From Verrucomicrobiales bacterium (lineage in GTDB: Bacteria > Verrucomicrobiota > Verrucomicrobiia > Verrucomicrobiales > DEV007), in NCBI GenBank assembly GCA_002698785.1, contig PAAG01000014.1, positions 186,001 through 250,000 of the forward strand: a stretch of 64,000 bases of DNA, in the 5' to 3' direction. The notes under the pieces were generated by a model. That model saw nothing but the letters and a program-made list of their open reading frames with translations. It was not told the DNA's origin and did no database searches. The translations under genes and the position numbers were made by a program. Positions 1-64,000 of this stretch are shown piece after piece. How positions within the stretch are numbered: the first letter of the stretch is position 1; every line of letters begins with the position of its first letter.

Positions 1-429
1 TGTATCCGCCTCGACGTGGCTCTTCAACCGCTCTCCCATAAGCAATCGCTGGAAGATATTTTCTTCAATGAACTCCCCGAACGGGTTTCCGATGCCGTGA
101 CCTTGATCGGCTTCGGCTTCGCCATGGATTCCTCGCCCTGGCTCGGTCTCGGAGCAGCACTGACAGCAATTTTCTCCGCTTATGTCAGGTCAGTGGGGTA
201 CTCCCGGGGTGCGGGTCGGAAACACGCCAGCTCTGGCCCCATGACTCGAATTCACCGGCTTGTTCTGATCTCGCTGACCTCAATTCTGATGATCTTCGGT
301 GTAAATACAAATAACCTCGAAAACCTGAATATGACCATTCCCCAGATCGCCCTCTGGGTGATCATCATGGGCTGCGTAGCGACTATTCTGATTCGTTGGT
401 TGAACATTCGTGAATTCTCAGAAAGCTGA
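1..429 (+). CDS. CDP-alcohol phosphatidyltransferase family protein, 5' truncated
   Basis: The reading frame is open to the left edge of the window, so the N-terminus is missing. What remains matches the C-terminal part of membrane enzymes that transfer a phosphoalcohol from CDP-alcohols in phospholipid synthesis. The segment with FFNELPERVSDAV corresponds to the second half of the family signature, where spaced acidic residues (here E and D) bind the metal. Three hydrophobic helices follow, and the chain ends at NIREFSES. The first half of the signature (DxxDGxxAR) would lie upstream and cannot be checked. The family call is fairly secure; the substrate is unknown. Confidence 0.7.
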   Translation, partial: CIRLDVALQPLSHKQSLEDIFFNELPERVSDAVTLIGFGFAMDSSPWLGLGAALTAIFSAYVRSVGYSRGAGRKHASSGPMTRIHRLVLISLTSILMIFGVNTNNLENLNMTIPQIALWVIIMGCVATILIRWLNIREFSES

Positions 430-496
430 AATTTATTTAAGAAAAGTTAATCAACCGCTCGACATTCGAAGTTGAGGGATATACCCTGCCTCGCCC

Positions 497-1105
497 ATGT
501 ACCGACCAGGCATCCTACAGTTTCTGATGCTTGCCACGCTGTTCTTCAACACCGTCGAAGCCAGCGAGGAATTTACCCGGGTAGTCATCGATCCCGGCCA
601 CGGAGGAAAAGACCCAGGCTCGACTGCGTTCGGTCTGGTGGAAAAAGAACTGACCCTCGATCTGGCGAAGCGCCTCGAAAAAATCCTGATTGGTGCCGGT
701 CTCAGCACCGAACTGACCCGCCGAGATGATTCCTATATTGAACTTGTTGACCGTGCCGAAATGGCGAACAACACACCAGGCACAATTTTCGTCAGTCTAC
801 ACTTCAATGCCCACACTGACCGCAGCATCAGTGGAACGGAAACGCTCTACTGGCCAGGCAGCGAAACTGGTCGCGAATTGGCCAGCTATATTCAAAGTGA
901 AATTGGAAGAAGGCTTGTGACTCGGAATCGGGGCCTCAAGCCTGAACGCCTAAAGGTGCTTGAGGAAACCAAAAGTACCGCCGTGTTGATCGAATGCGGC
1001 TTCATCTCAAATCGCTGGGAAAGTCAGCGATGCGGGGCCGAGTGGTTCCGTCAGATCGTCGCAGAGGAGATCGCTCAAGGCATCCTCCGCTACCGAAAAC
1101 TGTGA
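497..1105 (+). CDS. N-acetylmuramoyl-L-alanine amidase (Amidase_3)
   Basis: Exported zinc amidase that cleaves the bond between MurNAc and the stem peptide during cell separation and wall turnover. A short signal peptide (about residues 1-22) is followed directly by the catalytic domain. The zinc ligands are visible as H35 in DPGHGG, E50 or E51 in EKELTLDLAK and H102 in SLHFNAH, and the catalytic glutamate is E166 in LIECGF. At 202 aa it is a minimal form without AMIN, SPOR or LysM targeting domains, so localisation must rely on partners. It follows the phosphatidyltransferase by 67 bp on the same strand. Confidence 0.88.
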   Translation: MYRPGILQFLMLATLFFNTVEASEEFTRVVIDPGHGGKDPGSTAFGLVEKELTLDLAKRLEKILIGAGLSTELTRRDDSYIELVDRAEMANNTPGTIFVSLHFNAHTDRSISGTETLYWPGSETGRELASYIQSEIGRRLVTRNRGLKPERLKVLEETKSTAVLIECGFISNRWESQRCGAEWFRQIVAEEIAQGILRYRKL

Positions 1106-1242
1106 TAGTAGCAATGTTACAGGTATTTTGTTTTTTGAGATTAACGTAGTTTCTGACTTTCCCATCTATACTGGATGTGCTAGAATCAAGATGATTTCTT
1201 AGAATTTTAAGGAAGCAGATCAGACCATTCGACCCCACCGCC

Positions 1243-1851
1243 ATGAGTGATCCTATTGCCAATTGTACCTTGGAACTCGCTTGCACCGTAGGTTCCCTAG
1301 ACAATGCTATCGAAGCTATTGAAGAAGGTGCAGACGTTAACTTCCGAGACGGTGCGCCTCTATTTCTCGCCATCGTCAATCGCAATCGACACATCATCAA
1401 TATGTTGCTAGATCACGGAGCCGATCCGGTTTCTTTTCTTCCCAAGAAGAAAATGCAACTCATCAAGAATCGCGATGATTTGATCGAGGAGCTCATCGCT
1501 TGCGCCCCCCATAATCCTCGGGATGTGAAAATCGAAGAAATTGAGCAAATCGATTCCGGGATTCGGGAGAAAGGCGTTGAATTTCTAATTGCCGATGTCG
1601 ATTGGGACAACGCGACACGTTTTCGAGATTCCCTCGACGCTATCGGTGCAGGAACCAGCCATCGATGTGTCGCCGAATTTCTCCAATGGGCACGCAGTGA
1701 GCGGCGCTCTACCAATGAGGACGTGGATGAATTTCTTACCTCAAACGATTCCACGATTGTTGAATACCGTGAGCGCTACCTCTCCAGCGGTGAGAATCTC
1801 GTTGCTCTTGCCAACGACTTTGTCAGCGAGCCAGAAGAAAAGGATAGCTGA
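1243..1851 (+). CDS. Ankyrin-repeat-containing protein
   Basis: A 202-aa soluble protein with no signal peptide. Residues 1-70 look like two ankyrin repeats: an ACTVGSLDNAIEAIEEGADVN unit, then FLAIVNRNRHIINMLLDHGADP. The remaining 130 residues are charged, mostly helical and match nothing I recognise. Ankyrin repeats mediate protein-protein contacts, so no enzymatic role is proposed. The ATG lies in its own intergenic space (137 bp after the amidase), which suggests separate transcription. Acidic C-terminus (EPEEKDS). Confidence 0.6.
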   Translation: MSDPIANCTLELACTVGSLDNAIEAIEEGADVNFRDGAPLFLAIVNRNRHIINMLLDHGADPVSFLPKKKMQLIKNRDDLIEELIACAPHNPRDVKIEEIEQIDSGIREKGVEFLIADVDWDNATRFRDSLDAIGAGTSHRCVAEFLQWARSERRSTNEDVDEFLTSNDSTIVEYRERYLSSGENLVALANDFVSEPEEKDS

Positions 1852-1911
1852 TATCGACGATATTCTCGACCGTCATTGAAAGGACCGGCATCACCCTCGC
1901 GTAGTGGGTAG

Positions 1912-2583
1912 ATGCGGATACTTCTCACACGTCGGGTCACCCTCGTTTCATCTCTCTTTCTCACCTTTGGACTCTGCTTCCTCATCATCCTGATTGAGTG
2001 CTCGAACGCAGTTATCGAAAGAGCTGCACGCGATAAGGTTTTTTCCGATATCGAATCCATTCCCTACAACGAAGTCGCCGTCGTTCTTGGCTGTTCCGAC
2101 AAGTTGTCCAATGGAAGAGAGAATCTCTATTTCAAATATCGAATCGACACGGCTGCCGAACTGGTAAATGCCGCGAAATGCCGATACGTTCTCGTAAGCG
2201 GAGACAACGGTGAGAAAACCTATGATGAACCTTCCGAAATGCGGGATGCGCTCATAGCAAAGGGGGTGCCCAAAGAGCAAATCGTCTTGGATTATGCTGG
2301 GTTCAGCACTCTAGACTCGGTCCTTCGCGCTGAGGTCATCTTTGGCCTGAAAGGTTATACGATCGTCTCCCAGGAGTTTCACAATCAGAGAGCATGCTAC
2401 ATCGCAAAACAGCATGGCCTCTCTGTTTCAGCCATTAACGCTCAGGATGTATCATCCTTCGGGGGGCTAAAGACCAAACTGAGAGAGAGGCTCGCCCGCG
2501 TAAAGACGATTCTCGATATTCACATTCTACACTCACACCCGAAATTCACCGGGCCGAGAGAGAAAACTCCGTGGAATGCGTGA
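1912..2583 (+). CDS. sanA: SanA/YdcF-family (DUF218) membrane protein
   Basis: A 223-aa protein with one N-terminal membrane anchor (residues 8-28) and a DUF218 domain. The core AVVLGCSDKLSNGRENLYFKYR, the SGDNG strand, the NEP-like TYDEPSEMRDALIAKGV and DYAGFSTLDSVLRA closely follow enterobacterial SanA, which affects vancomycin and detergent permeability of the envelope. SanA's biochemical reaction is not established, so the role here is inferred as envelope barrier function. It converges with ftsZ, 16 bp apart, with no obvious terminator between them. Confidence 0.8.
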   Translation: MRILLTRRVTLVSSLFLTFGLCFLIILIECSNAVIERAARDKVFSDIESIPYNEVAVVLGCSDKLSNGRENLYFKYRIDTAAELVNAAKCRYVLVSGDNGEKTYDEPSEMRDALIAKGVPKEQIVLDYAGFSTLDSVLRAEVIFGLKGYTIVSQEFHNQRACYIAKQHGLSVSAINAQDVSSFGGLKTKLRERLARVKTILDIHILHSHPKFTGPREKTPWNA

Positions 2584-2599
2584 AGTAAAAGAGAAGCTA

Positions 2600-4387
2600 C
2601 TACTTCTTCTTACGAAGAAACGTGGGAACATCCAAATCTTCGCCGTCCACAATCGTAGGATCAGTCTTCGCGAACCGCCCTTTACCTGCCACAGGCTCGA
2701 GTTGAAGCATTTCCTGCTGTTGACGGATATCCTCTGATGGCTCTGGGCTACTCTCCGGGGGAAGCGCTGGTGGCTTGGTCGGAGGAAGGGCAGGACCTGA
2801 TGCCTCCTCTTTTGGCTCACGAGTCTTAATACGGCCGGTTTGCCCACTGGAAACCATTCGGGTGAGAGTGATCTTTTGCGAAGAGTCGGTTACCGCCTCG
2901 ACGCGGTCTACGTCACCTCCTTCTTCGCCTGCAGGCTGAATCGGGGCAACATCGTCACCCGCCTCGCCTCCCTGCTCCATGGCACGGGCGATCGGATTCC
3001 GCATATCTTCTTCTTCTGCAGAAAAAGGAGGACCTTCATCTTCCTCCTCAAGCTCCGCCAGAGGCTGCGGCGCATAGGCAGGCACATCTTCCTCGATCTC
3101 TGGAGGACCACTGGAATCCAGCGGCTCGAAAATACTCATGTCTTCTTCCGGCTCTGGCTCAACAGCCGGTGCCGGCTCTGGCTCTTCTTCCGTGAATGGG
3201 AGAGGCTCAGCATCGCCCATTGGCTCCTCCGCCTCGGGCTCTTCAGCCAGAATTGGCGCTTCCATCTCTACCGGTGGCTGCTGCTCGACTACTGGCGGTG
3301 ACGCGACAGGCTCCGGCTCGCTGAGAGCAGGAGCACCAAGACTCACGGCTGGCGCCTCTTCTTCTTCATAAGAATCCTCATAGCTATCATCCGACTCACC
3401 ATCGTCGATCGAGCTGATAATCGTCACGGCAAGGCTGTTACCAAGGCGTTTGTCATTCCCAGTACCAAAGAGGATCTGTGTATTTTCCCCAACGTGCTTG
3501 GTAACTTCATCCATGACCAACTGCACTTCGTACAACGTCATGGTTTCTCCACCAGCAACCTGAACGAGCACAGCCCTCGCATCATTGAGTAGCTTACCTC
3601 GCTCAAGAAGCGGACACTTCAGAGCCTGTTCGAGTGCCTCATGAGAACGATTATCGCCTTTGGCAACACCGTAACCGAAAAGACATCTCGATTTCTTCGA
3701 ATTCAATGCAGAAAGAAGATCGTCCATACCGATCCGGATAATCCCCGGTCGGAACACGATGTTCATGCTCGCACGAATACTCTGGCTAATAATCTTATCT
3801 GCGGCTGCGAAAGCCTGAGCAACGCCATCTTTGGGCACAATCAATTCACCCATGCGATCATTATCGAAAGTAATGACTGCATTTGCGTAGCGGCCAATTG
3901 TCTCGAGAGCGTTTTCAGCCTGCTCTCTCCGACGCGCCCCCTCAAATGTGAAAGGCATAGTAGCGAAAACTACAAGAAACACCCCTTCTTCTCTGACGAT
4001 ACGGCAAATCTCTGGAGCAGCTCCAGAACCCGTTCCACCGCCAAGACCTACACAGAGGAAAATCATGCTATGACCGCGGACCGCTTCTCGAATCTCATCG
4101 ACCGCTTCCAATGCAGCTTGCTTTCCGAGCGAAGGATCGCCGCCGGTTCCCATACCCTTCAGCAATGTCGATCCAAGTTGGATTTTGTCACTGGATACCG
4201 ATGTGGAAAGCGCCCTGATATCGGTATTCAGCGTGAGAAGCTCTGCATCATCACTCCCTTCCAGGGCCATCCGATCAAGCACGTTAGCACCTGCTCCTCC
4301 TACCCCGATCACCTTGACACCCGATTCCAGAGGACCGGGGATGTCTCCTTGCGTTTCTTGGCTGTACTCAATCATGGAAAAGGTCAA
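2600..4387 (-). CDS. ftsZ: Cell division GTPase FtsZ with long acidic C-terminal linker
   Basis: Tubulin-like GTPase that forms the division ring. The nucleotide-binding region starts at GVGGAGANVLDRM; the tubulin signature GGGTGSG is at residues 116-122 and the NxDR-type loop at FDNDRM. The globular core ends near residue 330. After it comes a linker of over 200 residues rich in Glu and Pro, then the conserved C-terminal peptide LDVPTFLRKKK, which docks FtsA. At 595 aa it is much longer than the usual 380-400 aa, entirely because of the linker. Last gene of the minus-strand cluster, 50 bp after ftsA. An alternative start at M5 is possible. Confidence 0.97.
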   Translation of the reverse strand: MTFSMIEYSQETQGDIPGPLESGVKVIGVGGAGANVLDRMALEGSDDAELLTLNTDIRALSTSVSSDKIQLGSTLLKGMGTGGDPSLGKQAALEAVDEIREAVRGHSMIFLCVGLGGGTGSGAAPEICRIVREEGVFLVVFATMPFTFEGARRREQAENALETIGRYANAVITFDNDRMGELIVPKDGVAQAFAAADKIISQSIRASMNIVFRPGIIRIGMDDLLSALNSKKSRCLFGYGVAKGDNRSHEALEQALKCPLLERGKLLNDARAVLVQVAGGETMTLYEVQLVMDEVTKHVGENTQILFGTGNDKRLGNSLAVTIISSIDDGESDDSYEDSYEEEEAPAVSLGAPALSEPEPVASPPVVEQQPPVEMEAPILAEEPEAEEPMGDAEPLPFTEEEPEPAPAVEPEPEEDMSIFEPLDSSGPPEIEEDVPAYAPQPLAELEEEDEGPPFSAEEEDMRNPIARAMEQGGEAGDDVAPIQPAGEEGGDVDRVEAVTDSSQKITLTRMVSSGQTGRIKTREPKEEASGPALPPTKPPALPPESSPEPSEDIRQQQEMLQLEPVAGKGRFAKTDPTIVDGEDLDVPTFLRKKK

Positions 4388-4437
4388 TGTTGATTATCGC
4401 TACAATCTTGTCAATCTCTAACAAAGGTTTAGGGTTT

Positions 4438-5646
4438 TCACTTCCCTCCACCAAAAATCTTCTCAAATTTCTCTCCGAGTTTACTTAGGGCTCCTCTTCG
4501 GGGTCTTTGCTCATCTAAGAGCTGCGCATACCGTATCAAGCCGACCGGCGTCGCATACTGGGGATTTTCAAATAGTGCCGCAGGTCCCGACATCGCAGCA
4601 GAACCTGATTTCTGTACCGGTACGCCGAATATCTCCTCCGTCACCTGGTCTAGTCCTCTCATGAGACTACTTCCACCTGTAAGGAATATCCCTTTTCCCA
4701 GTTTGTCCAGATATCCTTGTTGACGAAGTGGTTCCGCTATCACTGTAAGAAGTTCATTGATGCGGGCATTCATGATTTGATTGAGCATCTCCTGCTCTAC
4801 TTTCTTACCCGCTTCCCCTTCTATGGTTATCTCTCGTCGCTCGACATTCCTCAGGGACGCACTCCCGTGAGCCACTTTCAGCTTTTCAGCGCGAGTCAGC
4901 GGAATCTTAAGCACAAGAGCGATATCGTTTGTTATGTGATCACCACCTACTGCTACACAGCCACTTGCAACCACAGCTCCATCAACAAAACAGATGTAAT
5001 CCGAGGTTCCTCCTCCGATATCGATCAGAAGTGCTCCTTCATTCTTCGCCTCACGATTCAAGACAACCTGAGCGGCAGCAACCGGGGAAAAAACGATATC
5101 TTCGACTTCAAGAGGAACTTCACGAACACATTTGATTGCGTTCTGAATCCGTGTTTTCACCCCGTGGACAATGTGATAATCCGCTTCAAGTTTCTGCCCG
5201 AGCATACCCATAGGGTTCAGAACTTTCTCCTGACCATCGACGAAGTAGTGTTGGATAATGGAATGTATATACCCATTTTCTTTGGGAAGCGGAACATCTC
5301 GAGCGATCTTCTTCACTTCTTCGAGATCTTCGGCAGTAATTTCCATCTGCTCGTCTGCCACCCGAATCGTTCCACGGTTGTTCAAGCTTTGAACGTGCGA
5401 ACCAGTAACCGCGAGGAAAACTGTATTCACCTCGACATCGCTTCGCTCCTCCGCCCGCATCAGGGCATCGTGCAAGCATGTCTGGACGGTGTCGGGATCT
5501 ACGATTTCCCCCTTTCGCACTCCTGCGGAGGGATGTTGGCCTACCCCGAGAATCTTGATAGCTCCGTCGGCACGCACCTCTCCCACAACCATACAGACCT
5601 TCGAAGTGCCGATCTCGAGACCGACATAGATATTCGACGCAGCCAT
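4438..5646 (-). CDS. ftsA: Cell division protein FtsA
   Basis: Actin-like ATPase that tethers FtsZ filaments to the membrane. The phosphate-1 motif GLEIGTSKVCMVVGE is at the N-terminus, followed by the SHS2 (1C) domain, phosphate-2 IDIGGGTSDY, and the adenosine motif LTGGSSLMRGL. The chain ends in an amphipathic membrane-targeting helix (LSKLGEKFEKIFGGGK). The 402-aa length is normal for the family. It lies between ftsQ (24 bp upstream) and ftsZ (50 bp downstream), the classic order. Confidence 0.97.
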   Translation of the reverse strand: MAASNIYVGLEIGTSKVCMVVGEVRADGAIKILGVGQHPSAGVRKGEIVDPDTVQTCLHDALMRAEERSDVEVNTVFLAVTGSHVQSLNNRGTIRVADEQMEITAEDLEEVKKIARDVPLPKENGYIHSIIQHYFVDGQEKVLNPMGMLGQKLEADYHIVHGVKTRIQNAIKCVREVPLEVEDIVFSPVAAAQVVLNREAKNEGALLIDIGGGTSDYICFVDGAVVASGCVAVGGDHITNDIALVLKIPLTRAEKLKVAHGSASLRNVERREITIEGEAGKKVEQEMLNQIMNARINELLTVIAEPLRQQGYLDKLGKGIFLTGGSSLMRGLDQVTEEIFGVPVQKSGSAAMSGPAALFENPQYATPVGLIRYAQLLDEQRPRRGALSKLGEKFEKIFGGGK

Positions 5647-5670
5647 TAATTTCTAAGGTACCTGAAAAGC

Positions 5671-6702
5671 TTATCCCCCTTTCAAAATAGATCGCAAGTG
5701 TTTTTCTTGCGCATCTGGGCGGGAATTGTCGGATTTTTCATTATTTGTCTCCACCGGCATCGCATTTACGGACACTGCTGCTTTGTCGATGGGCTCTGCA
5801 AATGTGACTGGTATGTTCTTCTCTGCGGCTACATTGACCGATGCCACAGCGACTTTCAGCGGCTCTGTCTCCTTGAGAATCACGTTCAGATCATGCAACC
5901 CTTCGTCGATGCGGTTCATCGCAAACTTGACTGACAGACCTTGCCGATACAGGCACTCTACCGACCATTCGTTTCGGCATTTCACCATGTGGATCGTCAT
6001 TTCTCTCCCTTGAAAAAGCTTCTCGCTCTTTGCGATCAGGGAAACGGCAGAACGAACCGGCTGGTTTTCGATTCTCGTTCCCTCGGTTGGTTCCGTGATC
6101 TTGAACGCCTCGATGATGGGCAATGCCATCATCGCGTCGTCGAGATTGAGACAACGAAAAAGAAAGCCCTCCTCATCGAGAAGAAACCCACGCTCCATGT
6201 CTCCGGGGCGGATTCCCAAAGGGGGGCAGGAAAGCCAAGCCACCGGAAATCTCTCTCTAACCACGATATTGAGCGTATCTGGAAGCTGCCGAGTGACATC
6301 CACCTTCTCTACTACCGGTAATTTCGCCACTTGCCGCTCGATCGAAACGAGATCGAGTTCCATCAAATTCAAGCCGATCGACACATTCGCAATTTCAGAG
6401 ATTCTAGACTCACTCAAAGCACCGTCGGTCTGAATCTTGAGTTCCTTGAGCACAAATTCCTCGTTCTCGTAAAAGACCCGATCGTATCCCCACTTCAACG
6501 CGAGAGGGAGACTAACGCACAGACAGATCACTCCTAAAATGCGAACTATCCAAGCCTTTGCCTTGGATTTCCTCCGAATACTGGAACTAGGCTTCGACAG
6601 ATCCGCCTCCAATTGGATCCAGTCGGACTCTCGATTCGGACGGTTCCAAGCGGCGCCGAAGCCGGACTTGCGAGTGTTGGAAGCGCGGTATTTCTTTCGC
6701 AT
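5671..6702 (-). CDS. ftsQ: Cell division protein FtsQ
   Basis: Bitopic divisome protein linking early and late division proteins. A basic cytoplasmic tail of about 48 residues is followed by one membrane helix (WIVRILGVICLCVSLPLAL), then a POTRA-like domain beginning at NEEFVLKELKIQTDG and a beta domain containing LPVVEKVDVTRQLPDTL. At 343 aa it is longer than E. coli FtsQ because of an extra C-terminal segment of about 60 polar residues. Its start codon overlaps the ddl stop by one base (TAATG), implying translational coupling. Confidence 0.9.
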   Translation of the reverse strand: MRKKYRASNTRKSGFGAAWNRPNRESDWIQLEADLSKPSSSIRRKSKAKAWIVRILGVICLCVSLPLALKWGYDRVFYENEEFVLKELKIQTDGALSESRISEIANVSIGLNLMELDLVSIERQVAKLPVVEKVDVTRQLPDTLNIVVRERFPVAWLSCPPLGIRPGDMERGFLLDEEGFLFRCLNLDDAMMALPIIEAFKITEPTEGTRIENQPVRSAVSLIAKSEKLFQGREMTIHMVKCRNEWSVECLYRQGLSVKFAMNRIDEGLHDLNVILKETEPLKVAVASVNVAAEKNIPVTFAEPIDKAAVSVNAMPVETNNEKSDNSRPDAQEKHLRSILKGG

Positions 6703-7673
6703 TAATCGAAATTAAGCGAAAGTTTAATAATTTTCAAACACAGACTTGCATAATCCATACCGGCTGCATTCGCTGCTTTCGGCAGCAAACTGCTTTCGGT
6801 CATTCCAGGAATCGTATTTACCTCAAGGACAAACGGCTCTTGATCCTCCTCGCGCAGCAGCACATCAACACGTGAGTATACCTCCACTCCGAGAGATTGG
6901 TGAGCTTTGAGGGCTTCGGCCTGAACACGGGCTGTTACTTCGGCAGGCAAATCCGCCGGGCAGAAATAATCCGTTCCACCCGATCCCGTCATCCACGGAT
7001 ACTTGTTCGAGATGTCATAAAACCCGGATCGTGGCTGAATGTGCACGATGGGCAATGCCTCATCACCCACGATACCAACTGTCAGCTCCTTGCCGGTGAT
7101 CAACTGCTCTACCAACACATCGTTGCTGTATTTGACGGCATCCTCGATGGCAGCAGACCATTCTTCTTCCGTATGCACAAGGTGCACTCCTACGCTCGAC
7201 CCCTCTCTCGGTGGCTTCACGACACAGGGGATCCCAACGGAACTCTGGGCAGGAGCGTTGCGAACTCCTGGAACAGCCACTTCGCCTGGGGCTGTAGCAC
7301 CATCGCCCACCAGGATAACCTCTGAGGCAGGAGTGCTGACAGACGCAGCAATAAACCGATCTTTACTCAGCACCTTGTCGAAAGCGATTTCAGAACTCTC
7401 ACGCCTGGCCCCTGTGTAAGGAATGCCCCTCCTCTCCAACTCAGCCTGTAGTTGACCGTCCTCGCCGAATGTTCCGTGAATAACGTTAAACGCAACGTCA
7501 GTCCCCTCTGGCAACTCGAAGTCTATACCACTGACATCCACGAAGCTGACCTTTCCTACCTTTCCTTCGAGAGCGCTCGCAACTCCCTTTGCGGAAGCCA
7601 TGGAAACTTCTCTCTCCGATCCTGGTCCTCCAGCGAGAACCGCCACGTGCATATCTTCAATCAACTTATCCAT
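6702..7673 (-). CDS. ddl: D-alanine--D-alanine ligase
   Basis: ATP-grasp ligase that makes the D-Ala-D-Ala dipeptide for peptidoglycan. Visible motifs are NVIHGTFGEDGQLQ, the ATP-binding VKPPREGSSVG, the omega loop with NKYPW followed by TDYFCPADLP, and the metal site LEVNTIPGMTESSLLPKAA. The Tyr in the omega loop is the form linked to D-Ala-D-Ala rather than D-Ala-D-Lac specificity. A short insertion rich in Pro, Gly and Ala lies near residues 125-145. It is 22 bp from murC-murB. Confidence 0.95.
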   Translation of the reverse strand: MDKLIEDMHVAVLAGGPGSEREVSMASAKGVASALEGKVGKVSFVDVSGIDFELPEGTDVAFNVIHGTFGEDGQLQAELERRGIPYTGARRESSEIAFDKVLSKDRFIAASVSTPASEVILVGDGATAPGEVAVPGVRNAPAQSSVGIPCVVKPPREGSSVGVHLVHTEEEWSAAIEDAVKYSNDVLVEQLITGKELTVGIVGDEALPIVHIQPRSGFYDISNKYPWMTGSGGTDYFCPADLPAEVTARVQAEALKAHQSLGVEVYSRVDVLLREEDQEPFVLEVNTIPGMTESSLLPKAANAAGMDYASLCLKIIKLSLNFD

Positions 7674-7695
7674 TCCAAAGAAAAAGGGCTGCTAT

Positions 7696-10008
7696 TTAAA
7701 CCGGCTCATCTTGCCCAATGATCTGAACCTCTGTCTCCAACTCGATTCCTCGCTCCTCAAGTGCTCTCGCTTTTATGCTCGCGATCAGCTCAAGAACTTC
7801 GGTTGCAGTGGCTTTGCCGTCATTCACGATAAAATTTCCGTGCACATCGCTAACAGTAGCGGCCCCGACGTGACTGCCCTTCAAACCCATTTCATCGACA
7901 AGCTGACCGGCGCCGATGCCTTCCGGGTTTTTGAAAATGCAACCAGCACTCGCTGCTACAGGCTGGGAAGATCTACGTTTGTCTTTGGACAATGCCATTT
8001 TCTCAGCGATTTCTCGGTCCAGCGATGGGACTCCACGAAAAACGGCTGACACCGCCACGTTATGAGCGAGCTCAGGGACATTCCGGTAGTGGTGTTTGAT
8101 TTCCTTGACCGATTTTTCAAACACCTCGCCATCGGCATCAACCATCTTTACGCTCACGACCTGATCAAACGTCTCCGTGCCCATGGCGCCAGCATTCATG
8201 CGCAGACTACCCCCGACATTTCCAGGAATGCCTTCCATCCACTCGAAACCTCCGAGGCCAGCGGACTGTGCAGCTGCCGCAACTGCCTTGAATTTCACAC
8301 CAGCACCCGCCCGAATGGTGTCTCCTTCAGCCTGAATCTCGGAAAACTCACCTCTTACTGGATTGATCACAACACCGGGAATCCCGCCATCTCTAACGAG
8401 AAGATTGGAGCCACGGCCAACGATTCGAAGTGGAATTCCAGAATCAGCGCAATGCTTTACCATTCTCCCCAGGCCATCAACAGTCGTCGGTTCTACCCAG
8501 AACTGCGCAGGCCCACCGACTTTCATGGTGGTGTGCCGACGCATCGGCTCATAAAGTTTCACGATTCCCTCAGACTCGCCAAGCACAGACTTCAGTTCGT
8601 CTACCTTCGCAAGGTCATTCGCCAAACGAGTACCTACTTCGTGAATGTTTCCGGCACCCAAGGTCAAAACCCAGTCACCTGCTCCCAATTTCCTACCAAT
8701 GGCCAGGTGGAGCGTTTTCAGATCTGGATGAGAAAATGCCTTCTCCACTTCTCCTTCCGCCGTCACAGCGTCCACGATCGTTTCGCCAGTGATTCCCGGG
8801 ATTGGTTGCTCGCTCGCCGGGTAAATATCCGTGACATACAACTCATCCACACCATCGAAGCAGGTCGCAAATTCATCCTTCAACAACTGGGTGCGAGAGT
8901 AGCGATGGGGCTGAAAGAGGCAGATCAGACGCCCTGCATGCTGACTTCTTGCCGTCTGTATCGTTGCTGCGATCTCAGTAGGATGGTGACCGTAGTCATC
9001 GACGATAGTGACATTATCGCTATTGCGCTTGAGTTCAAAACGTCGACGAGCCCCCCGAAACGAAGCCAGTGCCTCATCGATTCGGTCGAAAGACACACCT
9101 GTTTCAATTCCCAAAGCAATCACCGCCAGTGAATTCAAAACATTGTGACGTCCCGGGATCCCAAGTCGGACTTTTCCGACTTCTTCCCCTGCTTTGAACA
9201 CAGTAAATTCAGTCCCAGCACCCTTGGGAACGAGATCTCCGGCGGAATAATCGAGATGACGGCTCCACCCGTAGCTGACCGAATTCTCTCGCTCCGCACA
9301 AACGCGGCAGGCGTTCTGATCGTCCCCACAATAGATGATCTTCCCCGTTGTCTGGTCACAGAACTGCGAAAAGACTCCGCAAATGGCATCGAGCGAATCG
9401 TAGAAATCAAGATGCTCTTCTTCGACATTGAGAAGAATTGCATGCTCCGGGTGGAAGTTGACCAATGTGCCATCACTCTCATCGCCTTCCGCGACAAAGA
9501 ATTCCCCTGCCTTATCCCAGTGAGCATTGGTGCCAAGAATCGGGATTTCGGCGCCGACGTAGTGCGAAGGAGATTTTCCCCCGACTCGCAGCATATGCGC
9601 AGCAAGAGAAGAAGTTGTCGTTTTCCCATGAGTGCCAGCGACTACAATACCTTTTTTCCCCAACATGATCGCCGATAGAGCCTCTGCTCGACGAAGCATA
9701 GGGATACCCAATTCCATCGCCGCATCGTAGGCAGCGTTTCCGGGTTTGATCGCACTGGAAAAAACAACGACGTCAGCGTCGGCAACAGACTCAGCAGAGT
9801 GAGGACTGGAAAACATCAACCCAACCGTCTCAAGACGCTCGGTTTCTTTGGAGGTCACTCTGTCAGAACCCGAGACCTTATGTCCAAGCCCGAGAAAGAG
9901 CGAAGCGAGCCCACTCATGCCTGATCCAGCGACACCGATCAAATGAACCCGTATCGGATCACTTTCTGGAGAGAACTTTTTGCTCCAATCTTGGACAGTC
10001 AGGCTCAT
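7696..10008 (-). CDS. murC-murB: Fused UDP-N-acetylmuramate--L-alanine ligase (MurC) and UDP-N-acetylenolpyruvoylglucosamine reductase (MurB)
   Basis: One 770-aa polypeptide with two wall-precursor enzymes. Residues 1 to about 460 are MurC: the nucleotide loop GVAGSGMSGL, the ATP loop GTHGKTTTSSLAAHML and the C-terminal HHPTEIAATI and QPHRYSRT segments. Residues from about 465 on are MurB, a FAD reductase: TTMKVGGPAQF, GRGSNLLVRDGG, GIPGNVGGSLRMNAGA and SAGCIFKNP, where Cys occupies the usual catalytic Ser position. The MurB part is the short (type II) form. MurB acts just before MurC, so the fusion joins consecutive steps. MurC-MurB fusions are known in Verrucomicrobia and Chlamydiae-related lineages as MurC fusions. 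It follows murG by 32 bp. Confidence 0.95.
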   Translation of the reverse strand: MSLTVQDWSKKFSPESDPIRVHLIGVAGSGMSGLASLFLGLGHKVSGSDRVTSKETERLETVGLMFSSPHSAESVADADVVVFSSAIKPGNAAYDAAMELGIPMLRRAEALSAIMLGKKGIVVAGTHGKTTTSSLAAHMLRVGGKSPSHYVGAEIPILGTNAHWDKAGEFFVAEGDESDGTLVNFHPEHAILLNVEEEHLDFYDSLDAICGVFSQFCDQTTGKIIYCGDDQNACRVCAERENSVSYGWSRHLDYSAGDLVPKGAGTEFTVFKAGEEVGKVRLGIPGRHNVLNSLAVIALGIETGVSFDRIDEALASFRGARRRFELKRNSDNVTIVDDYGHHPTEIAATIQTARSQHAGRLICLFQPHRYSRTQLLKDEFATCFDGVDELYVTDIYPASEQPIPGITGETIVDAVTAEGEVEKAFSHPDLKTLHLAIGRKLGAGDWVLTLGAGNIHEVGTRLANDLAKVDELKSVLGESEGIVKLYEPMRRHTTMKVGGPAQFWVEPTTVDGLGRMVKHCADSGIPLRIVGRGSNLLVRDGGIPGVVINPVRGEFSEIQAEGDTIRAGAGVKFKAVAAAAQSAGLGGFEWMEGIPGNVGGSLRMNAGAMGTETFDQVVSVKMVDADGEVFEKSVKEIKHHYRNVPELAHNVAVSAVFRGVPSLDREIAEKMALSKDKRRSSQPVAASAGCIFKNPEGIGAGQLVDEMGLKGSHVGAATVSDVHGNFIVNDGKATATEVLELIASIKARALEERGIELETEVQIIGQDEPV

Positions 10009-10040
10009 TCGTATTGTTCGAATTCGATTTCTGGGTTGGT

Positions 10041-11150
10041 TCAGGAAGGAATCTCGGCTGCGACCCTATTGCAGACCTTTTCCGAGGCATCAGGGATTGC
10101 CAACTCCTTCATTTTCGCCCTCATTTCACTCAAGCGATCATCGTCAAGAGAGAGACCGAGGAGCTTCTGGGCAAAATTCTTCTCATTCAGTTCGCTCTGC
10201 TTCCAGAGCTCCGCGGCGCCAGGTTCAGAAAAAATCAATGCGTTCGTTGTCTGGTGATCATCTGCCGCAAAAGGATATGGAATAAGAATCGATGGGAGCT
10301 CGTAGTAGGCCAGTTCTGTCAGAGAAGATGCACCAGATCTACAAACCGCCAGATCCGCAGCTGCGAGAGCGAATTGCATATTGCTGCAGAAATCCTTAAG
10401 CACCCCCGCTTCCGGGCAGCTGTCATGAGCGGGCTTTACAGCTTCGTAATCTGCTGGCCCACTGATATGTAGGACCTGTATTCCTCCAGCCACTAGCTCT
10501 GGAAGAGCCCCGGCAACGAGTTCGTTGATTCTTCTTGCTCCCTGACTTCCGCCCATCACCATTACGGTCTTCTTGGCTGGGTCGAGACCGAAAAAGGCAG
10601 CCGCTTCCTCTCGTGTCGGTTTCTTTACCACCGAAGGTCTCAGGGGAGTTCCCACCACCTCGACCGCCTTTGCCTCGCCAAAGAATTTCGCACACCGCTC
10701 AAAACCCAGGAGCACCGCATTGGAAAACTTCGCATTCAGCTTGTTGGCCCGACCAGGGACTGAATTCGACTCGTGAATAAAGGTTGGGAGCCCCCGCATA
10801 TTGGCAGCAACAAGAGGAGCCGTCGAAGTAAATCCCCCCATCCCAAGAACTGCATCAGGTCGAAAGCTCTTATAAAGCCGACGACAATCCCAGAGGGCTT
10901 TTACAAATGTCAGGACAAACCCCGGCATCTTTACCGAGATCAGGCCAGGCATCGCGATGGCGGGCATTCTCTCAAATCGAAGGTGGTCGTAGCCTTCTGT
11001 CGCCAGAGCATCGATCTGCTTTTCGGAGATCAGGAGCAACACCTCCCCTCCCCTTGCTGTCCATGCTTCCGCCACAGCGATTCCCGGAAAAAGGTGGCCT
11101 CCGGTTCCGCCGCAGGCGATTACCAAGCGCTTAGAGACTGGGGTGGACAT
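10041..11150 (-). CDS. murG: UDP-GlcNAc--lipid I N-acetylglucosaminyltransferase MurG
   Basis: Peripheral membrane GT-B glycosyltransferase that converts lipid I to lipid II. The N-terminal glycine loop ACGGTGGHLFPGIAVAEAW, the lipid-side motif ESNSVPGRANK, the second-domain loop VMGGSQGARRINELV and the UDP-GlcNAc site RSGASSLTELAYY are all present. The 369-aa length is typical. It is the most upstream wall gene of the block; the 220 bp before it (11151-11370) contain no gene and probably hold the promoter, although I could not identify the boxes. Confidence 0.95.
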   Translation of the reverse strand: MSTPVSKRLVIACGGTGGHLFPGIAVAEAWTARGGEVLLLISEKQIDALATEGYDHLRFERMPAIAMPGLISVKMPGFVLTFVKALWDCRRLYKSFRPDAVLGMGGFTSTAPLVAANMRGLPTFIHESNSVPGRANKLNAKFSNAVLLGFERCAKFFGEAKAVEVVGTPLRPSVVKKPTREEAAAFFGLDPAKKTVMVMGGSQGARRINELVAGALPELVAGGIQVLHISGPADYEAVKPAHDSCPEAGVLKDFCSNMQFALAAADLAVCRSGASSLTELAYYELPSILIPYPFAADDHQTTNALIFSEPGAAELWKQSELNEKNFAQKLLGLSLDDDRLSEMRAKMKELAIPDASEKVCNRVAAEIPS

Positions 11151-11370
11151 AGGTCTAAAGCAAAATCAGCGATTCGTTTTTACGTTTTGGATTGCTCCAA
11201 TTATTCTTGGAAAAGTCGGCGGGCCAAAGAGGATGCTGTAGCACCGTTTCCCAATTTTTCATGAGATAAAGGGACTCGGCCTTCGATTTTTCTGTTCGCA
11301 GAGCCTGCGGTTCAACAGGAAATACGCTCATCCTGCGGCTCTACTTTCAGAAAAAGCCGGAATTTTTGGA

Positions 11371-12318
11371 TCAGACCACCACTCGAAGCGCTTGCGGAAG
11401 AGTCCGAATAAGCTGAGGGGTTTTCCCGATAATGTCTCCGTCGACCTGTATATCAAGGATAGGGTCCGTCTCGATCTCTACGGTTTCCACACTGTAATGT
11501 GTAACCAACTGAGAAGCGTCCACCGCTGGATTCTCTTCCTTTCGCAGGCGCTCAAGCCCCATCATCTTACTCGCCAGTTGGAACATCCCTTCGATATTGG
11601 CCTTCTTCAGGAGGAACAGATCCAACTTACCATCATCAACGTCTACGGAAGGCGCCAACGTTAAACGCCCTACGCCAACGGTGCCGGCATTGGCCACAAC
11701 GCACGCTACGCCGGAGGCATAAATGGTCTCCTTTTCATTTATTACGATCCGGTATCTCGCTTCAGGAGTCTCCTGTAGCATTCTGATGCCAGCAAACACA
11801 TAAGCCCATTTCCCAAACTGGTCTTTCAGCTCTCGTGTTGCCTCCTGAACCGCGCCGACCTCAATACCGCAACCGATTCGCAGGAGAAAAGGGCGGTCAC
11901 CCATCATTCCCACATCGATGCGCCGTGTTCGAATCTCCTCACTACACACCAGATCACAGGTTCGCTCCAGGTGCGTGGGAAGACGCAACTCCGAGGCAAC
12001 CAGGTTTCCCGTGCCTCCTCCGAGGATCAAGAGAGGGGTGTCCGTTCCTACGAGCCCGGCTGCTACATCCATCACCGTCCCGTCCCCTCCGTAAACAGCT
12101 ACGACGTCGAATCCCTTCTCTACGGCCTCTTTCGCCTGGCGTGTTCCATCCCCTGTCTCCTGCGTGATAGAAACATCCCACTTAATACCCGCCTCCCGAA
12201 AAGCACTGTTCAAGATCGCCAGAAGAGGGGTTCTTTTTGCTGGCGCAGGATTAATGACCACGTGAATCGAACCGGGTCGGGACTGGGTAGTAAAGATAGA
12301 TTCACGAGGGCTCGACAT
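11371..12318 (-). CDS. Diacylglycerol/lipid kinase (DAGK_cat, YegS/BmrU type)
   Basis: Soluble lipid kinase, 315 aa, likely phosphorylating diacylglycerol or a related lipid. The N-terminal NPAPAK loop, the catalytic YGGDGTVMDV (residues 76-85) and LGGGTGNLVASEL are the family's ATP-binding motifs. The C-terminal half is the beta-sandwich domain with DVDDGKLDLF and ending TLPQALRVVV. It lies upstream of murG on the same strand but 220 bp away, so co-transcription is uncertain. A role in recycling diacylglycerol is inferred only from the family. Confidence 0.88.
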   Translation of the reverse strand: MSSPRESIFTTQSRPGSIHVVINPAPAKRTPLLAILNSAFREAGIKWDVSITQETGDGTRQAKEAVEKGFDVVAVYGGDGTVMDVAAGLVGTDTPLLILGGGTGNLVASELRLPTHLERTCDLVCSEEIRTRRIDVGMMGDRPFLLRIGCGIEVGAVQEATRELKDQFGKWAYVFAGIRMLQETPEARYRIVINEKETIYASGVACVVANAGTVGVGRLTLAPSVDVDDGKLDLFLLKKANIEGMFQLASKMMGLERLRKEENPAVDASQLVTHYSVETVEIETDPILDIQVDGDIIGKTPQLIRTLPQALRVVV

Positions 12319-12394
12319 GGACCGTGGGACCGTTATCCTAACTTGCGTATTCTCGCGAATTTGTAAAGCCGTTCTCGACCGTACCCTTGAATCC

Positions 12395-12419
12395 GTGACA
12401 GTTTTGTCACTGCTATACT
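12395..12419 (+). promoter_or_regulatory. Inverted repeat and -10-like box upstream of phoB
   Basis: GTGACA (12395-12400) and TGTCAC (12405-12410) form a perfect 6-bp inverted repeat around GTTT. TATACT at 12414-12419 resembles a -10 box and starts 4 bp after the repeat. No good -35 is seen at the matching distance, as in activator-dependent promoters. TGTCA elements also occur in enterobacterial PHO boxes, but there as direct repeats, so the link with PhoB autoregulation is an inference. Confidence 0.45.
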
Positions 12420-12485
12420 CTTTTTATTCGTTTTAGGCTATTCGAAGTAAACCCGGTTTCAATTTCTTCCGCAAATCTCCTACTT

Positions 12486-13166
12486 ATGCCTACGATCTTA
12501 ATCGTCGATGACGAAGACGACATCCGTGAACTGATCGCAGTCAACCTGATGCGAGAGGAGAACTACAAACTCCTTGAAGCAAAAGACGGACTCGAAGCTC
12601 TTGATCTGTCGAAAAACAAAAAGCCAGATCTCATCATCCTCGATCTCATGCTACCTGAGATGGACGGGGTTAAGGTGTACAAGAAACTGCGAGACGACGT
12701 GCGAACTGAGTCGATCCCGGTGATCATGCTGACCGCGCGCGGCCGCCTCGAAGAGAAAATAGCCGGCTTGGAGATGGGGGCGGACGATTACATGCCCAAA
12801 CCTTTCAGCCCGAAGGAATTGATGCTGCGAGTCAGAAATTTACTCCGCAGGTCCAATCCCAATCACGGGGGTAACCTTATCGAATCGGGCCCATTCAGCC
12901 TCGACAAGAGCGCGCTGAAGCTTCACCTGGAAGGCGAAGAAATCGAATTGACTGCCACCGAGTTCAAACTCTTGTTAAGCTTGATCGAATCTCCCGGCAT
13001 CACTCAAGAGCGAGGCGACTTGCTTCGGAAAGTCTGGGGATACAGTGACATGATTCAAACGAGAACACTGGATACCCATATTAAGCGACTCCGGGAGAAG
13101 CTGGGAGGTTTCGGCGAAGCCATTGAAACCGTTCGCGGTGTGGGATATCGTTTTTCGGAGGCTTGA
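12486..13166 (+). CDS. phoB: PhoB-like response regulator
   Basis: OmpR/PhoB-family transcription factor, 226 aa. The receiver domain (1-120) has the acidic pocket VDDEDD, the phosphorylation site D53 in LDLMLPEMDG, the switch residue T83 and K105 in PKPF. The C-terminal winged helix contains TATEFKLLLSL, a recognition helix near TRTLDTHIKRLREKLG and the closing VRGVGYRF. With the adjacent PAS-containing kinase it is most like PhoB-PhoR of phosphate starvation, although no pst genes lie nearby, so another input is possible. Confidence 0.85.
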   Translation: MPTILIVDDEDDIRELIAVNLMREENYKLLEAKDGLEALDLSKNKKPDLIILDLMLPEMDGVKVYKKLRDDVRTESIPVIMLTARGRLEEKIAGLEMGADDYMPKPFSPKELMLRVRNLLRRSNPNHGGNLIESGPFSLDKSALKLHLEGEEIELTATEFKLLLSLIESPGITQERGDLLRKVWGYSDMIQTRTLDTHIKRLREKLGGFGEAIETVRGVGYRFSEA

Positions 13167-13226
13167 ATCCAGACATAATCAGAAAACCAGAGGGCAGCTT
13201 TATCGAAATTGGGAGAGGACACTAGC

Positions 13227-14576
13227 TTGCAGACCATTGTAATATTTCTTCTACTCGCTTTAAGTCTCTGGCTCTTTTGGAGATTGTATCTGATTAAACG
13301 CGGAATCCGAGGGCTCAGGGAAGCGATGGAAGAGGAGCGAACCTCCTCCCGCGAACTCCTTCCCTCCCCTTCAACCGCCCCACCGTTATCTGAACTCAGC
13401 CGAGTCGCCCTCGATGCCATATCGGAAGCAAATCTTGTCAGAGATTCAGAAAAGCAGCAGAGACTTTTCCTCGAGGCACTCCTGAACGAAATCAAAGACG
13501 CGATCTTTATCCTGGATCAAGACAAGGAGATTCGCTTCCTCAATCAGGCCGCCAAGATACTTTTCCCCAGCGAGCAGCCTTACATCGCACGCGCTTTCAT
13601 TGATGTCGTAAGAGACCACCGTATTTACGATACTCTCGAGCTCGCTGAAGAAATCGGAGCAAAGGTTTCCGACCGAATTGAACTCCGCGTACAGGAACCG
13701 GATGAGGCACGTCCGCGTGAGCTGAAAATGCTGATCGAGGCAGAGCCGCTCACATTCACCGGCAGCGAAGAAAACCTCGGAGCCTGGATCACTTTGCGCG
13801 ACATCACCCAACAGTTGGAGACAGAGCAAATCCGAAAAGATTTCGTCGCCAACGCCTCCCACGAACTCCGCACCCCTCTTTCGATCATCAACGGTTACCT
13901 GGAGACAATGACGGAAGACGACGTTGATCTCAATAACCCGGCGAACCGGCGAGCCCTGAAAACCATGGGCAAACATGGGGAGCGTATCGCGCGGATAGTC
14001 GACGACATGCTGACAATTTCGAAACTGGAAGGTGCCGCCGACCTACTTGCACGGGAGCCTTTTGACTTGAGAGAATCTGTCGACGACATGGCCAGCCAGC
14101 TTATGCCACTCGTTGAGGAAACTCACGCCCGCCTGAAGCTCGATATCGATCCGAAAAGGGATTGGATACTGGTGGGAGACCGATACTACTGGGATCAAAT
14201 CTTTTTCAACCTAATCGAAAACGCCCTCAAGCAAAATGCCGAGCCCGGTCTACGAGTGGATGTCTCCTTCCGCGACGAGAATGGACGTTATATCATCACG
14301 GTTTCGGACGACGGCATTGGCATTCCGGCATCTGACATTCCGCTTATCTTCAAGCGATTCTATCGCGTCGAAAAGCATCACGCACAGAACCAGGTGAAGG
14401 GCACCGGCCTTGGTCTCTCCATCGTGAAACGGGCGGTGGAAGCGCACAATGGAACGATATCCGTGGAGAGCACTCCTGGTGTTCGAACGGCCTTCACGAT
14501 CACCATTCCGCAGCCTCGTCTCCCCGCTGGAAGTGAAAAAGCTGGCAGACGGGAGAGTGGCGACAACTTCTCGTAA
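13227..14576 (+). CDS. phoR: PhoR-like sensor histidine kinase
   Basis: Membrane-bound histidine kinase partnered with the upstream regulator, 60 bp away. One N-terminal membrane helix, a short linker, a PAS-like domain (around residues 85-190), the HisKA phosphoacceptor in NASHELRTPLS, and an HATPase_c domain with NLIENALKQ, DDGIGIP and GTGLGLSIVKRA. I chose the TTG at 13227 because GGGAGAGG ends 8 bp before it; a TTG at 13209 would add six residues. The length of about 450 aa and single N-terminal anchor without a periplasmic sensor domain fit PhoR. Confidence 0.87.
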   Translation: MQTIVIFLLLALSLWLFWRLYLIKRGIRGLREAMEEERTSSRELLPSPSTAPPLSELSRVALDAISEANLVRDSEKQQRLFLEALLNEIKDAIFILDQDKEIRFLNQAAKILFPSEQPYIARAFIDVVRDHRIYDTLELAEEIGAKVSDRIELRVQEPDEARPRELKMLIEAEPLTFTGSEENLGAWITLRDITQQLETEQIRKDFVANASHELRTPLSIINGYLETMTEDDVDLNNPANRRALKTMGKHGERIARIVDDMLTISKLEGAADLLAREPFDLRESVDDMASQLMPLVEETHARLKLDIDPKRDWILVGDRYYWDQIFFNLIENALKQNAEPGLRVDVSFRDENGRYIITVSDDGIGIPASDIPLIFKRFYRVEKHHAQNQVKGTGLGLSIVKRAVEAHNGTISVESTPGVRTAFTITIPQPRLPAGSEKAGRRESGDNFS

Positions 14577-14649
14577 GTAACGCAAATTCGCCTATGCTGA
14601 GCGGGCAGAGAATTTGCTCGAAGATGGAGGTTTGGTCTACCCTATCGCA

Positions 14650-15186
14650 ATGAGGGTGCCCGTTCTGACAGTATTTCTTATCTGCTTCGGGGCAATGGGC
14701 ACCAGCGCCCACGACTCTTTATACAACTACATTGAAGTCAGGATCAATCCCGACAGTGAAATTAGAATCGACTTTTCTGTCCACGGCCCTGAGCTTGCCA
14801 TTACCTACGGCGTCGATCCACTCACAACGGACACATCCTGGCTGGATGTGCTTTCACCAGACCAAGCCGAGAAGCTCCTGGACGATGCGGGAAGCTTTAT
14901 CCTGAAGACCTTTCAAGTCTGCTCCGCGGACGAAAACCTCCTCACTGCATCGGACCTTTTTCTCCCAACGTTGCCTGAGGTAAAAGAATCGTGGAAAATG
15001 AGCGAGGGAGCACGCCCGGGCAGTTTCGTAGGGACCCTACTACTCCCCACTTCTCTCGAAAATGTCACCTTTCAATATGGAAAGGCGGACAAACGCCTCA
15101 TGCTTGTGGTCACTCGCCCCGGCTCATTCCCAAAAGTCTACGATATAGGCGCAGAACAATCCCAGAAAATCGATCTCTCCCCCTAA
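14650..15186 (+). CDS. Exported protein of unknown function
   Basis: A 178-aa protein starting MRVPVLTVFLICFGAMG, a signal peptide probably cleaved after TSA. The mature part is beta-rich and contains one central Cys (QVCSADEN) and no recognised domain. Its stop overlaps the start of the next gene (TAATG), so it is probably coupled to the metallo-beta-lactamase-fold protein and may work with it outside the cytoplasm. The ATG at 14650 is chosen over in-frame upstream codons because it begins the signal peptide. Confidence 0.65.
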   Translation: MRVPVLTVFLICFGAMGTSAHDSLYNYIEVRINPDSEIRIDFSVHGPELAITYGVDPLTTDTSWLDVLSPDQAEKLLDDAGSFILKTFQVCSADENLLTASDLFLPTLPEVKESWKMSEGARPGSFVGTLLLPTSLENVTFQYGKADKRLMLVVTRPGSFPKVYDIGAEQSQKIDLSP

Positions 15187-17057
15187 TGAAATCCCCCCTT
15201 TCTTTTCCGATTGCCGTGCCAATCATCACGTTTTTGGTCTTTCCGTTGGTCCTGTTAGCAGACCTTCCGCCGTCTCTCGATTTTGAAGAGGGCCCGATCA
15301 ATTCGATCACCATCTCGCGAGAAGGTCGGAAACTGGCAATCAATTCCAGCACAAGCTCGGAGGTCGATACTTTACTCCTGACACATGCACGCCGGGACAT
15401 CGTCGAAACGGCACGCGAGGTGACTTCAGACTCGACCTACGCGCCCATATCATCACGCGACATGCTGGAGGGCACATCGCACTTTTGGGAAACTTTCTGG
15501 ACAGATAGATTCGACTACTACAAGCAACAGGTCACCCGTATACCAACCCGAGATTTTCCCGCGGACCAGTATCTCGAAGACGGGGAAACCATCTCCTGGC
15601 AAGGAATCACGATTCACTTTGTCTCGACCCCTGGCTATACTCGCGACGGAGGCACCTACATCGTGGAACTGGAGGGGAAAACCCTGGCCTTCACCGGGGA
15701 TTTGATTCTAGCGGGAGGAAAAGTGCCCGACATCTATTCCTTCCAGGACGAGATCCGGGAAGCGAAAGTGGGCGGGTATCACGGCTACATGGGCAGGCTC
15801 TCAAGGTGGTTGAACAGCCTGGGAAAACTCTCCTCCCTCGAAATCGACTATCTCGTCCCCTCCAGAGGCCCAATCTCCGAGGAGCCTGAGCAGGATATCG
15901 AAATGGCAAAATCGACAGCCCGAGCAATCTATCAAAACTACCTCAGCACCAATGCACTTCACTGGTATTTTGGCGAAGAACGCATGAATACCTGTGCCGA
16001 ACTGGTCCTCGGTCCAGACCAGAAAACCTCAGGGATGCCTTTTGCGGAACACATTGAACTTCCGGACTGGTGCCAGCATATTGGAACAACCAAGTTGCTA
16101 GTGTCCAAATCCGGGAAAGGGTTTGCCATGGACGTAGGTGGTCCTCGGTCGCTTGAAACGTTGAAACAGGCACAGGCGGACGGGTTAATCAGCGAGCTTT
16201 CCGGCATCTTCGCCACACATGCGCACAATGACCACACTCAGCAAATTGCAGAAGCCGCCGCACACTTTCAGTGCCCGGTCTATGCCGCCGACGAGGTGGC
16301 GGATGTCTTGAGACACCCTGGTCGCTGGTTTCTCCCTGGAGTATCTGCCAACGCTGTGCCCGATACCATGACAGCGGAAGATGGGCAGACCATGGAATGG
16401 GAAGAATTTCAGTTCACCTTTCATTTCTTTCCCGGGCAGATGTACAACCATGGTGCTCTCCTTGTGACAACAGACGGCCACGACCCTGTTTTCTTTATCG
16501 GTGATTCCTTTTCGCCCTCCGGAATTGATGACTACTGTTTGATGAACCGGAACCTTATGCGCGAGGACACGGGATATAATATGTGTTTTTCCAAGGTTCG
16601 CCTATCACCTGCGAAGACTTGGCTGGTGAATCAACACATTCCTCATCTCTTTCGGTTCAGCCCGGAAGAACTTGCCTTCCTCGAATCAAGCTACCGCGAG
16701 CGTGAAGCCTTGATCGACAGCTTCACACCGTGGGATGATCGAAACTACGCGATCGACGAACAGTGGGCTTCTTTTTATCCCTACGGACAAACCGTGAAGG
16801 CTGGCGAAAGTACCGAACTGGAGGTACGAATCTGGAACCATTCCACCGAGAACCACAAATACATAGTCGAAGCCCATGGCATTGCGACAGGAACTGCCGA
16901 AATCGAACTAGGCCCAAGAGAAACCGGAGCAGCTTCTGTCTCTGTAGCGATTCCGACAGATGCGCCAAGTGGAATCGAGGTGATTACCGCAACCATCAAG
17001 CGAGACGACGGGGTCGAATGCCGACATTGGTGCGAAGCATTACTGCGTATTGAGTAA
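15186..17057 (+). CDS. Exported protein with two metallo-beta-lactamase-fold domains
   Basis: A 623-aa protein with a signal peptide (1-25). The first domain (about 30-250) has the fold's outline but THARRD at 66-71 and TPGYT at 149-153 replace metal-binding histidines. The second domain (about 290-560) keeps THAHNDH (344-350), a candidate third ligand H422 in YNHG, and D440 in FIGDSFSP, so it should bind two metals. A C-terminal beta-sandwich (from about 540) ends the chain. Substrate unknown; the fold includes hydrolases of esters, lactams, phosphodiesters and sulfates. I start it at the ATG that overlaps the upstream stop; it converges with the esterase with no spacer. Confidence 0.75.
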   Translation: MKSPLSFPIAVPIITFLVFPLVLLADLPPSLDFEEGPINSITISREGRKLAINSSTSSEVDTLLLTHARRDIVETAREVTSDSTYAPISSRDMLEGTSHFWETFWTDRFDYYKQQVTRIPTRDFPADQYLEDGETISWQGITIHFVSTPGYTRDGGTYIVELEGKTLAFTGDLILAGGKVPDIYSFQDEIREAKVGGYHGYMGRLSRWLNSLGKLSSLEIDYLVPSRGPISEEPEQDIEMAKSTARAIYQNYLSTNALHWYFGEERMNTCAELVLGPDQKTSGMPFAEHIELPDWCQHIGTTKLLVSKSGKGFAMDVGGPRSLETLKQAQADGLISELSGIFATHAHNDHTQQIAEAAAHFQCPVYAADEVADVLRHPGRWFLPGVSANAVPDTMTAEDGQTMEWEEFQFTFHFFPGQMYNHGALLVTTDGHDPVFFIGDSFSPSGIDDYCLMNRNLMREDTGYNMCFSKVRLSPAKTWLVNQHIPHLFRFSPEELAFLESSYREREALIDSFTPWDDRNYAIDEQWASFYPYGQTVKAGESTELEVRIWNHSTENHKYIVEAHGIATGTAEIELGPRETGAASVSVAIPTDAPSGIEVITATIKRDDGVECRHWCEALLRIE

Positions 17058-17897
17058 TCATTCGATCCAGTCCAGGTCTCGAAAGAAACCGAGCATTCTA
17101 TCGACTGTGTCTTCGTAGTCCTTGCCGTCTCCGCGACCATAGTTAAAGAAGCCATGATCTCGCCCCTCGTAGCCGACTAACTCCGGAACTGGAGTAACAC
17201 CGATTTCCTCGGCCCTGGCGACATAGGCAGCAGCCGTTTCAAACGGAACAATGCTGTCTGCCTCGCCGTGAAAAATGATCATGGGAGGATGATCCATTTT
17301 GTTAAGATTTTGCAATGGTGAAATAGCCTCCAGAGTCGCGTAGACTTCTTCGCCCCACTTCTCTTGCACTCGCTCGAAGAGAAGATTCAACGCGGGGTTG
17401 AAAGCAACCACCGCATCGGGCGTGTCGCTCGTTTCTGTTCGATGTTTCGATTCGCAAACAGCCGTTGCAGCTGCCAGATGCCCACCAGCAGATCCCCCAC
17501 CTGCTGCTATCTTGCCGGGGTCGACGCCAAGCCGTTCGGCGTTGTCTCGAACCCAGCGAATCGCGCTCTTGGCATCTTCAAATGAATCGAGCGGAGTCGA
17601 GTCGTGCTTCGACTTGATTCGGTATTCTGCAGTCATCGCAACAAACCCATGCTCCTTCAAGACTTCGCAATGGGTATGAAATTGCTTCGGCGTGCCGTTG
17701 CGCCACCCACCGCCAAAGAAAAAGACGATGGCGGGGCGAGCATCTTGGACCGATTCCCCCTTCGGTTCGTAGATTCGCATCTTCAGAACCGCCTCATCTT
17801 TCGAATAGACTTCCTCGCGAAATCCAGTGACCTCCTGCCCCACGGCAAAAGTCGAAGAGGAAAAGACAAAAAGAAGAAAGAAAACGGGAATCTTCAT
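17058..17897 (-). CDS. Exported alpha/beta hydrolase (BD-FAE / acetyl esterase type)
   Basis: Secreted esterase, 279 aa, starting at the ATG of MKIPVFFLLFVFSSSTFA, a clear signal peptide. The oxyanion-hole segment FFFGGGWRNG (about 59-68), nucleophile S136 in GGGSAGGH, a probable acid in FHGEADSIVP and H in GRDHGFFN are all present. Proteins of this type in PVC bacteria are often next to polysaccharide-degrading genes and remove acyl groups from glycans; the sulfatase 1.2 kb away fits that, but the exact substrate is not visible. Confidence 0.82.
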   Translation of the reverse strand: MKIPVFFLLFVFSSSTFAVGQEVTGFREEVYSKDEAVLKMRIYEPKGESVQDARPAIVFFFGGGWRNGTPKQFHTHCEVLKEHGFVAMTAEYRIKSKHDSTPLDSFEDAKSAIRWVRDNAERLGVDPGKIAAGGGSAGGHLAAATAVCESKHRTETSDTPDAVVAFNPALNLLFERVQEKWGEEVYATLEAISPLQNLNKMDHPPMIIFHGEADSIVPFETAAAYVARAEEIGVTPVPELVGYEGRDHGFFNYGRGDGKDYEDTVDRMLGFFRDLDWIE

Positions 17898-17968
17898 CCC
17901 CCGAAGTAGATAGGAAATTGCGCCGATGAGCAATTGCAACTCCCGGCGCAATCAGTGAAATTCGCTCG

Positions 17969-18979
17969 CTATCGAATAACGACAGGACGTTCCGTCCAGC
18001 GACGACGTGCCGCTTCGTAATCGATCCATTGCTGAGCTTCGTTGGCAGACCCGAAACCGCCTTGAGTCAGAACGATATTCAATCCAGTTGCGTGGGATTG
18101 CGTCACAAATGTCGGGATTCCCGCCCCTGCCAGCATCTGCGAAAGCTCCTGAGCATTGGCTACTCTTCGGAAAGCTCCGAACTGCACGCGGTAAGGAGCC
18201 GTACTCACGGAAGCCTGTGGCGCAGCTGGCTTAGGAGTCGTGATCGGCACTTCCGGTGCAGGTATCGCAGCCACTCGTGCACGCGCCGGAGCACTGAGAG
18301 GGATTACATTACCTGTGGTATTTTTGACAATCGGCTGAGATGATTGCAGAACTGATCCTGGCTGTGGATTCGCAACCGCCACTTGAGTCCCCGTAATTGG
18401 GTATTGCGGATACTGAGCCGCTGGTGGCTGGTACTGTGAAGCGGGAATTCCATAAATCGTCTTCGGTTTTCCGAATAGCCCCTTTTTAATACCCGTATCT
18501 GCTGATGCAGATGCCTTTTTCTCAGCGATCGCCTGCCGCAGATCGGCAAGAGGCTGAAACTTCTTCTCGGTTGGTTGAGCCACTGGTACGCTCGCCTGCG
18601 GGACTGCAACCTGAGGACTTGATGGAGGAGTAATGACCAGCAGAGAGCCCGGCGCAGTCCGACTTTCAGCAAGACCAATTTGCGCCGCCGCCGCATGAGA
18701 GAGGTTGAGAATGCGCCCATCCTCGCCCTTACGGTCATTCACCCGAACGTCGACCATTCGTCCCGTATCGAAATTCGCGACACGAATAGTCGTGCCCAGA
18801 GGCAACGTTCTATGAGCGGCCGTTAGCCGGTTCATATCGTACAGCTCCCCGCTCGAAGTGGGTCGCCCCTGGTATTGCGATGCATACACAGCCAGCTCGC
18901 CCGTCTCCGAGTTCTGCCCGCTAACGGACGAAACAAAGGCAAGGGCTCCAGCGATTCCAATGGCAGCAACGATTTTCAT
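17969..18979 (-). CDS. rlpA: RlpA-like protein with SPOR domain
   Basis: Exported double-psi beta-barrel protein of the septal lytic transglycosylase group, 336 aa. A signal peptide (1-21) is followed by the barrel (about 28-105) with YASQYQGRPTSSGELYDMN; the residues corresponding to the catalytic pair are H56 (TAAHRTLPLG) and D82 (RVNDRKG). A Pro/Gln/Ala-rich linker leads to a C-terminal SPOR domain (about 255-336, YRVQFGAFRRVANAQEL) that binds denuded septal glycan. It probably acts in daughter-cell separation alongside the division genes in this window. No lipobox is seen. Confidence 0.88.
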   Translation of the reverse strand: MKIVAAIGIAGALAFVSSVSGQNSETGELAVYASQYQGRPTSSGELYDMNRLTAAHRTLPLGTTIRVANFDTGRMVDVRVNDRKGEDGRILNLSHAAAAQIGLAESRTAPGSLLVITPPSSPQVAVPQASVPVAQPTEKKFQPLADLRQAIAEKKASASADTGIKKGLFGKPKTIYGIPASQYQPPAAQYPQYPITGTQVAVANPQPGSVLQSSQPIVKNTTGNVIPLSAPARARVAAIPAPEVPITTPKPAAPQASVSTAPYRVQFGAFRRVANAQELSQMLAGAGIPTFVTQSHATGLNIVLTQGGFGSANEAQQWIDYEAARRRWTERPVVIR

Positions 18980-18984
18980 GACTC

Positions 18985-19080
18985 CAGCAAACTTAATTAT
19001 AAATTTACAGCAATATTTAATAAATCAAAACTTTTATTTTTAAAATTTTATTAATTTTTGATTCTTATTTTTAATAATCG
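18985..19080. other. Strongly AT-rich divergent intergenic region
   Basis: Between rlpA (minus) and the sulfatase (plus) lies about 95 bp made almost entirely of A and T, with many T and A runs such as ATTTTTAAAATTTTATTAA. Both genes must be transcribed from here. It probably contains both promoters and possibly UP-like elements; no single pair of boxes stands out. Confidence 0.5.
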
Positions 19081-19133
19081 TCGCGAATTGATTTCGCTTC
19101 CCTGATTTCAGTTTGTCAGCAAAGATCGTATTC

Positions 19134-20660
19134 ATGGTTCGTCTCGCTGTATTATTGCTCGTCTTCACCAGCCCCGTCCTCTGTCCTGCTCAGCAGCAGG
19201 TTGGTAGCCCGGTCAATCTGCTACTGATCACTGTGGACGATATGAGTTGCGATTCTGTTGGAGCTTTCGGAGCACAGCTTGAAGCAACAACTCCAAACAT
19301 CGACAAGCTGGCCGATGAGAGCCTCTGCTTTGATCTCGCCCACGTGCAGGTTGGTAATTGCTACCCATCACGGAACGTCATGTGGTCAGGGCGCTATCCT
19401 CACAACAGTGGCGTGGAGGGCTTCTACCAAGTGAAGCCAATTGAATACCCAGTTCTGTGCAATGTGATGCAGAATGCCGGCTATTGGGTGGGCATTCGTG
19501 GGAAGGTAAGTCATTCTACTCCCTACCAGCCATATCACTGGGACGCCGACCTCACCGAGACACCAGACGGCGGGAAAGAACACATGAAGGATGTCGACTC
19601 CTACTACCGTTCGACCAAGCGAGGGATCGAAGCCGCACAAGATGCGGGAAAACCATTCTGCATCAACGTAAACATCTCAGACCCACACAAGCCGTTCTGG
19701 GAGCCGAATGACCCCCACCCCGTTTCTCACGAGTTCACTAAGGACGAAGTTCCCATACCCGGCTTTCTCTTCGACGATCCCAGGATCAGGGAGGAGCTGG
19801 TTCTTTACTACAATTCTGTGCGACGGGCAGATGACTGCGTTGGAGCCATCATGCGAGCTTTGGAAGAATCAAGCCTCGCAGAAAAAACGTTCGTGATGTT
19901 CCTCTCCGACCACGGGATGCCCCTTCCCTTTGCCAAAACGCAGCTTTACCACCACAGCACCTGGACACCTTTGATCGTGAAGTGGCCCGGAGTGACGGAA
20001 GCTGGCAAGCGCGATGCAGAGCATATGGTCTCGGCCGTCGATTTTCTCCCCACCCTCTGCGACGTTATTGGTGTAGCCAAACCAGAGGGTCTGGATGGAC
20101 GCTCTTTCGCCCCGCTTCTCAAAGGAAAGTCACAGGATGGTCGGCATGCGGTCTTCAAAGTCTACAATGAGAACGCAGGCGGCCATCGTCATCCCATGCG
20201 CGGCGTCCAATCGGAGCATTACCTGTATCTCTTTAATCCGTGGTCAGATGGGGAGAACAAATTCAAGACAGCGACCCAGGGCACGGTGAGCTATCGGCGA
20301 ATGCAGGCGGTGGCAAAGGACGATCCGAATATCGCGAAGCGACTGGAGCTATTCGACCACCGCGTCGTGGAAGAGTTTTATGATGTGAAGAACGATCCCG
20401 ACTGTCTCGCCAACCTGATCGACGATCCAAAACACCAGGAGTTTCTTGCAGACCATCTGGAGATGATTGAGACTTTTATGAAAGAAAGCAACGATCCGGC
20501 TTTGGAAGTTTTCCTGAATCGGAACGATGCCTCAGCGCGAGAAGCGTTCATGAATCGGCAAACTGCAGAATCAGACGAACGAAAAGCGAAGCGCAGGAAA
20601 GCGAAAGGAAAAGGCGGTAAGAATAAGGGTGGGAAAAAGGGAAAAACTAAAGCCAACTGA
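19134..20660 (+). CDS. Formylglycine-dependent sulfatase (S1 family)
   Basis: Exported arylsulfatase-family enzyme, 508 aa, from the ATG of MVRLAVLLLVF (signal peptide to about residue 20). The calcium-binding ITVDDM follows it, and C76 in the motif CYPSR is the residue converted to formylglycine. Later conserved positions include DPHKPF and LSDHGMPL. Overall it resembles glycan exo-sulfatases such as N-sulfoglucosamine sulfohydrolase, but specificity cannot be read. The last 27 residues are a Lys/Gly/Arg-rich tail (KGKGGKNKGGKKGK), which is unusual and could bind sulfated polymers. No maturase gene is in the window. Confidence 0.9.
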   Translation: MVRLAVLLLVFTSPVLCPAQQQVGSPVNLLLITVDDMSCDSVGAFGAQLEATTPNIDKLADESLCFDLAHVQVGNCYPSRNVMWSGRYPHNSGVEGFYQVKPIEYPVLCNVMQNAGYWVGIRGKVSHSTPYQPYHWDADLTETPDGGKEHMKDVDSYYRSTKRGIEAAQDAGKPFCINVNISDPHKPFWEPNDPHPVSHEFTKDEVPIPGFLFDDPRIREELVLYYNSVRRADDCVGAIMRALEESSLAEKTFVMFLSDHGMPLPFAKTQLYHHSTWTPLIVKWPGVTEAGKRDAEHMVSAVDFLPTLCDVIGVAKPEGLDGRSFAPLLKGKSQDGRHAVFKVYNENAGGHRHPMRGVQSEHYLYLFNPWSDGENKFKTATQGTVSYRRMQAVAKDDPNIAKRLELFDHRVVEEFYDVKNDPDCLANLIDDPKHQEFLADHLEMIETFMKESNDPALEVFLNRNDASAREAFMNRQTAESDERKAKRRKAKGKGGKNKGGKKGKTKAN

Positions 20661-20761
20661 GCCAAATTGGAGATGTCGCCGGTATCGCAATATTATTGAC
20701 CTGTTGCGCCGAAGGGTGCCAAATTGCAGGGCCTATTCGGTCCTAGCGATTTTGCGTAGAA

Positions 20762-21817
20762 ATGAACCGCACTGTCTCCCATACGCTCGCGGCAGCGATT
20801 GGCTTCTCCGTTGCCTTTCTCTTCAAGACGGCAAAACAACCAGAGTACCGAGCCTCTCCAAATAATCCGCAGGTCGTCGCCGACGTAGCTGCAGACACTA
20901 TCGACAAACCGGGCAAGATCGGCTCTGCACATCCTCAGGAAGAGCACTACTCGCCAATTCAAGCTTCGGCCTCCGACCTTGAATCATGGGCAAAGAGTTT
21001 TCAGGACGATACCAAACAACACGCCGAAGCACTGGTTATCTCTGGTGTGCTGACGGCCAATCCGCAGCTCATCAGAGACGGGATTGCTGCTGCCCCTGAG
21101 AATTCACACCTGTTATTTATCGGAGCAACGGACCACTCTTTCGATGCAGAAGAACGGCTGGCATATCGGAAACGACTCTACGATCAATCCCCGGACAACA
21201 GTCTCTCCTCCTACTTATACGCCTCAACGCTCTTTGAAACAGGACGCGAGGAAGAAGCGCTTGAAATCTTTTTGAGTTCCGAAACCCGACCTGATGTAGA
21301 AGATTATTCGGCTCTGACGTCCCTGCTCTTGGAAGACGCTTACCTCGCGTCCGGAGCGACTTTGAGGCAAGCAAAAGTCGAGAGCATCATCAATCTCCCT
21401 CTCCCACACTTGTCTGAGATGTTCGCATTTGCAAAGAGACTGAAAGCGCTTGAGCCGACATTGCCCTCAACGGAAGCAGCGAAAGTTCGCATGCTGAGTT
21501 CTCGGATGGGAATGCAGATCTCAGAACAGGCAAACTCAGGCTCCATCGTTAACCTCGCAACGGGATTGCGTTTAGAAGAACTGATATTGGAGGGCCTCCC
21601 TGACTACGAGTCTTCCCCCTATGCCGGGCTCACCGTGGGACAAGCAAGACACCAAATCGAGCAAGAACGCACTGATCTCAAAGCGCTGATCACTGAAACC
21701 AACGAGTCAGGTGACTACCTGACTTCTGGATCAAACCTAACAACCCAACACGTCGATCGAATCCGCATACTTGGTGAGCGAGGCGCACTCGAATGGCTCC
21801 GGAGCAAGCGCAAATAG
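20762..21817 (+). CDS. Helical repeat (TPR-like) protein of unknown function
   Basis: A 351-aa protein with an N-terminal hydrophobic segment (AAAIGFSVAFLF) that is a signal peptide or anchor. Residues 65-200 form alternating helices reminiscent of tetratricopeptide units (LSSYLYASTLFETGREEEALEIF), without a strict consensus. The C-terminal third is polar. It lies 101 bp after the sulfatase on the same strand. I do not recognise a family; export and a scaffold role are inferences. Confidence 0.6.
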   Translation: MNRTVSHTLAAAIGFSVAFLFKTAKQPEYRASPNNPQVVADVAADTIDKPGKIGSAHPQEEHYSPIQASASDLESWAKSFQDDTKQHAEALVISGVLTANPQLIRDGIAAAPENSHLLFIGATDHSFDAEERLAYRKRLYDQSPDNSLSSYLYASTLFETGREEEALEIFLSSETRPDVEDYSALTSLLLEDAYLASGATLRQAKVESIINLPLPHLSEMFAFAKRLKALEPTLPSTEAAKVRMLSSRMGMQISEQANSGSIVNLATGLRLEELILEGLPDYESSPYAGLTVGQARHQIEQERTDLKALITETNESGDYLTSGSNLTTQHVDRIRILGERGALEWLRSKRK

Positions 21818-21858
21818 CGGCATGCCCTGAACGAATCTACCAGGCTACCGATTGGCCT

Positions 21859-23151
21859 TCACCCTCCCGGCCAGCCAGGAAAAGTGTCAGCCAAAATCCG
21901 GTCAATCTTTTCACATTCGGACTCGCTTAGATAATTGTAATCGGGAAATGACGACAAGTTTGTCAGGATCTCGCGAAGTCGAACCAGAACCTGGGATTTC
22001 AATTCTCCAGGAAGGTGCTCGAACACATCGGAGTAAATCACGTAGCTACACCGGTATTTGAAAAGGCGTTCGTAAAGCCTGAAATCCCGGAGAGAGCGAA
22101 GTTCGCGGTCCTGCTTCCCTGCCTCGGTGAAGGCTCTTTGAAACTCGATCGCCCCATCCACTCCGTCGTCCTCCATTTCGAACTCGTCCCGAAAGAGCAA
22201 GGCATCGACTACTTTATCGACCTGGCCAGCGAGTATACGCTGGTTAGTCTCAGAAAGTGGCGCATCGACCGGTTCATCGAATACCTTCTTCATTTCCCGG
22301 TCTCGGTGGAGGAGCTGACGCACGGTGATGTTGGCTTGGACGAGTGTGTTATGCACCTTCGCCTGATGTTCGAGAACCATGAGAGCGACGATGTCGCTCG
22401 TTCCCCCGGCGAGGTATGGTTCGGTGCTGATAACTGCCGACAGATCTTCCACGGGTTCGGTGACAATCTTATGAACAGCGACTTCGTTGGCCGGCTGTTC
22501 GGATGCGATCATGTTGCCCATGTGTGAAAAGTCCCCTGCTTTCCCCGTAACATACCAGCCTCCCCAGCGCTCTTCGATGGGGCTGCTGTCGTCGGTCCGA
22601 AAAGTGCCCGCATGAAAAATGGGCTGCCCGGATTCGTCTGGGAAGACGGAGCGAACCAGTGCTCCGGGGAATCCACTCGTGGGTGATCCCGCATGGCAAC
22701 TGAGGCAGTTCTTGTCGCGAGAGAGTTTGGGAGGCGAATCCTTCTTTCGTTCGATCAGATGAATGAGATGAAAAATCGCCCCCAACTCGGGATCGAACGT
22801 GGTGGCTTCAATCTGACCTCCCTGCACCCATCCGACATAAGCATTGTCTGAGAAATAGATCGCCCGGGGTGTCTCTGGAGAAATGCGACTGTTCTGGGCG
22901 CTCGTTTTGGAATACACGAGCACCTGCGACTCTACCGGAATATTCAAGAGATCGAGGAGTTCTTTCAGAATCTCCGTATCGGTTCCTTTACAGAGGAGTT
23001 TTTCCCCTTTTTCGATACGGTCAAAGATTCGTGTCAGTGGTGTGTCAGGCTCGGAATCAGAGTAGAAGGTAGGAGCGCGCTCGATGACGGGCTCGAACGC
23101 AAAAGCGAACGTCGCGGAGAAAAAGAGAGCGGCGAGAAAGAGACGTTTCAT
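21859..23151 (-). CDS. Exported c-type heme protein in NsrR-like operon
   Basis: A 430-aa protein with a signal peptide (1-19, AALFFSATFAFA). A single covalent-heme motif CLSCH is at residues 149-153, after SRDKN. Downstream are conserved-looking Met and His residues (DFSHMGNM) that might supply the sixth ligand. The remainder is helical with no standard cytochrome domain I can name. Last gene of a three-gene operon, beginning one base after the NsrR-like gene stops, so it is almost certainly co-expressed under nitric-oxide control. A role in periplasmic NO or nitrite chemistry is inferred from that. Confidence 0.72.
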   Translation of the reverse strand: MKRLFLAALFFSATFAFAFEPVIERAPTFYSDSEPDTPLTRIFDRIEKGEKLLCKGTDTEILKELLDLLNIPVESQVLVYSKTSAQNSRISPETPRAIYFSDNAYVGWVQGGQIEATTFDPELGAIFHLIHLIERKKDSPPKLSRDKNCLSCHAGSPTSGFPGALVRSVFPDESGQPIFHAGTFRTDDSSPIEERWGGWYVTGKAGDFSHMGNMIASEQPANEVAVHKIVTEPVEDLSAVISTEPYLAGGTSDIVALMVLEHQAKVHNTLVQANITVRQLLHRDREMKKVFDEPVDAPLSETNQRILAGQVDKVVDALLFRDEFEMEDDGVDGAIEFQRAFTEAGKQDRELRSLRDFRLYERLFKYRCSYVIYSDVFEHLPGELKSQVLVRLREILTNLSSFPDYNYLSESECEKIDRILADTFPGWPGG

Positions 23152-23152
23152 G

Positions 23153-23578
23153 TCAGGACAAAACCTGCGCGAGAGCGGACTTCGGTTTCAACAAATCGGC
23201 GAGGGTGTATTGATCGAGTGTCTCCAGGAAAGCATCGCGAGCCTCGCCAATCACACGCTTCAGCACACAGGCTTGGTTGATGGGACAGGAGCCCCCGTCG
23301 TGCCCGAGACATTCGACAAGTGCGAGCGGTTCTGTCTGCCGGACTACTTGACCAATATTGATTTCGTCAGGCAAATGCGCGATCCGGAAGCCACCGTATC
23401 CTCCCCGCTTGGTTTCGAGATAACCCATTTTACCCAGGTTGTGGGCGACTTTTACCAAGTGGTTCTCAGAGATTCCGTAAGCCGACGCCAGTTCGGGAAC
23501 CGTGAACGTGCGGTCCACATGAAGCCCGGCATAGATGAGCGTTCGAAGAGAGTAGTCTGTGTAGCGATTCAGTTCCAT
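23153..23578 (-). CDS. nsrR: NsrR-like Rrf2-family nitric oxide-sensing repressor
   Basis: A 141-aa Rrf2 regulator. The winged helix (1-65, TDYSLRTLIYAGL then GISENHLVKVAHNLGKMGYL) is followed by the cluster-binding loop with C90, C98 and C104 (CLGHDGGSCPINQAC). D8 is at the position that supplies the fourth cluster ligand in Streptomyces NsrR. The ending LDQYTLADLL is strikingly like E. coli NsrR, as is EPLALVEC. I start it at MELNRYTDYSL, 2 bp after the upstream gene; longer forms would run into that gene. A matching operator lies upstream of the operon, so it probably represses its own transcription. Confidence 0.9.
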   Translation of the reverse strand: MELNRYTDYSLRTLIYAGLHVDRTFTVPELASAYGISENHLVKVAHNLGKMGYLETKRGGYGGFRIAHLPDEINIGQVVRQTEPLALVECLGHDGGSCPINQACVLKRVIGEARDAFLETLDQYTLADLLKPKSALAQVLS

Positions 23579-23580
23579 GG

Positions 23581-24141
23581 CTACCTGCTTTCTTCCGTCC
23601 TGAGAGGAATGGTGATGGAAAGTCCCGCGACACGATCTTCCAGCGTCTTTCGCTGGGGAACGTGGCATTTCAAACACTCGTTTTTCAGCGGAATGGCACC
23701 TACGAATCGAAGGCGATCATCGTAGACTGCTTCATACTCCGGTTCTCCCGCCAGAAGAGCTTCTTCGGCTCTCTCCTCGAATCGATCCTGCGGTTCGTGA
23801 TCGATATCCTGCGTTCCACTTCCACCGAGCCACCGCATCTCAACTCCCCAGCTGCGCGCCATTTCTTGAAAGACATCTTCCAGCGACTGCGATGGAATGC
23901 GACCGGGTTGATCGTCATCAAAGAAATCTCGATGCATCACTCTCAAGGCTCCGTTCATTGCTTCGTGCAACCACCTAGCACGTCCCCTCGCCTCCTCTAC
24001 CGTGGCAGGGAGATTACGAATCTTCCTCTCCTCAACGGCGTCGTAATCGCTGCCACCGACCGGAACGGACGCAGCAAGGAGTGCAAGAGTGGCACCAGCC
24101 CAGAGAACAGAACCAGGAGATTTTCGGAAACACTGTGTCAT
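23581..24141 (-). CDS. DUF3365 (Tll0287-like) c-type heme protein
   Basis: First gene of the NsrR-like operon; 186 aa. A signal peptide (about 1-30) precedes a domain like the heme-binding Tll0287/DUF3365 fold, which resembles PAS sensor domains. The covalent heme motif CLKCH is at residues 156-160, near the C-terminus, as expected for the family. Members bind heme and are thought to sense redox state or gases. Its position behind an NO-type operator suggests NO binding or detoxification outside the cytoplasm, which is an inference. Confidence 0.8.
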   Translation of the reverse strand: MTQCFRKSPGSVLWAGATLALLAASVPVGGSDYDAVEERKIRNLPATVEEARGRARWLHEAMNGALRVMHRDFFDDDQPGRIPSQSLEDVFQEMARSWGVEMRWLGGSGTQDIDHEPQDRFEERAEEALLAGEPEYEAVYDDRLRFVGAIPLKNECLKCHVPQRKTLEDRVAGLSITIPLRTEESR

Positions 24142-24161
24142 TGAAATTACGAGGGCGCTTT

Positions 24162-24186
24162 AAACCTGCATTTTAAATGCAGGTTT
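24162..24186. promoter_or_regulatory. NsrR-type operator (perfect 25-bp palindrome)
   Basis: Two perfect 12-bp arms (24162-24173 and 24175-24186) flank one central base. The inner part has the 11-1-11 form AACCTGCATTT-T-AAATGCAGGTT, which matches the NsrR consensus AAGATGCATTT-n-AAATGCATCTT at all but two positions per arm. It lies 20 bp upstream of the first operon gene, where a bound repressor would block transcription start. On the minus strand a TAAAAT element falls at its centre. Confidence 0.85.
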
Positions 24187-24300
24187 TCCACTTGTTTTGT
24201 TCTTTGATGAATGGCGTGGATGCGTGGCAGTGAAGGGGTTCTTTTGGATCCGCCCGATGAGGAGAATCAATGATTTGGTTGCACCGTTTCTGCAGCCTCT

Positions 24301-26916
24301 TTACAGATCGACCGCCACACCCGTCCTCTCAGTTGCCACGATCTGCCGTAGGATATCACTCACGTTCCCGGAATCTTCACGAATGTAACTGATGTGGCTC
24401 CCGGGGACACGGTGCACAGAAATATTCTGCGTGCAGTAATCTTTCCAGCCGAGTGTATCGTCTTCCTCGGTAACAAACGACTCGCTGACAATCAGCTCGA
24501 TCGGAAAATCAATAGGATTGGGTTGCCAGTGGTATAACATAGACAGAAAGGACCTTTCGTTTGCGAGCCTCTCTTTCTTTTCCCTTCCCCCTTCTTTCTG
24601 CACAAGCATTAAATCGTTGGTACGTGAATCGACAAGGATCAGTTTACTGGGGGCTCTCTCCGGAGCACGCTCAAGTATTTGCCGAGCGAGCTCGACGGCA
24701 AACTGTCCCGAACCACATTCACCCAAGAGAATCCATTCCCCTGAAGGATAAAGATCAAAGAACTTCTCCGACACTCTCTCGGCTAAGTCTGCAAAAGTAG
24801 AAACGTTTTCATACTCAGTGAGAAAGTCGGCAAGACGAAAGCCGTAGATCGGGCGCTCGAGATTCGCCTCGTGCAGAATCTTTGCGAAGGTGAGCATTTC
24901 GTTCTCTGTTCCGTGCCCACCTGGACAATGGAAAATGGGTGGCTTGTCTCCATCCGTCTTCAAAGAAACAATCGGAACAAATTCAATGCGACTGCTGACA
25001 CCTTTTGAATTGTGACTCGCTTCTCGGCTCCAGACGCCGATCATTTCTCCCAGCGCTGCTGGTGTCGAATAGCTAAGAAGTGACGTCGCAGGAAGTTCCA
25101 TTCCAAACTTTTCTGTCAATATGCCGAGAGCATTCATCGCAGCCAAGGAGTCCCCACCCAATTCGAAGAAGTGATCGTAGGCGCGAATCTCCACTATGCC
25201 CAGTGCGGTCGAGAACGCAGAGGCGACTGCTCGCTCTGTATCGTTTCTTGGAAGAATGGCGAGCGGTGAATTCTGAACTTGTGCAGCAGGATGCTCTCTG
25301 TTCAGCAACAACCGGTCAATTTTCCCATTCTCCAGCTGAGGCATTGAATTTAGAAAAACAAATCGGGCCGGGATCGCATCGGCGGGCAATATCTCAGTCA
25401 GGACCTTCCTCAGCCCTCCTGAAGTGGGATGACTCCCCGGGGTCGGCACGATCCAACCAATGAGTTGCGTGCTTACCTCGAATGTCTCGCTATCCTCGAA
25501 ACCCTCGGCTGTCACAGCTGCCTGCTCCACTTCGCCTCTGCCTAACAAGGCTGCTTCTACTTCTGCGATACTCACACGGCTGCCCCGAACCTTCGTTCGG
25601 TTGTCATTTCTCCCCAGCCACACAAGAGCCCCATCCTCCGGCCGGAGCACTCCGAGATCTCCTGTTCGAAGGGTTCGAGAGTCGGCAGATATGACGAACG
25701 TATTCCTTTCAACGTTTCCACTCTCTCCTGTGTACCCATCAGAAATCACCTGACTGATCACTGTTATCTCTCCCCTTTCCCCAAGCTCAAGCCGCCTCCC
25801 CTGTTCGTCAGCTATAAACACTTCTTTCCCTTCCACAGGAAACCCGACTGGCACCTGCTGATTGAGGAGTTTAGTCTGCTTGTTAGCAATGAAGCTGCAA
25901 ACAATGCCCGCCCCCTCCGTCATCCCAAGGACATTCTGAAATTGAGCATCATCCCTGAACCACTGCTGGAACAGCTTGAAATCAGATGCAAAAACCTGCT
26001 CTCCCCCAAGAAGAATAAATCGAATGTAGCGAAGTAATAGTGGATCGGAAGTCGCCGCAACAAGACTTCGAAATACGGTCGGGACGGAGTGAAAAAATGA
26101 CACCTGTTTCTCTTCCAGGAACTGGGGCAACGTATCGATTCCCTCCCGCTTTAAATCGTATGGAACCACGCACGCTCCATTAAGCAGTGCTCCAAATATA
26201 TCCATCGCAGCGGCGCCGAACGACGGAGAGATCAGACTGATGAGGCGATCCGTCGGAGCGATCCGGCTCAAATTTGTCATGTTGCGAATATTCGCGAGCA
26301 ACGCTCGCTGGCTGCGCACAACGCCAACGGGGTTGCTCGTAGTACCTGAGGTGTAATTGATGCAGAACGCCGCTCTCGGATTAGGCTTGTTCTCCGACAC
26401 ATCAAGATCGTGGGGACAATCTTCCTTTACCGAGACTGTTATTACATTTGTGGCGAGATTGGAGGCGATTTTCGCCAAGGAGTCGGTGGTGACAATGACA
26501 GAAAAGCCAGAATCAGCAGAAATGTATCTGAGACGTTGGTCGGGCAATGTCGGATCAAGATACACGTATGGTCGGCTGCTTTTCACGACACCCAATATGC
26601 TGGGGATCAATTCTTTTTCGCCAGCCACCATCAGAATGCCAACCGGAGAGTTGTGCATGCTATCAGCTTCCGATACCTGAGCCGCGATAAGGGCGGCGTA
26701 TCGGGATAGCTCTGCATAAGTGAGGATTCCGTCTGAGTGATCGCAGGCAGGCTTCTCCGGGTATGCTCTCGCAACGGAAAGGAAGCGGTTCCAAACTGAT
26801 TTCTCGATGTCGCCCAGAGGAAACTCGCAGTGCTTTACAGTCCCAGGCTTTACAAGCCCCACTTGCTTGAGCCATAGCTTGCAGCGATTAATCGCACAAT
26901 TGAAACGGAGGGACAT
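24301..26916 (-). CDS. Stand-alone NRPS-like synthetase (adenylation-carrier-thioesterase)
   Basis: An 871-aa single-module enzyme with no condensation domain. Adenylation domain about 35-540: ATP loop NYTSGTTSNPVGV (187-199), LGMTEGAG (330-337), RTGDLG (417-422) and the catalytic lysine K532 in ENGKIDRL. Carrier domain about 555-630 with phosphopantetheine serine S590 in LGGDSLAAM. Thioesterase about 655-860: the nucleophile position is C734 in GECGSG, with candidate D763 and H841. It activates one carboxylic acid, loads it and releases or condenses it. Neighbours are a divergent methyltransferase and the NsrR-like operon 160 bp downstream. Product unknown. No MbtH or phosphopantetheinyl transferase gene is seen. 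Confidence 0.88.
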   Translation of the reverse strand: MSLRFNCAINRCKLWLKQVGLVKPGTVKHCEFPLGDIEKSVWNRFLSVARAYPEKPACDHSDGILTYAELSRYAALIAAQVSEADSMHNSPVGILMVAGEKELIPSILGVVKSSRPYVYLDPTLPDQRLRYISADSGFSVIVTTDSLAKIASNLATNVITVSVKEDCPHDLDVSENKPNPRAAFCINYTSGTTSNPVGVVRSQRALLANIRNMTNLSRIAPTDRLISLISPSFGAAAMDIFGALLNGACVVPYDLKREGIDTLPQFLEEKQVSFFHSVPTVFRSLVAATSDPLLLRYIRFILLGGEQVFASDFKLFQQWFRDDAQFQNVLGMTEGAGIVCSFIANKQTKLLNQQVPVGFPVEGKEVFIADEQGRRLELGERGEITVISQVISDGYTGESGNVERNTFVISADSRTLRTGDLGVLRPEDGALVWLGRNDNRTKVRGSRVSIAEVEAALLGRGEVEQAAVTAEGFEDSETFEVSTQLIGWIVPTPGSHPTSGGLRKVLTEILPADAIPARFVFLNSMPQLENGKIDRLLLNREHPAAQVQNSPLAILPRNDTERAVASAFSTALGIVEIRAYDHFFELGGDSLAAMNALGILTEKFGMELPATSLLSYSTPAALGEMIGVWSREASHNSKGVSSRIEFVPIVSLKTDGDKPPIFHCPGGHGTENEMLTFAKILHEANLERPIYGFRLADFLTEYENVSTFADLAERVSEKFFDLYPSGEWILLGECGSGQFAVELARQILERAPERAPSKLILVDSRTNDLMLVQKEGGREKKERLANERSFLSMLYHWQPNPIDFPIELIVSESFVTEEDDTLGWKDYCTQNISVHRVPGSHISYIREDSGNVSDILRQIVATERTGVAVDL

Positions 26917-26983
26917 AAGAGATTACACTACCCAATGGTGACTTAATCACCGTGACAGGAATCAAAATCGAGGATGCAGGAAT

Positions 26984-27682
26984 ATGGATGATTCTAATAG
27001 CAAGCTTCTAAAATTTCTCAAGAATCTCCGAAAACGTAATTTCAGACCCACCGGTGGTGAGGAGGAGAAAGGGTTTGAAGGAACGGAGGCTGCCGATAAA
27101 GGCTTTGAGCCACTCTACAAGGAAGTAGCCCCCAGCTCACTTCCATGGGACTGGCCGTCCATCGATCCGGATTTCATGGATGCCCTCAAGAAATACAAAA
27201 TTCGAGAAGGCGAATCTGTTGATCTTGGCACGGGTACAGGGCGCCAACCTATCGAGTTTGCTAAACTCGGATTCTCGGCGTGGGGAACAGATTTTTCGGA
27301 AGCAGCACTGAAACACGGTGATATGACAGCAGAAATTGAGAGCGTCTCGGTAAAATTCTTGCTCGACAACGTCTGCGACACAAATCTACCGCCAGAGAAA
27401 TTCGATCTCGTCACTGACAGAGGCTGCTACCACGTGATCCCGCCTATCCAACGCACGAAATATGTAAACTCCGTACGAAGGATTCTGAAAAGAGGAGGAT
27501 TTCTCTTCCTCAAATGCTTTAGCACCAATGAACCGCCCAGGCCGGGGCCTTTTCGATTCTCTAAACAGGAAATCTCCAATGCGTTCGGATCAGATTTTCA
27601 ACTCATTGAAATCAAAGACACCGTCTTCCATGGATCGAGGCCCGTTCACCCCAAGGCAGTCTTTGCTGTTTTTCGGAAATAA
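26984..27682 (+). CDS. Class I SAM-dependent methyltransferase
   Basis: A 232-aa cytoplasmic methyltransferase. The SAM-binding motif I is VDLGTGTGR (79-87), followed by the acidic motif II in GTDFSEAAL (101-109). The general layout, with PWDWPSIDPDF before motif I and the late segment FLFLKCFSTNEPP, is close to thiopurine/tellurite-type methyltransferases. It is transcribed away from the synthetase gene with a 67-bp gap that must contain both promoters, so it could tailor that enzyme's product. It ends 40 bp before a bidirectional terminator. Confidence 0.78.
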   Translation: MDDSNSKLLKFLKNLRKRNFRPTGGEEEKGFEGTEAADKGFEPLYKEVAPSSLPWDWPSIDPDFMDALKKYKIREGESVDLGTGTGRQPIEFAKLGFSAWGTDFSEAALKHGDMTAEIESVSVKFLLDNVCDTNLPPEKFDLVTDRGCYHVIPPIQRTKYVNSVRRILKRGGFLFLKCFSTNEPPRPGPFRFSKQEISNAFGSDFQLIEIKDTVFHGSRPVHPKAVFAVFRK

Positions 27683-27721
27683 AATTTCGCTTCTCGGTTC
27701 CGCCGAACACCAGTGAACAAA

Positions 27722-27751
27722 AAAGCCCAGCAGAATACTCTGCCGGGCTTT
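27722..27751. terminator. Bidirectional intrinsic terminator
   Basis: AAAGCCC (27722-27728) pairs with GGGCTTT (27745-27751) and GCAGA (27730-27734) with TCTGC (27739-27743), with one mismatch between the two stems and a 4-base loop. An A run at 27720-27724 gives a U tract for minus-strand transcripts. It lies between the convergent methyltransferase and DUF1501 genes and can stop both; the minus-strand direction has the better U tract. Confidence 0.88.
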
Positions 27752-27780
27752 CAAGAATCGGATATTGAATCGGGATTCGC

Positions 27781-29076
27781 TTACGCGAACAGATCCAGAA
27801 CAGGTTTCCCTTTGTGCGCTACGGTGAAGGGGCGCTTGCTGGGGCTGTAGAGAATCTGATCGATCGGAAGACCCATCGCGTAGGCAACGGTAGCATTGAA
27901 GTCCTGCACGCGGACAGGATTCTCCACCACGTTCTCGGCGCCCTCGTCGGTCTTGCCGTATACGATACCTTTCTTGATTCCACCTCCTGCGATGACAGAA
28001 CTGAATGCTCTCGGGTAGTGGTCACGTCCTGCATTCTGGTTGATGCGAGGAGTGCGCCCAAACTCGGTTGTAAGAACAACGACAGTCTCTTCGAGCTTGC
28101 CCCGACGATCGAGATCATCGAGAAGAGCCGCCATTCCCTGGTCGAGAACGCCACAGCGCTCGGGAGCATTGATAAATACTCCATTGTGCATGTCCCACCC
28201 TCCGTAGGAAACTTCCACGGCGCGCACGTCGTTTTCAATCAAACGACGGGCAAGGAGACACCCTTGTCCGAAAGAGTTGTCGCCATAGCGCTCACGAGTC
28301 ATTTCGTCTTCATCACGAAGGTCGAACGCCTGGAGGTCCTTGCTCTGCATGATGCGGACGGCGTCGTCATACATCTGCGTGTAGGCGCGAACATCTTTCA
28401 CGTTGTAAGTTTCGTGAAACTCCTTGTCGAACTTCGATGCCAGACCGAGTCGACGGTCGAAGGTCTCCTGGTTCATTCCACGGAGCTTGGAGTTCTTCAG
28501 ACCACTGTTAGGGTCGTTGATGGTAAGAGGTTCGAACTCGGGTTCGAAGAAACCGCCTCCGCCATTAATGCGACTATCTCCACCGATGTAAATGGAGCCG
28601 GGAAGATTTGGGTTCATGCGCCCTTTGAACTTCAGCGCCCATGCACCGATTCCGGGGTGGCGGATCGTGGCCCGCTCCTCGTAGCTGGTGTGCATGAGGT
28701 AATTTGCCTGCTGGTGAGCGCCAGCTGTGGAAGTCAGCGAATTCACAATCGCCAACTTGTCCGCATGTTGAGCAAGTGTCGGCAGGTATTCGGAAATCCG
28801 GATCCCATCGACATTCGTGTTGATCGTCTTCGTCTCCCCCTGATTTTCGTGTCCGGGCTTTGTGTCGAACGTATCGATGTGAGTCATCCCGCCTCCCATG
28901 TAGAGGTAGATGATGTGCTTGGCAGCATTGGCACGCTCGGGTAAACCGAGATTCGGACCAAGCGCCGCTTTTGAGCGGCTGGTAATGCCGAGAGCACCGA
29001 CTCCCAGGAAGGTCTTTGCTGTGCCTTCCATGAAACGCCGGCGGCTCCATTCGTCTGCTTTGAATGCTGAATTCAT
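27781..29076 (-). CDS. DUF1501 family protein (pair 1)
   Basis: A 431-aa exported protein with a twin-arginine-like leader (SRRRFMEGTAKTFLGVGALG). DUF1501 proteins share the alkaline phosphatase/sulfatase fold; here the core is seen in IIYLYMGGGMTHIDTFDTKPG, SYGGWDMHNG and VVLTTEFGRTPRINQNAGRDHYP. It lies 40 bp after the DUF1549/DUF1553 gene, the standard pairing in Planctomycetes and Verrucomicrobia. The biochemical role of these pairs is not established; export through Tat suggests a cofactor or metal loaded in the cytoplasm. Confidence 0.9.
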   Translation of the reverse strand: MNSAFKADEWSRRRFMEGTAKTFLGVGALGITSRSKAALGPNLGLPERANAAKHIIYLYMGGGMTHIDTFDTKPGHENQGETKTINTNVDGIRISEYLPTLAQHADKLAIVNSLTSTAGAHQQANYLMHTSYEERATIRHPGIGAWALKFKGRMNPNLPGSIYIGGDSRINGGGGFFEPEFEPLTINDPNSGLKNSKLRGMNQETFDRRLGLASKFDKEFHETYNVKDVRAYTQMYDDAVRIMQSKDLQAFDLRDEDEMTRERYGDNSFGQGCLLARRLIENDVRAVEVSYGGWDMHNGVFINAPERCGVLDQGMAALLDDLDRRGKLEETVVVLTTEFGRTPRINQNAGRDHYPRAFSSVIAGGGIKKGIVYGKTDEGAENVVENPVRVQDFNATVAYAMGLPIDQILYSPSKRPFTVAHKGKPVLDLFA

Positions 29077-29116
29077 TAGATATCCGATTGGGTGGTGGTT
29101 GCGGTTGGGGTGAAAG

Positions 29117-31492
29117 TTACTGAACGAACATGAACTGCTGCGTATTGAGTAGTGCCCAGACGAGGCCTTCGTATGCGGAGTCGCCTTCTGCCTCTATCTC
29201 CTGAAGAGCCAGTTCCATTTCATCTTCGGTAGGCTGGCGGGTAAGCATCGCCTGGAAAATCATACGAGTTTTTTCCTCGGGATCTCCCGCATCGTGAATA
29301 CGGCGGCCGAAAACAGCAAACTCGTTTGTCAGCGCCTCGACGATATTTCCGTTCAGCAAATTGAGCGCCTGGGGAACAGAGGCATGATACGCCGCGTTCT
29401 CGATCACTTCTCGATCTGATTGACCGAACTCGCGAAGGAAGTGACCACGACGTGCCGGAGACTCCAACTCCGATGCACGAGCCATCTGGGAAACGAGGCC
29501 GGTGTAGGTGCGGTACTCCCTCTTCTGCTGATCTTTCCAGACTTTCAGCTTTTTCTTATCCCCAGCAATATCAGCGGGAGGATCGGGCATCTTAGGTTTA
29601 GGGAGCTTTGTCAGGACAGCACGTTCGCCGGCACCTTCCATCATCATTTCGCCGCCTGACATCGTCATCGTCATTTCGCTCATACCGAGAGCGGCGAACA
29701 GTTCATCCTCTTTGACCTTTTCGCCCACGTGGTTGTAGCCAATGTCGGAAACCGTATTTCGCATCTCGCGGCGAATGTCGTTGTATTCGTTTCGCAGGCG
29801 CTTGTAGTCATCCTCACGCTCTTCTTCACGTGCGATGGACATTTGCTCACGAATTTTGACTTCTTTGGGTCGAAGCTTGCCAATCGCCTTTCCGAGTTCT
29901 TCCACCATGGCGATGTATTCTTCTTCGGGGCGCTCTTCGAGTGACTTGTAGATGCGGCGAACTTTTTCGACGGATGCGAGCTGACCTTTCAGTCCAGGCT
30001 TGTATCCGTCTGCCTCAGGCAGAGCCAAAGCTACGATGGAGTCCCAGATCTGCTCGGCTGTCATGCGACGCAGAACAGGCCCCTGAAAATGATAGGGCAT
30101 TCCGAGAACAATTTCTTCGGTATTTGCGCCGCGCTGGTAGGTCTCAGTATTATAGAGAACCTCCAGGTATTTGCGGGTATCATACCCGAGTTCTCTCATG
30201 ATCTCCTCGAGGTAAGCGAGAAGTTCGGGATTGGCGACCTGGGTGTTGTCGGTCAGTTCGTCAATAGGTTCGAACACACCATGACCCATCACGCGCTTCC
30301 AGAGTCGGTTTGAAATCACCTTGGTAAAGGTAGGATTGTCAGGAGATGTCATCCACTCGGCGTAGGCGTCGATCATGCCGTCGTCGATGTTTTCGGAGTC
30401 GACTTCTTTGCCAAACATCGTCGAAGGCTTCACGGGATCGTTCGGCTTCGCATCGTCGTACTGATAATCGTGAGGAAGCTTGAGGGTCTTTTCGACTTCC
30501 GTTGTCTGAATATACTGCAGCGGATTGTACAGATCATTCATCGCCTGCCGAACTTCCTGATACTCGTGATCGTATGCTTCATACGCTTCAATCGCTTTCT
30601 TAGCGGTTGCTCGGAATTCCTTATCAGTCATCCCGAAACGCTCGAGATACTTCTCGTAATTCTTATTGTCGACGTATCTCTCAAGGCCTCTCTGATTGGA
30701 AATCTGCGGAAACTTCTCAATTCCTACCATTTTTTCGTGGATCTCTTTTCTCTTCTCGCGCTGATGGGTATTGAAGGCTTTACGATTGGGAGTGTCGTAA
30801 CGGCGAGCATCCATCCCGTAGGAAAACGCAGCCATGTGGTAGTAGTCCATCTGCGTCCAGACATCGAAGGGATGGTTGTGACACTGAGCACACTCGAGAC
30901 GAGTGCCTAAAAAGATGCGAACGGTGTTCGACATATTGTCGAGAGGCATACCTCGGTCTCGAAGGTAATAGCCTACAGCTCCATTTTCCCAGATCATTCC
31001 ACGCGCTGCCACCAATTCACGAACGAACTCGTCGTAGGGCTTGTTCTCTTCGATCGCCTTCTTCACCCAAAGTTGGTAGGCGGCCTCGGCTTGAGTCGCA
31101 CCGCCACCCAGGTTGTTGTTGATGCGAAGAACGTCTGCCCAGAAGTTGTAGCCGTGACTAACATGTCCCTCACTCTCAAGCAAGTCGGTGATGAGTTGCT
31201 CCCGCTTTCGTTCGTAGGTTGATCCGTGGAAATTTTCCGCCTCTTCGATGGTGGGAATACGACCGATGATGTCCAGGTAGGCACGGCGAATGAAGGTTTC
31301 GTCGTTGATCGGTGCATTCGGCTCGATGCTATTTTTCTTCAAGCCTGCATCGACGAGTTTGTCGATTTTAGCAGCAGCCTTCGAAACATTGAATTCCCCT
31401 GAGTCTTTTCCTTTGTCGACTGAACCAGCCATCGACAGAGAGCAGAAACCAAGGGAGAGTGCGGTAAGGGATGAAATCAGCAACACCTTCAT
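29117..31492 (-). CDS. DUF1549/DUF1553 (planctomycete-type cytochrome) protein (pair 1)
   Basis: A 791-aa exported protein with a signal peptide from MKVLLISSLTALSLGF. The DUF1549 domain occupies the N-terminal third (ETFIRRAYLDIIGRIPT) and holds the heme motif CAQCH in RLECAQCHNHPFD. The DUF1553 domain fills the C-terminal half (NPTFTKVISNRLWKRVMGHG and ERAVL region). There is no N-terminal PSCyt1 heme domain, unlike the copy at 54-57 kb. The middle has a long charged helical insert (about 310-370 and 520-600). A GTG at 31510 would add six residues. It pairs with the DUF1501 gene downstream. Confidence 0.88.
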   Translation of the reverse strand: MKVLLISSLTALSLGFCSLSMAGSVDKGKDSGEFNVSKAAAKIDKLVDAGLKKNSIEPNAPINDETFIRRAYLDIIGRIPTIEEAENFHGSTYERKREQLITDLLESEGHVSHGYNFWADVLRINNNLGGGATQAEAAYQLWVKKAIEENKPYDEFVRELVAARGMIWENGAVGYYLRDRGMPLDNMSNTVRIFLGTRLECAQCHNHPFDVWTQMDYYHMAAFSYGMDARRYDTPNRKAFNTHQREKRKEIHEKMVGIEKFPQISNQRGLERYVDNKNYEKYLERFGMTDKEFRATAKKAIEAYEAYDHEYQEVRQAMNDLYNPLQYIQTTEVEKTLKLPHDYQYDDAKPNDPVKPSTMFGKEVDSENIDDGMIDAYAEWMTSPDNPTFTKVISNRLWKRVMGHGVFEPIDELTDNTQVANPELLAYLEEIMRELGYDTRKYLEVLYNTETYQRGANTEEIVLGMPYHFQGPVLRRMTAEQIWDSIVALALPEADGYKPGLKGQLASVEKVRRIYKSLEERPEEEYIAMVEELGKAIGKLRPKEVKIREQMSIAREEEREDDYKRLRNEYNDIRREMRNTVSDIGYNHVGEKVKEDELFAALGMSEMTMTMSGGEMMMEGAGERAVLTKLPKPKMPDPPADIAGDKKKLKVWKDQQKREYRTYTGLVSQMARASELESPARRGHFLREFGQSDREVIENAAYHASVPQALNLLNGNIVEALTNEFAVFGRRIHDAGDPEEKTRMIFQAMLTRQPTEDEMELALQEIEAEGDSAYEGLVWALLNTQQFMFVQ

Positions 31493-31590
31493 AATAGAAC
31501 TTCGGAACACTTAGAGAATACCCTAAGCGCCTGAAAATGTTGCAGCTAAACCGTAGCCACGATAACGCCACCCGGCTACATCCCCAAGGG

Positions 31591-31872
31591 CTACTCTTCC
31601 TCCGCAGTTCCTTCGGGCTCAGCCTCACGAAGATCTTCGATCATCTTGTCGATCTGCTCAACGTGCTTGAGCGGGAGCTTCTTTCGCTGGTGCTTTCTCC
31701 AAAGGACATCACGCAGGTCTTCCATGACAACGAGAGGGAAAATTTCGTGCTTATTCCACTCAGGGTCCGACTTCAGAGTCGAATAGAATTCCCACCGTCC
31801 GGCGTGAAGGGTTGCACGATAATAGATGTGCTCCCCGTCCTCCGTCTTGTCTCGCCACTCGTGTTTGGTCAT
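31591..31872 (-). CDS. Small conserved-looking protein coupled to hisC
   Basis: A 93-aa soluble, charged protein without recognised domain. It begins MTKHEWRDKTEDGEHIYYRA, has a WxFYxTLK segment and ends in a Glu-rich tail. Its ATG overlaps the hisC stop by four bases (ATGA), so it is translationally coupled to hisC. The first half looks like a small beta sheet and the second half a helix with KHQRKKLPLKHVEQIDKMI. No function proposed. Confidence 0.7.
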   Translation of the reverse strand: MTKHEWRDKTEDGEHIYYRATLHAGRWEFYSTLKSDPEWNKHEIFPLVVMEDLRDVLWRKHQRKKLPLKHVEQIDKMIEDLREAEPEGTAEEE

Positions 31873-32969
31873 CTTTCGCCCAAGACTTCTTTGAGTGTAG
31901 AAATGACACGCTCGTTTTGCTCCATCGTGCCGACAGAAATGCGAACCCAGTCCGGGAGTTTATACCCGCGCATCGCACGAATGATGACACCTCGCTTCAA
32001 CATTTCGCTGAAGACAGCATCTCCGTCGCCAACCTTTACGAGGACGAAATTGGCGAAACTCGGGACATACTCCAGCCCCATCTCTTCAAACGATCCTTGG
32101 AGAAACTTGAGGCCCTCGTCATTCAGATCACGAGTGCGCTGCTGGTGCTCGTCATCTTCCAAGCCGGCGATAGCTCCAGCTTGTGCGATCGCATTAGTAT
32201 TAAAAGGCTGACGGCACTTCTGCAATACCTCGGCGATATCGGGTGTCGTCAGTCCATACCCGATGCGCAATCCGGCAAGCCCTTGGATCTTAGAGAACGT
32301 GCGCATGATTACCACGTTTCTCCCTTCGCGAACATATTTGAGTGTGTTCGGTGGCTCGTGAAGGAATTCGTAATACGCCTCGTCAAAAATCACCATGACA
32401 TGGTCAGGCACCTTATCCATGAAGCGGTCAATCTCATCCTGCCCCACCATGGTGCCCGTTGGGTTGTTCGGATTGGCGATAAAGATCTTTTTGGTCTTTG
32501 GCGTAATCGCATCCGCCATGGCGTCCAGATCGTGAACAAACCCAGGGTCGGGAATCTCGATGGTATCCGCTCCGAAAAGCGTCGCCATGAGCTTGTAGAC
32601 AACGAAGGCATGCTCGGCGGCGATCACATTGTCACCAGGATCGAGAAAGCCATGCCCGATCAACTCGATGATCTCATTCGAACCGTTCCCAAGAATGACA
32701 TTCTGTCTTTCGAGATCAAACTTCTCAGCAATTGCGGTGCGGAGTTTGTAGCCGCCGCCATCAGGATAAATATTTACGCCGTGCGCAGCCTCCTTCATCG
32801 CCTCAATTGCTTTGGGAGAAGGACCCAGCGGATTCTCATTCGATGCGACCTTGATGATGTCTTTCGGATCGAGACCGAGTTCGCGAGCCGTCTCTTCGAT
32901 CGGCTTACCAGGGTCGTAGGCTACGAGGTTTTCGAGCCAGGGGTGGGCTTGTTTTACGATGGATGACAT
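31869..32969 (-). CDS. hisC: Histidinol-phosphate aminotransferase
   Basis: PLP-dependent class I/II aminotransferase, 366 aa. It interconverts histidinol phosphate and imidazole acetol phosphate in histidine synthesis. ASNENPLGPSP, NGSNEIIELI, ANPNNPTGT and FDEAYYEF are the expected substrate and cofactor segments, and K227 in TFSKIQGLAGLR is the Schiff-base lysine. HisC-like enzymes can also act on aromatic amino acids, and no other his gene is adjacent. It is 21 bp downstream of purT on the same strand. Confidence 0.9.
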   Translation of the reverse strand: MSSIVKQAHPWLENLVAYDPGKPIEETARELGLDPKDIIKVASNENPLGPSPKAIEAMKEAAHGVNIYPDGGGYKLRTAIAEKFDLERQNVILGNGSNEIIELIGHGFLDPGDNVIAAEHAFVVYKLMATLFGADTIEIPDPGFVHDLDAMADAITPKTKKIFIANPNNPTGTMVGQDEIDRFMDKVPDHVMVIFDEAYYEFLHEPPNTLKYVREGRNVVIMRTFSKIQGLAGLRIGYGLTTPDIAEVLQKCRQPFNTNAIAQAGAIAGLEDDEHQQRTRDLNDEGLKFLQGSFEEMGLEYVPSFANFVLVKVGDGDAVFSEMLKRGVIIRAMRGYKLPDWVRISVGTMEQNERVISTLKEVLGER

Positions 32970-32990
32970 GGATTGAAAAATATGGGTCAG

Positions 32991-34175
32991 TTAGAGAGAA
33001 ACCTCAATCGCCGCGCTGGCATTTCTTGCCTTTTGGCGAGCTTCGTCAATGGACTCCCCACGAGCAATAGCAACTCCCATCCGGCGCTTGCCAGAAACCT
33101 TGGGTTTTCCAAACAGGCGGATCTGAGTATCTGGATCTTCCAGGGCTGCCCCGAGATTACCAAAAGAAACCATCTCTGATTCGCCTTCAACCAGCAGCAC
33201 GGCAGAGGCGGATGGCCCATGTTGCTGAATGTTGGGAATAGGTAAACCGAGTATCGCGCGAGCATGGAGCGCGAACTGGGACAGGTCCTGCGAAATCATC
33301 GTTACCATTCCTGTGTCGTGCGGACGTGGGGATACTTCGGAAAAGATGATCTCGTCGCCTTTGACGAAAAGTTCGACGCCGAATATGCCTCTCCCCCCTA
33401 GATTATCGGTAACGGCCTTCGCATATTCACGAGCTCTCTCTTTGGCAATGTCACTCATGGGCTGTGGCTGCCAGCTTTCCCGGTAATCGCCATCGACTTG
33501 GATGTGGCCGATCGGTTCACAAAAAGATGTGCCACCAGAATGCCGCACGGTGAGTTGGGTGATCTCGTAATCAAAATCAACAAAGCCCTCGACGATGACT
33601 TTTCCCTTGCCGGCTCGACCACCTTCTTGAGCATATTTCCAGGCCGCATCCACCTCAGAGGCATCACGAACGGTGCTTTGCCCTTTGCCTGAGGAACTCA
33701 TGATAGGTTTTACCACAAATGGGATACCGATTTCCTCCACAGCTGCTTTGAACTCTTCCTCACTGGAAGCAAAACGATACGGAGATGTGGTCAGCCCGAG
33801 CTCTTCGGCAGCCAAACGCCGAATTCCCTCCCGGTTCATCGTCAGTTGAGTCGCCCGTGCCGTCGGAACGACCATAACTTTCCCTGCAGCCTCAAGCTCG
33901 GCAAGGGTATCCGTGGCTATCGCTTCTACCTCTGGAACCACCAAATGTGGATTTTCCTCCTCAATGACAGCTTTCAAAGCCTCTCCATCGAGCATGGAAA
34001 TCACATGACTCCGATCCGCTACCTGCATCGCAGGAGCGTTCTCGTAGGCGTCAACCGCGATCACTTCCACCCCATATCGCTGGAGTTCTATCACGACTTC
34101 TTTGCCCAGCTCGCCAGAGCCACAAAGCATCACGCGCGTCGCATTTGCAGTAAATGGAGTTCCTATGCTTGCCAT
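32991..34175 (-). CDS. purT: Formate-dependent phosphoribosylglycinamide formyltransferase PurT
   Basis: ATP-grasp enzyme, 394 aa, that makes formyl-GAR from GAR, formate and ATP in purine synthesis. The N-terminal loop [19 protein letters not shown], the central [14 protein letters not shown] and the metal-binding [13 protein letters not shown] are diagnostic and separate it from PurK. It is the first gene of the purT-hisC-small protein unit and is divergent from the permease gene, with 79 bp between the two starts. Confidence 0.93.
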
Positions 34176-34254
34176 GGCGGCAACCTTAGAGATAAAATCG
34201 GATTTCCAAAGGGAAAAATCCCCTCACCTTCCCCCTTCCTCCCAGTTTCTTCTT

Positions 34255-35997
34255 ATGTCCGGTTTCGATCAATGGCTCCTGCTCCTGCGGATCCATACCA
34301 AGATGTTCAGAGTAAAGGCCGGAGCTGCCGCAAAGCGCTCTCGTTTCATGTCTTTCACGATCGGGGCATTCCTTTTCGCCTACGTGATAGTGGCCTACAC
34401 CTTGTTTCGACAGGGACTTGTCTACATCAATCGCCTTCCCGCTGCGAGTTCTCTGGTGAGCGACCGATTGGTCTTCGTGATGTTTTTCTGCTTCATGCTG
34501 ATGCTGCTCTTCTCCGTTGCAGTCACTGGCTACATGTCCCTCTACCGAAACCGCGACACGAAGTGGCTGCTTACCCTGCCGATCTCTCATCGAGTCATCT
34601 TCCTTTGGAAATGCTTTGAATCGGCAATGTTTTCGAGTTGGGGGCTGGTGTTTATCCTCGCGCCACTTCTTGCTGCTTTTGCCCGGGCTCGGGATGCAGG
34701 ACCTGACTTTTTTATTAAGTCGATCCTCGTACTCATTCCATTCCTGATTATTTCCAGCACCCTCGGCTCATTGCTTCTCATTGCCGGTGCGAGATGGCTA
34801 TCGCGAAAACAGATTCTGGTGGCTGTCGTTTTCGCTGCAGCCCTTTTGATCGGCTCAGGTGTCCAAACCGCACTCACCGAGCAGAAAATTGCGCGGGAAA
34901 GTAGCATCGGCGCAGCCCAGACGTTTCAACGCGTGCTCCGACATACCAACATCAGCGTCAATCGAGCCCTGCCAAGCGCCTGGCTTTCCAGCTCGATTGT
35001 CGACTTCACACGAACCTATCGGAAAATGGGGAACCTCCTATTCCCCACCCTGCTGGTGAGCAATTCAATGATGGGGATGATACTATTAGGCTGGGCAGGC
35101 ACACGCTGGTTTTACACCTCATGGAATCGCTCGATCCAACATTCCGCCGTCTCGGCGATTCGACGTGAAAATAGATCATCGCGATCAGGCGACGCAATCT
35201 CACAAGCCTTTCCAAAACCATCCATCCTCGGAAAAATTGTCGGACGCCCCATTGCTGCGATCTCCAGAAAGGACATCCAGACTTTCCTTCGGGAACCAGC
35301 CCAATGGGTGCAGTTTTGTCTCGTTTTCGGATTACTCGCAATCTACGCCAGCGGCCTCCGGCAGATGAATGGAAACATTGGCGATCCAAGAGACTTATAC
35401 TTGGTCGCATTCCTGAACCTCGCCGTGTGCGCACTCGCACTTTCCACCCTTACCACGCGCTTCGTGTTTCCCCAGTTCAGCCTCGAAGGTCGACGAATCT
35501 GGATCCTCGCCATGTCTCCGCTGAAACTCCCCTTGGTCGTAATTCAGAAATTCGTTCTCTCGACAGCCTGCAGCGGATTGGTCGTAACGGCGATCTTATT
35601 GATCGGTGGCTACAACCTGGAACTCGGATTTTCAGAAACCGCCTTCTTTGCCATTTCCATCGCGCTCCTTGCCGCTGGCCTCAACTCACTCGCTGTAGGA
35701 ATTGGAGTGCTCTTTCCGAATTTACGGGAATCAAACGCTGCAAAGATCGTGAGCGGATTCGGAGGGACGCTTTGTCTTGTCGCCAGCTTTGTCTACATTC
35801 TGGCCTTCATCGGCCTCCTTGCCTACCTCCGTTGGGACGTGTTCGCGACCAACGAGTTTGATCCACATTGGTATCAGAACCCGGAAAAATGGCCCGCGAT
35901 AGCCGGAATTGTCATTCTCACGGTGATTGTCACTGTATTTCCCCTAATTTTTTCACAAAGAAAGCTAAAAAGACTGGAAATTATAGCCGATATATAA
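34255..35997 (+). CDS. ABC-2-like multispan permease
   Basis: A 580-aa integral membrane protein with about 12 hydrophobic segments, arranged as two similar halves separated by a soluble segment (about 300-350). The first half has SVAVTGYMSLYRNRDTKWLLTLPIS, typical of large ABC export permeases that work with a separate ATPase. No ATP-binding subunit is nearby, so the partner must be encoded elsewhere or the protein is not an ABC subunit. I start it at the ATG of MSGFDQWLLL; upstream in-frame codons would overlap purT. Substrate unknown. Confidence 0.7.
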   Translation: MSGFDQWLLLLRIHTKMFRVKAGAAAKRSRFMSFTIGAFLFAYVIVAYTLFRQGLVYINRLPAASSLVSDRLVFVMFFCFMLMLLFSVAVTGYMSLYRNRDTKWLLTLPISHRVIFLWKCFESAMFSSWGLVFILAPLLAAFARARDAGPDFFIKSILVLIPFLIISSTLGSLLLIAGARWLSRKQILVAVVFAAALLIGSGVQTALTEQKIARESSIGAAQTFQRVLRHTNISVNRALPSAWLSSSIVDFTRTYRKMGNLLFPTLLVSNSMMGMILLGWAGTRWFYTSWNRSIQHSAVSAIRRENRSSRSGDAISQAFPKPSILGKIVGRPIAAISRKDIQTFLREPAQWVQFCLVFGLLAIYASGLRQMNGNIGDPRDLYLVAFLNLAVCALALSTLTTRFVFPQFSLEGRRIWILAMSPLKLPLVVIQKFVLSTACSGLVVTAILLIGGYNLELGFSETAFFAISIALLAAGLNSLAVGIGVLFPNLRESNAAKIVSGFGGTLCLVASFVYILAFIGLLAYLRWDVFATNEFDPHWYQNPEKWPAIAGIVILTVIVTVFPLIFSQRKLKRLEIIADI

Positions 35998-36005
35998 TAT
36001 TAATA

Positions 36006-36029
36006 GAAGTTAACTAAAAATTTAACTTC
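36006..36029. repeat. 8-bp inverted repeat at the ribosome-binding region
   Basis: GAAGTTAA (36006-36013) and TTAACTTC (36022-36029) are perfect complements with an 8-base spacer. The repeat ends 7 bp before the start codon at 36037, exactly where a Shine-Dalgarno sequence would be, and no clear one is seen. It could be an operator or an mRNA hairpin controlling translation. Confidence 0.5.
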
Positions 36030-36036
36030 GTAAACC

Positions 36037-36699
36037 ATGTCTGCCGTAGCTGAAATCCAACCGTTATTCTTCGATGACGAGGACGAAAAAGACCTCGAGA
36101 TCCAATTTGATCCGCAGCAGTTTCAGGCCGTGACGCCTTATACGGCTGACTTGAATGACGAGTATCAACAGGCCCAGGATCAACTGCGTGCCCTCCGCCA
36201 GCAGGAAGAGCAAATCAAACGCCAGGCAGCGGAGCTCGAAGAACTCACCCAGAAGGAGGAGCAGTTCAAAGAAGGGCGCACTGAAGTTTGCGAAGAGCTT
36301 CAACGATATCTTTCCATTTTGGATCGGGAAGCAACCGACGCACAGCGTGTTGCGGAAGAGTGTGGCTCAGCTCACGAGCGCCTCGAAGCACACCTTGCAA
36401 ACATCAACGCACTTCGCCCCGAAACATGGAGCCGTGCTGACCGAAAAGCAGAACTTGCCCGCGCACTGAGCTACATCGAAGCCGCCGAAGATGAACTCGA
36501 CGAAGTGCAACCACTCGTCTCCGGGAATTCCAAGAAAGCAAACTTCTTCAAGGCTCCAGCCAAGACTGCCGCGCCAAAGAGCGGCGGATTTCTGAACACC
36601 CAGGGAGATTTTATGTATTGGCTGAAGAGTGGCTTCGCCTTTTCCCTTCCGCTGGTGGTCTTCGCGATCATTGCTATTGGACTGGTTCTCTTCCTGTAA
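36037..36699 (+). CDS. Tail-anchored coiled-coil protein
   Basis: A 220-aa protein of unknown function. An acidic N-terminus (FFDDEDEKDLEIQFDP) is followed by a long predicted coiled coil (about 45-155) rich in Glu, Gln and Lys, then a short basic linker and one C-terminal membrane helix (SLPLVVFAIIAIGLVLFL). No signal peptide, so the coiled coil should be cytoplasmic with the tail in the membrane. It follows the permease by 39 bp and precedes a second protein of the same plan, so the three may form one group. Confidence 0.7.
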   Translation: MSAVAEIQPLFFDDEDEKDLEIQFDPQQFQAVTPYTADLNDEYQQAQDQLRALRQQEEQIKRQAAELEELTQKEEQFKEGRTEVCEELQRYLSILDREATDAQRVAEECGSAHERLEAHLANINALRPETWSRADRKAELARALSYIEAAEDELDEVQPLVSGNSKKANFFKAPAKTAAPKSGGFLNTQGDFMYWLKSGFAFSLPLVVFAIIAIGLVLFL

Positions 36700-36729
36700 G
36701 AGGAGTCACCTGACAAACCGCTTTTGTTC

Positions 36730-36748
36730 CCCTGCCTTCCTGGCAGGG
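36730..36748 (+). terminator. Possible hairpin after the coiled-coil gene
   Basis: CCCTGCC (36730-36736) pairs with GGCAGGG (36742-36748) around a TTCCT loop. There is no U tract after it, so it is a weak terminator or only an mRNA-end structure. It lies 30 bp after the stop of the coiled-coil gene. Confidence 0.35.
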
Positions 36749-36779
36749 CCAAATGTGAACACCCACGTAAAAACGAATC

Positions 36780-37169
36780 ATGTTTTCACGGAAACCAAAG
36801 AATCGTAAGCGCCGAGTTCGCAGAAAGCCATCTCAGACCAAGAGTTGGGAAACAGAGTCGCCAGCCCCCGCTCGCAAACGGAAGCCTGCGACAGAGAAAG
36901 AACAGATGCACATGCTGCACGCCCAAATCGGGGTCTTGGAATCTTTCCTTGAGAAAAAGCACGCCTCGGAACTGCGTCAAATGCAGATGAAGGCAGAGAA
37001 CATTCTCCCTCCTCCTGACCGGTCAACACTCCGGCGCCAGCGCGATGCGATGTCGATGGCTGAGCGACGCCGTTATCATGCAGAACGAAGTAGAAACGGA
37101 ATTCACTTCTTCTTCCTATTTTGCCTCGCGTGCGCCATCGGCTGGTGGATACTCTTCTGCACGGTCTAA
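36780..37169 (+). CDS. Small basic tail-anchored protein
   Basis: A 129-aa protein with a very basic N-terminus (FSRKPKNRKRRVRRKPSQ), a short helical segment (QIGVLESFLEKKHASELRQMQMKAEN) and a single C-terminal membrane helix (FFFLFCLACAIGWWILF). It is like a shorter version of the upstream coiled-coil protein. Its last 54 bases overlap the end of the convergent Lgt-like gene on the other strand. The basic tail could bind phospholipid head groups or nucleic acid; function unknown. Confidence 0.6.
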   Translation: MFSRKPKNRKRRVRRKPSQTKSWETESPAPARKRKPATEKEQMHMLHAQIGVLESFLEKKHASELRQMQMKAENILPPPDRSTLRRQRDAMSMAERRRYHAERSRNGIHFFFLFCLACAIGWWILFCTV

Positions 37170-37895
37170 GTTCTGACCTCCAGACTTCGCCCTTTGCCAG
37201 GCACGTATTGCGCCCAACGCGACAAGTCCAAGTGCGGCAATCTGATACCCGCTGATCGAACCAATCAGGTCAGGTGTATCTCGGAAAAACTCGTGAAAGA
37301 AGCGGAAAAGTCCGTAGCAAATCAGGTAGACATGGAAGAGCTGCCCTTTTCCCGCGCCACGAGTTACAATCGGTAGCATTGCGGCTACAAACAGGAGGTT
37401 AGAGATCATCTCTACAACAGAGGCAGGCCATCTTGGATCACCGAGTGAGTCCGCCATCGTCCACCATTGCTCTGACGAGCAGACATTGCCTAAACAACAA
37501 CCGTACCGCAGGCATCCGATCCTCCCCATGGCAATCCCCAACGGTACCCCTACAGCGAACCAGTCTCCTGTGGGCTTCTTATAGCCAATGATCTTCTTCG
37601 CGATCTCAACTCCCGCGTATCCTCCGAGCAGAGCGCCTACAATAGTTTTCCCCGCGAGCAGCTGCAGTAGCGCATTCCATCCGGAGTTGTCCCTGACATT
37701 CATCCACCCTTCGGCAGCGATGAAGAGCAGCTTGGCTCCCAGGAACGCCCCACACAAAGCTCCGATGTAGATACCAAACGTCTCCGGCGTTTTCCTCCAA
37801 CGCCGCAGCCAGAACCACGCTCCCACGACAAGTCCGAAAATCGTGATCCAGCCATAGACACTGAAACCGCCAGGATCGATTTCAAAGCGATTCAT
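37116..37895 (-). CDS. Lgt-like (prolipoprotein diacylglyceryl transferase family) membrane protein
   Basis: A 259-aa polytopic protein of the Lgt family. True Lgt moves diacylglycerol from phosphatidylglycerol to the lipobox cysteine. The family signature GRxGNFxNGE is here GRIGCLRYGCCLG (residues 124-136), with Cys in place of the conserved Asn, and the conserved catalytic His region (FHGGL) is IVGALLGGYAG (85-95), with Val in place of His. The housekeeping Lgt role is therefore unlikely. It overlaps the radical SAM gene by four bases (ATGA), so both should act in one process, probably on lipids. Confidence 0.8.
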   Translation of the reverse strand: MNRFEIDPGGFSVYGWITIFGLVVGAWFWLRRWRKTPETFGIYIGALCGAFLGAKLLFIAAEGWMNVRDNSGWNALLQLLAGKTIVGALLGGYAGVEIAKKIIGYKKPTGDWFAVGVPLGIAMGRIGCLRYGCCLGNVCSSEQWWTMADSLGDPRWPASVVEMISNLLFVAAMLPIVTRGAGKGQLFHVYLICYGLFRFFHEFFRDTPDLIGSISGYQIAALGLVALGAIRAWQRAKSGGQNLDRAEEYPPADGAREAK

Positions 37896-39271
37896 TTCGG
37901 AGTCCGGTATGCCTTCGCTCCTCCATTGAGATAATAGCGGCAGAAGGAATCGAGTTTACCATCGGGACGGATCACATGGGTGCAGCATCGATCAATCCTG
38001 TCCTGATCCCAGTCTCGTTCGTCCATGAACGGTTTGATGAAAAGCCGGAAAGTATTTCTTTCATCCATCTCCAACTCGTGCAGCAACTCTCCCAGAGGCT
38101 CCGATTCGCAGCCGCACTTGATCAGATCTTCAAGCCGGTAACGGACACGATCGCTAAGGAATCCCTGCAATGTCGCAAAATCGACGAACTCGCTGATGGA
38201 GCGAATCTCACCGTCCATCTTCAAGAGGTAACCGATCGTGGCACAGTTCGGATCTCCGCAGGGCAGCGGAGTAAAATCTTCAAAACCCACCGTTCCTCCC
38301 GACTGATCCACGAGTCCGAGAATAATATCGGCGACGTTCAGTTTATGGTTCTGACTGGATACCGAGTGAACACGTCCACTGCCAAACATCGGCTGGAACG
38401 CCACTCCCCGCACATGATCGAATTGCAGACCGTATTTTACCGTGTTCCAGAGCTCATTCACATTCTCTGGAATCACAGTCATCGCGAGAGTCAGCGGTAT
38501 CCCGAGTTCCCCTGCTCGCTCGATTGCCTTTCTCTTCATCAATCGAAGGTCGGAGCCGCGCAAAGACAGGTCGGCAGCTTCGTTCGTGCCATCGAACTGA
38601 AGGTAAAACTGGAAATGTCCGTACTCCATTACCCGGGCCAGTTGCTCCCCGAAATTCTTATCACCAGCCAGGCGAACACCATTCGAATTCACCAGCAGAT
38701 AATCGATGCCCTCGTTCTGCTGGCACCACTGCACCAATTCGAAAAAATGAGGATGCAACGTAGGTTCGCCTCCTGACAATTGCAGAATTTCGATCGGCCC
38801 TTTTCTGTCGATCACATCTTGAATCCGAATTTTCAGCTCTTCAAGAGGTGTCGCATCGACATCGTCTCCAGCACCTTTTGGTGAATCGGCAAAGCATGTT
38901 GGGCAAGCCAGGTTGCAGGAATCCACAATCTCGATCAAAGCCAAGCAGGTCGACATCACCTCGATAGGATCCGTCTTCGGAATGGGCCGAATTGCATTCT
39001 GCCCGAGAAACCCGACGTAGTTTCCCGATACCGGAGTAGCGCAGCCGCACGAAGAATCACAGCAGTTACCGCTCTTCTCCTCTCGTGCCCCGGTGGACAG
39101 CCAGTAAAAACGAGCATCAGTGCTTATTCGGGTATCTGCTTCACCACACTGCGGGCACTCCTTCCGCATCCAAACCTCGTCATCCCTTGAATATACTTTC
39201 GCCGGGACCGAACCTCGACATACGGGACAAATACTCTTCGTCTCTTTGAGACAGTTCTCCTTGGCAATCAT
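37892..39271 (-). CDS. Radical SAM protein, COG1964 type (MJ0619/Tes-like)
   Basis: A 459-aa cytoplasmic radical SAM enzyme. The cluster motif is C119, C123, C126 in CNLACPTC, with GGEPT in LQLSGGEPTLHPHF. An N-terminal zinc-like module (CPVC and CPQCG) and the ending RCCTHVIRPDG...FC match the COG1964 group, as does FTPLPCGDPNC. That group includes methanogen MJ0619 and the archaeal tetraether synthase Tes, which joins lipid chains. The bacterial member's substrate is unknown. It is coupled to the Lgt-like gene downstream and 9 bp from a small membrane protein upstream, so a lipid substrate is a reasonable inference. Confidence 0.8.
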   Translation of the reverse strand: MIAKENCLKETKSICPVCRGSVPAKVYSRDDEVWMRKECPQCGEADTRISTDARFYWLSTGAREEKSGNCCDSSCGCATPVSGNYVGFLGQNAIRPIPKTDPIEVMSTCLALIEIVDSCNLACPTCFADSPKGAGDDVDATPLEELKIRIQDVIDRKGPIEILQLSGGEPTLHPHFFELVQWCQQNEGIDYLLVNSNGVRLAGDKNFGEQLARVMEYGHFQFYLQFDGTNEAADLSLRGSDLRLMKRKAIERAGELGIPLTLAMTVIPENVNELWNTVKYGLQFDHVRGVAFQPMFGSGRVHSVSSQNHKLNVADIILGLVDQSGGTVGFEDFTPLPCGDPNCATIGYLLKMDGEIRSISEFVDFATLQGFLSDRVRYRLEDLIKCGCESEPLGELLHELEMDERNTFRLFIKPFMDERDWDQDRIDRCCTHVIRPDGKLDSFCRYYLNGGAKAYRTPK

Positions 39272-39280
39272 TTAAATCGC

Positions 39281-39574
39281 TTACGATGTTGCCAGAGCCA
39301 TCCCACAGCAGCCAGCGAGCCCGATTCCGAGATAGGCTACCCCGACACAGAGAAATGTGATGACAGCCAACACCCACGCTGCCCACTTGGGATCCTTCAT
39401 CGCCTTATAAACTTTCTGTCCCACACAGATACCGGAGATTATCGCGCCTGCCCCGATCAGGATGATAGCAATGCTGACACAGATATCTTGACTCATTCCC
39501 ACCGCCTCTCCCACGAAAAGCAGCAGAATCGCGAGAATCGCCGGAGCCAGACACAGGACAAATCGCAGAAGCAT
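39281..39574 (-). CDS. Small three-helix membrane protein
   Basis: A 97-aa membrane protein from the ATG of MLLRFVLCLAPAILAILL. It has three hydrophobic helices, with CVGQKVYKAMKDPKW in the loop between the second and third, and a Cys pair in GLAGCCGMAL near the end. A TTG at 39598 would add eight residues. It lies between the polyprenyl synthase fusion and the radical SAM gene, 9 bp from the latter, and is probably part of the same operon. No family recognised. Confidence 0.65.
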   Translation of the reverse strand: MLLRFVLCLAPAILAILLLFVGEAVGMSQDICVSIAIILIGAGAIISGICVGQKVYKAMKDPKWAAWVLAVITFLCVGVAYLGIGLAGCCGMALATS

Positions 39575-39647
39575 GGGTGCAGTTTGCCTGCATCCCAAAC
39601 AGAAAGCAATTCCAGAGAATCAGCGAGAGAGAAAAGAGAAAGCCTCT

Positions 39648-41483
39648 CTAAGAGACCTCAGCTTTCTCTACGTCGTCTTCGCGAACGCCGTTCTTCACTT
39701 CGAACTCGCGGCACCAGCCCTTGATTTCGAGATCGTTGAAAATCTTGCCCATCACGCGTCGAAGCAATCCTTTCAGATTCGGATTCTCCAATTCAGCAAG
39801 ACTTCTTACCGCTGCCTCCTTGTATGTCTCTAGAAGAAGCATGCATTTCTCATCCGCCTCGACTTCGTGAGCGAGTTTCCGGATTTTGTGAATGGCAATA
39901 TCTTCGAGATCTTCGTGGTTCCACAGAGATTCAAGAAGAGCTTTATCATCCCCTCTGGCACGCTCCCGAGCCACAGCAAGGAGGACGGAAGGACGCATCT
40001 GTTCCAGCTCGTTATCACCAGCGTCTTCGCCAAGATCATCCATGTCATCGCGAATCTGGTAAGCGATACCAAGATTCTCTGAATATGCTGCAAGCACATC
40101 ACCAACCTCGTCAAGCTTGCCGGCATAGCTGGCGCCAAGCTTCAAAGCTACTTCGAAAGCCGGAGCCGTTTTCTGACGGAAAATTTCGAGAACCTGCTTT
40201 GATTTCAGAGGAGAAGGATTCTTTGCCCAGATCAGTTCAGCACCCTGACCACGACACAATTCCCGCTGGCCACGAGAGGCTACGAGAAGCATCTCCGCCT
40301 TCTGGGCGTCGCTGGCTTCACATTCTCCAATGAGGCGATAGCCCTCACCAATCAGTAAATCGCCCGCATTCAACGCTACCGGGATTCCATGCTCCGCATG
40401 AAGGGTCGGCTGATCGTAACGACCATGATCCTCGTCCTCGATATCATCGTGGATGAGTGACGCCTTGTGAAAGAGTTCCGTCGCGAGAGCGATTTTCTTG
40501 ATATCTTCAGGGATCGGCTCACCTCTGTCCTCTCGCAGTGCCTCAAAAGCCGCCACGGTCAGAAACGGACGCCATCGCTTTCCGTCTCTCGCCAACCACT
40601 CACGAGCAATCTCTTCCTGGGCACCTTCGGCAGGCCCCATGACAGATTCAATCGCCTCTGGTGTGAACCATTCCTTCACCTCGCGATGGAGTGAATTGAG
40701 ATCCAGGCGACGGGTCTGGTCATCACTGGTGAGGTGAATGTATTCCCACACCCAGTCGATATCGACTGTGGTGTTGATGCAGTCGTCCTGAAGCAAAGGC
40801 ACGGCAATAGAAGGAATCGCAGCCGCTTCCACATATGGGAAAGTTCTTTCCAACACCGGAAGGCAGGAAATGCCGACGATCGCTTCGATCTGGCCGGTCT
40901 GGATTAGCGACATCACGATAGCTGAGCCTTCGGCCACCAGCACAGCGTACCCGAGTCGTTCTGCCTCGTTCTGGAAATCCTGAATTGAGCAGAGCCCACA
41001 CTGCTTACAAAGCAGTCCAAATTCATCAAAAGGTGCCGGGCACTTGTCCTCCACCCGAAGGCACTTCGGCATCAGCAGCAAACGACGCTCGTAGGGAATC
41101 TCCGCCAATGTTTCCCGCCACATCTCGTTGTTGAGGCAGACAGCGGTGTAATGAAGATACGTGTCGTCCCCTTCGTAATTCAGGGTAGCGAGAATCTTAC
41201 GAGCGTGAACATCAAGCTCCTCGATAGGCATAGGAGGGACCGGATTCTCGGTCTCGACGTAGTTTCGGATCGCCTGAAGGAAATGATCCCGCTCGATCTT
41301 TGTCTGCGGAATGTTCTTCTTGGGTGGACGAAACCGGGTCGTCGTGACCGGAACGGGTTTCGGAATCTTGATGGTCTGAATGGAATCGACTGGGGATGAC
41401 ATAGAGGAGATGACCGATTCTGAATTGGCGGTGTTACTGGTAACAGGAATCGCCTGCGGATACAACACGGATTCTGAGAACAA
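39648..41483 (-). CDS. DUF116-polyprenyl diphosphate synthase fusion
   Basis: A 611-aa two-domain protein. Residues about 100-245 are DUF116, with cysteines C141, C148, C159, C162 and C165 (KCLRVEDKCPAPF, LCKQCGLCSI) that probably hold an iron-sulfur cluster. Residues about 285-570 are a trans-isoprenyl diphosphate synthase: GKRWRP (301-306), first aspartate motif DDIED (346-350) and second DDMDD (479-483). Small residues (AS at 341-342) before the first motif suggest a long product. The N-terminal 60 residues are unstructured; M28 (41402) is an alternative start. First gene of the proposed lipid cluster. Confidence 0.88.
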   Translation of the reverse strand: MFSESVLYPQAIPVTSNTANSESVISSMSSPVDSIQTIKIPKPVPVTTTRFRPPKKNIPQTKIERDHFLQAIRNYVETENPVPPMPIEELDVHARKILATLNYEGDDTYLHYTAVCLNNEMWRETLAEIPYERRLLLMPKCLRVEDKCPAPFDEFGLLCKQCGLCSIQDFQNEAERLGYAVLVAEGSAIVMSLIQTGQIEAIVGISCLPVLERTFPYVEAAAIPSIAVPLLQDDCINTTVDIDWVWEYIHLTSDDQTRRLDLNSLHREVKEWFTPEAIESVMGPAEGAQEEIAREWLARDGKRWRPFLTVAAFEALREDRGEPIPEDIKKIALATELFHKASLIHDDIEDEDHGRYDQPTLHAEHGIPVALNAGDLLIGEGYRLIGECEASDAQKAEMLLVASRGQRELCRGQGAELIWAKNPSPLKSKQVLEIFRQKTAPAFEVALKLGASYAGKLDEVGDVLAAYSENLGIAYQIRDDMDDLGEDAGDNELEQMRPSVLLAVARERARGDDKALLESLWNHEDLEDIAIHKIRKLAHEVEADEKCMLLLETYKEAAVRSLAELENPNLKGLLRRVMGKIFNDLEIKGWCREFEVKNGVREDDVEKAEVS

Positions 41484-41638
41484 GTCTCAATAATTTCGTG
41501 AAAATATCCGTAAGGCAGTGGTGGTAGTACGAAACCGTCCAACATCCCTGCTACGATTCAACGAAAAGCGCCCGGCGCGATCAGGGATGACAGGTTTTGG
41601 GCTGGAAAACGTCACGTTTGCCTTCCGAATTTCGAATT

Positions 41639-42109
41639 GTGAGTGACTTCCATATATTTCGTCCTGCGACAAATGCTGACCGTTCGGAGATTGAAGATCT
41701 GGTTTTCTCCGTTCTCCGCTCGTATGGATTGGAGCCGTCCCCCGATTCCACCGATGCTGATCTGGCAGACATCGAGGCAAACTACTTTTCGTTGGGTGGT
41801 GCATTCGATGTGCTGACAGACGAGTCAGGCGTCATAGTCGGCACCGTAGCAGTCCACCACACCGAGGGCTCACTCTGCGAACTTCGAAAAATGTATCTTT
41901 CCCCGTCCTGTCGAGGTCAGGGCCTGGGGCGGAGAATGATGGAGCACGCTCTTACACGGGCAAAAGAACTGGGCTTTCAGCAGATGTGGCTGGAAACGGC
42001 GGAAAGTCTCAAAGAAGCTCATGGTCTTTATACGAAGTTCGGATTCAGCGAGTTTACAGGTCCCCACAAATCAGACCGGTGCGATTTCGCCCTAATCAGA
42101 GATCTCTAG
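41639..42109 (+). CDS. GNAT-family N-acetyltransferase
   Basis: About 156 aa from the GTG at 41639 (a TTG at 41597 would add 14 residues). GCN5-type acyltransferase fold: the acetyl-CoA loop is in CRGQGLGRRMMEHALTRA after the strand LRKMYLSP, and the fourth motif in LYTKFGFSEF. Such enzymes acetylate small molecules or protein N-termini; the substrate cannot be inferred. It converges with the exported repeat protein, 3 bp apart, and is divergent from the polyprenyl synthase fusion. Confidence 0.78.
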   Translation: MSDFHIFRPATNADRSEIEDLVFSVLRSYGLEPSPDSTDADLADIEANYFSLGGAFDVLTDESGVIVGTVAVHHTEGSLCELRKMYLSPSCRGQGLGRRMMEHALTRAKELGFQQMWLETAESLKEAHGLYTKFGFSEFTGPHKSDRCDFALIRDL

Positions 42110-42112
42110 GAA

Positions 42113-43339
42113 TCAGCGATTCTTCCCCTTCCGTTTGGACTGCTTTTTCTTACCGCCTTTTTTGTTCTTCTGGCCTTTCTTGCCGCGCGCCTTCGATTTG
42201 CCACGCGCCTTCTTTTTCTTCACTTTGACTTTCGTGAAAGACTTCGCGAAATCCTTTGCATCTTCGACCGTCAATGACCGAGCCGAAATACCCGCTACCA
42301 TTGCGCCATTCTTGCGTAGCGGAGTCACCTCCATTACGAAGCCAGCTTCTTCACCGTGCTCCAGTGATTCCGTCTCATACCTTCCTGCTACTATCGAAGC
42401 GGTAACATTCTCACGGGAACTCTTAGTGAAATAGCCTACGGAGAAAGTCCGTCGTCCCCGTGTCCCGCGAAGTCGAAAGGCATCGGTGTCTCCGTCGTTT
42501 TGAACAGCAAAAGGATAAGCGACTGTCTGAACAGCCCTGAGATGGTTGCCAACTGTCTGTTTGCTACCAACGGCGTTGAAGTAATCATCGCCCACAGGTT
42601 CCCCACCATCATTCCCGATCACCAGATCACCGAGATGAAGATTAGTACCCATCTCAAACTCCCCTTCCCCCTCGTCGACAAGAGAGTCCTCCTCAAATGT
42701 GGTTGATGTGAAGCTCACTGGAAGCCCTTCTGAATCGAAAAGAAGGATCAGCTCTGTCGAAGTATCTCCGTCTTCGAACAGCATCGTTACCTTCGAGGAA
42801 AACTCGTCGACCATTTCGTAGAGGTAAGTGAAATACTCAGCCTCTCCTGGAACGAAGAGCCGTCCCTCGGTATCCGTAAGGAACTCATATCGATTTGGAC
42901 CAGCTTTGATGAATGAGCCTGTCAGTGAAGCTGGAGCCGAAGATTCCACCGCAGGGGGAGGCGGCGGTGAAACATCCAGTTCTCCAATTTCAAACGAACC
43001 TTGCCGAAAAATAGGAGGAATAGGAGGACCGGATGTATCTCGATCAAACTCATCATATCCGGCCGGCGAACCGAGATCATCGAAATACAGCGTGATATCT
43101 CGTGAGCGCAAACCTGACGCATAGGTCACCACAACTGATGCCGAAGCGGCGTCGAGAATCGAGTAGCTGTAGGAGAAATCAGCACCAGCATCTGTCCCCA
43201 TAGAAGGGTCTACGAACTCGAGACGGTTTCCATCAAGAGTTACAAACTTCCCCGCAAGGTCTGCAGGCGGAGCGCTATAGAGAAAGGTCGGGAAGGCTAT
43301 AGCGGCAAGCACAAGAATGAGGAAGCGGAGGGTGGTCAT
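42113..43339 (-). CDS. Exported repeat protein with basic tail
   Basis: A 408-aa protein with a signal peptide (1-22). Residues about 27-110 and 130-215 are two related beta-rich repeats: LAGKFVTLDGNRLEFVD with YFDDLGSPAGY, then LTGSFIKAGPNRYEFLT with LFDSEGLPVSF. A third region (about 245-360) is also beta-rich. The last 45 residues are almost all Lys, Gly and Arg (KKKKARGKSKARGKKGQKN), like the tail of the sulfatase at 19-20.6 kb. Function unknown; a cell-surface or polyanion-binding role is possible. Confidence 0.65.
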   Translation of the reverse strand: MTTLRFLILVLAAIAFPTFLYSAPPADLAGKFVTLDGNRLEFVDPSMGTDAGADFSYSYSILDAASASVVVTYASGLRSRDITLYFDDLGSPAGYDEFDRDTSGPPIPPIFRQGSFEIGELDVSPPPPPAVESSAPASLTGSFIKAGPNRYEFLTDTEGRLFVPGEAEYFTYLYEMVDEFSSKVTMLFEDGDTSTELILLFDSEGLPVSFTSTTFEEDSLVDEGEGEFEMGTNLHLGDLVIGNDGGEPVGDDYFNAVGSKQTVGNHLRAVQTVAYPFAVQNDGDTDAFRLRGTRGRRTFSVGYFTKSSRENVTASIVAGRYETESLEHGEEAGFVMEVTPLRKNGAMVAGISARSLTVEDAKDFAKSFTKVKVKKKKARGKSKARGKKGQKNKKGGKKKQSKRKGKNR

Positions 43340-43745
43340 GCCTCACTCTTATAATTTTCATAATTATAGTCAATTTCTATTTTTACCTTTTAACCTAGCA
43401 AAACTAGAAGGTTAAAATCCACGGTTTGCTAAGTTTACTTGGACAAGCCAGGTGTCTAGATTGCATCCACTTCACTAACCAAGCCTCAATATTTGGTGCG
43501 AATTGAACAGCGATGCCTTTTTCAACCAGCGCGACAAAAACCTGGTTTTTCAACGACAGAAAGAATATCCGCCTCAGTCGAATTCCGCGCCGATAACCGA
43601 GCAATACGAATTGCTCTGGAAAGGAAGACTCGAAAGACCAACCCCGCTTGTAAGAAAGCGAGATAAACGGAAAGCGGCTCGTCTTAAGAAAAAGGTAAGG
43701 CGCTTTAAGAAGCACCTACAAGCCTTTCCGTTTTACCAGAAAATC
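43340..43745. other. Intergenic region between the repeat protein and sdhB, with inverted repeat
   Basis: About 400 bp with no convincing gene. Near the repeat-protein start is an AT-rich stretch likely to hold its promoter, and TTTTAACCT (43388-43396) with AGGTTAAAA (43409-43417) forms a 9-bp inverted repeat about 50-80 bp before that start, possibly an operator. A 103-codon minus-strand frame at 43404-43715 has no family resemblance. No clear terminator for sdhB was found. Confidence 0.45.
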
Positions 43746-44498
43746 TTACTCGACCGCCTCTTTGACCGACGCAGTCGCGTAGTCGCGATTCAACTTGGCA
43801 ATCACGTCTGCACTGATCTCTTTCGGGCAAACGGCTTCGCACTCGTATTGGTTCGTGCAGTTACCAAAACCTTCCTCATCCATCTTGCGGACCATCGCAA
43901 GGACACGACGATCTTTCTCAGGATGTCCCTGCGGAAGCTTGTTGAGGTGAGCTGCCTTCGCTCCGACGAAGAGCATTGCACTGGCATTCTTACAAGCTGC
44001 AACGCAAGCTCCACAGCCAATACAGGCAGCCGCGTCAAAAGCTTCAGTCGCATCTTCGAACTCAATCGGAATCGAGTTCGCATCGACCGCAGAACCGGTA
44101 CGCACGGAGATAAAGCCACCAGAGGCGATGATTCTGTCGAACGAGGATCGATCGGTCACCAGGTCTTTCACGATCGGAAATGCCTTGGCACGGAATGGCT
44201 CGATCCAGATGGTATCGCCATCGCGGAATTTCCGCATGTGCACCTGACAAGTTGTAATCCCCAACTCTTTGCTGTGAGGTACCCCGTTAATAGTGAGGGA
44301 GCACATCCCGCAAATACCTTCGCGACAATCGTGATCGAAATGAATGGGATCCCCACCCTCGCCAACGATTTTCTCGTTTACGATGTCGAGCATTTCGAGA
44401 AACGAGGCTTCTTCAGGGATATCCTTCGCGTCGTAGGTCTCAATTCGACCGGTATCGTTCTCGCTTTTCTGCCGCCAGACTTTGAGTGTAAGATTCAT
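43746..44498 (-). CDS. sdhB: Succinate dehydrogenase/fumarate reductase iron-sulfur subunit
   Basis: A 250-aa electron-transfer subunit. The 2Fe-2S site is [10 protein letters not shown], the 4Fe-4S site [11 protein letters not shown], and the last cluster site is [12 protein letters not shown]. It passes electrons from the flavin of SdhA to the quinone site in SdhC. The order sdhC-sdhA-sdhB and the absence of a separate sdhD fit the type with one large cytochrome b subunit. It follows sdhA by 42 bp. Confidence 0.95.
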
Positions 44499-44540
44499 GC
44501 TGCGAAATGGTGAAATGTTAGTATATCTTCAAGCGGGGAT

Positions 44541-46544
44541 TTACTTGTAGCTACGAACGGAGAGTTCAACGTTCTCAAATTCGAGTTCTTCCTTGTGAAG
44601 AATCGGTGCCTTACCCGCCCCAGTGTATTCCCACGCTGAGACGTAACAAAATTCGTCGTCATGTCGTTTTGCTTCCCCTTCATTGGTGTAGCCCGTTTTC
44701 ACGGCTTCATCATCCTGGGTAAACTGGTGCTCGATTCGGAAGTGTCCTCCACAACTTTCGGCGCGATCCAAAGCGTCATGGCACATCAGCTCGGCAAAAT
44801 CGATAAAGTCAGCGACACGACCAGCCTTCTCAAGCTCCATGTTCATTTCCTCTCCCGTTCCAGGGATACGTACGTCTTTCCAGAATGCCTCACGGATCTT
44901 CGGAATCTCTCTCAGAGCTTCTTCAAGTCCCTCTTTGCTACGGGCCATACCGCACTTATCCCACATCAGGAGTCCCAAGTCGCGGTGGAAACTGTCCACA
45001 GTTCTCGTTCCTTTGATAGAAAGCAGCTTTTCAATGCGCTCCTTCACCTCTGCTTCAGCAGCGGCGAACTCAGGCGCATCAGTTGTGACCGAACCAGGAG
45101 TCTCGTTCACAAGATAGTTTGGTAAGGTAGCCGGAATCACAAAGTATCCATCCGCAAGCCCCTGCATCAGAGCACTCGCACCGAGACGGTTCGCACCGTG
45201 ATCGGAGAAATTCGCTTCACCAAGAACGTGGAGTCCTTCCAGGTTGGACATCAGATTGTAGTCCACCCAGAGACCGCCCATCGTGTAGTGGACGGCAGGA
45301 TAAATCTTCATCGGCACTTCATACGGATTCTCCCCGGTGATCTTCTCATACATCTGGAAGAGGTTGCCGTAGCGCGCCCGAATGGTGTCTTCGCCAAGAC
45401 GTTCGATTGCGTCGCTGAAATCGAGATACACACCAAGACCGGTCTTCGCCACACCTCGCCCTTCGTCGCAGGCCTCCTTCGCAGAACGCGAAGCAATATC
45501 ACGAGGAGCAAGGTTTCCGAAAGAAGGATACTTCCGCTCCAGATAGTAGTCGCGATCCTCCTCGGCGATGTCAGTTGCTTTCAATTCACCTTTTCGGATC
45601 TTTTCCGCATCTTCCTTAGACTTCGGAACCCAGATGCGTCCGTCGTTTCGAAGAGACTCGGACATCAGCGTCAGCTTACTCTGGTAATCGCCACTGACAG
45701 GAATACAGGTCGGGTGAATCTGCGTGTAGCATGGATTCGCAAAGTAAGCTCCGCGCTTATGGGCACGGTAGGCAGCCATCACGTTGCAACCCATGGCATT
45801 GGTGGAAAGGAAGAAAACGTTACCGTATCCGCCTGTCGCAAGAAGCACCGCGTCGGCAGCATGACTGGTGATTTCACCCGTCTTCATGTCGCGAACGACA
45901 ATCCCCTTGGCATGACCGTTCACAACAACAAGGTCGAGCATCTCGGAGCGAGAATACATTTTCACTCCACCCTTCTGAACTTCCTTCTCAAGCGCCTGGT
46001 AGCAACCAATCAGAAGCTGCTGACCGGTCTGGCCAGCGGCGTAGAAAGTTCGGCTCACCTGTGCACCACCGAATGAACGGTTAGCAAGAAGGCCACCGTA
46101 TTCACGAGCGAAAGGCACGCCTTGAGCGACACATTGGTCGATGATATTCACGCTGACCTCAGCGAGACGGTGGACGTTCGCTTCGCGTGAGCGGAAATCA
46201 CCACCTTTCACCGTGTCGTAAAACAGTCTCCAGACCGAGTCACCATCGTTCTGGTAGTTCTTCGCCGCATTGATACCACCCTGCGCAGCGATCGAGTGGG
46301 CTCGGCGTGGACTATCCTGGTAGCAGAAACACTTCACGTTATAGCCGAGCTCGGAGAGCGTAGCCGCTGCCGAACCTCCCGCCAGTCCCGAGCCCACAAC
46401 GATAATGTTGTACTTGCGCTTGTTGGCCGGGTTGATCAATTTCGCCTTGCTCTTGTAGGTCGTCCACTTCTCGGGAAGCGGGCCCGGAGGCACTGCGGAA
46501 TTCAGGGAACCATTTGAACCGTTTGAGGAACCTTCAGAACTCAT
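44541..46544 (-). CDS. sdhA: Succinate dehydrogenase/fumarate reductase flavoprotein subunit
   Basis: A 667-aa catalytic subunit that oxidises succinate to fumarate. After an unusually long Ser/Asn/Gly-rich start (about 20 residues), the FAD loop [15 protein letters not shown] is followed by the covalent-FAD motif [11 protein letters not shown], the catalytic region HPTCIP and the substrate-binding MGGLWVDYN. It belongs to the B. subtilis/Wolinella type. Middle gene of sdhCAB, 21 bp after sdhC. Confidence 0.96.
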
Positions 46545-46565
46545 AGGTAAATACGCGGTAGGAAA

Positions 46566-47321
46566 TTAGGATTCAGCTCCTTCGGTTTGGACAGAGGCAT
46601 GCGACCCTTCCGAGGGTCCACTGTCTTCGATCGCTCCAGTGCCGACAAGGACCGGAATGGAGAGGAATCCAAGCCAGAGAATGATCGCAACGGCCCAGCC
46701 GAGTTTTCGGATAGCTTCACGGGTTTTCTCGCTTCGCAGCCCCAAGGTCTGGAAAATCGAAGCGATACCGTGGCTCAAGTGAGAGCAGAGAAGCGAGACA
46801 CCGACGATGTAGAAAAGAACGACGAGAGGATTCTGGAATCCTTTGATCACCATCAAGTAAACGTCCTTCCGATCTGGGTCAGTCGGATCGGGAAGGTCCC
46901 GCAATTCGGCGCTAACCGGAATCGTGAAGTGGAAAATGTGAAAAATGACAAACCCGAGAACCGTCAGACCAGACACGATCATGATCCGGGAACTCTTCGA
47001 AGCCTGAACAGTGTCGTCATGCTCATATCGCTTGGGACGGGCAATTCGATTCTGGCGAGTCAACTCGATGGTTGCAACAATGTGCAGAATGAAAGCCCCC
47101 AGAAGCACCAGGCGGAAGAGCCAGATTCCAGCACCATGGAGAAAATGGTGAAGAAAATAGGCGTAGTCGTTCATTGCTTCACGACCAGCGTAGACGAGAA
47201 AGTTGCCAGTCATGTGTGCAATGAGGAATCCAACCAGAATGATTCCAGTCACAGCAACAATCAGTTTCTTGCCGATCGAAGACTGCCAAAAGCTGAGTAT
47301 GGCTTTACCAAGCGCGTTCAT
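46566..47321 (-). CDS. sdhC: Succinate dehydrogenase cytochrome b subunit
   Basis: A 251-aa membrane anchor from the ATG of MNALGKAILSFW. It has five hydrophobic segments and histidines in membrane helices (LIAHMTGNFLVYAG, YFLHHFLHG, FHIFHFTIPV, LLCSHLSHGIAS) that bind two b hemes, as in the B. subtilis and Wolinella enzymes. This subunit reduces menaquinone. First gene of sdhCAB; its promoter must be within the 186 bp shared with the divergent symporter gene. Confidence 0.9.
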   Translation of the reverse strand: MNALGKAILSFWQSSIGKKLIVAVTGIILVGFLIAHMTGNFLVYAGREAMNDYAYFLHHFLHGAGIWLFRLVLLGAFILHIVATIELTRQNRIARPKRYEHDDTVQASKSSRIMIVSGLTVLGFVIFHIFHFTIPVSAELRDLPDPTDPDRKDVYLMVIKGFQNPLVVLFYIVGVSLLCSHLSHGIASIFQTLGLRSEKTREAIRKLGWAVAIILWLGFLSIPVLVGTGAIEDSGPSEGSHASVQTEGAES

Positions 47322-47507
47322 TTTCGGTTTACTAAGCAATACGCCGTCACTTTGCAAGAAGATGGGGTGCCTTTTTCAGAAAAAATGAGATATCGGCGGG
47401 TTGAGCACCATGTAATACGAAATCCACACCGATTTTTCGCACGGAAACTGCTGAAAATGTCATTGCAATCGTCCAATCCATCTCCTTAGCATCACACTAC
47501 CGCTATC

Positions 47508-49241
47508 ATGTCCCGCTTGTCCCGCTTCATATTGTTTTCTTTTCTTCTCGCCTTCGCCGTTCCTGCTTTCGCAGAGGAAGCTGAAAAGGAACTCACCCTC
47601 GGCCAGAAAATCGCTTCCAAAATCGACTCCGGTCTGGAGCCAATCGCAAATAGATCCCTCAATATCATTTTCTTCGGCTTCGAAGTCACAGACGGCGTTA
47701 CCCTACCCGTCGTATTGGTGGTGCTCGGCGGAACTGCGATCTTTCTCACATTCTTCTTCAAATTCATCAATCTGCGGGGTTTCGGTGTCGCCTTCAAAAC
47801 AGCTCGAGGAAAATACACACCTAAGGATGCGCCCGGCCAGATTACCCACTTCCAGGCCTTGAGTGCAGCCCTCTCCGCAACAGTCGGTCTGGGAAACATT
47901 GGGGGCGTCGCCGTAGCGGTGGGCGTCGGAGGTCCTGGAGCCACATTCTGGATGATCGTGATGGGGCTCTTCGGGATGACGACAAAATTCGCCGAATGTA
48001 CGCTCGGCGTAAAATATCGCCATATCATGAAGGACGGCACCGTGAAGGGCGGCGCGATGTATTACCTTCGCGATGGATTCAAAGAAATCGGGATGGGCCC
48101 TGTCGGAGCAGTGCTCGCTGTCTTCTTCGCACTCTTCGTAATCGGCGGGGCCTTCGGCGCTGGCAATATGTATCAATCGAACCAGGCGTTCAGTCAGCTC
48201 AGTTCCAATGTTCCAGGTACGGAGCATCCAGTTATCTTCGGGATCATCCTCGCTATCCTAGTCGGCCTTGTCATCATCGGAGGCATTGTCTGGATCGCTA
48301 GGGTGACGGCATTCCTCGTTCCGTTCATGTGCGGTATCTATGTTCTGACCGCCTTAGTCATCATTTTCACGAACCTGGGAGAAGTAGTCCCGGCCATCTC
48401 CCTGATCATTTCTTCCGCGTTCAGCAATGAAGCCGTCACGGGCGGTTTGATCGGTGTTCTCATTCAGGGAATCCGGCGGGCCGCCTTCTCGAACGAGGCC
48501 GGCCTCGGCTCTGCACCAATTGCTCACTCAGCAGTGAAGACAGACAAACCCGCCAGTGAGGGATTTGTCGCACTCCTCGAACCATTCGTCGATACGGTCG
48601 TTGTCTGCACCATGACGGCCTTGGTCATCGTGATCACCGGAACCTGGCAGGTATCCGGCGAGGTCAACACAGCAGGAACAAACATCGTCACGGAGCCAGG
48701 CTCGACAGAAGTCGTCCAATCCGTCGACAAAGGACAATTCGTCCATCTCAAGGGCTCAAAAGACGACCACCTCGAAGTCATCGGTTTGGTCTCTGCTGAA
48801 GATCGCTCCGTTACTGAAATCGAAGGATGGATCCCCGCCGGTTCCGTCGATGACAAAAAGGGAGTCCCCATCACCTCCATGGCCTTCGGCTCGAAAGTCA
48901 CCTGGTTCCCCTACATCCTGACCGCAGCGGTCATCCTGTTCGCCTTCTCGACAATGATCTCGTGGTCCTACTATGGTCAGCAGGGCGTGATGTATCTCTT
49001 CAGCTTTCTCGGCGACGACAAAATCAAAATCCCTGTCGTGATCTACAAGGTCATCTTCTGTCTTCTTATCATCGTGGGAGCGTCAGCATCTCTGACAAAC
49101 GTCCTCAACCTTTCGGATGCGATGATTTTCGCGATGGTGATCCCCAACCTCATTGGTCTCTACTTCCTGCTCCCGGTCGTACGCAAAGAAACGAATTCTT
49201 ACCTCGAATACGTGAAGACAGTCGACCGTGGAGAGAAGTAA
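47508..49241 (+). CDS. Sodium:alanine symporter (AGCS family)
   Basis: A 577-aa inner-membrane transporter that takes up alanine or glycine with sodium. The family hallmarks are FQALSAALSATVGLGNIGGVA and GIRRAAFSNEAGLGSAPIAH. Two features are unusual: a cleavable-looking N-terminal signal (FLLAFAVPAFA) with about 30 polar residues, and a hydrophilic insert (about 380-460) between late membrane helices containing VDKGQFVHLKGSKDDHLE and GWIPAGSV, which look like a small SH3-type fold. Such an insert should face the periplasm. It is followed 21 bp later by a membrane protein. Confidence 0.92.
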   Translation: MSRLSRFILFSFLLAFAVPAFAEEAEKELTLGQKIASKIDSGLEPIANRSLNIIFFGFEVTDGVTLPVVLVVLGGTAIFLTFFFKFINLRGFGVAFKTARGKYTPKDAPGQITHFQALSAALSATVGLGNIGGVAVAVGVGGPGATFWMIVMGLFGMTTKFAECTLGVKYRHIMKDGTVKGGAMYYLRDGFKEIGMGPVGAVLAVFFALFVIGGAFGAGNMYQSNQAFSQLSSNVPGTEHPVIFGIILAILVGLVIIGGIVWIARVTAFLVPFMCGIYVLTALVIIFTNLGEVVPAISLIISSAFSNEAVTGGLIGVLIQGIRRAAFSNEAGLGSAPIAHSAVKTDKPASEGFVALLEPFVDTVVVCTMTALVIVITGTWQVSGEVNTAGTNIVTEPGSTEVVQSVDKGQFVHLKGSKDDHLEVIGLVSAEDRSVTEIEGWIPAGSVDDKKGVPITSMAFGSKVTWFPYILTAAVILFAFSTMISWSYYGQQGVMYLFSFLGDDKIKIPVVIYKVIFCLLIIVGASASLTNVLNLSDAMIFAMVIPNLIGLYFLLPVVRKETNSYLEYVKTVDRGEK

Positions 49242-49262
49242 TCTCACGGCATTCTGAAACGA

Positions 49263-50084
49263 ATGTCAGCCAACTTACTTTTACGGGCGACCTGCTCGCT
49301 CACGCTCCTTGGTTACGGATGGAAACTTTCCGGCGACTCCCCGGCTTGGTATCCACGCGGAGTCGCGTGGGAAAACGAGTTTTTCCTGATACTGGGAATT
49401 CTCGTTCTCGTCCCCCTCTTTCTCCCAGAGAAAAAGACCCTGACACGTGTCCTCGATACGCTCTTAATTCCTGCCTCCGCGTTCATCATTTTTTTCAGTT
49501 ACCAGAAATGGATCCTCTCAGGCGTGGGCATCGGTCAATTCCTAGAACATGCAGCTCAGTTTGGCATTCCGTTACTCGTCTGGCTGACGACCTTCATCGG
49601 CTGGAATGGCGCCGTGAAAAAGCTCGTCATGATCTGCGCGTCGGCCGCCTTCATCTTTCACGGCCTATTCGCCATCGGCATCTCGGTGCCTGTTGAGTGG
49701 TTGAATCACCCCACCCCGGACAAATTTTTCTTCATGACCGCGCAATGCCTCGGTCTGGAGAGCAACGCCACAGCGGGAAAAGTGCTCCTCGTCGCCGGAC
49801 TACTCGATCTCGTTGCAGCCGTAGCAATCTGGATTCGACCTGCCAGATTTCCTGCCCTGATCTACATGGTGATCTGGGGATTCCTCACCGCCCTGGCAAG
49901 ACCTGTCGCTTACTTCGATGCAAGCGCCGTGGCGGAAAGTTTATTTGTATGGGCACCCGAATTCTTTACCCGGGCACCACATTGGTTGCTGCCCCTGATT
50001 CTGCTGAAAGAATCAGGGACGTTTCGAAATCGAATCAATGAACCGGCTTCTGTTCCTGAACTGTCCCGTCAGGAGCAACCTTGA
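49263..50084 (+). CDS. Multispan membrane protein of unknown function
   Basis: A 273-aa protein with about seven hydrophobic segments and no known family motif. It begins MSANLLLRATCSLTLLGYGW. Paired Trp and Phe residues flank the helices and the loops are short. It lies 21 bp downstream of the symporter, so it may be co-transcribed and assist it. Its 3' end overlaps the convergent beta-propeller gene by 50 bases. Confidence 0.65.
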   Translation: MSANLLLRATCSLTLLGYGWKLSGDSPAWYPRGVAWENEFFLILGILVLVPLFLPEKKTLTRVLDTLLIPASAFIIFFSYQKWILSGVGIGQFLEHAAQFGIPLLVWLTTFIGWNGAVKKLVMICASAAFIFHGLFAIGISVPVEWLNHPTPDKFFFMTAQCLGLESNATAGKVLLVAGLLDLVAAVAIWIRPARFPALIYMVIWGFLTALARPVAYFDASAVAESLFVWAPEFFTRAPHWLLPLILLKESGTFRNRINEPASVPELSRQEQP

Positions 50085-51099
50085 TTACCCGGTAAGCACT
50101 GGTAGCTCCATAGACCGTTCCGTCAGAAGCAGCACAGAATCCCTGAAAGTATTCAGGCCACCCCGGGAGCTTGTCGATAGAGTATTCTACGAATGACTTA
50201 TCAGCCACCTTCATAAAGGAAGCCTTGGCAAGCCCTCCGCCCATGACGAGAGACTTGTCAGGAGCAAATCCCATCCCGTAGTTGAAGCTGCTCGGCATCT
50301 GGAACATCTCGACTTCGCCTTCGGGAGAGATGAAAGCATTCAGATTACGATAGTTGAGAACAACAATCGAATCTCCGTCAAAAGTGATCTGCGATTCGCT
50401 TGTCGAAGTGTAGAACGTCTTGAACTCTTTGATGACGTCGCCTGTCGCTGTATCGTAGATGCCGATCTTCGAGGTCTTCCCATCGTGCTCAAGCTGGAAG
50501 CGATCTTTGTCCAGGCCCTTCAAATCCTTAGGGATATCGCTGTAACCCAGCTTTTCCTCTTCCTCATCATCGTCATCTTTGAAAATGATAGCGAGCTTCG
50601 ACCCGTCAGCGCTCAGGCCCATCGCAGAAATACCGGTCCGCTCGGGGAATTGGATTGATGCTTTCTCGGATCCGTCGGAAAACGAATAGATCTTCGCCAC
50701 CGCATCGGTGACGTAGTACCCGGCAAAAATATCAGCCTCGCGAGAAACAGTAAAGCTGTAGCAGCCTTTGATCGTATCCATCAGACTCCAGTCAGATGTC
50801 GAATAAAGGCGAACTTCATCTTTCGTGTCGTGAACGGCGAGCACACTCCCATCCTTGTTGTAATCGATCGAGAAAACGGATGTCTCCACCCAGATTCGAT
50901 CCTTCACCTCCAGCGTCGCTGGATCAGTGACATAGAGCGTTCGTGGATCTCCCGACGCGATCAAAGTCGACTCATCCGGAGACAAAGTGACTGTTAATCC
51001 ACCGATGGGTGTTCCCGCAAAAGCAGGGGTTCCAAGGAAAAGAGCGACCGCTGCAGAAATACAGCCCGACTGGAAGGAGGAGTTGCGGATAGCCTTCAT
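50035..51099 (-). CDS. Exported beta-propeller protein
   Basis: A 354-aa protein with a signal peptide (about 1-28). WD40/YncE-like repeats are visible as recurring strands such as LTVTLSPDESTLIASGDPRTLYV, DYNKDGSVLAVHDTKDEVRLYS and MGLSADGSKLAIIFKDDDDEE. It probably folds as a seven-blade propeller in the periplasm, perhaps a scaffold. The acidic loop DDDDEEEEKLG is distinctive. Function unknown. Confidence 0.7.
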   Translation of the reverse strand: MKAIRNSSFQSGCISAAVALFLGTPAFAGTPIGGLTVTLSPDESTLIASGDPRTLYVTDPATLEVKDRIWVETSVFSIDYNKDGSVLAVHDTKDEVRLYSTSDWSLMDTIKGCYSFTVSREADIFAGYYVTDAVAKIYSFSDGSEKASIQFPERTGISAMGLSADGSKLAIIFKDDDDEEEEKLGYSDIPKDLKGLDKDRFQLEHDGKTSKIGIYDTATGDVIKEFKTFYTSTSESQITFDGDSIVVLNYRNLNAFISPEGEVEMFQMPSSFNYGMGFAPDKSLVMGGGLAKASFMKVADKSFVEYSIDKLPGWPEYFQGFCAASDGTVYGATSAYRVIKVAPDGTVQEQKPVH

Positions 51100-51411
51100 C
51101 GGGAATCATACTGCCCTCTTCGCCTTCAGAACTCAATCCATTTGTGCGGTCTCTTTTGTGGCAAATAGTTAACTATTGACGGGGCGCTTGTTGCGTTGTC
51201 AGGCAAGCCGAAATCCAACCATGGCTCTATCTACCTGCTTCACAGTGGCATAGCAGCAGTTTTCCCTCGAAACAGATTCGTCAGAGTGATCTCTCGCCAA
51301 CATTAACCATATCAAACAAAAAATAACAAGCAGTCCGCTCGAACGCCCTCCTAGACGCCGACATCCCCATTTTACAAGCATCGGCATTTCCATTATACAG
51401 AAGAAGCCTCA
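51100..51411. other. Intergenic region with a perfect 14-bp palindrome
   Basis: 312 bp between two divergent genes. AATAGTTAACTATT (51164-51177) is a perfect palindrome and runs directly into TTGAC, a possible -35. This lies about 65 bp before the propeller start and 230 bp before the pseudopilin-like gene. I see no RNA gene or further repeat here. Confidence 0.4.
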
Positions 51412-52038
51412 ATGGATACCTCAGCATCGAAAAACGCATCACCCAAAACCCTTCCCAGCGCAGTCTGGAGTCTTGTATTCGGCATTCTTAGCAATACTTG
51501 CCTGTGGATACTGGGATCCATTCCCGCAATCATCCTCGGGGCACTGGCCCTGAAGAAGATCAGCGCCAATCCGGAGCAGAATGGAGGGAAAGGCCTCGCC
51601 CTTGGCGGCCTCATTACTGGCGGGGTTGGAATCATCTTCGGTCTTATTCCCTGGGCCGTCGGCTCAGCCATCGCAATCCCGGCACTCACGAAGACAGGTG
51701 AAATAAAAATGACCGCCACCGATCAGATGGAGATTCGCGAGCTTACCCTTGCGTGCCGAGTCTACGCTTTTGACAACGACGGCAATTATCCGCCCAATCT
51801 CGAAGCTCTCTTCCCCGACTACATCGATGATCGGGAACTCCTCACCGCAGAGATTTCGACAAACCCTCGCGTCGTAAAACCCTACCTTTATCGCCCTGGT
51901 CTAACCACGAAAGTGGAATCACGGGAAATGTTCATCGCCGGCCCCATACGGGGATCGGACAACACTCGTGCCGTTGGTTACAATGATGGAAGCACTGAAA
52001 GAACAAACATTCCGATCGACACCTCGTTTCTTAGATGA
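51412..52038 (+). CDS. DUF4190-type membrane protein with pseudopilin-like domain
   Basis: A 208-aa protein. Residues about 14-95 are a DUF4190-like two-helix region (ILGALALKKISANPEQNGGKG). Then comes a segment like the start of a general-secretion pseudopilin (TATDQMEIRELTLACRVYAFDNDGNYPP, 98-125) and a C-terminal beta part. The combination is common in Verrucomicrobia, usually of unknown function. Whether the pilin-like part assembles cannot be judged. Confidence 0.6.
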   Translation: MDTSASKNASPKTLPSAVWSLVFGILSNTCLWILGSIPAIILGALALKKISANPEQNGGKGLALGGLITGGVGIIFGLIPWAVGSAIAIPALTKTGEIKMTATDQMEIRELTLACRVYAFDNDGNYPPNLEALFPDYIDDRELLTAEISTNPRVVKPYLYRPGLTTKVESREMFIAGPIRGSDNTRAVGYNDGSTERTNIPIDTSFLR

Positions 52039-52067
52039 TAGCGAAAACTTCCAGCTGACCATCTAAT

Positions 52068-52967
52068 TCACTCAACATTAGATGGATACAAAAACAGATC
52101 AGAGTCCGAAGTTGCTTCATCAACAAGCGCCATGATTCTGGGTGTTATATCCAGCAAAGTGAAGTCGCTCGAAATGTGAAGCACCCTCTCTCGAGAACCG
52201 AAACCTATGTCAACAATAAGAGAATATTCATTTCCACATTCGTCGAGTACAAGATCGATCGCCCGTTTCCGGAAATCCACTCCACTGATTCGTACCCCGG
52301 TCGCTACCTTTGTTTGACTTTTAAGGGCACCGATTTCATCTGAGAGGCTAATTGCAGCTCTACGCTCCTCAGCATTCAACTCTTGTCTTTCCTTCGTCAG
52401 GTTTCCTTTATCATCGGTCTTAAAAGCAATCCGATCCATTTGCTCCTGTAACTCCCTGATCTCCTCCAGCTTTATTAGACGCGCTGGTGAATTCTCACGA
52501 GCCTCTCGTATCAGGTCAAACGTCCGACTCGAAATGGCATTCCTTACGTCGTCCAGATCTACGACTGCGACTTTTGGTCGACCTCCGTCGCTCATCAGTT
52601 TCAGACGACTATCCTCGACTTCCGCTCTGAGCGAATCTAAGCGATTTCGCACTTCAGTCGGTTTAGTCGATTGAGAGTTACCTTTTGTGAGCTGCACATC
52701 CAACATTCCAATCAAATCAACTTCCCGTTTCTTTGACTCCTCCAGCATTCTCGATGCGTCCCTTAAATCGTCCTCAGCATTAGTCAATTGCTTACTCAAA
52801 CGGTCACGCTCCTCTGTTGCGAGAAGCAAGTGCCTTTCCATCAAAGCAATTTCCTTTTGAGCTAATGACAGCCTTTGTAATGCAGTCGGTTCTTCCTTGT
52901 TTCCACATCCTGCGAAAAACAAGACAAGGAAAATGAAAGATAGTAACGAGATTGCCCTCTTGTTCAT
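52068..52967 (-). CDS. Coiled-coil lipoprotein
   Basis: A 299-aa protein from the ATG of MNKRAISLLSFIFLVLF, ending its signal in a lipobox LFFAGC, so it is probably a lipid-anchored exported protein. Residues 30-100 and 160-205 are predicted coiled coils rich in Glu, Arg and Leu. A C-terminal globular part (about 225-299) has GVRISGVDFRKRAIDLVLDECG and ends with YPSNVE. This layout, with charged N-terminal helices, resembles OmpH/Skp-like chaperones, but I cannot confirm it. Confidence 0.65.
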   Translation of the reverse strand: MNKRAISLLSFIFLVLFFAGCGNKEEPTALQRLSLAQKEIALMERHLLLATEERDRLSKQLTNAEDDLRDASRMLEESKKREVDLIGMLDVQLTKGNSQSTKPTEVRNRLDSLRAEVEDSRLKLMSDGGRPKVAVVDLDDVRNAISSRTFDLIREARENSPARLIKLEEIRELQEQMDRIAFKTDDKGNLTKERQELNAEERRAAISLSDEIGALKSQTKVATGVRISGVDFRKRAIDLVLDECGNEYSLIVDIGFGSRERVLHISSDFTLLDITPRIMALVDEATSDSDLFLYPSNVE

Positions 52968-53027
52968 TGAGTATACCGCTTTGAGGCCGCAGTATACTGC
53001 AAACACCGTGGGAATTTGGCAACAATT

Positions 53028-54410
53028 CTACGCCATAATTTCCTTCACTACTCGCCCGTGCACGTCCGTGAGGCGAAAATCGCGTCCCGCATAGCGATAC
53101 GTCAGCTTCTCGTGATCGATACCTAACAGGTGCATTATCGTCGCGTGCAGATCATGCATGTGCACCTTATTCTCAACCGCCTGAAACCCGAATTCATCCG
53201 TAGCGCCATAGGCAAACCCAGGCTTCACACCTCCACCTGCCAACCAGACCGTAAACCCGCGAGGATTGTGATCTCGTCCGTTGTTTCCCTGTGAAAAAGG
53301 AGTTCGTCCAAACTCTGCGCCCCACCACACCAACGTGTCTTCCAACAGCCCGCGTCGCTTCAGATCAGTCAGTAGCCCCGCAATCGGTCGATCCACCTGC
53401 TGAGCCAGCGGCTCGTGTTTTGGCATATTACTGTGCTGATCCCAAACGGGTGTCGCGGAATTATCACAGTGGCTCACCTGGATGAACCGAACTCCTGACT
53501 CAGCCAACTGACGAGCGGCGAGACACTGCCGCCCGAAGCCATCCGTTCCATCACCGCCGATACCATACAGCTCTTGAGTCGCTCGACTCTCCCGCTCGAC
53601 ATCGACCAGTTCAGTCGCATGACTCTGCATCCGCCACGCCAGCTCGTGCGACTGAATGGCTCCGTCTACCAGAGGGTGGGTTGCCTCTCCCGCCTGCAAT
53701 TGATTCAACTCATGGAGAAAATCCCTCTCTCGTTGAAGAGACTCGGCACCAAGGGGGCTTGTTAGATTCCTGATCTCCGGCAGAGCATTCGGGTTTCCGG
53801 GCTGCCCTAACACAGTTCCTTGATGGAAAGCGGGTAGAAATGCATTCCCATAATTTCGCGGACCGCCCTTATTGGCAGGAGGATTCACCGTTACGAAAGC
53901 CGGCAAATTCTGGTTCTCAGCCCCGAGGCCATAGCTGATCCACGCACCCATAGAAGGACGCACCAGGTTCGTCGCTCCAGTATGAAGAAACAGCGTCGCT
54001 GGACCGTGTGCCACTCCCTCGGTGTGCATCGAGTGAATGAAGCAAAGATCATCAACATGCTTCGCCACCTCGGGAAACAGAGATGACGACCAGCGCCCAC
54101 ACTCTCCATACTGCTTGAAATCCCAGAACGGTTTCATCACAGGTCGTTGTTCGACCTCACGACTACGCGGGACATAGAATCCCACTTCCCGGTCATGCTG
54201 CTTGATCAATTCCGGCTTGTAATCATACGTATCCACCTGGCTTGGTCCGCCCTGCATGAAAAGGAAAATCACTCGCTTTGCTCGAGGCGCGATGACTGGA
54301 GTCTGGTTTGCGAATGCAGAAAACGCGAGACTACCAAATCCACATGCAGTCGCTTTCAATAAGTCCCGGCGGGATGGTTGGGGGAAAATCGGACTCATAT
54401 CTGTATACAT
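53028..54410 (-). CDS. DUF1501 family protein (pair 2)
   Basis: About 460 aa with a Tat-type leader (PSRRDLLKATACGFGSLAFSAFA). The phosphatase/sulfatase-like core shows in VIFLFMQGGPSQVDTYDYKP, QVSHCDNSATPVWDQHSN and WWGAEFGRTPFSQGNNGRDHNP, and the C-terminal domain ends in LLGIDHEKLTYRYAGRDFRLTDVHG. Start candidates are 54410, 4 bp after the upstream stop, or 54398. It pairs with the DUF1549/DUF1553 gene in the same order as pair 1. Confidence 0.9.
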   Translation of the reverse strand: MYTDMSPIFPQPSRRDLLKATACGFGSLAFSAFANQTPVIAPRAKRVIFLFMQGGPSQVDTYDYKPELIKQHDREVGFYVPRSREVEQRPVMKPFWDFKQYGECGRWSSSLFPEVAKHVDDLCFIHSMHTEGVAHGPATLFLHTGATNLVRPSMGAWISYGLGAENQNLPAFVTVNPPANKGGPRNYGNAFLPAFHQGTVLGQPGNPNALPEIRNLTSPLGAESLQRERDFLHELNQLQAGEATHPLVDGAIQSHELAWRMQSHATELVDVERESRATQELYGIGGDGTDGFGRQCLAARQLAESGVRFIQVSHCDNSATPVWDQHSNMPKHEPLAQQVDRPIAGLLTDLKRRGLLEDTLVWWGAEFGRTPFSQGNNGRDHNPRGFTVWLAGGGVKPGFAYGATDEFGFQAVENKVHMHDLHATIMHLLGIDHEKLTYRYAGRDFRLTDVHGRVVKEIMA

Positions 54411-54414
54411 TCTA

Positions 54415-57243
54415 CTATCGTAAAAATCGAAAATCGACCGACGCGAAAAGGGCTCGCTGCAGCGCCGACCAAGCTTCGGCATCATCGCTCTCTGCTGTAT
54501 CTCCCGACTCGCGGAGAAATCGAAGAGCTAGATCTACCTCTTTGGCTTTTGGAGTACGCCCCAAGGTCTTTCGGAAGGCGACCACCACGCGCTCTCTGTC
54601 GGAATCCAAGGATTCCTGCAACAACTCACTCGCCGCTTCTGAGGCGCGTCGATGCACAAAGTCACTGTTCGTCAGGTACAGCGCCTGCGTCGGAATGGTG
54701 CTACGAGCGCGCCTCCCCATGGAGAAGTTCGGGTTGGCGAAATCGAAAACGTTGAACATCTCGTGCCCCGAGTTCCGAAACACTGGCACATAGATGCTGC
54801 GCTTCATTGTCGTGAACTCGTATCCAAACTCACTCTTGAAATCACCCGGTAAAGAAGCTCCGCCTCTCCTCGTATCCAACGTTCCCGAAAGGCGCAGCAT
54901 GGCATCCCGCATGGACTCCGCATCGAGAAGTCGGAGGTGACCCTTCCAATACAATTTGTTTTCCGGATCTACCTGGAGAGCTTTGCTGTTTTCGAATTCA
55001 CTGGATCGCGAATAGACATCCGACAACATGATCTCTCTAACAAGAGCCCTCGTCGACCACTCCGAATCGATCAATCGCTGTGCAAGGAAATCGAGCAACT
55101 CAGGATGAGTAGGGGCTTCTCCCGTCACTCCGAAGTTGTCTGCGGTGCGCACGAGCCCCTCTCCCATCAACTTCAACCAGATCCGGTTTGCAAGCACTCT
55201 AGCCGTCAGCGGATTGTTTGAATCCGTCAACCACTGGGCCAATTCCAGACGACCACTTGCGTCGGCTGGTATCTCGGGTTTCTGCCAACTGGCTACCTCG
55301 AGAAATCCACGCGGAACCGCTTCCCCTCGATTTCCCTCTACCCCTCGAATCCGCAACTCGGTGTCACCAATTGCTTCCATCCCTCTATCGACTACGCTCA
55401 TCGCTGTAGGTATGTCAGGCTTTCCAGACTTCAGCTTCTTGAGACGCTTTTCCGCATCAGCGAGAGAATTTTCTAAAGCAGCAATCTGTCGCGATACGCC
55501 ATCTTCTTCACGATCCTCGAAATTCTCGGGAAGCCACTGGATTGCATCGACGATGATATGGCCGTTCTCCTCACTTCGATTACTGATCGTGACCTGGGGG
55601 GAAGCCCCGGTAGGAATCTCGAACACCCCAACCGTCTGAAACAGGTCATCATGCTCTGGATCGAGCTTCTGATTAATGGTCGAAACGTGAACTTCCTCTC
55701 CGATACGAACTTCAATCGGCGTCTTGGTATTCCGACTGGGTCCGGAAGAATAGGACACACGCAGTTCATATCGCCCTGGCCTTTCGACCTTGGCGCGAAA
55801 AATCACAGCCTTCTGGGACCGATGCTCGTTCCGGTCGTGAATATATCCAGCACCAATCCATCGCCCCGAGTGCGTTGATTCCTGCCACTCCCCGATCTTT
55901 TCAGCCTCTGTGTCATCAACCACAATCCCGGGTAGCGACATAGCCGGCACGCTTTTCATTCGGCCTCCGGTGCCTCTTCCCATCTCTGCGAGCGCATCTT
56001 TGTAGGTTTTGATTTCTTTCTCCAGCTCACTGGATTCCCTCTCATACTCCGCGATCGCCAGTTGCGCCTCTCGCGTGGGAGGAATCGGTTCCGTATGCCA
56101 CTTCGACACATTGGCATGAGTCACAAAATCGGTGCTTTTGAAGATTCCGGCGAGCGCATAATAATCCTTCGTCGGGATCGGATCGAATTTGTGATCGTGG
56201 CAGCGAGCACATCCAATCGTCTGCCCGAGAAACGCTCGACCGATAGTATCGAGCTGCTCATCGACGATCTCCATTTCGAGCTCGTCTTTGTTTTGGTTCT
56301 CGTAGTTGTGTGGCCCCAGCACAAGAAAACCGGTCGCGATGAGATTCTCCTGACGCTGCTTCAAGTCACGATACGGCAAAAGGTCACCGGCGATTTGTAA
56401 GCGGATGAGTTCATCCAGGGGACGATCTTGCGAAAACGAATCGATCACAAAATCTCGGAATCGCCACGCCTCACGAAATGCCATCGCCCGACCTCCACCG
56501 CTTGTATCGGCGTAGCGAGCCAGATCCAGCCAGTGCCGACCCCAGCGTTCGCCGAACTCGGCGGTCGCCATCCACCGGTCAATCAACTCGGTCCACTTTT
56601 CCCGAGAGGGATCAGAGAGAAACTCCTCCTGCTCTTCAACCGTCGGAATGAACCCGGTCAGGTCGACTCTCGCTCGACGCAATCTCTGTTCCGGCGTGGC
56701 CGCAGGAGCGGCATCGAGTCCTACCTCCACCAGTTTTGCATCAATAAAATCGTCGATCGAATTCTTCTTTCCGAATTCCACCTGCCGTTCACGAAAAGAC
56801 CAGAACTCCTTTCCCTCTTCAATACTGAGCCCACCTTCGTTCAACTCTTCTGACGGCTCATTCCTCGGATCGGGAAGCCCCCTACGAACCCACTCTTCAA
56901 AATCGGCGATCACAGACTCAGGCATTTTTCCTTCCGGAGGCATCTCCAGATCGGGATCTGCATACCGAATCGTCTCAATCAGAAGACTTCCGTCGAGATC
57001 TCCGGGAATAGCCGCCGGGCCAGAATCTCCACCGACTTGCCATCCGGCTCGACGATCAAGCCACAACCCACCTTTCCTTTTGTCCGCCTCTTCGGAGTGG
57101 CACTCGTAGCAATGCTCAATGAGTGCAGGACGAATCTTCGATTCAAAAAAGTGCAGGTCGCCCTCCGAAATAGAGCCCGCCACGGCAGCATTCATGCTGC
57201 AGAAAAGCGCGATCACAATAATTGTGGCGAAGCGGGAAAACAT
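54415..57243 (-). CDS. PSCyt1-DUF1549-DUF1553 (planctomycete-type cytochrome) protein (pair 2)
   Basis: A 942-aa exported protein. Signal peptide (1-22), then the PSCyt1 heme domain with CYECH (45-49), then DUF1549 with a second heme motif CARCH in IGCARCHDHKFDPIPT, a central beta-sandwich segment like a carbohydrate-binding or CBM-like module (about 430-590, AKVERPGRYELRVSYSSG), and DUF1553 at the C-terminus (NPLTARVLANRIWLKLMGEG). It carries the full domain set, unlike the pair 1 copy. Function of the family is unknown; two hemes and a sugar-binding-like module suggest periplasmic redox chemistry on glycans, as inference. Confidence 0.9.
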   Translation of the reverse strand: MFSRFATIIVIALFCSMNAAVAGSISEGDLHFFESKIRPALIEHCYECHSEEADKRKGGLWLDRRAGWQVGGDSGPAAIPGDLDGSLLIETIRYADPDLEMPPEGKMPESVIADFEEWVRRGLPDPRNEPSEELNEGGLSIEEGKEFWSFRERQVEFGKKNSIDDFIDAKLVEVGLDAAPAATPEQRLRRARVDLTGFIPTVEEQEEFLSDPSREKWTELIDRWMATAEFGERWGRHWLDLARYADTSGGGRAMAFREAWRFRDFVIDSFSQDRPLDELIRLQIAGDLLPYRDLKQRQENLIATGFLVLGPHNYENQNKDELEMEIVDEQLDTIGRAFLGQTIGCARCHDHKFDPIPTKDYYALAGIFKSTDFVTHANVSKWHTEPIPPTREAQLAIAEYERESSELEKEIKTYKDALAEMGRGTGGRMKSVPAMSLPGIVVDDTEAEKIGEWQESTHSGRWIGAGYIHDRNEHRSQKAVIFRAKVERPGRYELRVSYSSGPSRNTKTPIEVRIGEEVHVSTINQKLDPEHDDLFQTVGVFEIPTGASPQVTISNRSEENGHIIVDAIQWLPENFEDREEDGVSRQIAALENSLADAEKRLKKLKSGKPDIPTAMSVVDRGMEAIGDTELRIRGVEGNRGEAVPRGFLEVASWQKPEIPADASGRLELAQWLTDSNNPLTARVLANRIWLKLMGEGLVRTADNFGVTGEAPTHPELLDFLAQRLIDSEWSTRALVREIMLSDVYSRSSEFENSKALQVDPENKLYWKGHLRLLDAESMRDAMLRLSGTLDTRRGGASLPGDFKSEFGYEFTTMKRSIYVPVFRNSGHEMFNVFDFANPNFSMGRRARSTIPTQALYLTNSDFVHRRASEAASELLQESLDSDRERVVVAFRKTLGRTPKAKEVDLALRFLRESGDTAESDDAEAWSALQRALFASVDFRFLR

Positions 57244-57323
57244 CAGGATCGTTTATACCGAACGAGTTCGGAATAGAGAATCCCGCCATCACGCGCCTTT
57301 TTGCGTGTCCAATGTTCTTGCCC

Positions 57324-57344
57324 GCCGATTCAGGGAGAATCGGC
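57324..57344 (-). terminator. Hairpin downstream of the transglutaminase operon
   Basis: GCCGATTC (57324-57331) and GAATCGGC (57337-57344) form a perfect 8-bp stem around a 5-base loop, 6 bp after the end of the minus-strand transglutaminase gene. No U tract follows on the minus strand, so it may be a Rho-dependent or processed 3' end. Confidence 0.5.
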
Positions 57345-57349
57345 AACAA

Positions 57350-58243
57350 CTAAGAGATCCTTTGCGACTGGATATTTACCTCCATCGGGAGCGCCGTATT
57401 TCCCAGTCCTTCAAAGCTTCCGGATATGGGCATCACTCCACGCGGATGATGACTCACAGCAACCGCCACGTGCCCCTCCCCGACAGGCTTCCCAATGGAA
57501 GGATCAAAGCCTACCCAGCCTCGATCCGGAAGATACGCCTCCATCCACGCATGGGTTGATCCTTTTCCAACCTTCGAATTCTGGCTTTCGAGATAGCCGC
57601 TGACAAAACGAGTCGCGAACCCGATGCACCTCCCTGCCTCCATCATCAACACTGCCGTGTCTCGGCAGGATCCAGTCTCTTTCTGCAGCGTTTCCGTTGG
57701 TGATTGCACTCCAGACACCTCTCTTCGCTGATACCCTACCCGTTCATTGATCGCTGCTGCGATTCGCTCAAAGATCGGTGCTCGTGTCCCAGTCGAAGGG
57801 AGGACATTCAGCCCTCGCACCCACTTCCTTACTGCTTCCACCTCTGGCGGATAAACTGACCTCCGATAGAGATGCGACGCAGATTCCTCAATACCCGGAT
57901 AATAGGCGGGATATTCTTCCCCTTGCAACGCCTCGTCTTCTTCAGCCCAATCCGGCACGGGGTACTTGCAGATCGTGAACTCACTACGAATCGCCAAGGT
58001 ATCAGCCATATCAAGCAGCTCAGCACGAGCCAGGATATTGCTGTAAATGTCCTGATACCAATGTAGCCGTGCATCAGGCGATACGGACACATCCAACTTT
58101 TCAACCCTCTCGAAATGACTTTCCCGCGGACGAAGCACAAGTCGGTGGGGACCGAAACGAACCGGTCCAGAATATCGGTAAATCGTTTCGTGGATAAAGT
58201 GCAGGCGTACAACGCTCTCGTGAGCTGTATCGACAACTTCCAT
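57350..58243 (-). CDS. Transglutaminase-like protein (Bact_transglu_N type)
   Basis: A 297-aa cytoplasmic protein. The N-terminal bacterial transglutaminase-like domain shows FIHETIYRYSGPVRFGPHRLVLRPR. The catalytic triad is C193 (TGSCRDTAVLM), H231 (STHAWMEAY) and D247 (WVGFDPS), intact and with the usual spacing. Such proteins are often proteases or peptide hydrolases rather than cross-linkers. It is 32 bp after a second transglutaminase-like gene, so the two are one operon. Confidence 0.88.
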   Translation of the reverse strand: MEVVDTAHESVVRLHFIHETIYRYSGPVRFGPHRLVLRPRESHFERVEKLDVSVSPDARLHWYQDIYSNILARAELLDMADTLAIRSEFTICKYPVPDWAEEDEALQGEEYPAYYPGIEESASHLYRRSVYPPEVEAVRKWVRGLNVLPSTGTRAPIFERIAAAINERVGYQRREVSGVQSPTETLQKETGSCRDTAVLMMEAGRCIGFATRFVSGYLESQNSKVGKGSTHAWMEAYLPDRGWVGFDPSIGKPVGEGHVAVAVSHHPRGVMPISGSFEGLGNTALPMEVNIQSQRIS

Positions 58244-58275
58244 GTTCAGAGTTGGGAAAATAATGACATTGTCCC

Positions 58276-59136
58276 CTAGATAAGGAACAACGCTTCTTCC
58301 CTCTCACGCAAGTCTTGTCTGAAAACGGGGGCAAACTCCTCTGACTCATGCTCCGAAAGCCCCACGGAAACATTAAGTCCCTGACCGCAGACATTGCCAT
58401 ACAAGGTGGCCACAGCTGCATCACTCGCGTCTCGACCGACCGCAATGCGGATCATTCCATTCAATGGGCCAAGGTGAGTCCCATCGAAAAGGAACCATGT
58501 GCCGTCGATGTAAACCTCGAACACCGCGTGAAAATCCTGCCACTGTAATTGATTGGAATAGACCGTGACATAGCGAGCAGGAATCGTCAGAGCTCTGCAA
58601 AATGCAATCCCCAAGTGGGCAAAATCACGGCAGACTCCGCTTCTCGATTCAAAGGTATCCAGTGCCCAGGACTGCTCATTGGAAGAACCGCTGTTGTAAC
58701 TGATGTGCTCATAGAGCCAGTCCTCAATCGCCATCGCTTGTGCAAGATGTCCCTCGATATGTCCGAAGAGATCACTCGCCACAGCCCTCATTCGGTCCGC
58801 AGGTGCATAGCGGCTGGGAAAGAGATACGGAATCACCTCAGGATCGAGTGTGCTTACGCCACACGTCTCAATCTGTTGAATCGGAACTGTTTGCACCGTA
58901 CTCCTTACCAGCGAAGAATAGTGAATCGCCAATTCACCCGGCTCCTCGACCTCATATTTGGTAAAGCGGTTTTCAGCGAAACCAACATTCATATCCTGCC
59001 GCTCGACCTCACGGCTTTCCGATAATTCCTCCTCAGATACATGCTGACCTGCGGTTCGGATGCAGGCCATGGAACACAGGATCGTGGAAGGTCCGTTGAC
59101 TTGATAGAAGAGAGAGCTTTTTACAGAGAATTGCAT
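58276..59136 (-). CDS. Transglutaminase-like protein, first of pair
   Basis: A 286-aa protein without a signal peptide. The core triad is C169 (SRSGVCRDFAHLG), H203 (WQDFHAVFEVY) and D218 (WFLFDGT). The N-terminal half is divergent from the second copy but has the same beta-sheet outline (YLFPSRYAPADRM lies before the core). It begins the operon, and a 26-bp perfect palindrome lies 59 bp before its start codon. Function of this family in the cytoplasm is unresolved. Confidence 0.86.
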   Translation of the reverse strand: MQFSVKSSLFYQVNGPSTILCSMACIRTAGQHVSEEELSESREVERQDMNVGFAENRFTKYEVEEPGELAIHYSSLVRSTVQTVPIQQIETCGVSTLDPEVIPYLFPSRYAPADRMRAVASDLFGHIEGHLAQAMAIEDWLYEHISYNSGSSNEQSWALDTFESRSGVCRDFAHLGIAFCRALTIPARYVTVYSNQLQWQDFHAVFEVYIDGTWFLFDGTHLGPLNGMIRIAVGRDASDAAVATLYGNVCGQGLNVSVGLSEHESEEFAPVFRQDLREREEALFLI

Positions 59137-59194
59137 TCAGAGAATTGGTTGTCGCAACTATAGCTCTCCCCGTGCCAATGCACCTGAAATTGGT

Positions 59195-59220
59195 GTCACT
59201 TGGAGATATCTCCAAGTGAC
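59195..59220. promoter_or_regulatory. Perfect 26-bp palindrome upstream of the transglutaminase operon
   Basis: Arms GTCACTTGGAGAT (59195-59207) and ATCTCCAAGTGAC (59208-59220) are exact complements with no spacer. It is in the 143-bp gap between accA and the transglutaminase genes, all on the minus strand. Being loop-free and without a U tract, it is better explained as a dimeric repressor or activator site than as a terminator. Confidence 0.6.
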
Positions 59221-59279
59221 TCGCCACGGTAAAGGCTGGTCACGGCAGTCGCACCCAGCCAGGAAAAGAGAACAGCAGC

Positions 59280-60263
59280 TTACGCGCTTCGGCGTCCACC
59301 ACGGTCTTTTACATCACCGAACTTCCGGAACTTCTCATATCGATTGTCGAGAAGATCGGTTTCAGGGAACGCATCCAACTCGTTGAGGTGCTTGATCAAA
59401 GCAGCCTTGAGATTCAGAGCAGAACCGAGGTGATCGTGATGGGCTCCACCCATAGGCTCGGGAATCACTTCATCAACGATATTGAGGTCAAGAAGATCGT
59501 TCGCGCTCAGCTTGAGAGCCTGTGCAGCCTCAGTTGCATACTTGCGGTCTTTCCAGAGAATAGCCGCACAACCTTCCGGACTGATCACAGAATAGTAAGC
59601 GTTCTCCATCATCAGAACACGATCGGCAATACCAATACCAAGCGCTCCACCCGATCCGCCTTCACCAATCACAACGGCAACGATAGGAACCGTAAGACGC
59701 ATCATCTCGCGCAGGTTGAAAGCGATTGCCTCGGCAATGTTGCGCTCTTCCGCTCCGATACCTGGATACGCTCCGGGAGTGTCGATCAAAGTGACGATAG
59801 GAAGCCTGAATTTTTCCGCCATACGCATTAGGCGCAAAGCCTTGCGGTAGCCCTCAGGGTGAGCACTACCGAAATTACGTCGTAGGTTCTCCTTCGTGTC
59901 CCGGCCCTTCTGGTGTCCGATCACAACCACCCGGCGGCCTTCGAGATAGGCAAATCCGGCCGGCATAGCCTCATCATCACCAATGTGGCGATCGCCATGA
60001 AGCTCCAGGAAGTCATCAAAAGAATGCTCCACATAGTCGAGCATGAAAGGACGCTGGACGTGGCGAGCGATCTGAACCCGCTGCCAGGGAGAAAGATTCC
60101 GATAAATGTCGGTCTTGGTTTTCGTGAGTTTATCCTCAATCCGCTTCATCTCACTCGACATATCGATGTCACTGTCAGACGCGCGGTCCCGAAGCTCAGC
60201 AAGCTGACGCTCAAGGTTTACAATTGGTTTTTCGAACTCAAGAGGTTCTGCAATCAGGCTCAT
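59280..60263 (-). CDS. accA: Acetyl-CoA carboxylase carboxyltransferase subunit alpha
   Basis: A 327-aa subunit that, with AccD, carboxylates acetyl-CoA from carboxybiotin to start fatty acid synthesis. The N-terminal helical part (FEKPIVNLERQLAELRDRA), LSPWQRVQIARHVQRPFMLDYV and the oxyanion-forming GEGGSGGALGIGIADRVLMMENAYYSVISPEG are typical. Length is normal. It follows the LysM protein by 30 bp on the same strand. Confidence 0.95.
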   Translation of the reverse strand: MSLIAEPLEFEKPIVNLERQLAELRDRASDSDIDMSSEMKRIEDKLTKTKTDIYRNLSPWQRVQIARHVQRPFMLDYVEHSFDDFLELHGDRHIGDDEAMPAGFAYLEGRRVVVIGHQKGRDTKENLRRNFGSAHPEGYRKALRLMRMAEKFRLPIVTLIDTPGAYPGIGAEERNIAEAIAFNLREMMRLTVPIVAVVIGEGGSGGALGIGIADRVLMMENAYYSVISPEGCAAILWKDRKYATEAAQALKLSANDLLDLNIVDEVIPEPMGGAHHDHLGSALNLKAALIKHLNELDAFPETDLLDNRYEKFRKFGDVKDRGGRRSA

Positions 60264-60293
60264 ATCTCACGGAGGTGGGTTAGAGTTTCAGGT

Positions 60294-61142
60294 TTAATTC
60301 ACCAAGTTAACATTGGCCCCGACTCGAAGGATCGTAAATAACTCTTCCATATCGGCTTTTGCAAGCATCACTCCAAACGGTTTCGATCCACCGTCGTCGG
60401 AATCCTTCACTTGCTGGCGAATGAAAAGTCCAATCTTTCCCGTCCTGACCCATTTACTGCAATTCAGATAATTTTCATCTGTAAAATTCACAGGCCGATC
60501 CACATACCACGCGACCTTCTCACTCACCGTCGTCGCGACCGGAGCTCGCATGTCCGGGGGCAGATGTTTGTCTACGATCTCGTATTCTTTGAAAAACGTC
60601 TCCTCATCCAACACCGTCACAGTGCCCTTGTCGAGACTGATCTCCACGTTGAATTTTAGAGGAAAAACTGTCAGAACTTCATCAGGATAAATGAATTCCG
60701 TAGTTTTCCCATTGGTCCGCATGATGTAGTCGATCGTGGTCTCATTTCGACGCGCAATCGTTACCAGAGCCTCTCCCCGTTTGACCGTGTGCTCCCCCTT
60801 CCCTTTGAGCGGGATCTTGGAAATCAGCAAATCCAAGTTCACCTCGCCGACGATCCGCTTTGCTTCGTCATAAGTCTTTGATTCGGGGAAATACTGCATC
60901 AAATAAAGGAGCCTGTCCCGGGCCGACAGCAATTCGCCGTCCTGTAGCAGCTTGATCGCCGCATCAAAGTGACGTTTCCCGAGATCTGGCTTCTCCAGAG
61001 TCTGCTGACCCTTTCCCGAAATATGGCGGGTCACGGCGATGTCTGGCTGCATTACCTTCTTCCAATAGAACCACGCTCCGGCTGCTCCCGCAGCACAGAT
61101 TACCAAGGCAATGAAGGCCAGAAAAAATTTGAACCGAGCCAT
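60294..61142 (-). CDS. LysM protein with degenerate L,D-transpeptidase-like domain
   Basis: A 282-aa protein from MARFKFFLAFIALVI. Residues 5-27 form a membrane anchor; residues 118-161 are a LysM domain (HTVKRGEALVTIARRNETTIDYI), which binds glycan chains. Residues 165-282 have the outline of a YkuD L,D-transpeptidase (FNVEISLDKGTVTVLDEE, closing VMLAKADMEELFTILRVGANVNLV), but the segment that should read SxGCIRLxNxD is SKPFGVMLAKADM, so catalytic Cys and its His partner are absent. It probably binds the wall without catalysis. A longer start at 61262 would lose the anchor position. Confidence 0.72.
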   Translation of the reverse strand: MARFKFFLAFIALVICAAGAAGAWFYWKKVMQPDIAVTRHISGKGQQTLEKPDLGKRHFDAAIKLLQDGELLSARDRLLYLMQYFPESKTYDEAKRIVGEVNLDLLISKIPLKGKGEHTVKRGEALVTIARRNETTIDYIMRTNGKTTEFIYPDEVLTVFPLKFNVEISLDKGTVTVLDEETFFKEYEIVDKHLPPDMRAPVATTVSEKVAWYVDRPVNFTDENYLNCSKWVRTGKIGLFIRQQVKDSDDGGSKPFGVMLAKADMEELFTILRVGANVNLVN

Positions 61143-61168
61143 GTGATCCAGAAACGCTGGAAGGTATC

Positions 61169-61696
61169 TTACAACATACCGCGTCGTTTGAAATCGAACG
61201 CATTTACGTTCACCGAGCGCCCAACCATCTCGATCGTGAAACGAAGCAGGGAGATCTCCCATGTATCGTCGACACCGAGAATCAGGGCTCGCGAGGGGTT
61301 TCCACTGATGCGAATATCGTCTAGAATACGATCTCGGACGGCCTCAACCGACTCGTGAACCACACTCTCAGTGAAATTCCGCTTCGCGAAATTGAAGCCG
61401 TATTTAAAGAAATTCATGTTCCCATTCTGACGGAACCATTCTGAGAACATCTCTGCCTGCTCCCCAAATCCCTCAAACATGAGGTCATCATATCCCTCCG
61501 GGCGCAGGATCTTGGGCCGCTCCGCCTCCATTCTCCCCTCCCTTACACGGACTTTACCCACCTCATCCATGGGCTCGGTAAGCAACTGAAACTCAAAATT
61601 CGTGGTGCCAAACGTATCGATTAAGCGATCCGGCTCGTGCGCCACGACAGTTGTTTCCATCGCATAGGAAATGTCGTCGAAAGAAAGTTCAGACAT
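61169..61696 (-). CDS. Conserved-looking cytoplasmic protein, function unknown
   Basis: A 175-aa acidic soluble protein beginning MSELSFDDISYAMETTVVAH. It has a central aromatic segment (MNFFKYGFNFAKRNF) and an ordered C-terminal part (ALILGVDDTWEISLLRFTIEMVGRSV). No motif recognised. It sits between acpP and the LysM protein on the same strand, 26 bp before the LysM gene, so it is probably part of the accA operon. Confidence 0.6.
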   Translation of the reverse strand: MSELSFDDISYAMETTVVAHEPDRLIDTFGTTNFEFQLLTEPMDEVGKVRVREGRMEAERPKILRPEGYDDLMFEGFGEQAEMFSEWFRQNGNMNFFKYGFNFAKRNFTESVVHESVEAVRDRILDDIRISGNPSRALILGVDDTWEISLLRFTIEMVGRSVNVNAFDFKRRGML

Positions 61697-61787
61697 GGGA
61701 AATTTTTAGAATCTACGAGTGAATCAATCGAAAATCCACCGGTTTCCAATAATGCCGGCCTCCAATGCTCGGGACCAGAATACAAAA

Positions 61788-61814
61788 AATGCGCCTCGTT
61801 TCCGAAGGCGCATT
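61788..61814 (-). terminator. Intrinsic terminator of acpP
   Basis: AATGCGCCT (61788-61796) pairs perfectly with AGGCGCATT (61806-61814). On the minus strand the 3' arm runs into six U residues (complement of A 61784-61789). It lies 31 bp after the acpP stop, so acpP is transcribed separately from the accA group. Confidence 0.9.
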
Positions 61815-61844
61815 CTCAAATTCAGCTGTGCTCTTACAGCTACC

Positions 61845-62087
61845 TTACTTGGACTGCTCGTCTACGTAAGCGATCACTTCACCAACGCTGGTAAGCTTCT
61901 CAGCTTCTTCGTCAGGAACAGTGATGTCGAACTCTTCTTCAAAGGCCATTACAAGCTCAACAGTGTCGAGAGAATCCGCACCAAGATCTTCGATGAACTT
62001 AGCCTCAGGCTTCACTTGGTCTTCACTTACACCAAGTTGTTCAACGATGATGTTCTTTACCTTTTCTTCGATAGATGCGTCGGCCAT
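61845..62087 (-). CDS. acpP: Acyl carrier protein
   Basis: An 80-aa carrier starting [19 protein letters not shown]. The phosphopantetheine serine is in [20 protein letters not shown]. Highly acidic and of normal length, it carries fatty acyl chains during synthesis. The ATG gives the canonical N-terminus; upstream in-frame codons are not credible. It is divergent from thiH and has its own terminator downstream. Confidence 0.96.
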
Positions 62088-62130
62088 TTGCAGGAGAATA
62101 ATATTTAAGTTCTCGCAGTTATTACCGGTG

Positions 62131-62157
62131 GTTGCCGGATTTGGCAACGGTTTTTTT
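62131..62157 (+). terminator. Intrinsic terminator in the thiH leader
   Basis: GTTGCC (62131-62136) pairs with GGCAAC (62143-62148) around GGATTT, followed by GG and seven T residues (62151-62157) on the plus strand. It lies 44-70 bp beyond the acpP start and 104 bp before the chosen thiH start, with no plus-strand gene before it. That suggests attenuation of a thiH leader or a stop for antisense transcription. No TPP-riboswitch consensus was found next to it. Confidence 0.7.
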
Positions 62158-62260
62158 GGACCTTCTTTCGTTATCCTCCGCAACCAACACAGGCTCCCGC
62201 ATGAAATTGATGCAGAACGGGGTTTGCCGACCCGATGGGGAAAGCTATGGTTTAGACAGA

Positions 62261-63439
62261 ATGTCATTTGTTCCACACTTGAACGATCTGGACAACGGAG
62301 GGCAACTCTCCCGGACTCTGGCGAAGTTCCAGCAACTCATCTCCCCGACCGATCAGGCCGGAATTGAGCGTCTGGCTTTGCAGTCTGTAGAGACCACACG
62401 GAAATATTTTGGGAAGACGATGCGACTTTTCGCACCGATCTACCTCTCGAACGAGTGCATTAACAATTGCTCCTATTGCGGATTCTCGCGCGATAACCCT
62501 ATCCTGCGAACCACTCTCACCGTCGAGCAGGTAGTCCGTGAAGCTCGCTTCCTCACCGCTCAGGGATTCCGAAACATCCTCCTCGTCGCCGGAGAACACC
62601 CGAAATTCGTCTCCGAAGGCTACCTCGAAGAATGCCTGGAGGCCCTGCGCGACGAAGTCCCAACCCTCGCCATCGAGGTTGGCCCCATGGAAACGCCGGA
62701 ATACGAACCCCTCGTCCGAGCTGGCTGCGAAGGCCTCGTCGTCTACCAGGAGACCTACCACCGCGAAGCCTACTCCCGTTACCACACCGCAGGTCCTAAG
62801 AAAAAATTCGATTGGCGAGTCGATTGTCCCGAGAGAGGATACGACGCCGGTTTCCGCCGAATCGGGATCGGAGCCCTCATGGGACTCGCCGACTGGCGCT
62901 ACGATTGCCTACGCCTCGCCGCCCATCTCGAATACCTCTATCGGGTCTGTTGGAAATCGAGCTTCACCATCAGTCTTCCGCGCCTGCGCCCCGCCGCTGG
63001 CGGATTCCAGCCGGAATTCGAAATGAACGATGCTGCCTTCGTGCAGGCCATCTGCGCTTTCCGGATCTGCTTTCCTCAAGTCGGCATCGTCCTGAGCACC
63101 CGCGAACCCGAACCACTACGCAACGCCCTATTTCCTTTAGGAATCACATCAATAAGTGCCGGTAGCCACACAGAGCCAGGCGGTTATACCGGTGAAGGAG
63201 TCGAAGATATCCACCTAACCGTTCGCGGCCGACGCGTAGAACTCGACGAACAAATTCCTGCAAAAGCAAAAACATCCACCAGCCGAGGGTGCGACACCTC
63301 AGCAACAGGACAATTCGACATCGCAGACGAGCGTACCCCCGAGGAAGTAGCAAAATACCTCGGTTCCATCGGCATGGAACCCGTCTGGAAAGACTGGGAC
63401 ACCAGCATTCTTACGCCCATTTCAGCGACCACAATATGA
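62261..63439 (+). CDS. thiH: 2-iminoacetate synthase ThiH
   Basis: Radical SAM tyrosine lyase that makes dehydroglycine for the thiazole ring of thiamine. The cluster cysteines are C66, C70 and C73 in [11 protein letters not shown], with the conserved LYLSNxC-like PIYLSNEC before them. The body contains GVEDIHL-type GEGVEDIHL and [13 protein letters not shown] near the end. I chose the ATG at 62261 (392 aa); ATGs at 62201 and 62210 are in frame and would lengthen the start. It overlaps thiS by four bases. Confidence 0.9.
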
Positions 63440-63639
63440 CGATCACCTTGAACGGCCAAGAGCACACCACCGAACTCGATACCCCCACAATTACCGAGTT
63501 TGTCGCCTCCCTCCCCATGGGGGAACAGCCAGTTCTCGTCGAGTTGAATGGAAACGCGATACTCGCTCGCGAGTTCGAAAACACCCGCATCTCCGAAGGA
63601 GACACCGTCGAGGTCATCCGAATGGTAGCCGGCGGCTGA
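63436..63639 (+). CDS. thiS: Sulfur carrier protein ThiS
   Basis: A 67-aa ubiquitin-like protein ending in the diagnostic Gly-Gly (MVAGG) that is adenylated and thiocarboxylated to give sulfur to the thiazole. Its start MTITLNGQ overlaps the thiH stop (ATGA), ensuring co-translation. Other thi genes (thiG, thiF) are not in the window. Confidence 0.92.
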   Translation: MTITLNGQEHTTELDTPTITEFVASLPMGEQPVLVELNGNAILAREFENTRISEGDTVEVIRMVAGG

Positions 63640-63640
63640 C

Positions 63641-64000
63641 TCAGTTGAAAGACGTCGTCACCAGCAAAGCCAAGTTCAACTGGCGAATATACTCGTAACG
63701 GGGAATCTCCCGACACCCGAACCGAGACAGGTGATCCGTCGTCCATTGAGTATCCAGCAACTGGAACCGGCGCTCCTTCAGTCGCTTCACCAACGATACC
63801 AGCGCTACCTTCGAGGCGTCTGACTCCCGGCTGAACATCGATTCACCGAAAAACGCTCCCCCGATCGCAATACCATACAGCCCGCCGCGCAGTTCACCGT
63901 CACGCCAGGCTTCCACCGAATGAGCATACCCGAGCTCGAAAAGCTTCTCGTAGCTCGTCATGATCTCCTTGCTGATCCAGGTCGTCTTCCGATCAGCACA
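63641..64000 (-). CDS. aat: Leucyl/phenylalanyl-tRNA-protein transferase, 5' truncated
   Basis: The frame is open to the right edge of the window, so the N-terminal part is missing. The visible part is the C-terminal half of the enzyme that adds Leu or Phe to proteins with N-terminal Lys or Arg for N-end rule degradation. Characteristic segments are AHSVEAWRDGELRGGLYGIAIG, FGESMFSRESDASKVAL and LLDTQWTTDHLSRFGC. It converges with thiS, 1 bp from its stop. Confidence 0.93.
   Translation of the reverse strand, partial: CADRKTTWISKEIMTSYEKLFELGYAHSVEAWRDGELRGGLYGIAIGGAFFGESMFSRESDASKVALVSLVKRLKERRFQLLDTQWTTDHLSRFGCREIPRYEYIRQLNLALLVTTSFN

Follow-up and report, generated by a model that had tools for sequence, protein, structure and literature searches.

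Do four closely spaced genes of a Verrucomicrobiales bacterium, which set a polyprenyl diphosphate synthase beside a radical SAM protein and a divergent Lgt paralogue, form a single system, and what might such a system make? The genes lie in a window of 64,000 nucleotides (contig PAAG01000014.1, positions 186,001 to 250,000), which is the whole stretch of DNA analysed and to which the coordinates below refer. A sequence-only reading of this stretch had proposed that together they build or modify an unusual isoprenoid or membrane-spanning lipid. We confirm the four minus-strand ORFs on which that proposal was based: a DUF116-polyprenyl diphosphate synthase fusion (39648..41483), a small three-helix membrane protein (39281..39598; 105 aa with a TTG start, 97 aa if the ATG at 39574 is used), a Tes-like radical SAM protein of 459 aa (37892..39271) and a 259-aa Lgt paralogue with a predicted Lgt fold, here called LgtX (37116..37895). 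Gaps of 49 bp and 9 bp separate the synthase from the small-protein gene and the latter from the radical SAM gene, which overlaps LgtX by 4 bp. Searches of Pfam place both domains of the fusion over cut-off (polyprenyl_synt 142.5 bits, DUF116 122.9 bits), as they do Radical_SAM (64.6 bits) and the HMPTM zinc ribbon (59.5 bits) in the radical SAM protein and LGT in LgtX (90.9 bits, gathering score 24.9), while nothing in Pfam matches the small protein above cut-off.

Membership and distribution of the gene unit

LgtX is present in 20 of the 21 genomes that carry this radical SAM orthologue and in none of 265 others (Fisher p 7.5e-30, kinship ignored), where LgtX was called above 130 bits, a threshold set after seeing a gap between 136 and 84 bits. 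The single exception, G154, has a divergent Lgt adjoining its radical SAM gene whose best match is to Bacteroidota and type-B LgtX, and which by its sequence looks like a partner swap. A search of 387 genomes of the phylum returned 13 matches at E 1e-40. Of these, 5 lie in further genomes, and 4 of the 5 have an Lgt-like gene nearby (none was found near the match in G518). At locus L146 a membrane protein of the PEMT/ICMT family, families that include lipid methyltransferases, is encoded between the radical SAM and Lgt genes.

The trio of radical SAM gene, LgtX and small protein also occurs on actinobacterial and Bacteroidota plasmids. Among 72,556 plasmid records, an actinobacterial LgtX (E limit 1e-15) and its small protein (E limit 1e-3) match only 3 records, identical for both and each carrying the radical SAM gene, and a type-B LgtX matches one record, from Persicobacter, again beside a radical SAM gene. 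Viral contigs hold 57 loci with radical SAM relatives, their best segments at no more than 39% identity. From gene content and order, with the cross-phylum part drawn from plasmid records (6 of 10 inspected), we show that the radical SAM gene and LgtX, joined in most loci by one or more small proteins, are kept together in several bacterial phyla.

The synthase behaves differently. It adjoins the other genes in 2 of 23 type-A loci, and is found in 6 of the 21 radical SAM genomes against 40 of the 265 others (Fisher p 0.12, again with a score threshold set after seeing the score distribution); we consequently reject it as a member of the unit and regard it as a close neighbour here that is distributed on its own. 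The sequence-only reading expected all four genes to recur together in relatives, which holds for the radical SAM gene, LgtX and the small protein, and fails for the synthase.

Small membrane proteins and their cysteine

Bacterial lipoproteins carry the lipobox consensus [LVI][ASTVI][GAS]C where an in-to-out helix reaches the outer face. The last helix of the small protein in the window ends in a lipobox-like LAGC (Leu94-Cys97, 39319-39308), followed by an 8-residue tail. Small-protein genes lie beside the radical SAM gene, overlapping it or separated from it by short gaps, and their products diverge widely apart from this cysteine in its lipobox-like setting. Of 18 small proteins encoded directly upstream, 17 have the cysteine no more than 6 residues from where the last helix ends. 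The background frequency is 33 of 311 helix ends, taken from 51 larger membrane proteins from which Lgts were removed only by the motifs GRIGC/GRVGC, so that a few others may remain. This background was chosen because positives among same-locus ORFs resembled further copies of the small protein (5 of 6, one listed twice through L152). In the controls themselves, 7 of 17 ORFs were positive in the first (p 0.015); the second yielded 2 of 8 in random regions (p 0.0048) and 6 of 13 at the same loci (pooled p 0.0017), against a test set in which 35 of 44 ORFs and 27 of 28 loci were positive, L152 being left out as a repeat of L043. As the loci share descent, every p value given here overstates independence.

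The match to a lipobox is imperfect in type A: the cysteine is conserved (17/18), but position -3 is often Phe and position -1 is not always Gly, and the tail that follows varies. Tandem small proteins occur at L003 and L043 (some L043 copies lack the cysteine), and in one protein at L044 a further 80 residues follow FFGC, as in a lipoprotein. The directly upstream ORF at L041 is without the cysteine, at L059 and L147 the cysteine ends the first helix and not the last, and no linked small protein was found at L049, L050, L051 or L149. Lys plus Arg exceed Asp plus Glu in the loop preceding the last helix in 31 of 38 rows (three rows repeat), which predicts that the cysteine lies on the periplasmic side, the side to which the Lgt active site opens (PMC4728403, in excerpt). 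Judged by these sequence features, the small proteins are the third part of the unit, masked by their divergence.

The radical SAM protein and LgtX beside Tes and Lgt

The radical SAM protein had been described as one of the MJ0619/Tes kind, a description that stands for its fold and not for its membership. A structural model matches Tes (7tom) over residues 4-459 with a Z of 39.0 (rmsd 2.5, 399 residues aligned; next match Z 20.0), although this is structural likeness and a shared fold shows no function. Among solved structures, Tes alone is a close relative. Its score against the NCBIfam Tes model (NF045702) is 182.7 bits, below the cut-off of 450, and the best curated match is TrsS (NF045646) at 235.7 bits, itself below the cut-off of 490. 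TrsS likewise outscores Tes for all 9 relatives scanned (188.8-352.5 bits, all under cut-off). By curated score the protein is therefore kin to both families and a member of neither. TrsS is listed as a radical SAM (seleno)protein in a table row that gives no function (PMC13188914, in excerpt).

The protein is rich in cysteine: the radical SAM cluster CxxxCxxC (Cys119/123/126, at 38917-38894) is accompanied by rubredoxin-like Cys15/18/39, a Cys-rich loop at residues 70-77, the motifs PCGDPNC and CGCE, and CC and C close to the C-terminus. Across all 23 type-A rows the three rubredoxin-site cysteines, the CxxxCxxC cluster and the C-terminal cysteines (Cys455/456/470 of Tes) are kept, as are Arg210, Gln268 and Arg275 of Tes; as the fourth rubredoxin ligand 21 rows have His and 2 have Cys, the window being one of the latter. 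Two residues reported as fully conserved in 1000 archaeal Tes homologues are replaced throughout type A (Met439 by Lys, Tyr459 by Val); a Met439Ala variant of Tes is reported to be active (PMC9433317). Cys77 and the His among the [4Fe-4S]N ligands of Tes (Cys73, Cys77, Cys80 and a His taken as residue 83) are also absent from all 23, with other cysteines nearby, whereas all four ligands are present in 4 of 4 type-B and Persicobacter sequences. In a tree that includes one Tes sequence the protein falls apart from it, and so the coupling of lipid tails is a plausible prediction from fold and partner gene, not from family membership. Moreover, eight Tes-like proteins of the tree have no Lgt within the stretch seen around them, so that the radical chemistry does not require an Lgt.

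The model of LgtX matches E. coli Lgt (Z 13.3, 215 residues aligned; next match 6.7). The protein scores 54.1 bits against the equivalog TIGR00544 (cut-off 118.9), and a second, higher-scoring Lgt is present in the window genome, as in all 21 genomes with the radical SAM orthologue. In the window protein Tyr14, Arg125, Glu162, Tyr194, Arg198, Glu202 and Arg205 correspond to Tyr26, Arg143, Glu202, Tyr235, Arg239, Glu243 and Arg246 of E. coli, which are retained in 19 of 19 type-A LgtX, the window included. Over 32 LgtX sequences Tyr235 and Arg239 are invariant, Arg143 is kept in 31 and Tyr26 in 23 (7 His, 2 gaps); this alignment leaves out L037, whose reading frame runs on, and the unlinked LgtX of L111 and L112, all three of which fit by eye.

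The alteration of this paralogue that had been suspected proves to be consistent, and is marked at two positions. Position 100 (Met in E. coli, Lys83 in the window) is Lys or Arg in 32 of 32 LgtX; position 103 (His in E. coli, Val86 in the window) is aromatic in none, being Leu, Val, Ile, Met or Ala in 30 and Thr in 2, where His or Tyr stands in all 7 canonical-type Lgts of the class. In addition, all 19 type-A LgtX have Trp in place of His196 of E. coli Lgt. The motif GRxGCxxxGCC, which we considered as a mark of altered catalysis, was rejected, given that 6 of the 7 canonical-type Lgts also have Cys146 and Cys151. Excerpts of earlier work report that E. coli Lgt with His103 changed to Ala, Asn, Gln, Arg or Tyr does not complement, that natural substitutes at this position are Tyr, Trp and Phe (PMC4728403), and that His103Gln allows partial growth (PMC13251419). 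With no ring at this position in any LgtX, and with the E. coli mutants failing to complement, transfer to a thiol may have been lost.

Possible functions and known systems

We tentatively favour, as a possibility still short of an even chance, a three-part membrane system in which a radical-tailored phospholipid is made and then put on the cysteine of the small protein. In the cytosol, the radical SAM enzyme would act on a bacterial phospholipid, of which phosphatidylglycerol is the likeliest, abstracting a hydrogen from its tail and then modifying or coupling this tail in the way that Tes treats archaeal lipids. The modified lipid would arrive at the outer face of the inner membrane, where LgtX, which has kept the donor-site arginines and lost the ring at 103, would use it as donor and move its glyceryl-lipid part onto the thiol where the small-protein helix reaches the outer side, leaving small membrane proteins anchored by a radical-tailored lipid. 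We infer all three steps, the weakest being the last, transfer rather than mere presentation of the lipid. That two phospholipids are joined through their tails by the Tes-like enzyme and linked at one end by LgtX to the periplasmic cysteine, giving a protein-bound membrane-spanning or macrocyclic lipid, we consider improbable.

There is an alternative that is rather unlikely but deserves weight, in which LgtX is no transferase but a lipid-binding subunit that presents phosphatidylglycerol to the radical SAM enzyme, with the small protein as a third subunit and a free modified phospholipid as product. Donor-site residues retained beside a lost ring speak for it, and a partner with the Tes fold and most cluster cysteines, together with the PEMT/ICMT-family protein at L146, agrees with it; however, it leaves unexplained both the divergence of the small proteins around a lipobox-like cysteine and their tandems at L003 and L043, and the Lgt site faces the periplasm whereas the radical SAM enzyme is cytosolic. 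The free product could, for example, be a tail-coupled or macrocyclic phospholipid.

It is unlikely that no radical lipid chemistry takes place, with the radical SAM protein acting in the manner of TrsS, for instance on some small molecule or on a redox cofactor, and LgtX doing no more than lipidating accessory proteins. The TrsS scores point this way, as do relatives from Halorarius and M. vanbaalenii whose genes adjoin methyltransferase genes, but the partner Lgt paralogue retains the phosphatidylglycerol site and no solved structure other than Tes is a close relative. Numerous radical SAM enzymes act in peptide maturation, and small divergent proteins, sometimes in tandem, abut the radical SAM gene here; even so, we doubt that the small proteins are its direct substrates, in a membrane-embedded relative of peptide maturation whose product LgtX then lipidates or anchors, given that over its whole length the protein is far closer to Tes, which handles lipids, than it is to the peptide maturases SuiB and SkfB (Z about 18), that the tail beyond the cysteine is unconserved in type A, and that the cysteine is expected to face away from the cytosol. 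Finally, the original proposal of an unusual isoprenoid lipid, its chain given by the polyprenyl synthase, is very improbable and falls with the exclusion of the synthase from the unit: its proximity to the small-protein gene in the window, the same gene order in one related MAG (L003) and a nominal association under a stricter synthase list (p 0.039) are outweighed by its absence from 15 of 21 radical SAM genomes and by the other 5 genomes with both genes, which carry them on different contigs.

A search of the literature for this partnership returned no description, and the trio may be an undescribed way to make or attach unusual membrane lipids. Excerpts of two papers note that Tes homologues occur in many bacteria, where membrane-spanning lipid synthesis is unconfirmed (PMC11868695), and that about 1,300 genomes have two lgt copies (PMC13251419); part of each group gains a shared setting here, and one cysteine in a small membrane protein offers a testable target. 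If the favoured mechanism is correct, Verrucomicrobiota, Bacteroidota and Actinomycetota would supply protein lipidation through radical SAM chemistry on unreactive lipid tails, which would make this system a candidate source of unusual bacterial lipids; the protein-bound spanning lipid, if real, would mean that radical lipid chemistry feeds lipidation in ordinary bacteria, with dedicated substrates.

Several known systems resemble parts of this one. The archaeal tetraether synthase Tes (GDGT-MAS, MJ0619) shares the fold, the radical SAM, rubredoxin-site and C-terminal cysteines and Arg210/Gln268/Arg275, but the window system is bacterial, has an LgtX partner and in type A lacks Met439, Tyr459, Cys77 and the cluster His; TrsS is the best curated match with its cut-off unreached. 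By description, Mss with Ger is a bacterial membrane-spanning lipid synthase that couples fatty acyl chains, and the paper describing it mentions no Lgt (PMC11868695). MYXO-CTERM proteins resemble the small proteins in having an invariant cysteine beside a transmembrane helix, predicted to be lipidated by an Lgt-like enzyme, but there the helix follows the cysteine in the opposite orientation and a protease, myxosortase, cleaves; a radical SAM enzyme goes unmentioned in the excerpt available (PMC11980579). Lgt itself, the phosphatidylglycerol:prolipoprotein diacylglyceryl transferase, shares its fold and seven residues with type-A LgtX, which differs at 100, 103 and His196 and stands beside a higher-scoring Lgt. 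The second Lgt of M. smegmatis, MSMEG_5408, is reported in an excerpt to carry Y26H and N146C (PMC13251419), both of which occur in 3 of 3 actinobacterial LgtX here; it may belong with LgtX.

Linkage of the radical SAM and LgtX genes

The four minus-strand ORFs at 37116-41483 are present as the sequence-only reading described them, with Pfam matches above cut-off for three of the four; for the small membrane protein (39281-39598) no family was found. In the same window, a 408-aa ORF at 42113-43339 was matched by neither Pfam nor NCBIfam at E 0.1. The genome is of 7 Mb, and the two closest loci by sequence, both from Verrucomicrobiales MAGs, cluster with the window in the tree, on which ground we take the host to belong to this group.

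Three of the window proteins served as queries against 286 genomes of the class; an orthologue of the radical SAM protein (37892-39271) at 50% identity or above, hereafter type A, was detected in 21 genomes across 13 family labels. LgtX (37116-37895), the divergent Lgt paralogue, exceeds 130 bits, a threshold placed at a clear gap in scores, in 20 genomes, all among these 21, and in none of the 265 others (Fisher p 7.5e-30), so that this part of the proposed four-gene grouping stands. The exception, genome G154, has a divergent Lgt gene near its radical SAM gene (locus L053), and genomes G210 and G233 possess both genes, though on separate contigs or hundreds of kilobases apart. All 21 radical SAM genomes also carry a higher-scoring Lgt (194-248 bits versus 57-102 for LgtX). 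At locus L037 (genome G022) the LgtX frame, 3' of the radical SAM gene, continues into an apparent lipoprotein gene (LLAGCTT...), as a gene fusion or an assembly error might produce.

More distant relatives of the radical SAM protein were also found within the class and the phylum: those of loci L056, L057, L058, L059 and L146 to L149 lie near Lgt-like genes, and no such gene was found near those of L060 to L063 and L145. Three of the latter (L061, L062, L063; three genomes, one family label) contain two tandem Tes-like radical SAM genes and share a third gene (cluster c6) on the opposite strand. At L146, a membrane protein matching the PEMT/ICMT families (phospholipid or isoprenylcysteine methyltransferases; 6590-7246, minus strand) is encoded between the radical SAM and Lgt-like genes, and an ORF with a similar C-terminus occupies the same site at L148. 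Radical SAM relatives also occur in 10 of 72,556 plasmid records; of the six examined, four have an Lgt-like gene (Persicobacter of the Bacteroidota, M. branderi, M. avium and Nonomuraea), and in those of M. vanbaalenii and Halorarius its place is taken by methyltransferase genes. On the M. vanbaalenii plasmid (L126:3299-8339) the Tes-like gene lies near a methyltransferase, a second radical SAM gene, CcdA and a disulfide oxidoreductase. Separate searches of the 72,556 records with the actinobacterial LgtX and small protein converged on one identical set of three records.

Small membrane proteins and their cysteine

BLAST relates the window small protein only to its counterpart at L003, a second type-A locus, yet direct reading of the DNA reveals a small multi-helix protein at nearly the same site 5' of the radical SAM gene in other loci. 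Such an ORF lies directly upstream in 18 of 23 type-A loci, and in 17 of these 18 a cysteine lies no more than six residues from where the last helix is predicted to end (LAGC in the window; other examples of the motif are FAGC, LGGC, FTGC, FVGC and FGGC), against a background of 33/311 helix ends in 51 larger membrane proteins. The sole exception is L041, where another small ORF, ending VVFASC, lies some 500 bp upstream. In the remaining loci, the small protein is found elsewhere in the cassette (L045, close to a contig end, and L052), or was looked for within the locus and not found (L049, L050, L051). The cysteine is predicted to be periplasmic, because K+R exceed D+E in the loop preceding the last helix (31 of 38 rows, three being repeats).

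Many of the N-termini are proline-rich or zinc-ribbon-like, and copy number varies: L003 has four small proteins in tandem, and L043 (8707-13434, plus strand) seven around one radical SAM/LgtX pair, some without a cysteine near the C-terminus. Several of those at L043 share a PPPNRAIxWYRFxxWxMPTC-like start. One copy at L044 continues for 80 residues beyond its FFGC.

Outside type A, the cysteine stands at the end of the last helix in 9 of 12 Lgt-linked loci and, by eye, at the end of the first helix in L059 and L147; no small protein was found at L149. The five actinobacterial small proteins have a common CTG[LI]NP tail, and the reading frame of the Persicobacter protein (59 aa, two helices, C-terminal GTGICGSLLS) begins inside the radical SAM gene, overlapping its 3' end.

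LgtX and the candidate reaction

The predicted LgtX model (mean pLDDT 87.5) aligns with E. coli Lgt at Z 13.3 (215 residues), against 6.7 for the next match. We compared 32 LgtX proteins, all radical-SAM-linked (19 type A, 9 others of the phylum, 3 actinobacterial and 1 from Bacteroidota; E. coli numbering). Tyr235 and Arg239 are kept in all 32 and Arg143 in 31, residues described as lining the phosphatidylglycerol site (PMC4728403). Position 100, where the Met main chain is described as touching lipid in a second site (PMC4728403), is Lys or Arg throughout, whereas seven canonical-type Lgts of the class have Leu, Phe or Met. Position 103, described as an essential His in E. coli (PMC4728403), is His or Tyr in those seven, and Lgts that naturally carry Tyr, Trp or Phe there are reported (PMC13251419); 30 of the LgtX proteins have Leu, Val, Ile, Met or Ala at this position and the other two have Thr, none having His or Tyr, which bears out the suggestion of an altered Lgt paralogue. 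Since the three site residues are kept and positions 100 and 103 are altered, LgtX probably still binds phospholipid, with the other half of the reaction changed.

The simplest chain, which we advance tentatively, is that a radical-tailored lipid is transferred by LgtX to the small-protein cysteine. The radical SAM enzyme would modify a lipid tail in the cytosol, the modified lipid would cross to the outer face, toward which the Lgt active site is described as opening (PMC4728403), and LgtX would there pass the glyceryl-lipid part to the cysteine. That the cysteine is kept while the rest of the sequence diverges, and that some copies lie in tandem, would agree with the small proteins being a substrate set for one enzyme. 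Loss of the ring at position 103 counts against transfer by LgtX, and the main rival, itself somewhat unlikely, is that LgtX merely presents the lipid. A TrsS-like role of the radical SAM protein, without radical lipid chemistry, appears unlikely. TrsS (NF045646), a family of unknown function, is the best NCBIfam model for this protein, which scores under the cut-off. Direct maturation of the small protein by the radical SAM enzyme is more doubtful again; radical SAM enzymes of this kind work in the cytosol, on the opposite side of the membrane from the predicted position of the cysteine.

The isoprenoid reading of the original proposal, in which all four genes build an unusual isoprenoid lipid, is very improbable, given that the DUF116-polyprenyl synthase (39648-41483) is adjacent in 2/23 type-A loci (the window and L003, within the stretches fetched) and occurs in 6/21 radical SAM genomes. 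At the chosen threshold it is present in 46/286 class genomes, including 40/265 of the others (p 0.12, or 0.039 when a stricter list of 37 is used), and in all five further genomes holding both genes they lie on separate contigs. Given this adjacency and its own distribution, we rejected the synthase as a unit member; it is a neighbour of the conserved unit. The fusion is recurrent, with 92% identity between the window and L003, against 73% for the radical SAM protein.

Comparison with Tes and TrsS

Tes is the only close solved relative of the window radical SAM protein, whose predicted model (mean pLDDT 79.9) matches it over nearly the full length (Z 39.0, rmsd 2.5 A, 399 residues; next, MoaA, Z 20.0). 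In common with Tes, all 23 type-A rows keep Arg210, Gln268 and Arg275, described as contacting SAM products or closing the site (PMC9433317), and the cysteines of the radical SAM cluster, rubredoxin site and C-terminus. Unlike Tes, type-A proteins differ in the N-terminal cluster motif and have Lys for Met439 and Val for Tyr459, residues described as fully conserved in archaeal Tes (PMC9433317). A Met439Ala variant of Tes is reported as still active (PMC9433317), and replacement of this one residue is therefore compatible with Tes-like chemistry. In the 44-protein tree, where several long branches make the deeper forks unsure, type A forms one group (100/100), its nearest neighbours are the actinobacterial proteins and L059 (92/81, not firm), and the single Tes sequence clusters with two rows without Lgt (98/92). 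A lipid substrate is therefore a conjecture based on fold and partner rather than on family membership.

A literature search confined to open-licence papers, largely at listing level, found no description of the radical SAM/LgtX association. The system is assembled from divergent members of known families; should the best reading be true, it would represent a new variant of protein lipidation.
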